A stretch of DNA of 42,061 nucleotides. Origin: a virus. The notes below the pieces were generated by a model that saw only the letters and a list, made by a program, of their open reading frames with translations, did not search any database and was not told the origin of the DNA. The translations under genes were made by a program, and so were the position numbers. Below are positions 1 to 42,061 of this stretch, in pieces; position 1 is the first letter of the stretch, and each line of letters starts with the position of its first letter. The stretch lies in IMG/VR virus record IMGVR_UViG_3300033141_003201, positions 1 to 42,061 of that record; one strand, 5' to 3'.

Positions 1-349
1 AAATAATTATACCTATTATCCATATACAATGACTATCTCAGCAGAAAATTATGAAGATTATAGTATTACTTTTAATTTAACAGAAAAATTAGATTGGACA
101 ATCGCCTTAGAATCTCGCGATTGGAATTATTCTCAATCATTAGCATGGAAAATATTAAATAAAACAGATACAACAATATTAAAATTAAGTGATGATGGAA
201 ATTTAGCAATAGCTGGTAATTTATATGAAAATACAAATAGTCCCCCACCAAGTGCAAATATAGTTTGGAAATTTCTTAATTTTATGTGGTTAGATGATAT
301 GGGTAATTTATATATAAAAGGAGTAGCATATTTACTAAATTTACTATGA
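1..349 (+). CDS. 3' part of a secreted or surface protein gene that wraps the window ends
   Basis: The open frame enters at base 1 and stops at 347-349. If the sequence is circular it continues from the ATG at 41970: 92 bases on the right end plus 349 here make exactly 147 codons. The joined product has 146 residues, with an N-terminal signal peptide supplied by the right end. The visible part is rich in Asn, Thr, Trp and Tyr and carries short beta-like repeats such as KLSDDGNLAIAG and WLDDMGNLYIKG, the kind of module found in phage and archaeal-virus fibre proteins. The stop overlaps the next start (ATGA at 346), so the two genes are probably translationally coupled. A role as virion fibre or surface protein is inferred from style and neighbours. 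Confidence 0.8.
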   Translation, partial: NNYTYYPYTMTISAENYEDYSITFNLTEKLDWTIALESRDWNYSQSLAWKILNKTDTTILKLSDDGNLAIAGNLYENTNSPPPSANIVWKFLNFMWLDDMGNLYIKGVAYLLNLL

Positions 350-969
350 TAAATAAAAAAAGAGATAGAATAAAGAAAACACCTTTATTAATGACATTTA
401 TAATATTTAGTATGTTTATAACAGGAGGAATATTTGTTTCAGCTTTAGATTCTCTAGGAACATTTAAACAAAACGATTGTATAAATATATCTCAAGTATG
501 TGATGATGCAACATTTATTTCTATAAGTTCAGTAACATATCCAAATTCTACAAGAGCAATAGAACAAGTTAATATGACTTCCTTAGGAAGTGGGGAATAT
601 GTTTATGAATTTACAAATACCTCAACTTCTGGAAGATATGATGTAAGAGGTATAAGTGATGGATGTGATAAAACATTTGCAACTTATTTTGAAATAACTC
701 CTTCTGGATTTGTGGGGACATTAGGATTTTATATAATTATTTTAATCTTATCTTTAGGACTTATAATTTTAGGATATAGTATCGAAGATGCTTGGGTTAT
801 AGTATTGGGTGGAATGGGATTAATCTTAGTTGGACTATTTATTTTATTATATGGAATAAATGGAATAAAAGATAGTGCTTATACTTATAGCTTTGGAATA
901 ATAACCATAATGGCTGGAGCATACTTTGCAGTGAGGGGTGCTTTAGAAAAAATGGGTTTGAGTTTATAA
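346..969 (+). CDS. membrane protein with an extracellular domain
   Basis: The product has 207 residues. A hydrophobic segment near 12-34 ends in a signal-like FVSA. An exported region of about 85 residues follows, with paired cysteines (C45, C52, C107) and several N-glycosylation-type sites. Three membrane segments lie near 122-143, 149-171 and 181-198. The gene starts within the stop of the preceding fibre-like gene (ATGA) and is the last of that block, since a type A promoter starts afresh at 989. The family was not recognised. A virion membrane protein or anchor for the neighbouring fibre proteins is the likeliest role, by context only. Confidence 0.85.
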   Translation: MINKKRDRIKKTPLLMTFIIFSMFITGGIFVSALDSLGTFKQNDCINISQVCDDATFISISSVTYPNSTRAIEQVNMTSLGSGEYVYEFTNTSTSGRYDVRGISDGCDKTFATYFEITPSGFVGTLGFYIIILILSLGLIILGYSIEDAWVIVLGGMGLILVGLFILLYGINGIKDSAYTYSFGIITIMAGAYFAVRGALEKMGLSL

Positions 970-988
970 CTAATGATAATAAGTTATA

Positions 989-1003
989 ATCGATATTTAT
1001 AAA
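989..1003 (+). promoter_or_regulatory. type A archaeal promoter (BRE/TATA)
   Basis: ATCGATATTTATAAA is the same 15-mer found at 4375, 9381, 14796, 39308 and 40523. Here the first gene starts at 1050, about 54 bases after the TATA core, so the message has a short leader with an SD (AAGGAG at 1036-1041). Confidence 0.85.
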
Positions 1004-1049
1004 ACCTTTATGATAAGATATTTACATATATACTCAAGGAGTTAAAAAT

Positions 1050-1205
1050 ATGGAAATAAGAAAAGTTTTAGAAAGAAAAGATGGTGTGAAGATGGTTATA
1101 ATTCCAAAGAAATCAGATATATTAAAAGATGACTATGTTAGAATAATTAAATTGGAAAAGGAGGTTAAAGATGGTAGAAGAAAAAAAAGAGCAAGAAAAA
1201 AGTAA
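1050..1205 (+). CDS. small AbrB/SpoVT-like DNA-binding protein (putative)
   Basis: This 51-residue product starts at ATG 1050, with the SD AAGGAG at 1036-1041. Residues 1-38 (IRKVLERKDGVKMVIIPKKS, then DDYVRIIK) have the short beta-strand pattern of the swapped-hairpin AbrB/SpoVT fold, in which the PKK part and 'DYVRI' correspond to the usual 'IPK...GDYVEI'. The C-terminus (GRRKKRARKK) is strongly basic. The coding region overlaps the next gene, whose SD (GGAGG) and ATG lie inside this one. A second AbrB-like gene is at 28454. The assignment comes from a motif read by eye. Confidence 0.65.
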   Translation: MEIRKVLERKDGVKMVIIPKKSDILKDDYVRIIKLEKEVKDGRRKKRARKK

Positions 1206-1353
1206 AGATAATTATGAACTAAAAGAAGTTATTACAGGAACAGATACTGGAATTGGTTTGGTTGGTTCAGAAGAAGTATTTACAGATAAGGGATTACTTT
1301 TAGTGGTATTGAATACATTAAATAGAATAGAAACAAAATTAGGTAATATGTAA
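1171..1353 (+). CDS. small hydrophilic protein of unknown function
   Basis: This 60-residue protein has a very strong SD (AAAAGGAGG ending about 9 bases before ATG 1171). It has a Lys/Glu-rich N-terminus, then a short compact segment ending LLLVVLNTLNRIETKLGNM, which could form an amphipathic helix. It overlaps the AbrB-like gene by 35 bases and abuts the next gene at 1354. No family was recognised. Confidence 0.7.
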   Translation: MVEEKKEQEKSKDNYELKEVITGTDTGIGLVGSEEVFTDKGLLLVVLNTLNRIETKLGNM

Positions 1354-1677
1354 ATGATTGGAGTAATTTTTCAATTTGGTTCAGAGATAGTAGAAGTTAG
1401 AGTAAAAGATAATAGTATTTTTTTTAGAACCTCTAACTCACAACAGTTTGGAGATATAGATGGAATAAAGTTGGATAAGTCTGGGGTAATAAAAGAATTT
1501 CCAGATTTAAAAGATAAAGAAGATTGGCAAAAACAAGCAAGGGATAGATTCAAGGAGAAAATAAAAGGTATGGAAACAGAAAAAGAACAAATAAAATATG
1601 TGATAAAAGATTTAAGTAAATATGGATATGTTGCAAAATATTTGCAGAAGTCTGGGTATCGCCCAGTGAAGGTTTAA
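1354..1677 (+). CDS. hypothetical protein, mixed alpha/beta
   Basis: This 107-residue soluble protein starts right after the preceding TAA. Residues 1-35 look like beta strands (VEVRVKDNSIFFRT) and residues 53-90 like a charged helix with KEKIKGMETEKEQIKYV, followed by a basic tail. It lies in a run of closely packed genes between type A promoters at 989 and 4375. The family was not recognised. Confidence 0.75.
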   Translation: MIGVIFQFGSEIVEVRVKDNSIFFRTSNSQQFGDIDGIKLDKSGVIKEFPDLKDKEDWQKQARDRFKEKIKGMETEKEQIKYVIKDLSKYGYVAKYLQKSGYRPVKV

Positions 1678-1812
1678 ATGTGGAGAGAAAATCTATTCAG
1701 CAATTTATTGGTCTTAGCTATTTTACTTTCATTAGGAATTATAATATACTGCAAGGTAAAAAATGTTACTCTTGTGGAATTAATAAAATCAATGAGGGAA
1801 GCATTTAATTAA
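1678..1812 (+). CDS. 44-residue single-span membrane protein
   Basis: ATG 1678 follows the preceding stop directly and the frame ends with TAA at 1810-1812. The product has one hydrophobic span (LLVLAILLSLGIIIYC) and a short charged C-terminal helix. Tight packing on both sides (the next ATG is at 1814) supports it as a real gene. Function unknown; small virion or holin-like membrane proteins are possibilities. Confidence 0.65.
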   Translation: MWRENLFSNLLVLAILLSLGIIIYCKVKNVTLVELIKSMREAFN

Positions 1813-1813
1813 A

Positions 1814-2014
1814 ATGAATAAATTTAATACAATTATTTTAAGTATTCTTGGAGGGATAGATGTAACTCTAAAGATGTTTACACCAATAATCTTAGCGGCA
1901 CTTTGGGTTATTGTTATAGGATTAAATAACTGGACAACATACTTCTTTTATGCAATGGGATTACTTGCTACGTTATTTAGGGCAATTAAGTTAGGAGGTT
2001 GGTTAAGAAGATGA
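1814..2014 (+). CDS. 66-residue protein with two membrane spans
   Basis: Two hydrophobic segments (about residues 20-37 and 41-58) are followed by a basic end, KLGGWLRR. The stop overlaps the next ATG (ATGA at 2011-2014). With its 44-residue upstream neighbour it forms a pair of tiny membrane genes. The family was not recognised; a holin-like size and layout is only suggestive. Confidence 0.75.
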   Translation: MNKFNTIILSILGGIDVTLKMFTPIILAALWVIVIGLNNWTTYFFYAMGLLATLFRAIKLGGWLRR

Positions 2015-2619
2015 TTAAGCTCGTTCCAACAAATCATTTAATGAGTAAAGAGAAGATATATAAAATGTTAGATAAAGAAAAACCAGAAGTAATTGCAGTT
2101 GAATTATGTTTAACAAGATATGATTTAATGGTAGAACCTTTATTAAATAATTATATAGATGAAAAACCAAAAACAAAAGATGAAAGTTTAATAGGGAAAA
2201 TATCTAATGTAATTAAAGAAAAAGCAGAACAAGAAGGAATGCAATATGGTTCTGACCAGATTAATGCCTGTCTTTATGCAAAAGAAAATAATTTACCTTT
2301 AGAATTTATAGATTTAGAAATTACAAAGACTAAAGAACTAATGGATAAGATTCCAGAAAAAGAGAAAGAAGGATTTATGAATGAATTATCTGAATTTGAA
2401 AAGAAAACATTAAAGGAGCAAACTAAAAATGTGGATGCAGAAAAGACATTAATAGAATTAAAAAATAGATTTCCAATAGCATTTGAATTCCTAGTTAATA
2501 TGAGAAACCTTGTTATAATAAATAATTTACTAAAATTGAAAATAAAGTATCCAAACAAGAAGATTATTGTAACATTGGGATTGGGACATATCAAAATAGT
2601 TGAGGGAGCATTGAAATGA
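2011..2619 (+). CDS. TraB/PrgY-like protein
   Basis: The ATG at 2011 was chosen because it overlaps the previous stop (ATGA) and sits 12 bases after AGGAGG; a TTG at 1999 in the same frame would leave no SD spacing. The 202-residue product shows the TraB/PrgY pattern: an early His after strand one (PTNHLMSK, matching GTAHxS), then KPEVIAVELCLTRYDLM (matching PDxVxVELxxxR), a long helical middle, and a final TLGLGHIKIVEGAL (the GxGHxxG element near the C-terminus). The family belongs to a superfamily with proposed metal-dependent hydrolase or protease activity. PrgY members interfere with peptide pheromone signalling, but the archaeal role is not known. No membrane anchor is seen, unlike longer TraB proteins. 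Confidence 0.8.
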   Translation: MIKLVPTNHLMSKEKIYKMLDKEKPEVIAVELCLTRYDLMVEPLLNNYIDEKPKTKDESLIGKISNVIKEKAEQEGMQYGSDQINACLYAKENNLPLEFIDLEITKTKELMDKIPEKEKEGFMNELSEFEKKTLKEQTKNVDAEKTLIELKNRFPIAFEFLVNMRNLVIINNLLKLKIKYPNKKIIVTLGLGHIKIVEGALK

Positions 2620-2738
2620 ATATTGATAGTATCTCACTAATTAGTTTATTTATTGCAGGAATATTATCTGGAATTGGGATTGGAAGGGCAAGTTTAACAA
2701 GGAAGATTAAAAGATTGGAGGGAACATTGAATGGCTGA
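2616..2738 (+). CDS. 40-residue single-span membrane peptide
   Basis: The ATG at 2616 overlaps the TraB-like stop (ATGA). The product has one hydrophobic glycine-containing span (ISLFIAGILSGIGIG) and a basic tail, RKIKRLEG. Its last codons overlap the next gene, whose SD GGAGGG lies inside it. The size and span-plus-charged-tail layout resemble phage accessory membrane peptides. Function unknown. Confidence 0.6.
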   Translation: MNIDSISLISLFIAGILSGIGIGRASLTRKIKRLEGTLNG

Positions 2739-3168
2739 AAAGAAATATTATAATAAGTGTATTGATTGTGGTAAAGGTATTTCATATTATTCTATAAGAT
2801 GTAGTGTATGTAATGGAAAGAACAAATTAAAGTATATTGATGAAAAGGTTAGATTAGATGGAAAAGAATCTAAAGATAAAGATTATTTATCAAAGAAAGC
2901 ATGGAGAGAACAAAATAAGATTAAAGACTCTGAATCAAAAAAGAAATGGTTAAAGAATAATCCAGATAAAAGAAAAGAAGTAGAAAAAAAATGGGATAGA
3001 AATAATTTAGATAAAAAAAGAGAATATGTAAAGAGAAGTTCAAAAAAATATCCAGAAAAAGTTAAAGCAAGAAATATATCTAAAAAAGTTATATTAAAAG
3101 ACCATTGCGAAAAATGTGGAAGTAGAGGAGAAAAAGGAAGGTTAGAGAAACACCATGGTAGAAAGTAA
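2731..3168 (+). CDS. truncated HNH endonuclease-like protein with a zinc ribbon
   Basis: The product has 145 residues. The N-terminus carries a zinc ribbon (CIDC, then CSVC at about residues 10-32). A long Lys-rich helical linker follows, with repeated 'KKYPEKVKARN'-type segments common in HNH homing endonucleases. The C-terminus has the first half of an HNH site (CEKCG, then KHHGRK), but the frame stops just after the HH pair. The second Cys pair and final His/Asn of a complete HNH nuclease are missing. It is either a degenerate homing endonuclease cut short where the next gene begins (overlap 3155-3168) or a DNA-binding remnant. Confidence 0.7.
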   Translation: MAEKKYYNKCIDCGKGISYYSIRCSVCNGKNKLKYIDEKVRLDGKESKDKDYLSKKAWREQNKIKDSESKKKWLKNNPDKRKEVEKKWDRNNLDKKREYVKRSSKKYPEKVKARNISKKVILKDHCEKCGSRGEKGRLEKHHGRK

Positions 3169-3640
3169 TCCAGAAGTAAAGCAAGAAGAAAGTCTCAGCG
3201 ATGAAGAAGCTATTTTAAAGATAGCTGCAGCAATGAAAGATGCACCTTCTCAAGAAGATAAAGTAAACGTTCATACTTTTTTACTTAATGTAGTCCAGGC
3301 AGAAAATATAAATAAGATTTCTAAGATAGGTAATTTAAGAGATGACAAAGAGATGAATGAATTAGGAAGACCTATTTGGCATGTCCGTGGTGCTTTAGAT
3401 ATGGCAAGAATTTCTGAAAAAATAATGGATAATGATTTCTTTGCAGAGTTTTTTGGAAAACAAGTAATAGATACATTAAACACAAGTCTATCAAGAGATG
3501 GATTCCTAATCAGACAAGCAACAACTACTACAAAATCTGTGGCAGATGTGACCAAAAGGAAAAAATATAATACTGGAATGTTCAAAAAAGGAGTTTCAGA
3601 AGAATCGGGTGGAGACCCTTATGCAAGACAAAATGTTTAA
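3155..3640 (+). CDS. hypothetical soluble protein, possible structural component
   Basis: This 161-residue protein has an acidic helical N-terminus (about 1-55) and a middle helix region with GRPIWHVRGALDMARISEKI. Its Thr-rich C-terminal part is ATTTTKSVADVTKRKKYNTG. It starts inside the truncated HNH frame with no obvious SD. A strong SD follows for the next gene. The family was not recognised with confidence. Position between membrane and basic proteins ahead of the 1145-residue gene suggests a virion or assembly role. Confidence 0.75.
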   Translation: MVESNPEVKQEESLSDEEAILKIAAAMKDAPSQEDKVNVHTFLLNVVQAENINKISKIGNLRDDKEMNELGRPIWHVRGALDMARISEKIMDNDFFAEFFGKQVIDTLNTSLSRDGFLIRQATTTTKSVADVTKRKKYNTGMFKKGVSEESGGDPYARQNV

Positions 3641-3674
3641 AATAAAAAATCAAAAGGAGGTAAAAAAATAAAAG

Positions 3675-4169
3675 ATGGGGATTCAAGAAGATATTAAAGA
3701 ATTGAAAGATATAGTATTAAAAAATCAAGAAGGAGTAAAGGAAAAGAAGTTTAGGTTTCCTTTCGGAAAGAAAGTAGGCAGAAGCCAAAAGAAAAAGAAT
3801 TTTGTAACTGTTTTAACTTTAAATGAAAATGGAACTTATGTATTCAATAAATATCAAATAATAGACCAGACTGTAATGCACGACTTAATTCCGAGATTAG
3901 CAACTGCTGGACATGTTATATTTAATAAGAAAGGAAATCCTTTGATAATTTTACCTAATTGGAGTGTTGAACCTTTTAGTCCTTTAGACAATTATGAAAA
4001 GTCTTTAGTCAATGGACAAAACACAAAAGGATATAAAATATTGATGGCTAAAATGTTATCAGACAAAGTTAGTGAAAAACCAAAAATGGGTAATTGGGTT
4101 AAGTGGGTTATAGGACTTGTTTTTGCAGCAATAGTAATATATGCTCTTGTATCTGGTGGAGGAGCATAA
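3675..4169 (+). CDS. tail-anchored membrane protein
   Basis: A clear SD (AAAAGGAGG at 3653-3661) precedes this gene. The 164 residues comprise a charged N-terminus with basic patch (about 20-40), a globular cytosolic domain (about 42-110), and one C-terminal membrane span (about 142-160) that ends GGGA. This gives a cytoplasmic domain held at the membrane by its C-terminus. The stop overlaps the next ATG (TAATG). The family was not recognised. Confidence 0.8.
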   Translation: MGIQEDIKELKDIVLKNQEGVKEKKFRFPFGKKVGRSQKKKNFVTVLTLNENGTYVFNKYQIIDQTVMHDLIPRLATAGHVIFNKKGNPLIILPNWSVEPFSPLDNYEKSLVNGQNTKGYKILMAKMLSDKVSEKPKMGNWVKWVIGLVFAAIVIYALVSGGGA

Positions 4170-4375
4170 TGTCCTTTTCAGAAATTAAGTTGGGGGTAGA
4201 AGAAATATTTACCACCCTAATAGAAGATTCAGATGGCAGAAAGATAGGCAAGTGGGTTGCTCTTAAAAGAGATTATCCAAAAGTTATAAAGATACTTAAT
4301 CATAAGTTTGGTCTTAACATGAAAATAAAGGAAGGAAAGAAAAGTCAAGATTTAGAGTGGGCTATGGGAGACTAA
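4169..4375 (+). CDS. small hypothetical protein
   Basis: The start at 4169 overlaps the preceding stop (TAATG) and is preferred over an in-frame upstream ATG at 4103 that would overlap the membrane-protein gene by 67 bases. The 68-residue product is soluble and helical, with a basic second half. Its TAA stop is the first part of the type A promoter string at 4373-4389. Function unknown. Confidence 0.7.
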   Translation: MSFSEIKLGVEEIFTTLIEDSDGRKIGKWVALKRDYPKVIKILNHKFGLNMKIKEGKKSQDLEWAMGD

Positions 4376-4389
4376 TCGATATTTATAAA
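4375..4389 (+). promoter_or_regulatory. type A promoter with ACATGT element
   Basis: ATCGATATTTATAAA; the TTTATAAA core starts at 4382 and the ATG at 4411 lies 29 bases downstream, predicting a leaderless message. The palindrome ACATGT at 4396-4401 begins 14 bases after the start of the core, the same offset as at 14817 and 40999. Confidence 0.9.
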
Positions 4390-4410
4390 TCTTCTACATG
4401 TATTTTTTCT

Positions 4411-4575
4411 ATGAAGTTAAAAGATGTATTATCAAAAGTAATTGAAAACAAAAAAAATGGGCAATTAAATTGTTCTATAAAAAAGAATGTTCTAAAAGAT
4501 ACAGGAGTTTCTAAAGATGAATTATTTAATATGAATATAGATTTCAAATTAAAAAAGATTTTATTTGAGGAATGA
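4411..4575 (+). CDS. 54-residue hypothetical protein from a leaderless message
   Basis: The start ATG 4411 was chosen because it lies 29 bases from the TATA core; an upstream ATG at 4357 would lie before the promoter. The product (MKLKDVLSKVIENKKNG at the start) is Lys-rich and may form helices around a short strand. It leads the cassette that ends in the 1145-residue protein. Function unknown. Confidence 0.75.
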   Translation: MKLKDVLSKVIENKKNGQLNCSIKKNVLKDTGVSKDELFNMNIDFKLKKILFEE

Positions 4576-4600
4576 AAATATGAAAGGAGGTAAAAAATAA

Positions 4601-4813
4601 ATGAGATTTACAGCAAGAGAACTAAGGAACAATAAGACTCCTTTATTAAAAAGACTTCAAAGACAAATAGATAGTAAACCTCCTGTAGTGGTTGAAGAAG
4701 AAGATTTTTCTAAAATATTTAAGCACCCAAAGAAAAACAAAGAAGTTTTTGAACCAAAAATAAGAAAGCAAACAAGGTTAAATTTATATAAAACAAGAGG
4801 AGGTAGAAAATGA
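4601..4813 (+). CDS. basic protein, first of a paralogous pair
   Basis: This gene has a strong SD (AAAGGAGG) before ATG 4601. The 70-residue product starts with FTARELRNNKTPLLKRLQRQ and ends with TRLNLYKTRGGRK. Both parts match the next gene's product, while the middles differ. It is rich in Arg and Lys, with an acidic stretch VEEED in the centre. A role as small structural or nucleoid-like virion protein is possible. It overlaps the next start by 4 bases (ATGA). Confidence 0.8.
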   Translation: MRFTARELRNNKTPLLKRLQRQIDSKPPVVVEEEDFSKIFKHPKKNKEVFEPKIRKQTRLNLYKTRGGRK

Positions 4814-5013
4814 ATTTTACAAGTAGAGAACTAAGAAATAAAGATAGAGCTTTACTTAGAAGAATAGAAAGAAGACTTCAAAAACAAGAAGAAGAACAGC
4901 CAGAAGAATGTTTTTCTAAAGATTTATTTAACATAGAAGCAGTTTCACTATTTGATAAACCAAAAACAACAAGACTTGGTCTTTATAAAAATAGAGGAAT
5001 GGGTAGGAGATGA
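4810..5013 (+). CDS. basic protein, second of a paralogous pair
   Basis: This 67-residue paralogue of the preceding gene keeps the N-terminal FTSRELRNKDRALLRRIERR and the C-terminal TRLGLYKNRG modules around a divergent acidic centre (EEEQPEE). The start overlaps the previous stop and its SD is the AGAGGAGG in the upstream C-terminal codons. Tandem duplication with conserved ends suggests the two ends bind partners or nucleic acid. No named family was recognised. Confidence 0.8.
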   Translation: MNFTSRELRNKDRALLRRIERRLQKQEEEQPEECFSKDLFNIEAVSLFDKPKTTRLGLYKNRGMGRR

Positions 5014-5222
5014 AATTAAAAGAAAGGATAAAAGATTTTTGGAAAGAAAATAAAAGAAGCTACCTTTGGTCTTGTCTTGCATTATTTTTGGTAGGTTCAT
5101 TTATTGGAGTGATTAAAGAATTAGATATAGCTTCTGTTTATTTTTTTATACTTATAAGTTTTCCATCAATGTTAATCCTATCTTTTGGAGTTTGTGAAAT
5201 ATCTAGAGGAGGAAGGAGATAA
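5010..5222 (+). CDS. 70-residue protein with two membrane spans
   Basis: After a basic N-terminus (MKLKERIKDFWKENKRS) come two hydrophobic segments at about 18-36 and 42-62, then SRGGRR. It overlaps the preceding stop (ATGA at 5010) and abuts the 1145-residue gene, for which its last codons supply the SD (GGAGGAAGGAG). Function unknown; probably a virion or assembly membrane protein. Confidence 0.8.
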   Translation: MKLKERIKDFWKENKRSYLWSCLALFLVGSFIGVIKELDIASVYFFILISFPSMLILSFGVCEISRGGRR

Positions 5223-8200
5223 ATGGTATCAAAAGGAGTTTTGCTTAAATCGGCTGGAATAGTGGGACTTCAAAAAAGAAAACAACAAGTCAAGCAAACT
5301 CAATATAAAATACCAAAATCAAAAGCGGTTCAACCCCAACAACCCTCTCAAAGTGATTTAGAAGCACAGAAAAGATATGAATATGATTTGAAAGTATATC
5401 AATCTGCAATGAAAGAACAGGGTGAATGGGTAACAGCACAAAATTTAGTTATGCGAGGAAAAGGTTACGCTGCGAAAGGTGACCCTGGAGTATATGCAAA
5501 AGTTCAAAAGATACATAAATATCAATCTGAAATGGGAAAATATGCTATGATGAAAGCACCAACACCTCCTGGAGGAGCTTTTGTAACAACTGGGCTAACA
5601 ATAACAAAAAATGTTTATGATACTGCAACTAAAACTTATACCGATTCTGCTGGAAATAAAATGTCAATGGCTTCAGCACCAAAAGGTGCAATAGTAACCG
5701 ATAGTCGTTTAACAACTCCAAAGATTTCAGCACCAACAATAAGTTATGAAACAAAGAGATACCAAGATTTAGGATATACACAGCCCCAAGCAAGTAAATT
5801 AGCAAAAGAAAGTGTAAGACAAGGAGGAATGACTTTTAGTCCAGAAAGAGCAAAAGAAATAACTAAACTAACAACTAGAGAAAAGTTAAGAGACATTTAT
5901 ATTGCTACAAGTCCAATAACTCTTGGAGCAAAAAGAACTGTGGAAGCAGTTTCTAAATCAAAAAAAATTGTAAAACAAATAAAGGAAACAGAAAAAATAA
6001 CTTCTAAGATGGATAGGTTATCAAGAGAATTAAAAGGACTCGAACAAGTTTATATAAATGAAAATGGAGAATGGACTAGTTCAGAAAAAGCAAAAGAAAG
6101 TTATTTAAGAAAGGTTAAAGAATATGAAAAGTCTCTTAAAGACTATGAAAGAATGGGGGCAGTTGTTGAAGAAGGAAAGATAACTGAACCAAAGGTAACA
6201 CTAGGATTTTTTGGATTAACTAAAGAAGAACCAATTTCAAAATATAAAGGTTTAACAAGTCCTTGGTCAGCACTATCAACACAAGTAGATATTATGGGTG
6301 GAGAATATTTTGCAACGATTGGAGCAGGAATAGAAAAAATAGGAATAAAATCTCCTGAAAGAGAAATTAAATATAAATATACTACTTTAGCACCATACCC
6401 TTCTGGAACAATTCAATCTGATGTATTGACTGGAGAACCAAATTTATTTATAACAAAAGAAGGAAGTTATATAAGACCAGAAGTAACATCAAAAGAAATA
6501 GGAGAAAAGGTATACAAGTTTGGAAGTGGAGCAGTAAGTTTAGGAAAGTATGCTGTTCCTGTTGTTGGTATGGGTTTCTTTGCTGGAGAAACTGCTGGAA
6601 GAGTTCAAGAATCTGGAGGAATTAAACCTTATATAAAAGCACATCCAGGAGAAGCATTACTTACTGGAGGAATTATTTTAACTGCTGGAACATTAGGGGG
6701 AGCAAGATACTTGACAAAAGTAACTGGAAAAGAAATAGTTGGTGGAGTAAGATATTCTACAAGAGCACAAGATTTATTTGGAAAGAGAATAAGGATAAGT
6801 AGAGAAGGTGTAGAAACATTACCATCAAAGAGTTATAAATATCAAATAACAAAAAAAATATTAGTTCCAGGTGAATCAAGAGAATTATTAAGTATAGTTG
6901 GTAAGCCAGGTTTACAAGAAAAAGTGGCAGGTAAGACTATAACCTATTTTGAGGAATTAACTGGAACAGCAAGAGACATAAAGGTAGGACAAAAAATAAT
7001 TGTGGAAACCCCAGAAGGAATTTTATATGGTGGAAAACCTTATGGGAAATTAGGACAATTAGAAAGAAAGAAAGTAACTGAATATTTAGAAAAACAAGGA
7101 TATACAAAAAAACAAATTAACCAGATGATTAGATTCAAACAGCCAAAAGTAATAGAAAGTTCATTCTTAGGAAAAGGAAAGATAATACAAGCAGAAGATA
7201 AATTAACTTATGAATTAGCGGGAACATTAAAGTCACAACCAATTAAAAGAATTACTGAAGAGATTCCATCAAGATTAGGTCAAGGAGAGATTAAATATAT
7301 AAAAATAAGTGGAAAACCTGTTGCTGGTGGAAAAGAAGGAATACAATTATTTAGAGGAATAGAAGATGTAAGGAAAGCATATTTAACAAAAAAAGGATTA
7401 CCTTTTTCTAAACTTAGTCAAGCTGGAAAAACAAGAGAAACATTTGATATATTATCTTCAACAAAAAAAATAACTCCAAAAGAATTACCCCCAGTTAAAT
7501 TAAAATTAGTTAAGGAAAGAAAAGGAGTATATGCTTTAGAAACAGAGGGAGCACAATTAGAATTCATTGGTGGAAAAGAATATGGTATTTATAGAGATGT
7601 TTCTATTTCTAAAAAAGTAATTCCAAGTGTAAGAAAACCAGACTTAACCAAATCAATAGTCTTAGTTGAAAAAGGAGAGCCAACATTAAAAGTAATAGAT
7701 GAAACAGTAATTAAAACAACAGGATTTAAAGGAGGAGGAAAACCAAGTTCAGAACAATTCTTTAAACAATTGTATTCAATAGAAGAACAAAAACAAGTTA
7801 TGGGTGGGGCTGTTTCTTCTGCAATTAAAAAAGAATTACCCACAATAAAACAACCAAGTGTAAAAACAATCTCAATTTTAGAAACAAAAGAAACTCCTTT
7901 AATGGTTGGTGGAACTGGATTAAAGACTTTACCTTATGCTGGAACACAACAATATGAATATCAAGAACTGGGAGCAATGACAATAAGTATTCCAACTCAA
8001 AAAGCATTTGTGGAAACTAGACCATCTGAAAAATTAGAAGTTATTTCAATTCAAAAACCATCTTTAAAATTTAAAACTCCCCAGTTAAATGTTCCAAAAG
8101 AAATAATTAAACCAAGAGAAGAATTTAAAATGAAAGAAGTTCTTAAACCCATTGAAAGAGTAAGAGAAAAAGAAAAGTTAAAAATTAGTGAAGTATTAAA

Positions 8201-8660
8201 AGTTGCACAAAGATTAAAACAAGAACAGATATTACAATTAAAACAATTATCAATTTTAAAACAACCACAGAAAGTAAAGCAACCAATAACACCAAAGATA
8301 ACTCCTAAAATAAAAATACCAATTAAACTCCCATCCTTATTAAAAAGATTAGAAAAAAAAGCAGAGGAAGGGGAATTATTTGAAATATTTGTAACTAAGA
8401 AAGGAAAAGAAGTAAAATTAGAAGATACATTTACTACATTGGGTTTAGCTAAGAAAAAACTTTTAGGTGAATTGGGAACAACACTTCGTGCGGGAGGATT
8501 CATTACTCGTGGGGGAAAACCAATTAAGTTTGGAGAATTAGGAATGTTGGGCGGAGAATTTAGACCAAGCAAAGTTAGTCCATTCAAAGTAATTCAGAAA
8601 AAAGAGAAGAGACTTAAAAAAGGTGGAAGGGAAGCAAGAGAGATTCAATTCTTTCGATAA
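5223..8660 (+). CDS. large putative structural protein, 1145 residues
   Basis: This is the longest gene in the window. It has no signal peptide. Regions in order: a Gln/Lys-rich N-terminus (1-60), a coiled-coil-prone stretch (about 245-312), and two glycine-rich hydrophobic segments (about 436-455 and 477-496) that could cross a membrane. A long strand-rich region (500-960) follows, then a very Lys-rich helical part (about 985-1070) and a compact C-terminal domain with IFVTKKGKEVKLEDTFTTL. Large size, low complexity, hydrophobic hairpin and position at the end of a structural-looking cassette resemble the big minor virion or tape-measure-like proteins of archaeal viruses. That comparison is by architecture, not recognised homology. 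A gap of about 50 bases follows before the HNH gene. Confidence 0.85.
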   Translation: MVSKGVLLKSAGIVGLQKRKQQVKQTQYKIPKSKAVQPQQPSQSDLEAQKRYEYDLKVYQSAMKEQGEWVTAQNLVMRGKGYAAKGDPGVYAKVQKIHKYQSEMGKYAMMKAPTPPGGAFVTTGLTITKNVYDTATKTYTDSAGNKMSMASAPKGAIVTDSRLTTPKISAPTISYETKRYQDLGYTQPQASKLAKESVRQGGMTFSPERAKEITKLTTREKLRDIYIATSPITLGAKRTVEAVSKSKKIVKQIKETEKITSKMDRLSRELKGLEQVYINENGEWTSSEKAKESYLRKVKEYEKSLKDYERMGAVVEEGKITEPKVTLGFFGLTKEEPISKYKGLTSPWSALSTQVDIMGGEYFATIGAGIEKIGIKSPEREIKYKYTTLAPYPSGTIQSDVLTGEPNLFITKEGSYIRPEVTSKEIGEKVYKFGSGAVSLGKYAVPVVGMGFFAGETAGRVQESGGIKPYIKAHPGEALLTGGIILTAGTLGGARYLTKVTGKEIVGGVRYSTRAQDLFGKRIRISREGVETLPSKSYKYQITKKILVPGESRELLSIVGKPGLQEKVAGKTITYFEELTGTARDIKVGQKIIVETPEGILYGGKPYGKLGQLERKKVTEYLEKQGYTKKQINQMIRFKQPKVIESSFLGKGKIIQAEDKLTYELAGTLKSQPIKRITEEIPSRLGQGEIKYIKISGKPVAGGKEGIQLFRGIEDVRKAYLTKKGLPFSKLSQAGKTRETFDILSSTKKITPKELPPVKLKLVKERKGVYALETEGAQLEFIGGKEYGIYRDVSISKKVIPSVRKPDLTKSIVLVEKGEPTLKVIDETVIKTTGFKGGGKPSSEQFFKQLYSIEEQKQVMGGAVSSAIKKELPTIKQPSVKTISILETKETPLMVGGTGLKTLPYAGTQQYEYQELGAMTISIPTQKAFVETRPSEKLEVISIQKPSLKFKTPQLNVPKEIIKPREEFKMKEVLKPIERVREKEKLKISEVLKVAQRLKQEQILQLKQLSILKQPQKVKQPITPKITPKIKIPIKLPSLLKRLEKKAEEGELFEIFVTKKGKEVKLEDTFTTLGLAKKKLLGELGTTLRAGGFITRGGKPIKFGELGMLGGEFRPSKVSPFKVIQKKEKRLKKGGREAREIQFFR

Positions 8661-8709
8661 CTATTTAGTGATAACTAATATTTAAGAACATTTATTATAA
8701 TGTATTGTA

Positions 8710-9381
8710 ATGCCAAAGAAAGGATATAAACAAACTAAAGAACACCTAGAAAAGAATAGAAGAAGTAAGGTAGGTAATACTTGGGAAAAGATTCATGGAA
8801 AGGAAAAGTCAGAAAAACTGAAAGAGCAATATAGAAAAAGATTTGAAAAAGACAACCCTATGATAAAAAGGGGAGGGTGGACAAATGTAGAAAGAGAAAG
8901 ATTATCCAAAAAATTTATGGGAAGAAATGTTTGGAATAAAGGAAAGAAAGGAGTTCAAAAAAATATAAATATGAAAGGGTTAGAAAAAGGACATGGGTGG
9001 AATAAAGGAAAAAAAAGACCAGAAAAAGTGAATAAAAAATTTATAGGAAAAAATAATTCTAATTGGTTGGGAGGTATATCCTTTGAACCTTATGATAAAT
9101 CATTCAATAATTTATTTAAAAGAAGAATAAGAAAAAGAGATAATCATGTTTGTATATTATGTGGTATTCATCAAGAAAAATTAAAAAGGGCATTATCTAT
9201 TCATCATATAAATTATGATAAATTATTAACAATACCAGAAAATTGTGTATCTTTATGTCTTAATTGTCATATGAAAACAAACATAAATCGAGAACATTGG
9301 ACAAAGTTCTTCCAATCATTACTTGCAAAAAGATATAATTATTCTTATTCTGAAAACTTAGAACCAATTATAACTCTCTAA
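8710..9381 (+). CDS. HNH homing endonuclease with NUMOD-type repeats
   Basis: This 223-residue protein starts MPKKGYKQTKEHLEKNRRS, a NUMOD3-like module. Further GWNKGKK/VWNKGKK copies follow, which are DNA-binding modules of homing endonucleases. The catalytic domain at about 115-195 begins NWLGGISFEPYD, then RIRKRDNHVCILCG, then IHHINYD, then LCLNCHMKTNINREHW, giving both Cys pairs and the HH and N/H of an HNH nuclease. It appears intact. A TATA-like TATTTAAG about 30 bases upstream (8679) fits a leaderless start. The stop codon is fused to the next type A promoter (TAATCGATATTT), as in the two other homing endonuclease genes here. Confidence 0.9.
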   Translation: MPKKGYKQTKEHLEKNRRSKVGNTWEKIHGKEKSEKLKEQYRKRFEKDNPMIKRGGWTNVERERLSKKFMGRNVWNKGKKGVQKNINMKGLEKGHGWNKGKKRPEKVNKKFIGKNNSNWLGGISFEPYDKSFNNLFKRRIRKRDNHVCILCGIHQEKLKRALSIHHINYDKLLTIPENCVSLCLNCHMKTNINREHWTKFFQSLLAKRYNYSYSENLEPIITL

Positions 9382-9395
9382 TCGATATTTATAAA
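9381..9395 (+). promoter_or_regulatory. type A promoter abutting the HNH gene stop
   Basis: ATCGATATTTATAAA; its first A is the last base of the HNH gene's TAA. The TTTATAAA core starts at 9388, 30 bases before ATG 9418. Confidence 0.88.
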
Positions 9396-9417
9396 ATATG
9401 TTAAACAAATGTTTTAC

Positions 9418-9609
9418 ATGTTTAAAAGAAAAACCAATTCAAATAAAGATAAAAGTATTGGGCTAAGGGTAACTGATGTAGAGAATGATATACTTGATGA
9501 AAAAGCAAATGAAAGAGGAATTAAGAAATCTGAATATATAAGAAAGAGATTATTTAATGATAGAGAAATTAGGGATGCAATAAAAAAATTGAGAGGTAAA
9601 AATGAATAA
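9418..9609 (+). CDS. ribbon-helix-helix (CopG/MobC-like) DNA-binding protein
   Basis: The ATG at 9418, 30 bases from the TATA core, is preferred to 9409. The 63-residue product has a basic N-terminus then KSIGLRVTDVENDILDEKAN and GIKKSEYIRKRL. This is the classic beta-strand, helix, helix order of ribbon-helix-helix repressors and relaxosome accessory proteins. As first gene of the coat/adhesin cassette it may regulate the type A promoter above it. The SD-bearing next gene overlaps its end by 8 bases. Confidence 0.8.
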   Translation: MFKRKTNSNKDKSIGLRVTDVENDILDEKANERGIKKSEYIRKRLFNDREIRDAIKKLRGKNE

Positions 9610-9871
9610 CAAAGGACAAATCTGGGCATATTCGCTTATGTTATCAATTGCAATTGTAGTTTTAGTTTTATCATTAGCACCTCCATTAAAGTCAGTTGTA
9701 GATTCTTCAATGGGAAATTCTACAGCAGATTTCATAGGATTAAATTGTTCAGTTCCACCAAATAATTTTGTTCATGTCACATGTGTTATCACAGATTTTT
9801 CATTATTTTATTTTATAGCGGGGGTTTTGTTGATTGGAATTGGTCTTCTAACAGCAAAGATTGTATTTTAA
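9602..9871 (+). CDS. small virion-like membrane protein with class III signal-like N-terminus
   Basis: The 89-residue product begins MNNKGQIWAYSLMLSIAIVV, the short polar-NKGQ-hydrophobic pattern of archaeal pilin-type (class III) signal peptides. Two membrane segments (about 8-28 and 66-86) flank an exported loop with two cysteines (C50 and C61). It is followed at once by a protein of the same layout. Layout and context suggest a minor coat protein of an enveloped or spindle-shaped virion, or a pilin-like subunit. Confidence 0.8.
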   Translation: MNNKGQIWAYSLMLSIAIVVLVLSLAPPLKSVVDSSMGNSTADFIGLNCSVPPNNFVHVTCVITDFSLFYFIAGVLLIGIGLLTAKIVF

Positions 9872-9872
9872 A

Positions 9873-10130
9873 ATGAAATCAAAAAAAGGACAATTAGGTA
9901 TCGCAATTATCTCGGCACTTGCAGTTTTTATATGTGGTTTTGCAATTCTTAACTTAATTTTACCAGAGGTGTCAGATTTTAGAGCAAACATTGGTTGTGA
10001 TTCTGTTGCAACACTTTCAGATGGTGCAAAATTATTATGTTTGGTTGGTGCAGATTTAACAATTCCCTTAATTATTTTGGGAATACTATCACTCGCAATA
10101 GGAGGTATAACTGCAAGACTTAATCTTTAG
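9873..10130 (+). CDS. small virion-like membrane protein, second of a pair
   Basis: ATG 9873 follows the previous stop by one base and is preferred to an in-frame TTG at 9861. The 85 residues start MKSKKGQLGIAIISALAVF, again class III-like, with two hydrophobic segments (about 8-28 and 60-80) around a loop holding cysteines 38 and 55. It resembles the neighbour in layout rather than in detailed sequence. It lies one base before the LamG adhesin gene, so membrane protein and adhesin are probably co-expressed virion parts. Confidence 0.8.
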   Translation: MKSKKGQLGIAIISALAVFICGFAILNLILPEVSDFRANIGCDSVATLSDGAKLLCLVGADLTIPLIILGILSLAIGGITARLNL

Positions 10131-10131
10131 A

Positions 10132-13100
10132 ATGAAAAATAAATTAATATTCTCTTTAATCTTAGGAATGTTTTTCTTAGTTGGTATTTTAGGAAATGTG
10201 AGTGCAGAATTATTTTCTTTTGATAATATAAAACAATATGATAAGGTTACAAAAACAGTAACTATTGTAAATACTTTTGGATTGGGGACAGATATAGCAA
10301 CAATTCAATTAAAAACCCCCTTGATTGTTAAAACAGGATATGGTGGAGTTTCCAAAGTAGCAGAATTTGAACTTAATTCTCTTGAAGATTATACATCTGC
10401 ATTTGATAAAATGGAATTTTATAATGTTAATGATGGAATGAAAAGTATAGAAAGAGATTTTGAATATAAAATAAGAAGTTATGAAAATGTTTTCATATAT
10501 GACTATGAAAAAGATTGTTCTAAAGATTGCAAAATTATAGGAAACCACACAGAACAAAGGGAAATATGGACACCTCTTGAAAAATCAGATTTCTTAAAAG
10601 ATGAAGTTGTTACAATAGGAATTTTTACTTATGTTTACGAGGGAGATTATGTTGAATGGATACCAACTTTTTATGGAAAAGAAATAGACGAATGGGCTTA
10701 TTGGACAACAGGACTTGACGCTGGACTTATTTCTTATTATGCTTTTGAAAATAATACTCACTTGCAAAATAATGTAAGTGGTGGGGTGGATGGAGTTGTT
10801 GTTGGAACACTTACAGAAGCTGTTGCGGGTGGAGCAAATGGACAATATTGGAATTTTACAGGAACGGGAGGGGTTAATTTAACAGGAATAATAGATACAG
10901 CACAAACATATACATTTCAATTTTGGTTAAAAGGAACTGCACCAGCACACGATAGTTTTATTTTGGATATAGGAACAGGAAGAATATATTTATTAACTTA
11001 CGGAACAGGGGTTGGAGGAGATTTAAGGGCAGGAGATACTGTAGAAAGAAAATTTGATACACCCGTTGGAAGTTCAAATTTAACATTAAATTCTTGGCAG
11101 CATATTATATATATAACAAATACAACAGGTTGGTTTTTATTTGTTAATGGAACAAAGGTTGGTGCTAATACAACAAGAGTTGCAAAAAATATAGGTGGAA
11201 CAATATCTTTAGGAACAACAACAGATTTTTCAACCCAAGTATATAAAGGTGGTATGGATGAAGTTGGAATATGGAATAGGAGTTTATCTCAAGCGGAAAT
11301 TACTACTCTTTATGGAGGAGGAAGTCCTCCAACATACGGAGATTATGAAGCTGTGGCTGTAGATGTAATCTTAAATGCTCCTACAAATTATTTTAATATG
11401 ACAGGAAATAGAACTATTTACTTTATTGCAAATGTGACAGATTCACAAAAAGTTCAGAATGTTTCTTTATATCTTGATGGGGTTTTAAATGAAACAAACA
11501 CAAGTAATGTCAATGGAACTTATATATTTACAAAGACATTAGATTTATCAAGTTCAACTTATATAAACAATACAGTTCATAATTGGAGCATTCTAGCATA
11601 CAATAATCAATCACTTGAAAATCAATCAATTACAAGATATTTAATATCAGATTATTTTTGGGTAAATTCAGTTAATTATACTACAACAGTTTATGAAACA
11701 GAAAAAACTTATCATTGGATTAATATAACTTCCAATAATACTTTAACTTCTGCAAATTTGTATTTAGGTGGAACACAATACACAGGAGTTAAAAGTGGAA
11801 CTATTTGGAATACAACCGTATATGTCCCCTCCTCAAGTGGAAATAAATCTATTATATGGGAACTAACTTATGATGGAAATAAATATAATACTTCTGCAAA
11901 TTATCAGACAGTTGCACCAATTTTATTTGGATTATGTAATACTACTCTAACAGTTCCCTATTTGAATTTAACTTTTAAAGATGAAGCCACAGATGATTGG
12001 ATGACTGCATCTATCCCAAGTTCCACATTTGTTTATTATTTGGGAGATGGAACGGTAAATAAAACATTAAGTTTTATAAACAATACTGTAAATTCAAATT
12101 ATTCGTTCTGTTCTTTACCAGCAAATAAAACTTATCATATTGATGCTTACCTCCAGTATAAAAATGGAACAGATTATCCCCAAAGAATATGGAATCCAGA
12201 TGTTGGAACATATACAAACGCTACAAGTAATGTAACACTTTATTTATTAAGTGCAACAGATGGAATTTATGTAACTTTTCAAGTAATAAATACAGGAGAA
12301 CAATTATTAAGTGGGGTGGAAGTAACTGCATCAAGATTAATAAATAGTGTTTCAACAACAGTAGCAAGTGGAACAACAGGAGCAGATGGAACAGTAACAT
12401 TTTGGCTAAACCCTGACTTTTCTCACGATTTAGTATTTATAAAAACAGGATATACAACTTATACTACAAGTTTAATTCCAACACAAACAAGTTATACAAT
12501 TACAATGGCTGGGGGAGGAAGTGTGGTGGCAATTGATTATACAAGAGGAATTAGAACTTATATTTATCCAAAGAAAAAAGAATTAACTAATGATACATCT
12601 TATAATTTTATATTTAATGTAACTTCAAGTTATTGGGAACTAACTAACTTTGGATTTAATTTAAGATTAGCAAATGGAACTATAGTTGGAACAGGAATTT
12701 CAGCAGTAGAGGGAACGGGAGCAAGTTCAACTTATGATGTAAACAACCAATCAATAATTTATATAGATTATTATTGGAACGTTGGTGGAAATTATACAAA
12801 TAGTTCTACCTATTGGGTAATAACAAATAGTCTAAATACAGGTTGGAGTATTAAAACTTTCTTTGTAGATTCAACTTTATATTTAGATTCTGGAATATTT
12901 GGATTAGATAATTTTGGAAGATATTTAATTTCATTTTTAGTTTTATTTTTAATTGTAGGTTTTATGGGATATAAGTTTGGAGCAACAAGCCCAGTATTTA
13001 TTACAGTATTAACTTTTTCAGTAGTATTTTTCTTAGATGTAATCACAGGTTTAATTCCAGCAGTAAGAGGAATAGAACATCTGGTAACTTATTTAGCAGG

Positions 13101-13143
13101 ATTAATAATGGTTGTTGTAATCATAGGAGAAATAGCAAGATGA
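10132..13143 (+). CDS. LamG-domain surface adhesin anchored by C-terminal membrane spans
   Basis: This 1003-residue protein has a signal peptide (about 1-25, ending VSAE). An N-terminal beta region is followed by a concanavalin/LamG-like domain at about 196-400; its hallmarks are YYAFENN, YTFQFWLKG, SWQHIIYITN, GWFLFVNGTKVG and the closing GGMDEVGIWNRSLSQAEI. Then come Ig-like repeats, a carboxypeptidase-regulatory-like domain near 710-790 (GVEVTASRL, GADGTVTFWL), and three membrane spans from about 925 to the end. Asn-Xaa-Thr/Ser sites are abundant. LamG domains usually bind glycans, so this is a good candidate for the virion receptor-binding spike. It overlaps the next gene by 4 bases. Confidence 0.92.
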   Translation: MKNKLIFSLILGMFFLVGILGNVSAELFSFDNIKQYDKVTKTVTIVNTFGLGTDIATIQLKTPLIVKTGYGGVSKVAEFELNSLEDYTSAFDKMEFYNVNDGMKSIERDFEYKIRSYENVFIYDYEKDCSKDCKIIGNHTEQREIWTPLEKSDFLKDEVVTIGIFTYVYEGDYVEWIPTFYGKEIDEWAYWTTGLDAGLISYYAFENNTHLQNNVSGGVDGVVVGTLTEAVAGGANGQYWNFTGTGGVNLTGIIDTAQTYTFQFWLKGTAPAHDSFILDIGTGRIYLLTYGTGVGGDLRAGDTVERKFDTPVGSSNLTLNSWQHIIYITNTTGWFLFVNGTKVGANTTRVAKNIGGTISLGTTTDFSTQVYKGGMDEVGIWNRSLSQAEITTLYGGGSPPTYGDYEAVAVDVILNAPTNYFNMTGNRTIYFIANVTDSQKVQNVSLYLDGVLNETNTSNVNGTYIFTKTLDLSSSTYINNTVHNWSILAYNNQSLENQSITRYLISDYFWVNSVNYTTTVYETEKTYHWINITSNNTLTSANLYLGGTQYTGVKSGTIWNTTVYVPSSSGNKSIIWELTYDGNKYNTSANYQTVAPILFGLCNTTLTVPYLNLTFKDEATDDWMTASIPSSTFVYYLGDGTVNKTLSFINNTVNSNYSFCSLPANKTYHIDAYLQYKNGTDYPQRIWNPDVGTYTNATSNVTLYLLSATDGIYVTFQVINTGEQLLSGVEVTASRLINSVSTTVASGTTGADGTVTFWLNPDFSHDLVFIKTGYTTYTTSLIPTQTSYTITMAGGGSVVAIDYTRGIRTYIYPKKKELTNDTSYNFIFNVTSSYWELTNFGFNLRLANGTIVGTGISAVEGTGASSTYDVNNQSIIYIDYYWNVGGNYTNSSTYWVITNSLNTGWSIKTFFVDSTLYLDSGIFGLDNFGRYLISFLVLFLIVGFMGYKFGATSPVFITVLTFSVVFFLDVITGLIPAVRGIEHLVTYLAGLIMVVVIIGEIAR

Positions 13144-13592
13144 AAGTTTGGAATTATATGGCAATCATGCTGACAATGATGATTTTTCTTTACTTTTTAG
13201 GGTTTAGCCCAGCAGGTTCAAAAGATGTTTTAACTGATGCAGGAATAATTATTAACGAAACAACTGGAGAATTAGTAACTGGAGATATAGCAAATTCAAA
13301 TTGGTTTAATGATTTATTTAATATTACAGATGGACTTTTAGTTTTAGCTGGAATAGGGGCAGCACTTGTAGTGGGATTTTATACAAAAACATTTGATTGG
13401 AAGATAACTTTAATAGGATTTTTTACAGCATTTGTAATTAAATTTGTAACTTTTGGTTGGTCTATAATTCAATTAGCACAAGACACTGGAGAGAATTGGT
13501 TAATAGCAACTATAGCAACAGTATTTTTACCTTTGATTGCAATGTTTATAGTTTCAATAGTAGAGTGGTTTGGAGGAAGCCCATCAGATTAA
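13140..13592 (+). CDS. multi-span membrane protein
   Basis: This 150-residue protein starts within the adhesin stop (ATGA). It has four hydrophobic segments (about 5-22, 60-80, 86-108 and 118-142) and an exported loop after the first with a short Asn-rich part. Coupling to the adhesin suggests a membrane partner or assembly factor for the spike. The family was not recognised. Confidence 0.85.
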   Translation: MKVWNYMAIMLTMMIFLYFLGFSPAGSKDVLTDAGIIINETTGELVTGDIANSNWFNDLFNITDGLLVLAGIGAALVVGFYTKTFDWKITLIGFFTAFVIKFVTFGWSIIQLAQDTGENWLIATIATVFLPLIAMFIVSIVEWFGGSPSD

Positions 13593-13593
13593 T

Positions 13594-13857
13594 ATGGTTT
13601 GGATTGCACCTTTGGAATTAAGGACTTGGTTTGTGAATGTTTTATCTGGAGATGCAACTTACTTTGCACCTATAGCAATATTTGCAATTATCTCTCTCTC
13701 CGCATATTTTAGAATGACCTCGCTTACAATGGGATTTATGATATTTGTATTCTTATTAATGTTTTCTGGATATGTTCCAGCAACTCTTTTAATTTTAATA
13801 TCAATAATAGGTGGACTTCTTGTAGGATACATCATACCAAAGTTGGTAAAGAATTAG
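13594..13857 (+). CDS. 87-residue membrane protein
   Basis: ATG 13594 lies one base after the previous stop; an upstream in-frame ATG at 13570 would overlap by 23 bases and lengthen a polar N-terminus. Three hydrophobic stretches (about 20-36, 42-60 and 61-82) and a Lys-ending tail follow. It is the last gene of the adhesin cassette. Function unknown. Confidence 0.8.
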   Translation: MVWIAPLELRTWFVNVLSGDATYFAPIAIFAIISLSAYFRMTSLTMGFMIFVFLLMFSGYVPATLLILISIIGGLLVGYIIPKLVKN

Positions 13858-13908
13858 AACTATATAAGAGTAACAAAGTATTAAAAGGAGATTATAATTA
13901 ATTATAAT

Positions 13909-14796
13909 ATGCCAAAAAAAGGATATAAACCTACTGAAGAACATAGAAAAAATCTAAGTGATTCTCATAAGGGACATATAGTATCAGAAGAAACTAAAAA
14001 GAAAATAGGGGATTTTAATAGGGGAAAAAAATTATCTGAAGAACACAAAGATAAATTAAGAAAACCAAAATCTGAAGAACATATAAAGCATATAAGTGAA
14101 TCTAAAATGGGTATAAAAATGTCAGAAGAAACAAAAGAAAAATTGAGATTGTCTCATCTTGGAAAACATTTATCAGAAGAAACAAAGAGAAAAATAGGTA
14201 ATGCAAATAGAGGAAGATTGGGTTATAAACATTCAAAAGAAGCAAAAGTTAAAATGAGTTTAGCGAGTAAAGGAAAACCAAAATCAGAAGAACATAAAAG
14301 AAGAAGTTCAGAAAGAATGAAAAAAGAGTATATTTTAGGTATTAGAAAACCCGCCATGTTAGGAAAACACCATTCAGAAGAAGTAAAAATTAGAATAGGA
14401 GATGCAGGGAAAGGAAGGATTATTTCAAAAGAACATAAATTAATATTATCAAAATTAAGAAAAAATGATTTTAAAAATGGAAAGTTTATTTTTCCACTTA
14501 AAGATACCTCAATAGAAGTTAAGATTCAAAATTTCCTAAAACAATTAGGAATAGATTTTTTTACACATCAATACATGCATATAGAACATGGTTACCAATG
14601 TGACATTTTAATTCCAAGTATGAATTTGGTAATTGAGTGTGATGGAAATTATTGGCACAAATATCCAATAGGAAATGATATTGACCATATAAGGACAAAA
14701 GAACTTCTTGAGAAAGGATTTAAAGTTTTAAGACTTTGGGAATTTGAAATTAAGAAAATGGAATTAGAAGACTTTCAAAATAGAATTCTTCTTTAA
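13909..14796 (+). CDS. homing endonuclease: NUMOD3 array fused to a Vsr-like nuclease domain
   Basis: This 295-residue protein begins MPKKGYKPTEEHRKN and continues with at least six NUMOD3-like units (SEETKKKIGDFNRGKKLS, SEETKEKLRLSHLGKH, and so on) up to about residue 180; these wrap DNA. The C-terminal 100 residues form a Vsr/EDxHD-like PD-(D/E)XK nuclease: YQCDILIPSMNLVIECDGN then YWHKYPIGNDIDHIRTKELL and LRLWEFEI. The acidic residues of the core and the YWH motif are present, so it looks active. The same nuclease domain with a different N-terminus is encoded at 39771. Its stop is fused to the next type A promoter. An SD-like AAGGAG lies 20 bases upstream of the ATG. Confidence 0.9.
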   Translation: MPKKGYKPTEEHRKNLSDSHKGHIVSEETKKKIGDFNRGKKLSEEHKDKLRKPKSEEHIKHISESKMGIKMSEETKEKLRLSHLGKHLSEETKRKIGNANRGRLGYKHSKEAKVKMSLASKGKPKSEEHKRRSSERMKKEYILGIRKPAMLGKHHSEEVKIRIGDAGKGRIISKEHKLILSKLRKNDFKNGKFIFPLKDTSIEVKIQNFLKQLGIDFFTHQYMHIEHGYQCDILIPSMNLVIECDGNYWHKYPIGNDIDHIRTKELLEKGFKVLRLWEFEIKKMELEDFQNRILL

Positions 14797-14810
14797 TCGA
14801 TATTTATAAA
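14796..14810 (+). promoter_or_regulatory. type A promoter abutting a homing endonuclease stop
   Basis: ATCGATATTTATAAA, with its first base in the TAA of the endonuclease gene. The core starts at 14803, exactly 29 bases before ATG 14832, and ACATGT begins at 14817, 14 bases after the core start. Confidence 0.9.
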
Positions 14811-14831
14811 ACATTTACATGTAAAAGATTA

Positions 14832-15194
14832 ATGGGAATTATAAGTAAACTTCTACATGGAAGTTCGGAAGACAAAATTGAGTTCAAACATAAATTAAAA
14901 TCGGCACAACAAGATAAAAAAATCCAAGACTTAATTGAAGAAAGGTCAAAGTCTTCAAATCGTAGGGCTTTGGAAAGAGAGATGAGAGACCAAGAAGAAG
15001 CAAAAATTAAAATAGAATTAGATAAAATAAATAAAAAAAGAAATAGTGAAATGTGGAAATCAAAGAATTCAATAATAAGTGGACAATCAAATATATTAAA
15101 AGATGATAGACCAATTCTCAAAGAAAAAAATATATTCCTTGACCATAAAAGTGATATTCCATTCGTTCAACAAAGAGGTATGTTTTTTAAATGA
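14832..15194 (+). CDS. charged helical protein, possible scaffold or assembly factor
   Basis: The start is set by the 29-base distance from the TATA core (leaderless). The 120 residues are highly charged and helix-forming over about 10-80, then carry a repeated N-I-L/F pattern (SNILKDDRPIL, KNIFLDHKS) and end QQRGMFFK. The product two genes downstream ends in a similar Met-Phe tail (KKSMFL). As first gene of the cassette ending in a coat paralogue, it may be a scaffolding or peripheral virion protein. Confidence 0.8.
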   Translation: MGIISKLLHGSSEDKIEFKHKLKSAQQDKKIQDLIEERSKSSNRRALEREMRDQEEAKIKIELDKINKKRNSEMWKSKNSIISGQSNILKDDRPILKEKNIFLDHKSDIPFVQQRGMFFK

Positions 15195-15216
15195 TAAAGA
15201 TAATGGAGGAAACACT

Positions 15217-15366
15217 ATGGGAAAAAAGAAACAAAGATTAAGAGATGGAACAGGTTCTTATGAAGGAAGTTATCAAAGTGAAGTAAGTGATAAAGGTAAA
15301 AGACAAGAAAAGGGAGAAGAATGTCCTTTCATTAAAAAAGAAGGGATTAAAATAAATAAATGGTAA
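15217..15366 (+). CDS. 49-residue polar protein
   Basis: ATG 15217 has a good SD (TGGAGG, 6 bases upstream), whereas the longer in-frame start at 15103 overlaps the preceding gene. The product is basic at the N-terminus (MGKKKQRLRDGTGSYEGSYQ) and polar throughout, without membrane spans. Its last codons overlap the next ATG. Function unknown. Confidence 0.7.
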   Translation: MGKKKQRLRDGTGSYEGSYQSEVSDKGKRQEKGEECPFIKKEGIKINKW

Positions 15367-15599
15367 TTGATTTAGAAAAAATGAAAAAAGAAATAAAGAC
15401 TTTAAAGAAAAAGGGTAAAGGAAAGAAAGATAAACATTTCTTGAAGAAATTATCAAAGTCATTAAAAACAAGAAAAATTCTCAAGAAAGGACAAATGACA
15501 GTTCATATTCCAGAAAGAAAGGTTGAAAGTATATTCAATGACCCAAATAGATTCTTTAAAAACGAATTGGAGGAGACTAAGAAGTCTATGTTTTTATGA
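15360..15599 (+). CDS. Lys-rich small protein
   Basis: This 79-residue protein is very basic over residues 8-45 (KKKGKGKKDKHFLKKLSKS), then has a short motif region ESIFNDPNRFFKNELEETKK ending SMFL. It starts inside the previous stop region (ATGGTAA). A DNA- or membrane-associated virion protein is possible because the coat-paralogue gene follows. Confidence 0.75.
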   Translation: MVIDLEKMKKEIKTLKKKGKGKKDKHFLKKLSKSLKTRKILKKGQMTVHIPERKVESIFNDPNRFFKNELEETKKSMFL

Positions 15600-15602
15600 T
15601 GT

Positions 15603-15628
15603 TCACTTACGTGATTCTTTTAAGGGGG
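15603..15628 (+). promoter_or_regulatory. coat-type translation leader: hairpin plus six-G ribosome site
   Basis: TCAC/GTGA stem (15603-15606 with 15611-15614), then ATTCTTTTAAGGGGGG. The same order (hairpin, ATTCTTT(T)AA, six G) precedes both 72-residue coat genes at 39362 and 40577, with different stem bases. Confidence 0.75.
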
Positions 15629-15635
15629 GATGAAT

Positions 15636-16142
15636 ATGAATAACAAAGGAGAAGTTAAAGTAGGACTAATTATAATAGTGGCTATCACTTTGATTGTTGG
15701 AGTAATTTTCTTCCAAGTAATTGCTCAACAGGTTGGAGAATCAACAACCTTATGGACAATTGAGAACCAAAGTTTAGGAGCAGTAACAAATATCTCATTT
15801 GGTGGAGACCCACTATACATGACAAACTGTAAGTCAATGAGCGATGTTATAATTTTTAATGCAACCGAAGGTTTTACAATTGGAACTGGAAATTATACAT
15901 TAACAAATAATGTAGTTCATGATGGGGATTTAACAGTAGAAATATCACCAGAAGCAACAGATGAAATGGGATTAAATGTAGGAAGTTGGACTATTGACGG
16001 AACTTGTCAACCAACAACTTATATATCAAATAGTGGTGGAAGAGCAATTGCAGGTTTAATAGCAATATTCTTCGCATTAGCAGTCTTAGTAGTTGCATTA
16101 GTTCCAACATTGAGAAATGAGTTTATGGAATTAGTTAGATAA
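15636..16142 (+). CDS. coat-protein paralogue with an inserted exported domain
   Basis: ATG 15636 was chosen for SD spacing over ATG 15630, which touches the G run. The 168-residue product begins MNNKGEVKVGLIIIVAITLI (class III-like). It shares with the 72-residue coat proteins the end of the first span (IAQQVG versus VAQQVG) and the second span plus tail (IFFALA...LRN). Between them lies an insert of roughly 85 residues, strand-rich with two cysteines and N-glycosylation sites, in place of the 20-residue loop. Same leader type, same membrane topology. It is probably a minor coat or vertex subunit with a displayed domain. T-rich termination sequence follows. Confidence 0.88.
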   Translation: MNNKGEVKVGLIIIVAITLIVGVIFFQVIAQQVGESTTLWTIENQSLGAVTNISFGGDPLYMTNCKSMSDVIIFNATEGFTIGTGNYTLTNNVVHDGDLTVEISPEATDEMGLNVGSWTIDGTCQPTTYISNSGGRAIAGLIAIFFALAVLVVALVPTLRNEFMELVR

Positions 16143-16147
16143 ATTAA

Positions 16148-16166
16148 TTTTTTATTTTTATTTTTT
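16148..16166 (+). terminator. T-rich archaeal transcription terminator
   Basis: Three runs of T (6, 5 and 6 long) directly after the stop of the coat paralogue, without a hairpin, as typical for archaeal termination. Confidence 0.6.
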
Positions 16167-16217
16167 AGATTTTGATAGTGGGAATGAAATTAAATAGTGA
16201 GAACAAGGAAAAAAAAG

Positions 16218-16403
16218 ATGCCATTAAGTAAAGGATTCAAAGAACTATTAGAGAATTTAGAAGAGACTTACTTAGGTGAACCTGTGCCAAAAAAGTATCA
16301 GAAGAAATATGGAAAACGATATGACAAGAAAGAAATAAAAAATCTTGGCTATGCAATAGCAAAGTCAAGGGGAATTAAAATTGATGTGGGGGGTAAAAAA
16401 TGA
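16218..16403 (+). CDS. small basic protein of unknown function
   Basis: The ATG at 16218 gives 61 residues; an in-frame GTG at 16197 would add seven basic residues and cannot be excluded. The product has a helical N-terminus (GFKELLENLEETYLGEPVPK) and a basic middle KKYQKKYGKRYDKKEIKN followed by LGYAIAKSRGIKIDVGGKK. Its stop overlaps the next ATG. The family was not recognised. Confidence 0.7.
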   Translation: MPLSKGFKELLENLEETYLGEPVPKKYQKKYGKRYDKKEIKNLGYAIAKSRGIKIDVGGKK

Positions 16404-16543
16404 AAAACAATTTTTTTAAAGAACCAAAGAAAAAACAAAAGAAAGATGAATTAGATTTAGAAAAACTAGCAAAGACAGGTCTAATATTAGCAGGTGGTAT
16501 GGTCTTATTGGGTGCTGGAGCAAAAGTATTGGGGGACTTATAA
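16400..16543 (+). CDS. 47-residue single-span membrane protein
   Basis: The start overlaps the previous stop (ATGA). The product is a Lys/Asn-rich N-terminus, then one glycine-rich hydrophobic span (TGLILAGGMVLLGAGAKVL) ending GDL. The strong SD-like GGGGGGTAAAAA lies in the previous coding end. Function unknown; small membrane accessory protein. Confidence 0.7.
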   Translation: MKNNFFKEPKKKQKKDELDLEKLAKTGLILAGGMVLLGAGAKVLGDL

Positions 16544-16545
16544 CA

Positions 16546-17040
16546 GTGAATGTTCAAAAAATAGCCAAAATACTTGAAGAAAAAAATGATTTAAAAGTAA
16601 GAGGCGTAATTTTAGATACAGCACAAAGAGAAAAACAAATAATTCATGGTTCAAGGGCTTTCAATATTCAATCTCCAGTTTATTTAAGAAAGGAAACAAA
16701 AGATTGGGATGTTTTCACAAAGAAACCAAAAAAGTATGCAGAACATGTAGCAGAAAGATTAAGTAGAATTCTTGGAAAAAAAGTTGATGTAATAAGGGGA
16801 AAACATAAGGGAACTTATAAAGTAAGAATAAATGAAGAAACTATTGCAGATTATACACAATTAAAAAGAAAACCAAAGACTAAATCTTCATGGGGGGTTA
16901 AAGTTAAGGATATAAAATCCATTAAGAAAAATGTTCAAAGATTAATAAAAAGTCCAAAAACAGAATATAGGAGAGAAAAAGACATTGACACCCTGGAAAG
17001 AATTAAACAAATAGAAGAAATGGAGGCGAGGTTTTCATAA
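16546..17040 (+). CDS. nucleotidyltransferase-fold protein (putative)
   Basis: The GTG at 16546 is the only start near the previous stop, two bases downstream of it. The 164 residues contain IHGSRAFN (about 33-40), then RKETKDWDVFTKKPKKYAEH (48-67) and ETIADYTQLK (98-107). That is the order of a minimal Pol-beta-type nucleotidyltransferase: G-S motif in the first helix, DxD-like pair D53/D55, and a third acidic residue D102. HKGTYKVRIN fits the strand before the third acid. The C-terminus is a basic coiled region. It might modify an RNA or act in a toxin-like way; neither can be told from the sequence. Confidence 0.7.
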   Translation: MNVQKIAKILEEKNDLKVRGVILDTAQREKQIIHGSRAFNIQSPVYLRKETKDWDVFTKKPKKYAEHVAERLSRILGKKVDVIRGKHKGTYKVRINEETIADYTQLKRKPKTKSSWGVKVKDIKSIKKNVQRLIKSPKTEYRREKDIDTLERIKQIEEMEARFS

Positions 17041-17056
17041 TAAGGAGGTAATATAA

Positions 17057-17101
17057 ATGGCAAAAAGAAAAGCTGGAAGACCAAAAAAGAAAAGAAAGTA
17101 A
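17057..17101 (+). CDS. 14-residue AT-hook-like micropeptide
   Basis: TAAGGAGGTAATATAA supplies a near-perfect SD and spacing for ATG 17057. The frame encodes MAKRKAGRPKKKRK and stops. The GRP flanked by Lys/Arg is the core of an AT-hook, which binds the minor groove of A+T-rich DNA. The strong ribosome site for such a short frame argues that it is translated. It ends the operon starting near 16197 and precedes the structured intergenic region. A chance remnant of a longer basic tail is the alternative. Confidence 0.6.
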   Translation: MAKRKAGRPKKKRK

Positions 17102-17116
17102 TTTTCAACTTAAATC

Positions 17117-17216
17117 AAAGGTAGTTGGGTAGATTGTCCTACTGGTATTTTGTTCGATTCTGTTTTATCTGGGTCTACCACTACCTTTTATACTACATTT
17201 CAAAGGTATTTGTAGT
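17117..17216 (+). other. structured intergenic region with two inverted repeats
   Basis: AAAGGTAGT (17117-17125) and GGTAGA (17128-17133) pair with TCTACCACTACCTTT (17174-17188). The stem is 15 bp with a two-base bulge and a 40-base loop. A second stem pairs ACTACA (17192-17197) with TGTAGT (17211-17216). T-rich sequence follows (TTTTTTATAAT near 17239). It could be a small RNA, an attenuator or operator between the AT-hook peptide and the HTH gene. The rest of 17217-17310 shows only A+T-rich promoter-like sequence. Confidence 0.55.
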
Positions 17217-17310
17217 TATTAAATGTTTCGTTTTAACTTTTTTATAATAGTAACACAAAGATTTGTCCAATTCTAAAGTGATAATAATTCTTTAAATAGT
17301 TCTTCAATTA

Positions 17311-18321
17311 ATGAACCTTATGAAAGGGGAAAAAGAAGGTTTAAAACATGGTTTAAAGTTACCACAAGATTTTTCTTTAACAGAAACAGAAAAAGAAATT
17401 CTACATTTAATTACAGATGAATTCTTAACAATAAAACAGATAGCACAGCGAAGAGATTGTTCTATTCAAGCAGTTTATAAAATACTTCGTTCTCTCAAAA
17501 AGAAAGGAGCAATAGACAAGGGTTTAAACAGGTTTAAAAATTTGGTATCCACTTACTCCCAAACAGATATTAGATTACACGGACAAGAGATTCACATTAA
17601 CTTAATCTGGCAAAACCCAAAATATCAATTACTTTTAAATAAATCAAATTTTTTAAGTTTAGATTCTAATTCAATTAAACTTTACAAGAATTCTTTAGAA
17701 ATTTACTTAGGACAAAGCTTTTATGGAAAAACAATAAATGAAGCAGATTCAAAGAGTTTGGATTACTTACTTAGATTTATTTTAAGATTAGAACATGACT
17801 TAGGAGTTTGTTTAATTAAAAAGGGTTCAAGAAATATTAAAGTAGTTAATCAACATTACGCAAGAGGAGATAGTGAAATAAGTAAGAACGCAGAAGATAA
17901 TAAAGAAAGAGTTTGGATTTATGCAGAAGAAGATGGAAAATTAGCTTATATTACAGATAATTCCTTTGGGTTCAAAGAAGACGAAACAGTTCATCCTATT
18001 ACAGCAAAACCAGACAGAAAAGCAATAGATAAGCAAGTAAATGACTGGAGACTAAACAACCCACCAACTAACTCCCAATTAGCCCAATTTGGAGCAGAGA
18101 ATAGCCAAGGATTGAAGATTACCTTAGAATCTGTGAATACCTTAGTTAATCAGCAAAAAGACTTACCAGATGTTATTAAGGGTTTAAAGAAAGAGATTCA
18201 TTCCCATCTTAAACTAATTCAAGAATATAGGAAAGAAAATATTAAACAAAGAAAGAAGAGGGAAAGAGAAGTATTAGAAACTAAATCAAAGGAGCAAAGG
18301 AAGTTAAGTAAATGGTTCTAA
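17311..18321 (+). CDS. helix-turn-helix DNA-binding protein, possible replication or transcription regulator
   Basis: This 336-residue protein has an N-terminal winged HTH (about 22-75: LTETEKEILHLITDEFLTIK, then QIAQRRDCSIQAVYKILRSL) and a following region beginning TDIRLHGQEIHINLIW. That resembles a layout I know from regulators on archaeal plasmids and viruses. A mixed domain (about 110-260) and a charged C-terminal coiled coil (about 275-336) complete it. No catalytic Rep motif was seen. It stands upstream of parB behind its own 200-base leader region, so a plasmid-type initiator or master regulator is plausible. Confidence 0.75.
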   Translation: MNLMKGEKEGLKHGLKLPQDFSLTETEKEILHLITDEFLTIKQIAQRRDCSIQAVYKILRSLKKKGAIDKGLNRFKNLVSTYSQTDIRLHGQEIHINLIWQNPKYQLLLNKSNFLSLDSNSIKLYKNSLEIYLGQSFYGKTINEADSKSLDYLLRFILRLEHDLGVCLIKKGSRNIKVVNQHYARGDSEISKNAEDNKERVWIYAEEDGKLAYITDNSFGFKEDETVHPITAKPDRKAIDKQVNDWRLNNPPTNSQLAQFGAENSQGLKITLESVNTLVNQQKDLPDVIKGLKKEIHSHLKLIQEYRKENIKQRKKREREVLETKSKEQRKLSKWF

Positions 18322-18333
18322 AGAATAAAACAA

Positions 18334-18450
18334 ATGGTAAAAGATAAAGAAAGAAGAGTAAGTAAAAAATATAAAATAAAAGAGAATAAGAAATTTCCTT
18401 ATAAAAATAAGAGAAAAATTAATAATTTTACTACTATAATGAAGTTATAA
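18334..18450 (+). CDS. possible 38-residue basic peptide
   Basis: An open frame from ATG 18334 to TAA 18450 encodes a very Lys/Arg-rich peptide (MVKDKERRVSKKYKIKENKK at the start). There is no clear SD. It ends just before the type B promoter of parB. It may be a chance frame in an A-rich spacer. Confidence 0.3.
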   Translation: MVKDKERRVSKKYKIKENKKFPYKNKRKINNFTTIMKL

Positions 18451-18453
18451 AGA

Positions 18454-18462
18454 TTTAAATAC
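18454..18462 (+). promoter_or_regulatory. type B promoter (TTTAAATAC) of parB
   Basis: TTTAAATAC starts exactly 30 bases before ATG 18484; the same 9-mer and distance recur at 20215 and 28424. Leaderless message predicted. Confidence 0.8.
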
Positions 18463-18483
18463 CTATACTACTACCAGAGAATT

Positions 18484-19389
18484 ATGGAATTAAAAGAAAT
18501 TAATATTTCAGATATTTTAGCAAACTTCTACCAGCCAAGAACTAAATTTGATAAAGAAGGAATACAAGAACTTTCGGAATCTATTTTATCTAATGGTTTA
18601 ATTAATCCAATAACAATAACTCCAGATAAAAAAAGACAGGGAAAATATATGATTGTTTCTGGGGAAAGAAGATGGCAAGCTCATAGAATTGCAGGATTAA
18701 AAACCATTCAAGCAATTGTTAAAACTTATTCTTCCGACGGACAATTTATGGTTGAGAGTTTGATTGAGAATATTCATAGAGAAGATTTAAGTGATTGGGA
18801 AGAATGGAAATTCACAAAACAAATTGCTAAAGAATCTGGATGGATGAAAGAGAGAGAAGTTGATTTAAAAATCGTGCATGCACGATTAAGAACTAATTAT
18901 GAAAGATTAGTTATGTTAAGAGATACATTTGAAAAAACATCTTCAATAGTTAGAGAAGCAGTTAAAAAGGGGAAAATTGATATTGGAACAGCAAAGGAAA
19001 TAGCAAGACTAAAACCAGAAGTTCAAAAAGAATTAGCAGAACAATCTTTGAAAAGTGAAGATGGTTTAAGAAGAAGCGAAGTAAGAGAAAGAGCAAAAGA
19101 AGAACGTCCAGAACCAATAGAATTAGAAAGAACAGCAAATGATATAGTAGCGGAAGTTACAGACGCTCTTCATACTTTTAAATACAAAGTTGATGAATTA
19201 CTTAATGGAAAAAGAAAAGGACAAATTAATATTGAAGATATTAGAAAAAGTTTAGCAGATAATGCTATGACAACTTCTATACTTCATTTAAAAATATTTA
19301 AGCAATTTGTTAATTCTTTAAGACAAAGAGGAGCAAAGCCAGACAAATATATTCTGGAGTTAATTAAAGCAGCAAATGGTAGCACATAA
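18484..19389 (+). CDS. parB: ParB-family partition/regulatory protein
   Basis: The 301-residue product has the ParB N-terminal domain: YQPRTKFDKEGIQELSESI (16-34), IVSGERRWQAHRIAGLKTI (57-75) and LIENIHREDLSDWEEW (93-108). A central helical HTH region (about 120-190) with RLRTNYERLVML follows, then a C-terminal helical part. ParB proteins bind centromere-like sites, and many bind and hydrolyse CTP to spread on DNA. No ParA ATPase was recognised in the window, so this may be an orphan ParB acting in copy control, replication or transcription. The start is fixed by the type B promoter. The last codons overlap the next gene. Confidence 0.9.
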   Translation: MELKEINISDILANFYQPRTKFDKEGIQELSESILSNGLINPITITPDKKRQGKYMIVSGERRWQAHRIAGLKTIQAIVKTYSSDGQFMVESLIENIHREDLSDWEEWKFTKQIAKESGWMKEREVDLKIVHARLRTNYERLVMLRDTFEKTSSIVREAVKKGKIDIGTAKEIARLKPEVQKELAEQSLKSEDGLRRSEVRERAKEERPEPIELERTANDIVAEVTDALHTFKYKVDELLNGKRKGQINIEDIRKSLADNAMTTSILHLKIFKQFVNSLRQRGAKPDKYILELIKAANGST

Positions 19390-19897
19390 TTGGTGGGATT
19401 TAAAAGGGTATTTTGGAAGTCATCCAAAGAGATTTAAAAAGGAAGCAAGAAAGCAAATAGAAAATTCTACATTACAATATTTACAAAAGTATGGAAAGAG
19501 AGATTGGGTTTCTACTGAAGAAATTTTTGAGAAGATGATTGAACCAACAGATTTATTTAATTCTAAAGAAGGAAAAACTTGGTTTATTCAAGATGGAGTT
19601 AAGGCAAAAGTAAACTCTGCAACCAGTTCTTTAAGAAGATTAAGTTATCCTATAATTTCAGGGAAAGGACATAAAGGTTATAGATATGCTGATGAAGATT
19701 GTGATGATGTTGCTGATGTTTGGACTGAAAAATTTACTGGATGGGAAAAAAGAATAAATAAATTAAATAAAGAAAGACAGACCGATTTAAAATTACTTTC
19801 AAAAGTAATTCAAAGTTTAAAAGAAAAGGGAAGAGAAAAAGAAGCAAAAAAATTAGAAGAAGTCTTACAAGAATATACAAGAAAGAGGAATTTATAA
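19376..19897 (+). CDS. winged-helix-like DNA-binding protein with coiled-coil tail
   Basis: ATG 19376 overlaps the end of parB by 14 bases. The 173 residues begin AHNWWDLKGYFGSHPKRFKK and have a winged-helix-like region at about 30-110 (DWVSTEEIFEKMIEP, TSSLRRLSYPIISGKGHKGY, with a GKGHKGYRY wing). An acidic patch follows (DEDCDDVADV), then a coiled coil (about 125-170). Co-transcription with parB suggests a partner in partition or regulation. The family was not recognised by name. Confidence 0.7.
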   Translation: MVAHNWWDLKGYFGSHPKRFKKEARKQIENSTLQYLQKYGKRDWVSTEEIFEKMIEPTDLFNSKEGKTWFIQDGVKAKVNSATSSLRRLSYPIISGKGHKGYRYADEDCDDVADVWTEKFTGWEKRINKLNKERQTDLKLLSKVIQSLKEKGREKEAKKLEEVLQEYTRKRNL

Positions 19898-19900
19898 AAT

Positions 19901-20023
19901 ATGAAAATTAAATGTCCTAATTGTAAATATGAATGGGATACTAATGCTAAATTAGATTCTGTTACTTGTCCTAATTGTCAGAAGAAATTTAAGAAAGAAA
20001 AAAAAGATGGTTCTAAAGAATAA
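19901..20023 (+). CDS. 40-residue zinc-ribbon protein
   Basis: It starts MKIKCPNCKYEW and contains a second TCPNCQKKF, so two CPNC knuckles bind one zinc, followed by a Lys-rich tail. It lies three bases after the preceding gene and overlaps the next. A similar zinc ribbon is encoded at 23737. Likely a small nucleic-acid-binding or regulator-interacting protein. Confidence 0.75.
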   Translation: MKIKCPNCKYEWDTNAKLDSVTCPNCQKKFKKEKKDGSKE

Positions 20024-20186
20024 AATAATCCTAAGTGCAGAAACAAAATTAGAAGACAATCAAGCAAGAGAACAATTAAGTATGTTATGGACTAAAATGG
20101 AAACATTAAATGATAGAACAAAAAGACAAACTATTCAAATAGGGAAATTAAATAAAAGAATAAAGGAATTGGAAAAGAAACTTTGA
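20007..20186 (+). CDS. 59-residue coiled-coil protein
   Basis: ATG 20007 overlaps the zinc-ribbon gene by 17 bases. After a short hydrophobic N-terminus (MVLKNKIILSAE) the product is a heptad-like helix with MLWTKMETLNDRTKRQ and LNKRIKELEKKL. No SD is obvious, so translation may be coupled. Function unknown. Confidence 0.55.
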   Translation: MVLKNKIILSAETKLEDNQAREQLSMLWTKMETLNDRTKRQTIQIGKLNKRIKELEKKL

Positions 20187-20214
20187 AAGGTAGAGTGAAC
20201 CTTTAAACGATACA

Positions 20215-20223
20215 TTTAAATAC
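20215..20223 (+). promoter_or_regulatory. type B promoter (TTTAAATAC) of the RHH/nuclease pair
   Basis: TTTAAATAC begins exactly 30 bases before ATG 20245, preceded by an A-rich CGATACA that may serve as BRE. Confidence 0.8.
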
Positions 20224-20244
20224 TACTGATTACACCAATTACTA

Positions 20245-20466
20245 ATGGTTACTAAAGATAGTTCGGAATTGAAGACAATGAAGATTGATAAGAAAACACA
20301 TAAAGAATTATGCGACTTGGGAGGAAAGGGAGAAACATTTGATACAATAATTAATCGTTTATTAAGTCAAAGAAAGGATTTAGATTTTGCTTTAAAAAGT
20401 TTAAGCAAAGAAGATAGAACAAAAGTTGAAGAAAAAATTAAAGCAAGATGGGAGGAGTTTATATGA
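20245..20466 (+). CDS. VapB-like ribbon-helix-helix protein (putative antitoxin)
   Basis: This 73-residue protein reads TMKIDKKTHKELCDLGGKG then ETFDTIINRLLSQRK. That is the strand-helix-helix pattern of the small archaeal VapB-like antitoxins (K-x-T-x-x-x-L...G-x-T-x-D-x-I-x-x-L). The charged C-terminal helix would bind a partner. It overlaps the next gene (nuclease-like) and has its own type B promoter, as expected of an autoregulated toxin-antitoxin operon, although the partner is not a PIN domain. Confidence 0.75.
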   Translation: MVTKDSSELKTMKIDKKTHKELCDLGGKGETFDTIINRLLSQRKDLDFALKSLSKEDRTKVEEKIKARWEEFI

Positions 20467-21098
20467 TGCAAGGAAAAACACAAATAGTTGGAAGAGATTT
20501 TGAAAGACAAGCTTATGAGTTCTTAAAAAAAAGATTTGACAAAGTTACATGGCTTTCACATGATATTAGTTCTTCTTCATCAATAGATTTCAAATGTTTT
20601 AAAGATAATGGTGAATATTTAATAGAAGCAAAATATAGGGGAAATAAAAATAAGAAGGTATCTCTTCAATACAACCAACAAGAATGTGATTTTATTATAA
20701 CCAATGAAGATGATAAAATAATACTCATTCCTAAAAAGGATTTTGATAAAAAAGTATATATTAAACATGAAAGGAATGTTATAAGGGTTGACCCAGAATT
20801 GATTGAAGTATTAAGTAAAAATAAAAGAAATGGAGAGAGTTATGAAAAGTGTATTTATAGATTATGTTGGGAATCTGGATGGATACTTCCAGAACATAAG
20901 ATGGGAGCTATTTTAGGGGAAGAAGTTATGGGTAGAGGAAAGATATTGAATGAAAAACAATTCAAAGCAATGTTAGAATATGAGAAGAGATTTGATAAAG
21001 AAGGTTCTTTTGTATTTTGGAAATGTATGTATGATAATGTTGGAAAGTATGAGAAGCAAGTTAAATATATAAAAAAGAGGTATGCGGATTTCCTATAA
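20463..21098 (+). CDS. PD-(D/E)XK nuclease-like protein
   Basis: The start at 20463 or the adjacent ATG 20466 overlaps the RHH stop; the SD GGGAGGAG lies just upstream. The product of about 211 residues has GRDFERQAYEFLKKRFDKV (10-28), then SIDFKCFKDNGEYLIEAKYR (40-59). The order is a helix, D42, then E56-A-K58, the PD-(D/E)XK core of restriction enzymes, resolvases and recombination nucleases. A C-terminal domain (about 125-211) with ELIEVLSKNKRNGESYEKCI is of unknown role. Pairing with a VapB-like protein suggests either a toxin or a defence or repair nuclease under repressor control. Confidence 0.75.
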   Translation: MMQGKTQIVGRDFERQAYEFLKKRFDKVTWLSHDISSSSSIDFKCFKDNGEYLIEAKYRGNKNKKVSLQYNQQECDFIITNEDDKIILIPKKDFDKKVYIKHERNVIRVDPELIEVLSKNKRNGESYEKCIYRLCWESGWILPEHKMGAILGEEVMGRGKILNEKQFKAMLEYEKRFDKEGSFVFWKCMYDNVGKYEKQVKYIKKRYADFL

Positions 21099-21125
21099 TT
21101 AATTTATAGGTGCAGAGTAGATAAA

Positions 21126-21251
21126 ATGAATAATAAAGAATTTCAAAGTAAATTAAATAATAAAGGACAATTAGATGTAGTAATACTTTGGTCTGTTGTA
21201 ATACTTACATTAATTGGAGTTTGTATAGTTACATATATTAATTTAAAATGA
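21126..21251 (+). CDS. 41-residue pilin-like single-span protein
   Basis: MNNKEFQSKLNNKGQLDVVI is followed by a hydrophobic span and the end INLK. The NNKGQ before the span is the class III signal pattern seen in the virion-like proteins at 9602, 9873 and 15636. The start region (AGGTGCAGAGTAGATAAAAT) is repeated before the genes at 21682 and 21872. Probably a minor virion or pilus-like membrane peptide. Confidence 0.65.
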   Translation: MNNKEFQSKLNNKGQLDVVILWSVVILTLIGVCIVTYINLK

Positions 21252-21294
21252 CATTAGATAAAATTTTTAACTCAGAAAACAGAGAGGAGAAAGG

Positions 21295-21504
21295 ATGAAA
21301 GATAAAAAGTATTGGATAGAACAATTAGATAGACTTGGATTAATTTTTATTGGGTTTTTTGTTGGAGGTTTAATGGGATTAGGAATGGAAAGTTATATTG
21401 TTCCAATAGTTGTTGGATTAGTATTTTCCTTATTATTAATTTTTGTCATATTCATTATAAAGAATTTGGAGGAAACTGCACAACCAAAAGTTCAGAAACG
21501 ATAA
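21295..21504 (+). CDS. 69-residue protein with two membrane spans
   Basis: A good SD (GAGGAGAAAGG) precedes ATG 21295. Hydrophobic segments lie at about 15-32 (IFIGFFVGGLMGLG) and 37-57, and the tail is charged (KNLEETAQPKVQKR). It leads a run of small membrane genes. Function unknown. Confidence 0.75.
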   Translation: MKDKKYWIEQLDRLGLIFIGFFVGGLMGLGMESYIVPIVVGLVFSLLLIFVIFIIKNLEETAQPKVQKR

Positions 21505-21505
21505 A

Positions 21506-21691
21506 ATGTTATTAAGTATAATTGCAGCATTAGGTTTTGCAACTCTTTCAATTGTTGCTTTCATAGAAGGAGGAACTTTTGGGTTGGCGTGTGGAATTTT
21601 GTTTGGTTTAGGTTCAATTAGTTTAATACTTATATTATTATTTGTGAAAAACAAAACTCCCAGAGGTGCAGAAAAGATAAAATGGAAATAA
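21506..21691 (+). CDS. 61-residue protein with two membrane spans
   Basis: The start follows the preceding TAA by one base. There are two hydrophobic segments (about 2-18 and 23-45) and a basic tail (KNKTPRGAEKIKWK). The tail-coding DNA is nearly identical to that at the end of the next gene. Overlaps the next start. Function unknown. Confidence 0.7.
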   Translation: MLLSIIAALGFATLSIVAFIEGGTFGLACGILFGLGSISLILILLFVKNKTPRGAEKIKWK

Positions 21692-21880
21692 AAAGAAATA
21701 TTCAAATTGTAACCAATACAGAAATAACAAATCAAGCACAAAGAGATATGATAAAAAAGTTTGGTATTTTTGTTACATACTTTTTATTTATGTTTCCAAA
21801 ATATGATAAATGGTATCAAGATAGAATTAAATTAATAAAAACAAAACTCTCAGAGGTGCAGAGTAGATAAAATGAAAATA
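21651..21880 (+). repeat. duplicated gene-junction segment (two copies)
   Basis: The segments around 21651-21690 and 21838-21880 share ACAAAACTC-C-CAGAGGTGCAGA and AGATAAAATG(G)AAATAAAA, about 40 bases with few changes. Each spans the end of one small gene and the start of the next. A shorter third copy (GGTGCAGAGTAGATAAAATG) is at 21109-21128. Local duplication at gene borders is the simplest reading. Confidence 0.8.
21682..21870 (+). CDS. 62-residue hypothetical protein with one hydrophobic segment
   Basis: It starts inside the preceding stop region. The product begins MEIKRNIQIVTNTEITNQAQ and has a moderately hydrophobic stretch (FGIFVTYFLFMFPKYDKW), then a basic helix. The end and following start are a copy of the previous junction. 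Function unknown. Confidence 0.65.
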   Translation: MEIKRNIQIVTNTEITNQAQRDMIKKFGIFVTYFLFMFPKYDKWYQDRIKLIKTKLSEVQSR

Positions 21881-22189
21881 AAATACACAATAGAATCAAA
21901 TAAAAGTATGGTTTCAAGAATTCTAAAAAGAGATGAGAGAGCGAGAAACGATGACTTATGGCTTTATTTACAAGTTCTAAAAGAACAAGGACATAAGATA
22001 TTTTTAAACTATGATGAATGGGATTCAATTCCTAAACCAGAAAGTATTAGTAGAATTAGAAGAACAATTCAAAATGATGAACAACAATTTACTCCAGATG
22101 ATTTAACTTATAATAAAAGAAAAAAGAACTTTAAAGAGAGTAAAGAATATTATGCTAATGCAAATATGAATAGTCAATTAAGTTTGTAA
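21872..22189 (+). CDS. phage-type helical DNA-associated protein (putative)
   Basis: This 105-residue protein reads RILKRDERARNDDLWLYLQV, then WDSIPKPESISRIRRTIQND. It follows a pattern I associate with small phage proteins (acidic-Arg-x-Arg-Asn-Asp-x-x-Leu, then 'P..E.I.R.RR.IQ'), read by eye. Such proteins are usually annotated as hypothetical or DNA-binding. It has no membrane segment. It ends the membrane-gene run; a new promoter follows. Confidence 0.7.
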   Translation: MKIKYTIESNKSMVSRILKRDERARNDDLWLYLQVLKEQGHKIFLNYDEWDSIPKPESISRIRRTIQNDEQQFTPDDLTYNKRKKNFKESKEYYANANMNSQLSL

Positions 22190-22208
22190 CTATAAAAAGA
22201 TTACAATA

Positions 22209-22216
22209 TATTATAA
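22209..22216 (+). promoter_or_regulatory. TATA-like promoter, leaderless
   Basis: The AATATATTATAAAC string has its core starting at about 22209, 30 bases before ATG 22239. It fits neither the strict type A nor type B consensus. Confidence 0.6.
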
Positions 22217-22238
22217 ACATTTAAAATAAAGAATTAAT

Positions 22239-22535
22239 ATGAAAGAAGAACTTAAACAAATAATAGAAGAATTAAGCGAAGTTATAGACGAAGAAAGATT
22301 ACAAATATTAGATAGAGATTTACTTGACTTTGCTTTAAGATTATATAATACACAAATAATTAATATAAAATTTAAATCTAACAAATTAAATAATGAATTA
22401 AAACCAAGTGAAAGAGATTTGAAACCAACAGAAGCACAAATTAAAGCTTGTAAAAAATTAAGAATAACTATTCCAAAAGATTCAACTAAAAAAGATGTTT
22501 GGAAATTAATGAACAAAAAGAAGGAGGTAATTTAA
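22239..22535 (+). CDS. helical acidic protein of unknown function
   Basis: This 98-residue protein has an acidic coiled N-terminal half (EELKQIIEELSEVIDEERLQ) and a C-terminal module KPTEAQIKACKKLRITIPKD with KKDVWKLM. The latter is a small helical domain of the 'T/S-x-x-Q-x-x-x...S-x-x-D/E' type often appended to phage proteins. It heads an operon behind a leaderless promoter. No specific family named. Confidence 0.7.
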   Translation: MKEELKQIIEELSEVIDEERLQILDRDLLDFALRLYNTQIINIKFKSNKLNNELKPSERDLKPTEAQIKACKKLRITIPKDSTKKDVWKLMNKKKEVI

Positions 22536-22536
22536 T

Positions 22537-22818
22537 ATGGATGGATGTGATGTATGTGATGTTGTAGGATTGATTTTTCTTGGTTTACTTTTATTGGGGA
22601 TTGGAATTGGTGTTGGTTTAGTGATTGGAGAAGGGAGCATAGCACTATCTCAAGAAACAGCAGATAAGATTTGTTTGGATATAACTGGGGAAGAAGGGGT
22701 TGTAGCAAAAGATTGGTCAGATTTTAGTGGAGGAGAAAATAAACCAATTGAAAAAGGGGAATTATATTGTCAAATACCAAATTATGATTCAACACAATTA
22801 ATAAAGGTTGGAAAGTAA
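22537..22818 (+). CDS. single-span membrane protein with an exported domain
   Basis: SD AAGGAGG precedes ATG 22537. The 93 residues start MDGCDVCDVVGLIFLGLLLL, giving two N-terminal cysteines and one span, then an exported acidic domain (about 35-93) with ETADKICLDITGEEG and a further Cys. The cysteines could pair outside the cell. Function unknown. Confidence 0.75.
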   Translation: MDGCDVCDVVGLIFLGLLLLGIGIGVGLVIGEGSIALSQETADKICLDITGEEGVVAKDWSDFSGGENKPIEKGELYCQIPNYDSTQLIKVGK

Positions 22819-22819
22819 A

Positions 22820-23260
22820 ATGAAAGAAGAAGAGGTGTTAGAAAAGAGTGAACCAGTAAAGAAGAAATTATTATGTCCTCGTTGTCATAGAAAGTTAAAC
22901 ACAAATTGTTTTGTTTTTAATAAAATTCTTAAAACAGACATTTGTCATCAATGTAATAAATCAGTAGGAAATAATAAATTTTATAATCCTAATCGTGAAA
23001 AGAGTAAAGGATTTATAGGAAAATTTAATATAAGTTCACAAGAGAAAAAAATATTAATGACAAACTTAATTAAAAAAGGAGTTCCCTATCAAGAAGCTAA
23101 AAGAAGAGTAAAGAATAATATTAAAGTATTATCAGAAATGAGGAAAAAGAAAGATTATAATAAGTATTTAGATAAACAAAATGAATTAATTAAAAAAGAA
23201 AAATCAAAGGAAATGAAATCTAATTTATTGAAAGGATTGGGTATAAAGGAAAAATGTTAA
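22820..23260 (+). CDS. zinc-finger protein with basic helical tail
   Basis: ATG 22820 lies one base after the preceding stop; an in-frame TTG at 22808 is less likely. The 146 residues hold LCPRCHRKLNTNCFVF and DICHQCNKSVGN, a four-cysteine treble-clef-like finger at about residues 17-48. A long basic region follows with KKGVPYQEAKRRVKNNIKVL. This is probably a DNA- or RNA-binding protein. It overlaps the next gene, which encodes a nuclease-like protein. Confidence 0.75.
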   Translation: MKEEEVLEKSEPVKKKLLCPRCHRKLNTNCFVFNKILKTDICHQCNKSVGNNKFYNPNREKSKGFIGKFNISSQEKKILMTNLIKKGVPYQEAKRRVKNNIKVLSEMRKKKDYNKYLDKQNELIKKEKSKEMKSNLLKGLGIKEKC

Positions 23261-23652
23261 ATAAAACTTTATGGTCGGAGCAATTTAAGATTCGTTTATC
23301 AAAGTCAGATGAAAGTATGGACTTACACGACATAATTAAAATTTTAATAGTAAGAAAGACAATTAGAAAATATGTAAATAAGAAATGGCTAAGGATTTAC
23401 ACAGAGTTTGAATTAGATGGTGGAAAATTAATCCCAGATATTTATGTGGAAGATATTAAAAAAAAATCTATAATTTGTTATGAAATTCAAAAGAATTTAG
23501 GAAAAAATTATGTTGCTAAAAAGACAGAACAATACAATAAGTTAATCTCTCCATATTTCTTTAATACAATAGATTTAATTATAATTCCTATAAAGGATGC
23601 TCCAAATGATTTAACCGAACTAAATTCTTGGCTTAATCAGTTTATTTTTTAA
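23254..23652 (+). CDS. PD-(D/E)XK-like protein (putative nuclease)
   Basis: This 132-residue protein reads RIYTEFELDGGKLIPDIYVE (48-67), then IICYEIQKNLGKNYVAKKTE (73-92) and DLIIIPIKDAP. The strand-PD-strand-ExQK layout matches small endonuclease-like folds. The usual ExK is ExQ here (E77, Q79), with K80 next to it, so activity is uncertain. It pairs with the zinc-finger protein upstream. Confidence 0.65.
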   Translation: MLNKTLWSEQFKIRLSKSDESMDLHDIIKILIVRKTIRKYVNKKWLRIYTEFELDGGKLIPDIYVEDIKKKSIICYEIQKNLGKNYVAKKTEQYNKLISPYFFNTIDLIIIPIKDAPNDLTELNSWLNQFIF

Positions 23653-23704
23653 GATTTTAGAACAATTAATATTTCTTGTTACTATCTTATAATGAAACAA
23701 ATAC

Positions 23705-23736
23705 TTTAAATATTATCATTTATTATCATTTATTAA
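23705..23736 (+). promoter_or_regulatory. promoter with direct repeat upstream of a zinc-ribbon gene
   Basis: TTTAAATAT at 23705-23713 lies 32 bases before ATG 23737. It is followed by two copies of ATTATCATTT in tandem, overlapping the expected start of transcription, a possible operator. Confidence 0.55.
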
Positions 23737-23880
23737 ATGGAAGAGGAAAAGATAAAACTTAGGTGTCCAGACTGTAAAATTATTATACAAATTAATCCCA
23801 AATTAGTTCAAGAGAATTATATTCAATGTCCAAATCCTCTTTGTCAAAAAATATTTAAAAATCCACTAAAAAATGATTAA
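23737..23880 (+). CDS. 47-residue zinc-ribbon protein
   Basis: LRCPDCKIIIQINPK and IQCPNPLCQKIF form a ribbon with CxxC and CxxxxC knuckles (the second is C-P-N-P-L-C). It is related in layout to the product at 19901. It has its own TATA-like element and repeats upstream, so it may be regulated on its own. Probably binds nucleic acid or a protein partner. Confidence 0.72.
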   Translation: MEEEKIKLRCPDCKIIIQINPKLVQENYIQCPNPLCQKIFKNPLKND

Positions 23881-23928
23881 AAATATTCAGAAAGCGAAAA
23901 ATAGAGAAGTGAAAGGAGATAGTAAAAC

Positions 23929-24252
23929 ATGGTAGGTGAAATGGCAGAAGCGGGAGCTTTTATTTTAATAGTAGTTCTTGCAATAATCTTACTTGGTTTA
24001 TTTATAGCATTTGTAAATTTTCTTGAAACAAGAAAATCTAAAAAATATAGAAAGTTTGTAACAGATATGTATGTTGCAGCAAAGACAAGATTTTTAGCAA
24101 AGGAAGATACTTTAGATTTGGATGTAGAAGAAAAGAATTTCAAGTCTTGGACAAAGAGAATAAAGAAAGAAAACCCAGAATACGATTTAGATAATTCAAT
24201 AGAAGATGAATTAATGGATAGGGTTGATGAACCAACAAAAAAAGAAAAGTAA
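23929..24252 (+). CDS. single-span membrane protein with a long cytosolic acidic tail
   Basis: SD AAAGGAG precedes ATG 23929. The 107 residues have an N-terminal span (about 6-27, AGAFILIVVLAIILLGLFI) and a charged helical tail. The 36 bases upstream of the gene (from 23884) nearly repeat the 3' end of the gene at 24926 (see the repeat entry at 25366). Function unknown. Confidence 0.75.
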   Translation: MVGEMAEAGAFILIVVLAIILLGLFIAFVNFLETRKSKKYRKFVTDMYVAAKTRFLAKEDTLDLDVEEKNFKSWTKRIKKENPEYDLDNSIEDELMDRVDEPTKKEK

Positions 24253-24266
24253 ATTTATTAAAATTG

Positions 24267-24286
24267 CCCATTTAATTTTTGATGGG
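24267..24286 (+). promoter_or_regulatory. hairpin followed by TTCATATT leader element
   Basis: CCCAT/ATGGG stem (24267-24271 with 24282-24286), then TTCATATTTAAATATAG. It belongs to a set with 24624, 26276 and 30289, where a different stem is followed by TTCA(TATTC). A TTTAAATAT TATA candidate overlaps its end, so it could also terminate upstream transcription. Confidence 0.5.
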
Positions 24287-24326
24287 TTCATATTTAAATA
24301 TAGATATAAGGAGGAAAAACAAAAAG

Positions 24327-24596
24327 ATGGAAACAAAAAGTAGATACGAAGTAGTTGCTGAACTTGAACAACAGAAAAGAAATCTTATTAGAGAGAGAGA
24401 TGGATTAGATGATGAACTAAAGGATAAAGAGAAAGAATTAAAAGAAATAAAGAGAGATGTTGAAGATAAGGAAGAGGAGATAAAAGATTTCAAAAGTTCA
24501 CTTGTAAAATCAAAAGAAACTTTCAAAGAACTTATAGCAAGTGTCGATGATAGTTTAAAGAGATTTAACAACTTGGCAGGAAAAGAAAAAAAATAG
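24327..24596 (+). CDS. 89-residue coiled-coil protein
   Basis: The ATG at 24327 has the SD AAGGAGG about 13 bases upstream and is preferred to 24279, which lies in the hairpin. The whole protein is a charged heptad-rich helix (RERDGLDDELKDKEKELKEI and further), with no membrane span. Likely dimeric; function unknown. A structured leader for the next gene follows. Confidence 0.75.
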   Translation: METKSRYEVVAELEQQKRNLIRERDGLDDELKDKEKELKEIKRDVEDKEEEIKDFKSSLVKSKETFKELIASVDDSLKRFNNLAGKEKK

Positions 24597-24623
24597 TCAT
24601 AGAAAAAATAAAACGAAATTTGT

Positions 24624-24721
24624 CCCCTCCCTATGATACCAACCCATTAAATGGGATTAATAGATATATCTGGAAAGATACATCTCCTTAAATTGTCAAT
24701 AGGATAATTTTAACGGAGGGG
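24624..24721 (+). ncRNA. cloverleaf-like structured RNA element in the leader of a coiled-coil gene
   Basis: Four helices can be drawn. P1 is CCCCTCC (24624-24630) with GGAGGGG (24715-24721). P2 is CCCAT (24643-24647) with ATGGG (24651-24655). P3 is AGATATATCT (24662-24671), loop GGAA, AGATACATCT (24676-24685), ten pairs with one mismatch and a GNRA loop. P4 is AAATTGTC (24690-24697), loop of five, GATAATTT (24703-24710) with one GU pair. P1's right strand contains the only SD-like sequence for ATG 24735. It may therefore be a cis-acting switch, or a processed small RNA. No known riboswitch class was recognised. Confidence 0.6.
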
Positions 24722-24734
24722 ATTCATATTCAAA

Positions 24735-24929
24735 ATGAAAACAATAGAAAAAATAAGAGAGTCGTTCAGAAAGAAAAGTAAAAAATGTGCAGAAGATTTA
24801 ATAGAACTAAATAAAAGTGCCTTAGAATTAAATAAAAAAATGAATGAATTGGCTTTAGAAGTAGATGAAACATTGGGATTTATGGAAACAACAATTAAAT
24901 TAAAAGAAGAAGACCCAAAACCAGAATGA
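24735..24929 (+). CDS. 64-residue coiled-coil protein under the cloverleaf leader
   Basis: The product begins MKTIEKIRESFRKKSKKCAE and forms a charged helix throughout (LNKSALELNKKMNELALEVD). The GGAGGGG that could serve as ribosome site ends 13 bases before the ATG and is paired in the upstream RNA structure. Its stop overlaps the next start (ATGA at 24926). Function unknown; probably partners the membrane protein that follows. Confidence 0.75.
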   Translation: MKTIEKIRESFRKKSKKCAEDLIELNKSALELNKKMNELALEVDETLGFMETTIKLKEEDPKPE

Positions 24930-25423
24930 AAATAAAAATATGGAAAGATAAAAATAAGAATTGGATAACAGCAAAAGAATTTTTCTCTCGTTTTTCAGAT
25001 GGAGTAAAAAATATTACGCCTGTCCAAAAAATAAAAAACGAATCAAGAGCAACATTCACTATGTTTATTGGTTACTTAGTTGGTTTAGTTTCTCTAATTA
25101 TTTATAGAAAACTATTTGTTGTTCAATGGTTTACTTATGCTTTAATTATTATTTTCTTAGGTGCTTCTTGGTCTAATGCAATTAAATGGTTTGTTTTAAG
25201 ACAGCAAGTAAAATTATTTTCCCAATTTGATACGAATGCTATTGATTTAAATAAAATAATGGATAGTTTAGAAGAAGTAAAAGAAGATAAAGTAGTAGTT
25301 GTGGATAGTGAAGAAAAAAAAGGAATGTCGGAAATGGGAATTGATATGGAGAATTATGTAGATGAAAATATTCAGAAAGCGAAAGATAGAGAGATGAAAG
25401 GAGGTAATGAAAATGAAAAGTAG
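24926..25423 (+). CDS. membrane protein with two spans and acidic cytosolic tail
   Basis: In this 165-residue protein, spans lie at about 46-64 and 68-92 and are flanked by basic residues. A charged C-terminal region with EEVKEDKVVVVDSEEKKGMS follows. The last codons overlap the prohibitin gene start and provide its SD (GAAAGGAGG). The coupling suggests a role beside the prohibitin-like protein at the membrane. Confidence 0.78.
   Translation: MKIKIWKDKNKNWITAKEFFSRFSDGVKNITPVQKIKNESRATFTMFIGYLVGLVSLIIYRKLFVVQWFTYALIIIFLGASWSNAIKWFVLRQQVKLFSQFDTNAIDLNKIMDSLEEVKEDKVVVVDSEEKKGMSEMGIDMENYVDENIQKAKDREMKGGNENEK
25366..25413 (+). repeat. second copy of a segment repeated at 23882
   Basis: AAAATATTCAGAAAGCGAAA then GATAGAGAGATGAAAGGAGG here nearly equals 23882-23918 (AAATATTCAGAAAGCGAAAA, ATAGAGAAGTGAAAGGAG). 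Here it encodes the C-terminus of one gene and the SD of the next. At 23882 it is non-coding upstream of a membrane gene. Confidence 0.8.
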
Positions 25424-26264
25424 AAATATAGATGAAAGAAGCCCCTTAGAAAAAAGCATAGGGATGAAAGGAAGTTCTATTGTAAAATGGATTGGATTGG
25501 TAATTATAGTTGTAATCTTATTAAGTAGTTTTTATATAATTCCTGCTGGAAAAAGAGGAGTATTATTGACATTTGGTAAACCATCAATGGAATCAATGGA
25601 TGAAGGATTGCATATAAAAATGCCCTTAGCCCAACAGATAGTAAAGATGGATGTAAGGGAATTAAGGTTTGACGCACCAAAGGCAAGTTCAGCATCAAGA
25701 GATTTACAGATAGTGACTACAGATGTAACTTTGAATTATAAGATTTTAGCTGAAAGTGTTCCAGAATTGTATCAAGAAATAGGTTTAGACTATGAAAGCA
25801 AAATAATTGTTCCTGCTGTTCAAGAAATTGTGAAAGCTTCGACTGCGAAATATACTGCCGAAGAATTAATTACTAAAAGACCTGAAGCAAAGGATAGTAT
25901 TGAAATTGCATTAAGAGAGAGATTAATAAAAAGTGGTCTTATTGTGACAGCAATATCGATAACTAATTTTGAGTTTAGTGATGAATTTAATAAAGCTATT
26001 GAAGAAAAAGTAACAGCTCAACAGCAAAAGATTAAAGCTGAAAATGATTTGGAAAGAATCAAAGTAGAAAAAGAACAGGTAATTACTCAGGCAGAGGGTC
26101 AATCAGAAGCACAAAGACTACAGAAATTACAATTAACTCCAGAGTTAGTTACAATGAGAGCATTACAAGTTCAAGAACAAGCTATTGCTAAGTGGAATGG
26201 GGTGCTTCCGATGGTTACAGGAGGAGCAACACCTTTTGTTAGTTTAGGAAATAGCACATTTTAA
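25413..26264 (+). CDS. prohibitin/SPFH (band 7) family membrane protein
   Basis: ATG 25413 gives proper SD spacing to AAAGGAGG; ATG 25407 is only 2 bases from it. The 283 residues have an N-terminal span (about 22-42) and an SPFH domain starting IIPAGKRGVLLTFGKPSMES. Conserved prohibitin features follow: TTDVTLNYKI, VPAVQEIVKASTAKYTAEEL, LIKSGLIVTAISITNFEFSD. A helical region (about 190-245) with VTAQQQKIKAEN and EGQSEAQRLQKL precedes a short C-terminus. Prohibitins form large ring assemblies at membranes and modulate proteases. In a virus it might organise the host membrane, exclude competitors or protect viral proteins. Acquisition from a cellular host is likely. Confidence 0.92.
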   Translation: MKSRNIDERSPLEKSIGMKGSSIVKWIGLVIIVVILLSSFYIIPAGKRGVLLTFGKPSMESMDEGLHIKMPLAQQIVKMDVRELRFDAPKASSASRDLQIVTTDVTLNYKILAESVPELYQEIGLDYESKIIVPAVQEIVKASTAKYTAEELITKRPEAKDSIEIALRERLIKSGLIVTAISITNFEFSDEFNKAIEEKVTAQQQKIKAENDLERIKVEKEQVITQAEGQSEAQRLQKLQLTPELVTMRALQVQEQAIAKWNGVLPMVTGGATPFVSLGNSTF

Positions 26265-26275
26265 AATTTATAATT

Positions 26276-26303
26276 AAACCTCACTTTAATTTTTTAGAGG
26301 TTT
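26276..26303 (+). promoter_or_regulatory. hairpin followed by TTCATATTC leader element
   Basis: AAACCTC (26276-26282) pairs with GAGGTTT (26297-26303) around a T-rich 14-base loop; TTCATATTC follows and the next ATG is at 26326. Same arrangement as 24267, 24624 and 30289. It may also help end prohibitin transcription. Confidence 0.6.
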
Positions 26304-26325
26304 TCATATTCACAAGAGAAAGAGA

Positions 26326-26727
26326 ATGAAAAAGAAAGAGTTAGAAAAAAAGATAAAAGAGAAATGTAAAGAATTAGATTTAGTAGAAGAAGAAAAAAAG
26401 AAAATAAAAAAAAAGGATAGAAAGTATTGGATAATCGGTGGAGTATTAATTGTATTTCTAATTGCATTTTTAATTATTAATAGTTTAGACCCAACAAGAG
26501 TTTATGATAAAAATAATAAATTATTAGAAAAAGAAGTAATCTCTCCAATAAATGAAGAGCTTAGTAATTCAAGTATAGATTTATTTGGATTAAATGGACT
26601 TGTAGATAGTAGTTCTATGATTGGTTTAATTACTATTATACTTGTTGTTTCTATTTTATTTATATTACTTGGGGTTTTAGTTCCACTAATCTTTCCAAAA
26701 AAAGAAAGGGGGTTGGGAAATTTATGA
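26326..26727 (+). CDS. two-span membrane protein with N-terminal coiled coil
   Basis: In this 133-residue protein, the first 32 residues are a Lys/Glu helix (KKKELEKKIKEKCKELDLVE). Spans follow at about 34-53 and 98-122, with an exported loop between that carries Asn-rich sequence. It overlaps the next gene by 4 bases. No SD of normal strength is seen, in keeping with the hairpin leader controlling it. Function unknown. Confidence 0.78.
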   Translation: MKKKELEKKIKEKCKELDLVEEEKKKIKKKDRKYWIIGGVLIVFLIAFLIINSLDPTRVYDKNNKLLEKEVISPINEELSNSSIDLFGLNGLVDSSSMIGLITIILVVSILFILLGVLVPLIFPKKERGLGNL

Positions 26728-27419
26728 GTAACAAAGAAAAAGAAGAGAAAAGGAGTAAAATAGTAAAATTAATAACATTATCAATTTTATTTAGTTCAAT
26801 TGTGGCATTATCAAGACTTTCTTTTGAACTAAAATTTTCTTATTCAATATTAATTGGGTTGGGTGGAGTGATTATTATATACATTTTGAATAGATTTAAA
26901 ATAATAACATTTGAAAAAAATAACAAAGAAAAAGAAGAAAAAGATAAAGAATTTGTAAAAACATTAGATACTAAGACACTTAAACAATTAATAAAAGACC
27001 AAAATGAATTCCTAAAATTAGCAGATAAAGAATACGATAAAAGAAAAGACAAAAGCCTAGGAGAAAAAATAGGGAATGAACTATGGGATATAATTGGATG
27101 GGGAACAACTATATTTATTATAGGATTAATTATGTTTGGAGGAATACCCACCATGTTTGGTGTAAATAACGAATTTACAAATCCAACTACCCCCTATAAT
27201 TTCTCTCTGAATAGTAGTGATATATTTGATAATGTAACTAACTCTTATGAAATGGTTGAAAAAGCTGCATCTTATCCAATTAAGGTTATAATGGGAATTG
27301 GAGAAGGACAACCAATATTTTTCTTTTGGCTCTTTTGGGCTGCAGTATTTATGGGAGTAATATTGCCAATTATTAAAATAATATATTACACAATTAAAAA
27401 AATAGGAGGTAAAAAATAA
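26724..27419 (+). CDS. four-span membrane protein
   Basis: This 231-residue protein starts inside the previous stop. Membrane segments lie at about 15-31, 37-56, 124-146 and 198-222. A charged cytosolic stretch (65-115) sits between the second and third, and an exported Asn-rich loop (148-190) between the third and fourth. It continues the previous gene's arrangement of helix and spans and may be a distant duplicate of it. Its stop overlaps the next ATG. Confidence 0.8.
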   Translation: MSNKEKEEKRSKIVKLITLSILFSSIVALSRLSFELKFSYSILIGLGGVIIIYILNRFKIITFEKNNKEKEEKDKEFVKTLDTKTLKQLIKDQNEFLKLADKEYDKRKDKSLGEKIGNELWDIIGWGTTIFIIGLIMFGGIPTMFGVNNEFTNPTTPYNFSLNSSDIFDNVTNSYEMVEKAASYPIKVIMGIGEGQPIFFFWLFWAAVFMGVILPIIKIIYYTIKKIGGKK

Positions 27420-27607
27420 TGAGTTTTATAGAAGATGCGTTAGAAGAGCCAGGATTCTGGATTTTAGCTGGTCTAGGATTATCTGCAGAATTAATTGGAT
27501 ATATAATAAGCAAAAAATCAGAGTTGGGAGCATTTCCACTTTGGCAATTAATAGTAGTAATGGTTGGAACAATATTTGCATCTGCATATTTTGCAACAAA
27601 GGATTAA
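27419..27607 (+). CDS. 62-residue protein with two membrane spans
   Basis: TAATG overlap with the previous gene and SD AGGAGG upstream support ATG 27419. Hydrophobic segments lie at about 11-30 and 40-58. Function unknown. Confidence 0.75.
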   Translation: MSFIEDALEEPGFWILAGLGLSAELIGYIISKKSELGAFPLWQLIVVMVGTIFASAYFATKD

Positions 27608-27608
27608 A

Positions 27609-27908
27609 ATGAAAATAGAAGAAGTGATGGTAAATGAAGAGAAAGTCTATTTGAAAAAAGATAGATTAGGTTGGCATGAAGTTCATCCTATAAAAAAAGA
27701 TATAACTCAACCAATAAGAATTGGAAAAAAAATAAATTGGAAAAATATAAATTGGAAGAATTTGATTTCAGGAGGAAGTTGGATTAAATTAGGGATAGTC
27801 TTTTTTATTATCTTAATTGTCTGTGGTTGTATCTATGAATATTCAACAGCAGTAAGAATAGCCAATGAATGTATAAATTCTACAATATTATATGTTCCTT
27901 TAAATTAA
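27609..27908 (+). CDS. single-span membrane protein
   Basis: The start 27609 lies one base after the previous stop; an in-frame ATG at 27564 overlaps that gene and is less likely. The 99 residues have a polar basic N-terminal part (to about 60), one span (about 67-86, with cysteines CGC) and a short exported tail with one Cys. Function unknown. Confidence 0.75.
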   Translation: MKIEEVMVNEEKVYLKKDRLGWHEVHPIKKDITQPIRIGKKINWKNINWKNLISGGSWIKLGIVFFIILIVCGCIYEYSTAVRIANECINSTILYVPLN

Positions 27909-27912
27909 AGAG

Positions 27913-28188
27913 ATGGAAAAAAAATTAAAAATAGGATTACTTTACTTGGGTTTACACAACCAATTAGTAAAGAAGCATGGAGAAAATTCAGTTATAACTA
28001 GAAAAGAATTCTTCTGTAAATTGGGAAAACACTATATGATTCCAAAGGAATTAAGACCATGGATAGTAAAAGAAATGGTGAAAATAAATTTAATAGAAAG
28101 AACAAATAGAGATAATATCAAAATTCTTAAATGTGATATAAATATAGAAGAAAACCAAAATAAGCTATATAAGAGATTAAATATATGA
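27913..28188 (+). CDS. winged-helix-like small protein
   Basis: In this 91-residue protein, a helical start (GLLYLGLHNQLVKKHGENSV) is followed by RKEFFCKLGKHYMIPKELRP, then WIVKEMVKINLIERTNRDN and IKILK. The order helix, helix, recognition helix, short wing fits a winged helix, a type often seen in archaeal mobile elements. It probably binds DNA. ATG 27913 has weak SD AAAGAG. Confidence 0.7.
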   Translation: MEKKLKIGLLYLGLHNQLVKKHGENSVITRKEFFCKLGKHYMIPKELRPWIVKEMVKINLIERTNRDNIKILKCDINIEENQNKLYKRLNI

Positions 28189-28198
28189 AAAAAGGAAA

Positions 28199-28414
28199 AT
28201 GAATCAAAAACTTCAAAGAAAATGTATTGTTTGTTTAAAGGAATTTAAATATAATACTGTTAGAGGTTGTCGTGGAATGAGGACAAAAGGGATAAGGAGA
28301 GGAAATAGTCTTACTTGTTCTCCCAGTTGTTCAAAAATATATACTCGAATATCCCAATATGTTCATAGTAATTGGATTCCTAAAAAAAGAATAGAAAGTG
28401 TCATAAAAGAGTGA
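28199..28414 (+). CDS. zinc-finger protein
   Basis: This 71-residue protein has the pattern RKCIVCLKEFKY then RGNSLTCSPSCSKIYTRISQ, that is CxxC and CxxxC around a basic loop (RGCRGMRTKGIRRG). It resembles small treble-clef fingers found in phage and archaeal mobile elements. Likely nucleic-acid-binding. It precedes a type B promoter. Confidence 0.75.
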   Translation: MNQKLQRKCIVCLKEFKYNTVRGCRGMRTKGIRRGNSLTCSPSCSKIYTRISQYVHSNWIPKKRIESVIKE

Positions 28415-28423
28415 ATAGAAAGG

Positions 28424-28432
28424 TTTAAATAC
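28424..28432 (+). promoter_or_regulatory. type B promoter (TTTAAATAC)
   Basis: TTTAAATAC begins exactly 30 bases before ATG 28454, as at 18454 and 20215. Confidence 0.8.
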
Positions 28433-28453
28433 AACTATTAATATAAATTAACT

Positions 28454-28609
28454 ATGAGAAAAAGAACAATACAAAAATATGGAAACTCTTATGCTATAAA
28501 ATTAGACCCAAGCGATTTAAGGGATTTTGAATTAAAAGAAGGAGATTCTGTGGATATTGATGATTTAAATTTATTAGAATGTAAGAACAAAAAGGAGAAA
28601 AAGAAATAA
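28454..28609 (+). CDS. AbrB/SpoVT-like DNA-binding protein
   Basis: The 51-residue product MRKRTIQKYGNSYAIKLDPS continues DLRDFELKEGDSVDIDDLNL and ends in a basic tail. It has the canonical AbrB/MazE-type swapped-hairpin signature (Q-K-x-G-N-S-x-x-I-x-L, then F-x-L-K-x-G-D-x-V-x-I). The start is fixed by the type B promoter. It probably acts as repressor of its own operon or of viral promoters. Its stop overlaps the next ATG (TAATG). Confidence 0.85.
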   Translation: MRKRTIQKYGNSYAIKLDPSDLRDFELKEGDSVDIDDLNLLECKNKKEKKK

Positions 28610-28860
28610 TGGAAAAGAAATTTTGGAAAACACTCGCAATAATTCTTTTAGTAATATTTATACTAGAAAATAGTTTAATGGCTTATGGATATTTCTTAAC
28701 TGAAGATATAGAGAAAGAAACAAATATTTGTTATTATGATGTTTGTGAGGGTTATCCAGAGGCTTATTATTCTTATTCTGATAAAATTTGTGATTGTTAT
28801 GATTACGATTTAATAGGAAATGAAGTTTTAGTTAAAACAGAATATATGGGGAGAAGATGA
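28609..28860 (+). CDS. single-span protein with a Cys-rich exported domain
   Basis: In this 83-residue protein, an N-terminal span (about 7-27) is followed by an exported domain with NICYYDVCEGYPEAYYSYS and KICDCYDYD, four cysteines in all, rich in Tyr and Asp. It resembles small exported proteins I recall from uncultured DPANN archaea, an impression from memory only. SD AAAAGGAG precedes the ATG. The stop overlaps the next start. Confidence 0.75.
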   Translation: MEKKFWKTLAIILLVIFILENSLMAYGYFLTEDIEKETNICYYDVCEGYPEAYYSYSDKICDCYDYDLIGNEVLVKTEYMGRR

Positions 28861-29450
28861 AAAAAGAATCAATAATTAGTTCAATTAAGTATACCTTATT
28901 TTTCTTAGCAGTGGTTTTACTTATTTTAAATATTAGTTTAGTAAGCTCTTTAGATATATATTCTGGTGATACAATTAATTTAACTTTAGAAAAACAATTT
29001 GATTATTATTCTATTGTTGGAAATTCAAGTGAGATTAATTTAAATATAATTCAAGAAGGAAATATTGTATGGATAACTTTTGATAAATATACACAAGACG
29101 ATTCTTTTGAAATAGTATTCTTTGACATAGAGAAAGAAGTCATAACAGTCTATCAATCTTCAGGAGGAGGGGGTAAAACAAGAACAATAACTAAAGAAGT
29201 AATAAAAGAAGTTGAAGTAGATAATTATGTTTCAGTTCCAAATAATACAATAGAATATGTGGAAAATAAAACAGTAGAAGAAAAGATTGTGGATACTGGA
29301 GAAGTAAAGTTATTTATGGTTATTTTAGGATTACTTTGTGTTGGAATAATTATTGGAGTCCTTTGGTATTTTATGAAAAGGATGAATAAAAAATACTCAT
29401 TAGAGAATAAAGAGAATACAGATGAAAGGAGGTTTAATGAAAATGAATGA
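28857..29450 (+). CDS. membrane protein with exported beta domain
   Basis: In this 197-residue protein, a signal-like span (about 13-33, ending LVSSLD) leads into a beta-rich exported domain (35-100), then SSGGGGKTRTITKEVIKEVE and a Thr/Val/Glu stalk. A second span follows (about 147-169), then a charged cytosolic tail. The Gly-rich joint and stalk are typical of surface proteins. Its end overlaps the start of the next surface gene and supplies the SD. Confidence 0.8.
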   Translation: MKKESIISSIKYTLFFLAVVLLILNISLVSSLDIYSGDTINLTLEKQFDYYSIVGNSSEINLNIIQEGNIVWITFDKYTQDDSFEIVFFDIEKEVITVYQSSGGGGKTRTITKEVIKEVEVDNYVSVPNNTIEYVENKTVEEKIVDTGEVKLFMVILGLLCVGIIIGVLWYFMKRMNKKYSLENKENTDERRFNENE

Positions 29451-30258
29451 AGAAAATAAGAAACAAAAGAAAAAGATGACTTTGAATAAAAAACTTTTAA
29501 TGTTTGGAATACTTCCACTCTTTGTAGTTTTAGTTAGTGCATTAGGTTATTACGCAATGTTTAGTCAAACTGTAAATATAACTCAACCATTAAGTTTTAA
29601 TGGATTAGAACAATCTGTTGATTGTAATTCAGGAGAAACTTGTTTAGGAAAAGCAATGACTGTTACAAATGATGGAGATACTCCAAGAATAGTCAAAATA
29701 GTAAAAACATCTGGAAGTGAAGATATTGGTCTTGCTTATGTTGGTTTGTTAGAACTTACAAAGAAAAATACAACAACTTGGAAACCAACAGGAATTGAAG
29801 AAGATACAGTAGAAATTACATACACAGTTGTTGGGGAAATTTTTGAATATTCAGGAGTTCCAGAAGGATATACTTTAGTTTATTACAAAGATGCTATTGT
29901 TGGATTGGAAGGAAGATTAGAAAGTCCTCAATCAGTTGTTCAAGTAATAGATGGAAATTTACCTCAAGAAGATGATGCAAATTTAGACGCTAACTATTCA
30001 GATACACCAGATTGGTATGCTCATTCAACAGGTGCAAAGTTGTGGGCAGTTCCTAATGAAGCTATACTTGCAGGAAATGTTTTGGATTGGAGTTTAATGA
30101 ATGACTTTTACTATGAAACAGATTTAATTTATTATTTTGATAATATAGATAATGAAATAACTGTTCCAGCAAATAGTTTTATAACTTTTTATCCAGAATT
30201 TACACCAAGCACATATTTGGACACTGAAAGTTATATATTTAACTTTGAAATTCAATAA
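29437..30258 (+). CDS. exported surface protein, TasA/camelysin-like in layout
   Basis: The ATG at 29437 or 29443 fits the SD AAAGGAGG; ATG 29422 precedes the SD. The product of about 273 residues has a basic N-terminus, one span (about 18-38, LLMFGILPLFVVLVSALGYY) and an exported beta-rich domain with AMTVTNDGDTPRIVKIVKT and a C-terminal VPANSFITFYPEF. Short N-terminal span followed by 'SQTVNITQPLSF' and tandem beta strands resembles TasA/camelysin-type fibre subunits, but this is by eye. Two cysteines (in DCNSGETC) may pair. It ends the surface-protein operon; a hairpin leader for the next gene follows. Confidence 0.8.
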   Translation: MKMNEENKKQKKKMTLNKKLLMFGILPLFVVLVSALGYYAMFSQTVNITQPLSFNGLEQSVDCNSGETCLGKAMTVTNDGDTPRIVKIVKTSGSEDIGLAYVGLLELTKKNTTTWKPTGIEEDTVEITYTVVGEIFEYSGVPEGYTLVYYKDAIVGLEGRLESPQSVVQVIDGNLPQEDDANLDANYSDTPDWYAHSTGAKLWAVPNEAILAGNVLDWSLMNDFYYETDLIYYFDNIDNEITVPANSFITFYPEFTPSTYLDTESYIFNFEIQ

Positions 30259-30288
30259 ACAAACTAAAAATAAACTTATTATTTTTTT

Positions 30289-30307
30289 GTCCCAATGTTT
30301 GTGGGAC
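30289..30307 (+). promoter_or_regulatory. hairpin after a T run, followed by TTCACACTC leader
   Basis: GTCCCA (30289-30294) pairs with TGGGAC (30302-30307), loop of 7, preceded by seven T. TTCACACTCATAATC and ATG 30326 follow. It shares the arrangement of 24267, 24624 and 26276. It may act in termination of the surface operon, in control of the next gene, or both. Confidence 0.6.
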
Positions 30308-30325
30308 TTCACACTCATAATCAAA

Positions 30326-30532
30326 ATGAAAACTAAAAAAGAAATTAGAGAATTGGAAGAAAAAATGGATGAAGCAAGAGATGAATTTTTAAGAGCAAGG
30401 GAGAATGGGGATAAAGCAGGGAAGAAAGAAGCATGGGATGAATGGGGTAAAATATGGGAGAAATATTTAGAAGCAAAGAGGGAAAATGAAAAATGTAAGA
30501 AGTGTGCTGAAAAGTGTAGGTGTAGAAAATGA
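30326..30532 (+). CDS. charged helical protein with C-terminal cysteine cluster
   Basis: ATG 30326 lies just after the hairpin leader; the longer frame from 30245 would include the hairpin. The 68 residues form a charged helix (RELEEKMDEARDEFLRAREN) ending KCKKCAEKCRCRK, a possible zinc site. The same Cys cluster is encoded again at 31006, with nearly identical DNA. The stop overlaps the next start. Confidence 0.75.
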   Translation: MKTKKEIRELEEKMDEARDEFLRARENGDKAGKKEAWDEWGKIWEKYLEAKRENEKCKKCAEKCRCRK

Positions 30533-30732
30533 GCAAACTTAAAACTTTGAAAGACATAAAGAAATCTTTTTGGGATGCTTGGTTTTCTAAAGAGGATAAT
30601 ATAGAATTAATATTGAGTGATATAAAAGTCGAAGCAATTAAGTGGGTTAAGATGTTGAGAAAAGAACATAATCATGAAGTTGCAAGTTATTTTTTAGATT
30701 TCTTCAATCTCACAGGGGAGGATTTGAAATGA
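30529..30732 (+). CDS. small protein, paralogue of the one at 31438
   Basis: This 67-residue protein begins MSKLKTLKDIKKSFWDAWFS and continues VEAIKWVKMLRKEH, ending DFFNLTGEDLK. The gene at 31438 shares KLKTLKDLKK, the REAIKWVK helix and the end FFNLTEDDLK. It is likely a helical adaptor of unknown function. ATGA overlap with the following micro-frame. Confidence 0.75.
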   Translation: MSKLKTLKDIKKSFWDAWFSKEDNIELILSDIKVEAIKWVKMLRKEHNHEVASYFLDFFNLTGEDLK

Positions 30733-30776
30733 AAATAAAACATAAATGTAAGGAAGGGAAAGATGAGCACAAATAA
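30729..30776 (+). CDS. 15-residue micro-frame, truncated copy of the Cys-cluster peptide
   Basis: MKIKHKCKEGKDEHK starts in the preceding stop (ATGA). The first 22 bases equal those of the 22-residue peptide gene at 31006, then the sequences diverge before the Cys cluster. Probably a decayed duplicate that bridges to ATG 30763. Confidence 0.4.
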   Translation: MKIKHKCKEGKDEHK

Positions 30777-30999
30777 TAAAGTAGTAATTTTAAAGTGTGA
30801 TTTACATAAAAAGAAGCCTTTTGAAGTTCATGAAAATCTTTGTGTAGATAATGAATTTGAACCGAATGGAAGAACAATATTAAAAAGGTTTTCAACATTA
30901 ATTGAAGCAATTAAATATGCTAAAGATTATTGTAATGAGTATCCTTATGTGGAATATGGATTTACTATTTATGATAGTGCTTTAAAAAAACAGGGATGA
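30763..30999 (+). CDS. 78-residue hypothetical protein
   Basis: SD GGAAGGG lies upstream of ATG 30763 within the micro-frame. The product is alpha/beta: strand VVILKCDLHKKKPFEV, then a helix with LIEAIKYAKDYCNEYP and a strand YGFTIYDSALKK. It resembles small stand-alone phage proteins. No family name. Confidence 0.7.
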   Translation: MSTNNKVVILKCDLHKKKPFEVHENLCVDNEFEPNGRTILKRFSTLIEAIKYAKDYCNEYPYVEYGFTIYDSALKKQG

Positions 31000-31005
31000 T
31001 TTAAA

Positions 31006-31074
31006 ATGAAAATAAAACATAAATGTAAGAAGTGTGCTGAAAAGTGTAGGTGTGGAAAGGAGGAAGGGGAATGA
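31006..31074 (+). CDS. 22-residue Cys-cluster micropeptide
   Basis: MKIKHKCKKCAEKCRCGKEE-GE has four cysteines in CxxC and CxC pairs within 10 residues. DNA encoding CKKCAEKCRC is almost identical to the C-terminus of the gene at 30326. SD GGAAAGGAGG for the next gene lies at its end and its stop overlaps ATG 31071. It could be a metal-binding peptide or merely a leader that couples translation. Confidence 0.5.
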   Translation: MKIKHKCKKCAEKCRCGKEEGE

Positions 31075-31250
31075 ATAAGTTTGGTTGGTTTTTTGAAGGA
31101 TTAATGGTTAGTTCATTAATTATAATAATTTTAATGGGTATTAAATTGGGATTTAATGATAAATTTATTCTTCCAATACTTATGAGTTATTTAGGAATAA
31201 TCTTTAGTCCTATTGTATTTAAGGATAAACAAAAGGAGAAAAGGGAATGA
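31071..31250 (+). CDS. 59-residue protein with two membrane spans
   Basis: ATG 31071 follows a strong SD (AAAGGAGG); the upstream in-frame ATG at 31050 lies before it. Hydrophobic segments lie at about 8-25 and 31-49, with a basic tail. It overlaps the next gene by 4 bases. Function unknown. Confidence 0.72.
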   Translation: MNKFGWFFEGLMVSSLIIIILMGIKLGFNDKFILPILMSYLGIIFSPIVFKDKQKEKRE

Positions 31251-31441
31251 TAAAAATTAATTGTGCAGTTTGTGGAAAGGAAATAATTAATCCCCTTTTA
31301 AGACAAAAAACTTGTGGGGGAGAATGTTCAGAAGCATATAAAAAAATATATAACAAAGCACGGCAAACAGCATATCAAAAAACAGATAAATGGAAAGCAT
31401 ATCAAAAAACATATCGTCAGAGGAAGAAGAATTTAAAATGA
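31247..31441 (+). CDS. zinc-finger protein with basic tail
   Basis: In this 64-residue protein, NCAVCGKEIINPLLRQKTCG then GECSEAYKKIYNKA give a CxxC...CxxxC finger like that at 28199. A basic tail with repeated YQKT units (AYQKTDKWKAYQKTYRQRK) follows. The layout resembles the N-terminal part of HNH-type proteins without the nuclease site. It overlaps the next start. Confidence 0.72.
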   Translation: MIKINCAVCGKEIINPLLRQKTCGGECSEAYKKIYNKARQTAYQKTDKWKAYQKTYRQRKKNLK

Positions 31442-31650
31442 AACTTAAAACTTTGAAGGATTTGAAAAAGTGGAAAGCTAAGCATGGAGTTAGAGATGGT
31501 CAACCTTATGTTTTCTATACCCAACTGAGAAAAGAAGCAATTAAGTGGGTTAAGAAACCTTCTGTTTTAGAGCCGCCAGAAGCAGCAAAATGGAGAGCAT
31601 CAACGTGGATTATAAATTTCTTCAATCTCACAGAGGATGATTTAAAATGA
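31438..31650 (+). CDS. small protein, paralogue of the one at 30529
   Basis: ATG 31438 is set by the ATGA overlap; an earlier in-frame ATG at 31390 lies inside the upstream gene. The 70-residue product begins MKLKTLKDLKKWKAKHGVRD, contains LRKEAIKWVKK and ends IINFFNLTEDDLK, matching the 30529 product at both ends with a different centre. Function unknown. Confidence 0.75.
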   Translation: MKLKTLKDLKKWKAKHGVRDGQPYVFYTQLRKEAIKWVKKPSVLEPPEAAKWRASTWIINFFNLTEDDLK

Positions 31651-31691
31651 GCAAACCAACAATAAATGAATGCACAGAGTATAAAATATAA
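31647..31691 (+). CDS. possible 14-residue linker peptide
   Basis: ATGA overlap with the previous stop; the frame MSKPTINECTEYKI ends at TAATG, which starts the next gene. It keeps ribosome coupling across a 40-base spacer. May not have a function as a peptide. Confidence 0.35.
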   Translation: MSKPTINECTEYKI

Positions 31692-31972
31692 TGATGAAAA
31701 ATAAAAAAGAACTTAAGAAAATAGAAATAGAATGGAAAGACACAACTTTCTATAATGAATTTTATGAATTAGAATCTATAAAAGAATGTGGATTGAAAAG
31801 ATTAAAGACGATAGGTTATTTAATTGAGGAAACAAAAGAAAACATAAAAATTGCAATGACCCAAGAAACAACAGAAGAAGATAATGTAACAGATGTGTTA
31901 ATTGTTCCTAAGGTAAATATAATAAATAAATTTATATGGGGTAAAAAAAAGAATGTTAGAAACAAAACTTGA
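31691..31972 (+). CDS. 93-residue hypothetical protein
   Basis: It starts at TAATGATG (31691 or 31694). The product reads LKKIEIEWKDTTFYNEFYEL, then LKRLKTIGYLIEETKENIKI and TDVLIVPKVNIINKF. This is a short beta-barrel-like pattern (W-x-D-x-x, then T-x-G-Y-L-x-x-E) that I associate with small phage accessory proteins. Its end overlaps the next gene by 20 bases. Confidence 0.7.
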   Translation: MMKNKKELKKIEIEWKDTTFYNEFYELESIKECGLKRLKTIGYLIEETKENIKIAMTQETTEEDNVTDVLIVPKVNIINKFIWGKKKNVRNKT

Positions 31973-32147
31973 ATTTGAGGACGCAATAAGAAAAGGAAAA
32001 CCAAAGTCAGAGGTAAAAGAATTATTCACAATATACTGCGAACAATTCAACAAAATAGAAAATCCAAGTAATAAATCAGTTCAATCATATAAGAATATGT
32101 TTAATAAATATCTTGAATATGTTTTTTGTAATGGGGAGAAGGATTAA
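31953..32147 (+). CDS. 64-residue helical protein
   Basis: The product starts MLETKLEFEDAIRKGKPKSE and is predicted helical throughout (FTIYCEQFNKIENPSN, SYKNMFNKYLEYVF). It overlaps the previous gene and ends one base before the recombinase GTG, sharing the SD GGGGAGAAGG. Function unknown. Confidence 0.65.
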   Translation: MLETKLEFEDAIRKGKPKSEVKELFTIYCEQFNKIENPSNKSVQSYKNMFNKYLEYVFCNGEKD

Positions 32148-32148
32148 A

Positions 32149-32640
32149 GTGGTAAAAATTGCAATTTATGTAAGAGTAAGCACAGATGAACAAGATTTAA
32201 AGAACCAATTAGAATCATGTAAAAAGTATTGTGAAATAAACAAATATGAAATTTATAAAATATATCAAGACATTTATACGGGAACTTCTGACTCAAGACC
32301 TGCCTTTAATGAATTACTACAAGATATGAGACAATATCGCTTCTCAATGGTTGTGGTAACCAAATTAGATAGGATGGGGAGAAGTCTCAAACACTTACTT
32401 ACATTATTTGAAGAATTTAATAGTAAAGGAGTTCAATTCGTTGCAGTTACACAAAACATAGACACCTCAACTTCCAGTGGAAAATTACAAATGCAAATTT
32501 TAGGGGCTTTTGCAGAATTTGAAAGAAATCTAATTAGTGAAAGAACCAAAGAAGGATTAAAGGGAAAATTAAATGTAGGTAAAAGGGGAAAAGATACCAA
32601 GCCAAGAAAAAGAAGGGGAGTGTTAAGAAAAAAATGGTAA
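32149..32640 (+). CDS. serine recombinase (resolvase/invertase family), catalytic domain
   Basis: GTG 32149 after GGGGAGAAGG is preferred to upstream ATGs that would overlap the previous gene. The 163 residues open with KIAIYVRVSTDEQDL (catalytic Ser11, Arg9). They continue with SRPAFNELLQDMRQYRFSMV and VVTKLDRMGRSLKHLLTLFE, and end with AFAEFERNLISERTKEGLKG, all hallmarks of the resolvase domain. After this only a short basic tail (GKRGKDTKPRKRRGVLRKKW) is present instead of the usual C-terminal helix-turn-helix. It may resolve multimers, invert DNA or integrate the element. With ParB it would suit plasmid-like maintenance. Confidence 0.9.
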   Translation: MVKIAIYVRVSTDEQDLKNQLESCKKYCEINKYEIYKIYQDIYTGTSDSRPAFNELLQDMRQYRFSMVVVTKLDRMGRSLKHLLTLFEEFNSKGVQFVAVTQNIDTSTSSGKLQMQILGAFAEFERNLISERTKEGLKGKLNVGKRGKDTKPRKRRGVLRKKW

Positions 32641-32726
32641 AATTGGAAGGGGTAGTTAAAAGTCCCCTTATGAAGAAAGCAATAGATAAAAAAACAAAGG
32701 GGATAATAAGGGGGGTTTTTAGATAA
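32634..32726 (+). CDS. possible 30-residue basic peptide
   Basis: ATG 32634 lies within the recombinase stop region (ATGGTAA). The product begins MVKLEGVVKSPLMKKAIDKK and is basic. G-rich sequence (AAGGGGGG) at 32709-32716 within it provides the ribosome site for the next gene. Low certainty. Confidence 0.4.
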   Translation: MVKLEGVVKSPLMKKAIDKKTKGIIRGVFR

Positions 32727-32727
32727 A

Positions 32728-32859
32728 ATGAATTTAGCAAATTGGTTCTTTAATATTATTTTGTTACTCTTTAGTGTATTTTGGTTAGTTTTTGCTATTT
32801 GGTTTTTTATTCATTTTGGAAAAGAAAACAGAATCCTTTTTTGGAGGAAGAAAAAATGA
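32728..32859 (+). CDS. 43-residue single-span membrane protein
   Basis: SD AAGGGGGG lies about 11 bases upstream of ATG 32728, like the coat genes. One long aromatic span (NIILLLFSVFWLVFAIWFFI) is followed by a basic tail. Its stop overlaps the next ATG (ATGA at 32856). Function unknown. Confidence 0.65.
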   Translation: MNLANWFFNIILLLFSVFWLVFAIWFFIHFGKENRILFWRKKK

Positions 32860-32996
32860 ACGCCAACCCAATCCGTCCAGAATTAATGAATGAAATAATG
32901 TTTGATGTATTTGGGGTAGGAGAAAAGAAAGTTGAAATACCAAGACACAAACAAATAGAGAAAGAAATAAGTTTGATGTTGGGGGGGAGAGAATGA
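32856..32996 (+). CDS. 46-residue hypothetical protein
   Basis: Start 32856 (ATGA overlap, SD GGAGGAAG) is preferred to the long frame from 32781. The product begins MNANPIRPELMNEIMFDVFG and ends in a charged helix. It overlaps the next gene by 4 bases. Function unknown. Confidence 0.65.
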   Translation: MNANPIRPELMNEIMFDVFGVGEKKVEIPRHKQIEKEISLMLGGRE

Positions 32997-33265
32997 GCAT
33001 ATATTTTTTAGGATGTGAGAAAGGTGGAATACTTCATTATGGGCAATTTTTATTTCAGATTAGTTTATTTATGGTTGTTGGATGTTTAATGATGAGTATA
33101 TTGCAGCATCTTGGATTTGCAATATATATTACATTTTGCATAATAATTTTTGGATTTCATTATTACTTACACGATTGGGGGGAGAATGTTAAAAGGAACA
33201 CGGATGATGCAATAGTTTCGTCCAACCTTTCTCCTGCGGACACTCCGAAGGAGTTGAGAGCATGA
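32993..33265 (+). CDS. membrane protein with two spans
   Basis: SD GGGGGGAGAG precedes ATG 32993. In this 90-residue protein, spans lie at about 21-38 and 42-60, and the polar C-terminus ends SPADTPKELRA. The GC-rich stretch TTTCTCCTGCGGACACTCCG near 33227 stands out from the A+T-rich surroundings and could mark recent transfer. Overlaps the next start. Confidence 0.7.
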   Translation: MSIYFLGCEKGGILHYGQFLFQISLFMVVGCLMMSILQHLGFAIYITFCIIIFGFHYYLHDWGENVKRNTDDAIVSSNLSPADTPKELRA

Positions 33266-33504
33266 CAGAGTTTAATTTAAGTGAGAGATTAATGTTTTTA
33301 GATGAAGAAAAAGGTTTTACAAAAGAAGATGTCAAAGAATTTATTAGGTTGTTGAGAGAGGAAATGGTTAGAAGAGAGAAATTAACCATAGAAAAAATGA
33401 TTAATAAAGGTATAACATCTAAAGAAAGAGATTGGTTACACAAACAGGCTAAAAATTGTTTAAGTGGATTTATTGACAAACTCGCAGGAGAAAAATTAAA
33501 ATGA
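33262..33504 (+). CDS. 80-residue helical protein
   Basis: In this product, TEFNLSERLMFLDEEKGFTK then EDVKEFIRLLREEMVRREKL is a charged helical region and a second helix contains DWLHKQAKNCLSGFIDKL. Such short 'FTKEDVKEFIRLLKE' proteins are frequent in archaeal phage-like elements, by recollection. Function unknown. Overlaps the next gene by 4 bases. Confidence 0.72.
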   Translation: MTEFNLSERLMFLDEEKGFTKEDVKEFIRLLREEMVRREKLTIEKMINKGITSKERDWLHKQAKNCLSGFIDKLAGEKLK

Positions 33505-33806
33505 AACTAACTAAAGAACAAATAGAAGAAATTAAATTACTAAAAGGAAAGAAGTCCTCCTTTGAAATAGCAAAAGATTTTGGAGTAAGTCAATCAGCAA
33601 TTATTTATTGGAGTTCAAATAGAGAGAAATCTATTCAAAGAGCAAAAGAATATACTAAGAATCTAAGTAAAGAAAAGAAAAAAGAATTATATGATATGCA
33701 AAGAGAATATCAAAAAGTATATAGAAAAAACAGATACAAGATAGACCAAGAGTTTAGAGAGAAAATAAAAGAAAGGTCAAGAGAATATAAGAGGAGAAAG
33801 AAATGA
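33501..33806 (+). CDS. helix-turn-helix protein with basic tail
   Basis: In this 101-residue protein, the N-terminal HTH reads LTKEQIEEIKLLKGKKSSFE then IAKDFGVSQSAIIYWSSNRE, like the DNA-binding domain of invertases and IS transposases. A long basic helical tail (about 50-101) with YQKVYRKNRYKID follows. It could target the following HNH nuclease, whose N-terminal half is a similar basic helix, or supply the HTH that the recombinase at 32149 lacks. Confidence 0.75.
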   Translation: MKLTKEQIEEIKLLKGKKSSFEIAKDFGVSQSAIIYWSSNREKSIQRAKEYTKNLSKEKKKELYDMQREYQKVYRKNRYKIDQEFREKIKERSREYKRRKK

Positions 33807-34507
33807 GTAAATACAAAACAGCTTTAATTGAGAAAATAGGTTTTCCAAACTATGTTAAAGTAAGAAAAAAGATATACAAGAAGAAGTATGAAGAAATAAA
33901 TAGAGAGAAAATTAGAAAATATCAAAAGAAAAGATATAAAGAACAAAAAGAAAAGGGAAAGTTGTGGACTACAAGATTTCCAGAAAAAGTAATTGCTTAT
34001 AGAAATAAACCAGATAGAAAGATAAAGAAAAGACAACAAGATAAAGAATACAGAAAAAGAAGAACAACTAAAGAAGGAAAATTTTGGATGGACAAGAAAA
34101 CGAGAGATAGACATAAGGAATGGTATGAAAATCATAGGGAACATTTGAAAGCATTAAGAAGAGCATATTATTTATCTGAACAAGGACAATTAAGTATTCA
34201 AAATTGTAACCATAGAAAATTAGCCTTAAAGAAAGATAGACCAACTGACTTAACAAGAGAGAGAATTAAAGAAGTTTTTGATAGAGATAAAGTTTGTGTT
34301 TATTGTGGAAGTAATAAGAATTTTGAATTAGACCACATAGTTCCTTTAACAAAAGGAGGAAGTTGTATGTTTAATAATTATGTTTTATCTTGTGATAAGT
34401 GTAATCGTTCTAAATCTGGAAGAGATGTTTTTTATTGGTGTAAACTTCAAGGCATTAAAGTTCCGAAGATAGTATTAGAATTATTAAAAGAACAATCAAG
34501 GCATTAA
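33803..34507 (+). CDS. HNH endonuclease
   Basis: This 234-residue protein has a long basic N-terminal region of helical repeats (to about 140), then the HNH domain at about 160-215. The domain reads FDRDKVCVYCGSNKNFELDH, IVPLTKGGS and NNYVLSCDKCNRSKSGRDVF. Both Cys pairs, the DH pair and the N-x-x-K-S are present, so it looks active. It overlaps the HTH gene upstream by 4 bases. Its stop overlaps that of the convergent gene on the other strand by two bases. It could be a homing endonuclease or a virus packaging or defence nuclease. Confidence 0.88.
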   Translation: MSKYKTALIEKIGFPNYVKVRKKIYKKKYEEINREKIRKYQKKRYKEQKEKGKLWTTRFPEKVIAYRNKPDRKIKKRQQDKEYRKRRTTKEGKFWMDKKTRDRHKEWYENHREHLKALRRAYYLSEQGQLSIQNCNHRKLALKKDRPTDLTRERIKEVFDRDKVCVYCGSNKNFELDHIVPLTKGGSCMFNNYVLSCDKCNRSKSGRDVFYWCKLQGIKVPKIVLELLKEQSRH

Positions 34508-34728
34508 ACCTTAGACCCTACAGAATCGCTGCGATTGCTCCTCTGCTCCCAATAAATCTTACCAGTCTTACTTATTCTTTTTCCAGGAGCCAAGGCTTTT
34601 CTTGCTCTATCTTTTTTAATGTTAGTGCCTTGAACTTTAACTTGTGGAAGAACTTTAATATTCCTTCTTTGATTTCTAAAACCTATTGCTTCAAACTCCT
34701 TTGCTTTTTCTGATTCAAAAAAATCCAT
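34504..34728 (-). CDS. 74-residue basic hypothetical protein
   Basis: ATG 34728 lies exactly 29 bases from the TATA core of a type A promoter, so the message is leaderless. The product begins MDFFESEKAKEFEAIGFRNQ, has a central KVLPQVKVQGTN and ends ALAPGKRISKTGKIYWEQRS with NRSDSVGSKV. The GKRISKTGKIYWE pattern looks like a conserved mobile-element module, but I cannot name it. Two TGCCTTGA operators stand immediately upstream of its promoter, suggesting tight control. Confidence 0.75.
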   Translation of the reverse strand: MDFFESEKAKEFEAIGFRNQRRNIKVLPQVKVQGTNIKKDRARKALAPGKRISKTGKIYWEQRSNRSDSVGSKV

Positions 34729-34742
34729 TCCTTTACATGTAA

Positions 34743-34782
34743 TTTAAGTTTTATAAATATCGTTCAAGGCACTATCAAGGCA
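34743..34782 (-). promoter_or_regulatory. type A promoter with tandem TGCCTTGA operators
   Basis: Read on the minus strand: AGTGCCTTGAT, AGTGCCTTGA, then ACGATATTTATAAA. The two operators (34775-34782 and 34764-34771) are 11 bases apart, one helical turn, and touch the BRE. The TATA core is 34750-34757. ACATGT follows at 34735-34740. Confidence 0.8.
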
Positions 34783-34787
34783 CTGGA

Positions 34788-34859
34788 TAACAGGAGGAAG
34801 AGTCAAACATTCCATCTCAAGCTCATGAGGCTCGTATTCTATCGTTAAACTATCCTGTT
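34788..34859 (-). tRNA. tRNA with CAU anticodon (elongator Met or Ile2)
   Basis: Read on the minus strand: acceptor AACAGGA pairs with TCCTGTT over seven bases. Anticodon stem CGAGC/GCTTG encloses loop CTCATGA (anticodon CAT). The D arm reads TAGTTTAACGATAGAATA, with GA where GG is usual. The T arm (GGAATG...CTTCC around TTTGACT) needs one bulged T to pair. The anticodon stem lacks the three G-C pairs of initiator tRNA. CCA is not encoded directly after the discriminator A. A TATA box 26 bases upstream of the 5' end supports transcription. The slight irregularities may mean divergence after transfer or partial decay. Confidence 0.8.
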
Positions 34860-34880
34860 CTAATTTTCAAGGCATTAGAA

Positions 34881-34888
34881 TTTATAAA
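34881..34888 (-). promoter_or_regulatory. TATA box of the tRNA gene
   Basis: TTTATAAA on the minus strand, centred 25-26 bases before the tRNA 5' end. A TCAAGGCA/TGCCTTGA element (34867-34874) lies between TATA and tRNA. Confidence 0.7.
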
Positions 34889-34955
34889 AGTGTTTATATT
34901 AACATAAATAACATAATAAAAATATATATTAACAAATTAAATAAATAATGTTAAT

Positions 34956-34983
34956 AAAAAAAGTGCGGGTTTGAAGTCCCCGC
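34956..34983 (-). terminator. stem-loop plus T run ending the minus-strand small-gene operon
   Basis: On the minus strand GCGGG(GACTTCAAA)CCCGC is followed by AC and seven T (34956-34962). It lies about 95 bases after the stop of the last gene (35078). A perfect 12-bp palindrome CACTAATTAGTG sits between at 35024-35035. Confidence 0.65.
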
Positions 34984-35077
34984 TGTTATTTGAAGGAGTG
35001 TGATAAAGATTATAAAAAACTCTCACTAATTAGTGGAATTCTTTATTTTATAACCTCTCCCTCAAATGTTAAAAAAT

Positions 35078-35254
35078 TTAATTATTGCATAACTTCTCTT
35101 GTTCTATCTCGTTATTTACAATTTTATTAACTATCTTAAAAAGTTTTTTTTGTTCTTCTGCTTCTAAATCACTAACTAACAAAGCCATTTTTATTCTTAA
35201 CCTTGAATTTTCTATTTGTAGTTTATCAAATTCTTTTAAATTTTCTTGTTTCAT
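35078..35254 (-). CDS. 58-residue coiled-coil protein
   Basis: On the minus strand ATG 35254 overlaps the previous stop (ATGA). The product MKQENLKEFDKLQIENSRLR continues with DLEAEEQKKLFKIVNKIVNN, a heptad-rich helix resembling a short leucine zipper. It is the last gene of the three-gene operon. Function unknown. Confidence 0.65.
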   Translation of the reverse strand: MKQENLKEFDKLQIENSRLRIKMALLVSDLEAEEQKKLFKIVNKIVNNEIEQEKLCNN

Positions 35255-35409
35255 TTTGATTTATACTTGTATTTATTTGTCTTTTTATCCAAATAAAAAC
35301 CCAAAAGTTCAGAATTTTTATAAAGATAATTTATGAAAAGTGCTTTTTCATTATCGCTTAAACTATCCCACCAAACAGCTTCTTTATATGTTCCTTTATA
35401 TGTTTCCAT
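35251..35409 (-). CDS. 52-residue hypothetical protein
   Basis: The start at 35409 lies one base after the preceding zinc-finger gene; a longer frame from 35436 would overlap it. The product METYKGTYKEAVWWDSLSDN continues with KALFINYLYKNSELLGFYLD and a basic end. It is compact and helical. Function unknown. Confidence 0.65.
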   Translation of the reverse strand: METYKGTYKEAVWWDSLSDNEKALFINYLYKNSELLGFYLDKKTNKYKYKSK

Positions 35410-35410
35410 T

Positions 35411-35533
35411 TTATCTTTTATAAATAAAAACCTCATTACAAAATAAGCATTTTATATGTGCTTCTTCTTTATCTATAAAAATTAATTCTTCGCCTAATTC
35501 TGTAAAATGATTACATTTATTTTTTGTTTCCAT
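35411..35533 (-). CDS. 40-residue putative zinc-binding protein
   Basis: On the minus strand an SD (AAAGGAGA) lies about 11 bases before ATG 35533. The product METKNKCNHFTELGEELIFI then AHIKCLFCNEVFIYKR has a CxH pair and a CxxC pair, enough for one zinc site. It is the first gene of the three-gene operon. Function unknown. Confidence 0.65.
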   Translation of the reverse strand: METKNKCNHFTELGEELIFIDKEEAHIKCLFCNEVFIYKR

Positions 35534-35570
35534 TTTTCTTATTTTCTCCTTTCACTTATAGATATTTTAA

Positions 35571-35606
35571 GGTTTATCTAATAACCTTTTTTGAGTATGA
35601 TAAACC
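35571..35606. repeat. 8-bp perfect inverted repeat upstream of the zinc-finger operon
   Basis: GGTTTATC (35571-35578) and GATAAACC (35599-35606), spacing 20. It lies between the 35640-36323 gene and the 35533 operon on the minus strand and could be a terminator of the former or an operator of the latter. Confidence 0.6.
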
Positions 35607-35639
35607 CCTATAAAAATTAATTGGGATTTGAATATTAAA

Positions 35640-36323
35640 TTAATGTCCGAATTGCGAATTCGTTTTATATTTGCTTTTTTTATCCCAAATATATAAACCT
35701 CTTTTATATCCTGTTTCACATATTGACGCATACCCCTCGTTAGAGATATATGCTTTTTGAGGCATTTTTATAAAATTATCTGTGGGTAAAACATTATAAT
35801 AAGTCATTTGTGTTTCTTCGTCTGGGTTATTATATTGACTTACTTCTTGAATAATAAAATAATTTTTTCCAATAATCTTTAATATCTTAAAATATTCAAT
35901 ATTTGTTTGGTCATAACCCCAAGAAGTATATAAATAATTTCCTTCTTTTATTATTTTATCTCCCTTTTTAAGTTCTTTACTTATGCCTTTTTCTTTACTT
36001 CTTAAATAAACCTTATATTTTTTTATAACATTCTCGCAATAATTATATAAACCTTCTTTGTCCATTTTATTTTTTAAATCTTTTAAAATTTTCAAAAGTT
36101 CTTTTTCTTTATAAAAATAAACTTTAATTTGATTATTTACAATAGATAAAAATAAACCTTTTTCCAAATTAACAACTAAATACCTTATAGGATTTTCTTT
36201 TGAAAATAAATTCTCGTAATCTTTCCAATTTTCAAAACCTTTTATATGGTTTATTTCTCTGGATAAATCGCTCAAATAAGTTATATTATTAAATTGTGTT
36301 TTTTCTTTTAATATTAAATCCAT
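35640..36323 (-). CDS. hypothetical protein with phage-type C-terminal domain
   Basis: In this 227-residue protein, the N-terminal part (1-110) is alpha/beta and Lys-rich. The C-terminal part (about 120-227) starts GDKIIKEGNYLYTSWGYDQT and continues NIEYFKILKIIGKNYFIIQE, a 'SWGYDQTN..-.Y.V' pattern that I recognise from many uncharacterised phage proteins. No membrane span or catalytic motif is seen. Its start overlaps the previous stop (TAATG). Last gene of the operon beginning at 36902. Confidence 0.75.
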   Translation of the reverse strand: MDLILKEKTQFNNITYLSDLSREINHIKGFENWKDYENLFSKENPIRYLVVNLEKGLFLSIVNNQIKVYFYKEKELLKILKDLKNKMDKEGLYNYCENVIKKYKVYLRSKEKGISKELKKGDKIIKEGNYLYTSWGYDQTNIEYFKILKIIGKNYFIIQEVSQYNNPDEETQMTYYNVLPTDNFIKMPQKAYISNEGYASICETGYKRGLYIWDKKSKYKTNSQFGH

Positions 36324-36523
36324 TATTCTTTTAAACCCCCTTTCATTTTTATTAAACTATGTTTCTTATATTCTTTATTCATTAAATTATTAAGTATAAT
36401 TGAATATTCTTTTTTATATTTCTCTTTTAAAATTGTATATGCTTTTATTCTATTCTTTGAATAAATACTTTTAAGTTTAATTTTATTAATTCCAATTAAA
36501 TTCCATTTGCTTTTATATTTCAT
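36323..36523 (-). CDS. 66-residue basic helical protein
   Basis: The product begins MKYKSKWNLIGINKIKLKSI and remains Lys/Ile/Asn-rich to KKHSLIKMKGGLKE. It overlaps genes on both sides (ATGA at 36520-36523, and the shared base at 36323). It could bind nucleic acid. Function unknown. Confidence 0.7.
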   Translation of the reverse strand: MKYKSKWNLIGINKIKLKSIYSKNRIKAYTILKEKYKKEYSIILNNLMNKEYKKHSLIKMKGGLKE

Positions 36524-36669
36524 TTTAATCTTTCTTTTAATACTATATTTAATGAATAAATAAGTTTATTTGCTCTTTTCAATTCATCATTATTTAAATG
36601 ATTTCCAAAGTAAAGAGATTTTAAAATTTCAATATCTTTTTCTTTTATTTGTTCTTGTTCTGTTTTCAT
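36520..36669 (-). CDS. 49-residue helical protein
   Basis: On the minus strand ATG 36669 overlaps the stop of the first gene (ATGA). The product MKTEQEQIKEKDIEILKSLY continues LNNDELKRANKLIYSLNIVL. Two helices with a short turn; function unknown. The SD is the GGGGG of the upstream end. Confidence 0.65.
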   Translation of the reverse strand: MKTEQEQIKEKDIEILKSLYFGNHLNNDELKRANKLIYSLNIVLKERLK

Positions 36670-36902
36670 CTTAACCCCCACTTAATTAAATAAGGAGTTC
36701 CTAAAAACCCCAAAGGAATTAAAGGACTTACTAACAATAAAGATATCCCAGCAGAAAGATAAAACTTCTTTCTTAATTTTGGGTTATAACATTTTAAACC
36801 TTTTGAATTAAATATTTCTTTGCTTAACTCATTCCCTTTAATAGAAGTTTTTAATTCTATCCAAAGTTTCTTTATTTGATTTTGTTTCCCGTATGTTTCC
36901 AT
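36666..36902 (-). CDS. 78-residue protein with C-terminal membrane hairpin
   Basis: The product starts METYGKQNQIKKLWIELKTS and ends with a hydrophobic stretch YLSAGISLLLVSPLIPLGFL then GTPYLIKWGLR, about residues 48-72. It is the first gene of the four-gene minus-strand operon, with a TATA-like TTTTAAATTT (36931-36940) upstream and a short leader. Function unknown; could tether the operon's products to the membrane. Confidence 0.72.
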   Translation of the reverse strand: METYGKQNQIKKLWIELKTSIKGNELSKEIFNSKGLKCYNPKLRKKFYLSAGISLLLVSPLIPLGFLGTPYLIKWGLR

Positions 36903-37265
36903 TTTGTTTATTATGTAGGTAGGAGAAAAGAAATTTAAAACCCTTGCCTTGTTGTTTTATTCTTTTAATTCTTTGTTTCCAAAGACAATTATATTAAGGA
37001 TATATAGTTTATAAATGTTTTGTTTATGCTGTTCCATGTTTTGTTATTATAGAGTAACACAAATTTTTAATAAGGGACATCTTTAAGTGTGTTCTTTTTT
37101 AATCTGTTTTTCTTTGAATTCCTTTTATTTTTTAACACCCCTTTTTAATTGGGTATAGTTCCACAGGAAAACAAGGGGTTAATCTTTGTTCTATAATATA
37201 GAATAAGATTTTTTATAAAAATTTTCTTCAAAAATAAAAAATTTAGAGCAAAATAAAGAGCCAAT

Positions 37266-37295
37266 TATAACACCCTATAACACCTCATAACACAT
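37266..37295 (+). repeat. three tandem 10-base repeats (iteron-like)
   Basis: TATAACACCC, TATAACACCT and CATAACACAT in direct succession, directly after an A+T-rich tract. Confidence 0.8.
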
Positions 37296-37319
37296 TACAT
37301 TTTAACTTTCCCAAATAGA

Positions 37320-37670
37320 TGCCTAGTTCAAACGCCTATATTTTAATTAATGCCTTGATTCAAACACTTATCTAGGTAGAAATGAAGCAAGTGCCTTGAA
37401 AAGAGTGGAGAAGTAACATACAAATAGGGAAATGCCTAGACTTTTTGGCTTGATGCCTTGATTTTTCAACACAAAATAGCTGATTCTCAAAGGGAATTGA
37501 CCTAAACAGATAGGAAACAAGGTCTAATGCCTTGAGAAATACGAAATATACCCCTTTTCCACAGAAAAAATCCGATTTTTCTATACTAACACTTATTTAT
37601 TACTTAATTATGAAATGCGAAATGAGTAAAAACACCGTTTTACCCTATAAAATGGGCTTAAATGCCTTCA
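37320..37670 (+). repeat. TGCCTTGA repeat cluster
   Basis: TGCCTTGA at 37351, 37392, 37454 and 37528, TGCCTTCA at 37663, and the variant TGCCTAG at 37320 and 37433, all in one orientation. Five copies in the opposite orientation lie at 34447, 34496, 34764, 34775 and 34867. The consensus extends to (A/G)(A/G)TGCCTTGA. Confidence 0.8.
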
Positions 37671-37739
37671 ATTGCCCGAGAAATGAGAAATTTCCATATA
37701 AAAAGCATCAAAAATAGCTTAAAAAGAGAAGAAAAACAC

Positions 37740-37784
37740 TAAAATAGCACAAAAAACATCAAAAAAACGAGAAATAAGCTAAAT
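37740..37784 (-). terminator. T-rich terminator of the ATPase operon
   Basis: Read on the minus strand directly after the ATPase stop: several T runs (TTTTTTT, TTTTTT, TTTTT) spaced by short other sequence, typical archaeal termination without a hairpin. Confidence 0.6.
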
Positions 37785-38810
37785 TTATTCAAAATCTTCA
37801 GTATCTTCTTCTTTTTCATTAGATTCAATCAATTTTTTATCCAATTTATCAATATTTCCTTTCTTTTCCTCAATTTCTCTAGATAAATCACTCTTATTTT
37901 TCTTTTTACCCTTGGTTTTACCATTTTCCTTATCAATTTTATCCTTTGTAGAAGCAACATCACCAAATTTGGCACAAATTTTAGCGATTTGTTGAAAAGA
38001 AAGCATAATATCATAGTCTGCAATCAAATTAGCTAGTTCTTGGTATGTTAATTGGGTATTTTTTCTTAATAAGTATAAAATTAAATCTCTTTGTTCCTTA
38101 TATCTAACTTGGGCAGAACTCATTGAAGTCTTTTCAGAGTTAGCAAGTGCCTCTTCCTTCATTTTTCTATATTTCTTCTCAAGTTTTTCATTTCCTAATG
38201 CAAACTTTCCATAAAATCTTCCCCTAAAATTACTTTTAACATACTTTGAATTGTATGACATCGTCTTTGCACCCAATAAGATAAGTAATTTCTTCAATCT
38301 ATAATTATAAAGTTTAAAATATCCTCTTCTTCCATGTAATTCAAACACATGTATCAAAGCTCTTGTTCTAAATATAGCCATATACCTATCTAAAAGAAAA
38401 ATTGTTGGTAAAACTACTATAATACATAAGTTTTTTTGTCTCATTTGCATTGCCAAGCTAACTAAGACCTTATTTATTGGAGAAAGACTTGCTCTTGAAC
38501 TAAATCCAGTGAAAGCTTCATCATAAATTATACATTGTCCTTTCTTTGCACCCAAAACTGCTTCACGAAAATCATCTGGAGTAAAAACAATACGGGAAAG
38601 ATTTAAAGTTGGGTCAATATATTTTCCTAATTGTAAAGCAAAGGTTGATTTTCCACTTCCTTCCCTCCCATCCAAACAAACCACAAAGTCTTTATCCTTT
38701 TCGTGAAGTGAAGGGATAACTTTTTTATCTAAAGAGTTTTTTAATCTATCATCTATATAGTATTCAATTACATTTCCAGTTTTTTCTTCAGTTATTTTAG
38801 CAGTTCCCAT
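37785..38810 (-). CDS. P-loop ATPase (Zot/packaging-like)
   Basis: In this 341-residue protein, Walker A is GREGSGKST at about 48-56, Walker B CIIYDEAF at 93-100, and a later strand NLCIIVVLPTIFLLD (127-141) is followed by an Arg-rich segment (FRTR). A coiled and very charged C-terminal region (about 210-341) contains a small HTH-like stretch (LTYQELANLIADYDIM, FQQIAKICAKFG) and ends EEDTEDFE. It matches the general layout of Zot/FtsK-related ATPases used by archaeal and filamentous viruses for genome packaging or extrusion. The HTH suggests direct DNA binding. It lies two bases after the preceding gene in a type A operon. Confidence 0.85.
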   Translation of the reverse strand: MGTAKITEEKTGNVIEYYIDDRLKNSLDKKVIPSLHEKDKDFVVCLDGREGSGKSTFALQLGKYIDPTLNLSRIVFTPDDFREAVLGAKKGQCIIYDEAFTGFSSRASLSPINKVLVSLAMQMRQKNLCIIVVLPTIFLLDRYMAIFRTRALIHVFELHGRRGYFKLYNYRLKKLLILLGAKTMSYNSKYVKSNFRGRFYGKFALGNEKLEKKYRKMKEEALANSEKTSMSSAQVRYKEQRDLILYLLRKNTQLTYQELANLIADYDIMLSFQQIAKICAKFGDVASTKDKIDKENGKTKGKKKNKSDLSREIEEKKGNIDKLDKKLIESNEKEEDTEDFE

Positions 38811-38812
38811 AT

Positions 38813-39232
38813 TTATTCAAAGTCATCCATATCAGAAGTTTTATATGCTGTTCCTTTTCCTTGCGAATTCTGTAATCTTCTCAAGTAAACAGATTTTTTA
38901 AGAAGTAATTGATATTGGACTGGATTATTTTCATTATCTTTTTGTTCAAAACCAATTCCAATCTTAGATTTTAAACTTCCTTGTTCATATATTTTTAAAT
39001 TAATAGATTGAATCTTTTTATCAACTTCTCCACCCTCTTCTTCATCTCCCCCAAGTATTGCCCATATAGAATCTAATTTAATATTCCAAATATCATATTT
39101 TCCCTGTGCCATGAAATTATAAGATTCAATCCAAAGTTTTTCTAATGTAGAATTAATTAATCCAGCAGCGTTAATTCTTGATGTTTGACTATCTTCTTCA
39201 GCATCTTTGTTATAGTCTTTATCATAAACCAT
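38813..39232 (-). CDS. hypothetical protein paired with the ATPase
   Basis: ATG 39232 is exactly 29 bases from the TATA core at 39254-39261. The 139-residue protein has an acidic N-terminus, a helix with NSTLEKLWIESYNFMAQGKY, an acidic loop GGDEEEGGEVDK and a strand/helix end. It finishes SDMDDFE, similar to the EEDTEDFE end of the ATPase, so both tails may bind a common partner. Function unknown; an ATPase cofactor or adaptor by context. Confidence 0.8.
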   Translation of the reverse strand: MVYDKDYNKDAEEDSQTSRINAAGLINSTLEKLWIESYNFMAQGKYDIWNIKLDSIWAILGGDEEEGGEVDKKIQSINLKIYEQGSLKSKIGIGFEQKDNENNPVQYQLLLKKSVYLRRLQNSQGKGTAYKTSDMDDFE

Positions 39233-39253
39233 TAAATAATTTAATGTATAGGT

Positions 39254-39268
39254 TTTATAAATATCGTT
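39254..39268 (-). promoter_or_regulatory. type A promoter of the ATPase operon
   Basis: On the minus strand AAACGATATTTATAAA with core 39254-39261, ATG 29 bases downstream. It is back to back with the coat-gene promoter at 39308. Confidence 0.88.
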
Positions 39269-39307
39269 TATAAGATATTATAAAGAATTAGAAAGATTTA
39301 ATTTTCA

Positions 39308-39397
39308 ATCGATATTTATAAAACTTTATTTTGTAACTTCTTAATGATACATAATTCATATTTCAAGTTTCGCTTGAATTCTTTAAGGGGGGATAAC
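39308..39397 (+). promoter_or_regulatory. type A promoter and structured leader of the first coat gene
   Basis: ATCGATATTTATAAA (39308-39322) is followed by a leader of about 55 bases. The leader has the hairpin TTCAAG/CTTGAA (39362-39367 with 39373-39378) and AATTCTTTAAGGGGGG as ribosome site. The block is repeated at 40523-40612 with few changes. Confidence 0.88.
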
Positions 39398-39399
39398 TC

Positions 39400-39618
39400 A
39401 TGCTAGGGAATATAATTGGGGGCTTTATTGTAATTTTAGTTGGCACAGCGCTTCTTCCAACTGTCGCGCAACAGGTTGGAACAGCTCAAGGAGATGGTAA
39501 TGTTACAGGAGCTGCAGATACATTAGTTGGACTTACAACTTTGTTCTTTGCTCTCGCTATTGCTACAAGTGCAATCGGGATAGCGGCTCAAGGGCTCAGG
39601 AATTCAGGACTTATCTAA
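39400..39618 (+). CDS. putative major coat protein, copy 1
   Basis: This 72-residue protein begins MLGNIIGGFIVILVGTALLP, continues TVAQQVGTAQGDGNVTGAAD and ends LRNSGLI. Two hydrophobic helices (about 4-21 and 43-62) are joined by a short exported loop. Two-helix proteins of this size are major coat proteins in spindle-shaped archaeal viruses; the assignment is by layout, not recognised homology. Strong promoter, structured leader, six-G ribosome site and duplication all suit a highly made protein. Codon choice is less A+T-biased than elsewhere (GCGCTT, GTCGCG, GGGCTC). A pilin-like filament subunit is the alternative. Confidence 0.85.
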   Translation: MLGNIIGGFIVILVGTALLPTVAQQVGTAQGDGNVTGAADTLVGLTTLFFALAIATSAIGIAAQGLRNSGLI

Positions 39619-39620
39619 AT

Positions 39621-39655
39621 AAGATAAACCATCAAACAAAATCTTTATTTTTATA
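39621..39655 (+). terminator. weak stem plus T-rich terminator after coat copy 1
   Basis: AAGAT (39621-39625) can pair with ATCTT (39641-39645), then TATTTTTAT. Confidence 0.45.
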
Positions 39656-39741
39656 GAAAAGTGAAGAATAAAAGAGTAAAACTTAGAAAAGAATTTATTT
39701 GTTTATTCTTCATTTAACTTTTTGTTTATTATTTAGGAATA

Positions 39742-39749
39742 TTTATAAA
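39742..39749 (+). promoter_or_regulatory. TATA box of the homing endonuclease between the coat genes
   Basis: GGAATATTTATAAAC; core TTTATAAA at 39742, exactly 29 bases before ATG 39771. The CGAT part of type A is replaced by GGAAT. Confidence 0.75.
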
Positions 39750-39770
39750 CCAGAGTTTCGTAATCTTCTT

Positions 39771-40523
39771 ATGAAAGAAGATGGATATTTTAAGAAAGGA
39801 AACACCCCTTGGAATAAAAATAAAAGAATGAATCTTAATTTAAAAAAGATTGAGAAAGAACATATTAAAGGAAAATCAATTTTGGATATTTCTAAAGAAT
39901 TGGGGGTTAGTGATAGATTAATAAGTTTAAGGTTAAAAGAAAATAATATGTTTGTAAGAGATAAAAAAATACCTTCAAAAGATACAAAGGATAAGATAAG
40001 GAATACAATGAAGGAAAAGGGGATACAACCAAGAGAAATATATTCTGGAAAACCCACTAAAGGTTGTTTTAAAAAAGGAAATCTATCTTGGAATAAGGAT
40101 AAAGTTGGATTACAAATTTCAAATAAGAAAGGAAAGAAATTTGGAGAGTTATATGATGAAATAAAGACAAAGAGAATTAAAAGAATGATTAAAGATAGTA
40201 GAAAAAAACAAATATTTCCACTTAAAGATACTTCAATAGAAATTAAAATTCAGAACTTTCTTAAGCAATTAAACATAAACTTCTTAACTCATCAATACAT
40301 AAAAGAAATTGAACACGGTTATCAATGTGATATTCTAATTCCTTCAATGAATTTGGTAATAGAAACGGATGGAGACTACTGGCATAAATATCCAATAGGA
40401 AATGATATTGACCATATTAGAACGAAGGAACTTCTTGAGAAAGGATTTAAGGTTTTAAGACTTTGGGAATTTGAAATTAAGAAAATGGAATTAAATGATT
40501 TCCAAAGCAAACTTCTTCTCTAA
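39771..40523 (+). CDS. homing endonuclease: Vsr-like nuclease with a different DNA-binding N-terminus
   Basis: The start is fixed by the TATA distance; an open frame upstream to 39699 precedes the promoter. The 250-residue product has NUMOD-like units (YFKKGNTPWNKNKRMN, CFKKGNLSWNKDKVGL) flanking an HTH (KSILDISKELGVSDRLISLR). Its last 100 residues nearly equal those of the 13909 gene product (YQCDILIPSMNLVIETDGDY, WHKYPIGNDIDHIRTKELL). Core acids and YWH are kept. It sits between two coat-gene copies. Its stop codon fuses with the next type A promoter. Confidence 0.9.
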   Translation: MKEDGYFKKGNTPWNKNKRMNLNLKKIEKEHIKGKSILDISKELGVSDRLISLRLKENNMFVRDKKIPSKDTKDKIRNTMKEKGIQPREIYSGKPTKGCFKKGNLSWNKDKVGLQISNKKGKKFGELYDEIKTKRIKRMIKDSRKKQIFPLKDTSIEIKIQNFLKQLNINFLTHQYIKEIEHGYQCDILIPSMNLVIETDGDYWHKYPIGNDIDHIRTKELLEKGFKVLRLWEFEIKKMELNDFQSKLLL

Positions 40524-40612
40524 TCGATATTTATAAAACTTTATTTTGTAACTTCTTAATGATACATAATTCATATTTCAAGTTTCACTTGAATTCTTTT
40601 AAGGGGGGAACA
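40523..40612 (+). promoter_or_regulatory. type A promoter and structured leader of the second coat gene
   Basis: ATCGATATTTATAAA (40523-40537) begins on the last base of the endonuclease TAA. The leader repeats that at 39323-39397: hairpin TTCAAG/CTTGAA (40577-40582 with 40588-40593, loop TTTCA instead of TTTCG), then CTTTTAAGGGGGG. Confidence 0.88.
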
Positions 40613-40614
40613 AA

Positions 40615-40833
40615 ATGTTAGGAAATATTATAGGTGGCTTTATTGTAATTTTAGTTGGCACAGCGCTTCTTCCAACTGTCGCGCAACAGGTTGGATTGGC
40701 ACAAGCTGATGGTAATGTTACAGGAGCTTCAGACACATTAGTCGGATTAACTACTCTATTTTTCGCTTTGGCAATTGCTACAAGTGCAATCGGGATAGCG
40801 GCTCAAGGGCTCAGGAATTCAGGACTTATCTAA
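40615..40833 (+). CDS. putative major coat protein, copy 2
   Basis: This 72-residue protein differs from copy 1 at only a few positions in the loop (GLAQADGNVTGASD versus GTAQGDGNVTGAAD). The DNA for both spans is almost identical, including a block of about 55 identical bases around the GGCTTTATTGTAATTTTAGT start, while the loop region differs at synonymous sites. That pattern fits duplication followed by partial gene conversion. Two similar coat proteins could be made together or represent an alternative version. Confidence 0.87.
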   Translation: MLGNIIGGFIVILVGTALLPTVAQQVGLAQADGNVTGASDTLVGLTTLFFALAIATSAIGIAAQGLRNSGLI

Positions 40834-40861
40834 ATAGAGAAACAAACAAGATGTTACATAA

Positions 40862-40932
40862 GGGAGAGATGAGATGAAGGCAGAAACCATAATGGCTGTT
40901 AGTTCATCGGATAAATCTCTCCCTCTTTTTTT
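40862..40932 (+). terminator. long stem-loop with T run (terminator or small structured RNA)
   Basis: GGGAGAGAT (40862-40870) pairs perfectly with ATCTCTCCC (40915-40923). Inside, GATGAA can pair with TTCATC and CCAT with ATGG. A run of eight T follows at 40925-40932. It lies 28 bases after coat copy 2. The multi-branched inner part is more than a simple terminator needs, so a stable 3' end or a separate small RNA is possible. Confidence 0.7.
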
Positions 40933-40977
40933 TCTTTTATCTTTTTTTAATGGGGGTTTTATTTGTAATAATTTATA

Positions 40978-40992
40978 AACGATATTTATAAA
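40978..40992 (+). promoter_or_regulatory. type A promoter of the fibre-like gene
   Basis: AACGATATTTATAAA with core 40985-40992; ACATGT at 40999-41004 is 14 bases from the core start as at 4396 and 14817. ATG 41021 is 36 bases from the core, leaving a leader of about 7 bases. Confidence 0.85.
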
Positions 40993-41020
40993 TCTTCTAC
41001 ATGTAAATTTCTTATAAAAG

Positions 41021-41968
41021 ATGGGAAACAAATTATTTATTACATTTATTCTAGTTATTTTTCTTATTAGTTTGACTTCTGCATCCCCATTTGGTTATGA
41101 TTATTTAGAACACGCAACAGAAGGAGTAATTTCTGGAGCAAATTATTCTATAAATGTTAATAATTCAAATTATCTTCAAGGATATACTCCAACAACATTA
41201 AAAGATTGGATACAAGGATTATTTGATTCTGTATATTGTAAATTAACTGGTTGTGAAATGACAGGAAATATATCTTCAACACAATGGTTTAAAGGATTAT
41301 TTAATTGGACAACTACTGATGATTGGAGTAGTTTTGATGGCTCAACTTTTGATTTTAATGAATCTAAATTATCTACACAATATTTTTTAGCAAGTGCAAT
41401 TAATTTAATAACTGGTTCGGGAGCAGGAAACTTAGAAGATATTCAAACCTATAATAGAACAACTTATAATGTCACAGAAACAAATTCAGATTTTGAATTG
41501 ATAGTAAATTTTACTGGAATAACTGAATTTACAACATTATTAGTAAGACATAAAACAGACGAGTCTGATGGACATAGTTCATTAATTCAAATATGGGATT
41601 ATACAGATTCTTCTTGGGAAGGATATGGATATTTAAGCGAATTAACTACATCTAAAATGCAAACATTTGGTATTTATGATGATAGCGAACATATTGAAGA
41701 TGGGGTAGTTCAAGTTAGATTTTATTTAAATGAGGTTGGTAATGCAGGACATGTTCATCAATTTGATTGGGTTGGATTGAGTAAAGGATTTGGAACTCCT
41801 GTTGGAACAGAGGTTGACCCTCTTTCTTTTCATAGAGATGAAAATTTGGATAATTCTGATTATAATATTACAGCAAATACTTTTATAATATCTAATGGAA
41901 CAGCAACAACAACTCACTGGAATATGTATGAAGATGGGAATGGAACTTTAGTATGGGAGCAAGAATAA
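41021..41968 (+). CDS. exported fibre/adhesin-like protein
   Basis: This 315-residue protein has a clear signal peptide (about 1-21, ending LTSAS). The N-terminal part has a repeated pattern (INVNNSNYLQGYTPTTLKDW) typical of phage tail-fibre shafts. A beta-sandwich-like domain follows (about 140-260), and a second fibre-type stretch TEVDPLSFHRDENLDNSDYN ends in HWNMYEDGNGTLVWEQE. Many N-glycosylation-type sites are present. No membrane anchor. It is followed two bases later by the signal-peptide gene that wraps the window ends. Likely a receptor-binding virion protein. Confidence 0.88.
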   Translation: MGNKLFITFILVIFLISLTSASPFGYDYLEHATEGVISGANYSINVNNSNYLQGYTPTTLKDWIQGLFDSVYCKLTGCEMTGNISSTQWFKGLFNWTTTDDWSSFDGSTFDFNESKLSTQYFLASAINLITGSGAGNLEDIQTYNRTTYNVTETNSDFELIVNFTGITEFTTLLVRHKTDESDGHSSLIQIWDYTDSSWEGYGYLSELTTSKMQTFGIYDDSEHIEDGVVQVRFYLNEVGNAGHVHQFDWVGLSKGFGTPVGTEVDPLSFHRDENLDNSDYNITANTFIISNGTATTTHWNMYEDGNGTLVWEQE

Positions 41969-41969
41969 A

Positions 41970-42061
41970 ATGAAAAAGACATTATTAGTTTTATTAATGG
42001 GAATATTTTTAGTTAGTTTTACTTCTGCTGTAATAAGTTATAACGAAAATTTTGTTAGGGA
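41970..42061 (+). CDS. 5' part of the surface protein gene that wraps the window ends
   Basis: ATG 41970 follows the previous stop by one base. The visible part encodes MKKTLLVLLMGIFLVSFTSA, a clear signal peptide, then VISYNENFVR with the frame open to the end. Joined to base 1 the frame continues to the stop at 349. See the entry at 1-349. Confidence 0.85.
   Translation, partial: MKKTLLVLLMGIFLVSFTSAVISYNENFVR

Follow-up and report, generated by a model that had tools for sequence, protein, structure and literature searches.

A covariation-supported RNA pseudoknot downstream of a small coiled-coil gene in eight viral loci

The RNA that follows a small coiled-coil gene in the window, i.e., the whole stretch of DNA analyzed here (IMG/VR record IMGVR_UViG_3300033141_003201; 42,061 bases, GC 28%), contains a conserved H-type pseudoknot with two crossing stems, both supported by covariation. 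The order of its parts (Table 1) is the same in all eight members of the family: 5' strand of stem S1, loop L1, 5' strand of stem S2, 3' strand of S1, loop L3, and 3' strand of S2. The upstream gene is a constant partner, and its N-terminal sequence METKSRYE is invariant in 8/8 members in the protein alignment. The members are the window (W), a contig of the archaeon BMS3Abin17 (B), the virus contig G004, and five further viral loci (L041–L045) that were found by searching with an alignment of the METKSRYE gene.

Stems, loops and covariation

An earlier note on this DNA had described a cloverleaf-like element at 24624–24721, with a closing stem around three inner hairpins. All four stems are indeed present, and together they make up both the minimum-free-energy and the centroid structure. 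In the comparison proposed in that note, the element folds better than shuffled sequence (−28.9 kcal/mol, versus −19.65 ± 2.88; z = −3.21), with none of 200 shuffles as good, and only 2 of 5,997 segments of 98 nt, taken from both strands of the contig, fold better once GC content is allowed for. Including more flanking sequence lengthens the closing stem to 9 bp, the S2 of Table 1. Three other regions also have unusually stable predicted folds: that at 34964–35075 (minus strand) is better than the element, and those at 40853–40950 and 39229–39340 are close to it.

Comparison with the homologues changed the picture of the overall shape. What they keep is the pseudoknot, not a four-way junction, and the three inner hairpins are kept in none of them. 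The closing stem is conserved, with compensatory changes, whereas the inner hairpins are private to this virus. The conserved structure also begins earlier than had been proposed, because the 5' strand of S1 lies outside the 98 bases. Of the earlier interpretation, a real RNA structure, here found to be conserved, is supported, but not its four-way form. A cloverleaf or tRNA-like fold was rejected as the conserved form, since L3 varies freely from 34 to 101 nt between members and has no common stems. Compared with shuffled sequence, L3 is mildly stable in the window (z = −2.1), and not at all in the closest homologue (z = 0.0).

Table 1. Parts of the pseudoknot and the flanking genes in the window
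Feature	Position	Strand	Remark
METKSRYE coiled-coil gene, 89 aa	24327..24596	+	upstream partner of the RNA; aligned in 8 members
Stem S1, 5' strand GUCAUAG	24596..24602	+	starts on the final G of the TAG stop codon of the upstream gene; pairs with 24631–24637
Loop L1, 19 nt	24603..24621	+	A-rich, ending AAAUUU; 18–19 nt in 8/8
Stem S2, 5' strand GUCCCCUCC	24622..24630	+	closing stem of the earlier note plus 2 bp
Stem S1, 3' strand CUAUGAU	24631..24637	+	0-nt joint to S2 in 8/8
Loop L3, 77 nt	24638..24714	+	not conserved; contains the three inner hairpins
Inner hairpins in L3	24643–24655, 24662–24685, 24690–24710	+	
Stem S2, 3' strand GGAGGGGAU	24715..24723	+	SD-like for the next gene
Tail UCAUAUUCAAA	24724..24734	+	precedes the start codon; consensus UYAUAAUCA
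Coiled-coil gene, 64 aa	24735..24929	+	downstream of the element

Covariation was scored on an alignment in which the 5' module is joined to the 3' strand of S2, with most of L3 omitted; the register of S2 in it rests on the clear match of the 3' strand. Taken together, S1 and S2 are paired in 93.8% of cells, compared with 73.6% in shuffled alignments. There were 27 cells with double changes where shuffles gave 7.9, and the covariation score was 0.636 rather than 0.186; not one of 500 shuffles reached the observed value on any of five measures of pairing and covariation. When the partner strand was slid by 1–3 columns, pairing fell to 39–52%. For S1, 96.4% of cells are paired and six of the seven pairs have double compensatory changes; for S2, double changes occur in three of the nine pairs. 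The seven inner pairs of S2 stand in all members, while its two outermost positions (G·U, and A·A in most members) are conserved but mostly not standard Watson–Crick pairs.

Because S1 and S2 had first been picked by eye, we also ran an unbiased scan over every 6-bp helix that the alignment allows, 1,326 in all. The two stems and their one-step register shifts filled the top places, scoring 0.48 and 0.30, and column-shuffled alignments never exceeded 0.16. When the 5' module was folded alone, S1 was the predicted fold in every member. The occurrence of U-G and G-U pairs in S1 fits an RNA of the plus strand rather than a DNA structure.

Distribution, last-loop inserts and recurring tails

All seven homologues outside the window, each in another viral contig, lie directly 3' of the stop codon of a METKSRYE gene. 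S1 begins at that stop or a few bases after it in seven of the eight members; in L045, the METKSRYE ORF runs on into L1 and stops inside it. The element of the BMS3Abin17 contig is 92% identical to that of the window over the 5' part and 90% over the 3' part, with a middle that is 28 nt shorter and unrelated in sequence. In G004, the element again follows the METKSRYE gene, as it does in every one of L041–L045, although these five loci have almost nothing else in common with the window. To judge from their genes, W, B and G004 would be spindle-like viruses, while contigs G378–G382, also among the members, appear to encode DNA polymerase B-like, primase-like and tail-like proteins (assigned by eye). 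Three related viruses (G001–G003) have neither the METKSRYE gene nor the RNA element. No close relatives were found through the downstream and neighboring proteins, or by megablast, blastn and tblastn against phage and plasmid records.

The window and its relatives share a highly conserved hydrophobic protein of 72 aa (genes at 39400–39618 and 40615–40833) and an ATPase (37785–38810); we take the former to be the capsid protein of a spindle-shaped virus and the latter to be its ATPase. The putative capsid gene is thus duplicated, and a homing-endonuclease-like gene (39699–40523) lies between the copies. Another gene of the window (25407–26264) encodes an SPFH/Band_7 (stomatin/prohibitin-like) protein (Pfam E = 9.4e-34). 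Since the same 72-aa protein is encoded on contigs in MAGs of BMS3Abin17 and of a Candidatus ainarchaeum sp., this virus group likely infects DPANN archaea, subject to the usual doubt about binning.

In two members, L3 holds a tRNA-like insert, so the knot tolerates whole domains in this loop. That of L042 is a tRNA without an anticodon arm, which scores 33.5 bits with the Rfam tRNA model, above gathering. The L3 of L045 folds (z = −2.0) into a T-arm, a hairpin (UGCUC-GUAA-GAGUA), a D-arm and an anticodon arm, closed by a 5-bp helix; we infer from this predicted fold that it may be a circularly permuted tRNA-like domain with its acceptor end sealed by the GUAA tetraloop.

Related sequences were also seen outside the element. 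Directly before the METKSRYE gene of L041 there is a full tRNA (L041:3863–3963; Rfam match of 101 nt), likely with an intron in the anticodon region; TCATAGTCACGGCGAAAGC, which flanks this tRNA, is found again after the pseudoknot of that virus. A tRNA-like sequence with D- and T-arms but no anticodon arm (GGCAGAG...CTCTGCC; L010:8518–8567, i.e., G001 ~22518–22567) lies upstream of a start codon; it has no Rfam match and resembles the insert of L042. At 30277–30329 of the window, a hairpin (GTCCCA/TGGGAC) precedes TTCACACTCATAATCAAAATGAAAAC, a tail almost identical to that behind the pseudoknot, before ATG 30327. Contig G004 has a similar hairpin with TTATAATCAAAATG at its end, and there is one more in G382.

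A possible gate on translation, and the upstream partner

As to function, we tentatively favor a gate, formed by an intercistronic pseudoknot, on translation of the next cistron, although with somewhat less than even confidence. It is the likeliest function because in six of the eight members the 3' strand of S2 is also the SD-like sequence of the next gene, with the start codon 8–17 nt beyond S2 and no other SD between. In the window, GGAGGGG is, as had been noted earlier, the only SD-like sequence ahead of ATG 24735. Pairing of the 3' strand with the anti-SD was calculated at −12.3 kcal/mol in W and −12.8 in B; the remaining members gave −8 to −12, with L041 (−6.2) as the exception. Within S2, pairing to a C-rich strand that resembles the anti-SD would keep this strand closed. 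With S1 at or close behind the METKSRYE stop in seven members, a ribosome terminating there would open S1 and so relax the knot. How strongly the next gene is expressed would then depend on whether METKSRYE is translated, or on a factor bound to the knot.

Several observations count against the gate. Unlike the constant upstream gene, the one downstream differs between members: a small coiled-coil gene similar to the 64-aa gene of the window follows the element in B, and other genes do so in the remaining members. L041 and L043 have, well past the element, a separate SD for the gene that follows; the earlier suggestion that the structure hides the ribosome site may apply to the other six members. 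Compensation within S2 has left G004, L041 and L042 with a poorer SD match (GTGGG, GCAGG), so what is kept is the pairing rather than the SD. The spacing from SD-like strand to start codon is long and variable. Moreover, S2 on its own is worth −13.8 kcal/mol in the window and could stay shut after S1 has melted. Finally, termination-reinitiation is reported to be nearly abolished by ~20 nt in Haloferax and E. coli (PMC10666635); on that basis, reinitiation over 138 nt is unlikely, and coupling would have to act by melting the structure.

The constant upstream and variable downstream gene would be explained if the pseudoknot were a 3' UTR or processed stable RNA of the METKSRYE transcript, forming with the METKSRYE protein an RNA–protein module to which the next gene is incidental. 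All eight METKSRYE genes carry the pseudoknot, L1 is invariant in length and sequence, and L3 takes whole tRNA-like domains in the manner of a scaffold RNA. In addition, a model of the 5'-module RNA, blind to the gene, turned up no convincing further copy: 265 kb of viral and related sequence gave only the eight members, and 458 archaeal genomes (371 + 87) only the BMS3Abin17 contig and borderline matches lacking the METKSRYE gene. Weak matches of the model in MAGs (L052–L057 and L069) were taken as chance, having neither that gene nor, in the sequence inspected by eye, a convincing second stem.

However, the homologues were collected via the METKSRYE gene, so that the count of eight out of eight is in part ascertainment; the start codon follows closely after S2, with a recognizable tail, in six of the eight; and sequence-family searches found no known RNA-binding domain in the METKSRYE protein. 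The same protein gave no confident Pfam or PHROG family (coiled-coil matches were weak and below the Pfam cut-offs), and only weak coiled-coil similarity to PDB sequences. We regard a module of this kind as possible and, because the collection was biased towards METKSRYE neighbors, rank it only a little below the gate. Its wider form, which we think somewhat doubtful, is a portable module in which protein and RNA travel together between unrelated, presumably archaeal virus types (spindle-virus-like and tailed-virus-like). The knot would then serve as a scaffold with room in its last loop for tRNA-like domains, the putative circularly permuted one of L045 among them.

The position of the element directly after a stop codon would also suit an mRNA stability or processing element, i.e., a block to 3'–5' decay or a processing site between two cistrons. 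The hairpins with UYAUAAUCA tails before other starts (30289–30329 in the window, and those of G004 and G382) and the similar tail after a tRNA in L041 are consistent with this. Such an element would, however, need neither the strict length of L1 nor its conserved sequence, and its S1 would be melted repeatedly by terminating ribosomes; we consider it unlikely. In known readthrough signals a pseudoknot stands right behind the stop codon, and the present layout is the same, raising the idea of a recoding signal for stop readthrough or frameshifting. This was rejected, as highly improbable, on the frames and the tandem stops: the latter are present in W, B, G004 and L041, and the distance from stop to S1 varies among members, leaving no common frame. 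There is also no conserved peptide and no common slippery site, and the ORF of L045 ends inside L1.

Relation to known RNAs and significance

The SAM-II riboswitch is an H-type pseudoknot that can have a long insert in its last loop and can occlude an SD with the 3' strand of S2. The present element resembles it (RF00521; long-loop variants RF01726) in the first two respects and plausibly, for six of the eight members, in the third; with its invariant A-rich loop containing AAAUUU it could be imagined as a ligand sensor built like the SAM-II or preQ1 riboswitch. It differs from SAM-II, however, in its archaeal-virus context, its constant upstream gene, its other loops and its L1 of 18–19 nt, and the covariance models RF00521 and RF01726 gave no match. 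Consistent with the earlier impression that it was no recognizable riboswitch, the window element matched no Rfam 15 family at gathering score; at E up to 10, only a chance match on the other strand (E = 2.8) appeared around it. At E = 0.05, the loci of six other members yielded no SAM-II, preQ1 or other riboswitch; within the element itself, only the embedded tRNA-like domain of L042 reached gathering. Since, furthermore, the downstream genes have no common metabolic theme and there is one copy per virus, bound to one upstream gene, we judge a riboswitch improbable. The Rfam models of self-cleaving ribozymes (HDV, twister, pistol and hatchet) also failed to match.

In the repZ mRNA of IncI-type plasmids and the timP type I toxin mRNA (PMC11228461), a pseudoknot lies close to an SD, and translation is controlled by an upstream ORF or a structural switch. 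Unlike our element, these are bacterial systems in which the knot activates translation, and we saw no sequence relation. The STAXI RNA, located beside phage-type genes, and the phage-borne manA RNA are likewise candidates from comparative genomics; both are pseudoknotted, manA only tentatively so (PMC2864571). They differ in being bacterial and cyanophage RNAs, STAXI being moreover a tandem repeat, and Rfam gave no match to either here. Ornate phage RNAs such as GOLLD are, like the element, structured and linked to phages, but they are far larger and without an Rfam match here. Such RNAs are associated with tRNAs.

Searches of the open-access literature gave no paper linked to such an element, and structured RNAs of DPANN-archaeal viruses appear to be hardly described. 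H-type pseudoknots that hide an SD are already known from SAM-II; what appears to be new is the RNA family. The eight members appear to be the first of an undescribed family, whose viruses probably have, at least in part, DPANN hosts: a covariation-supported knot with a fixed partner gene, common to otherwise unrelated viruses and accepting tRNA-like insertions. For viruses with mostly uncultured hosts, it offers a concrete way to test ideas on gene control or RNA–protein modules.
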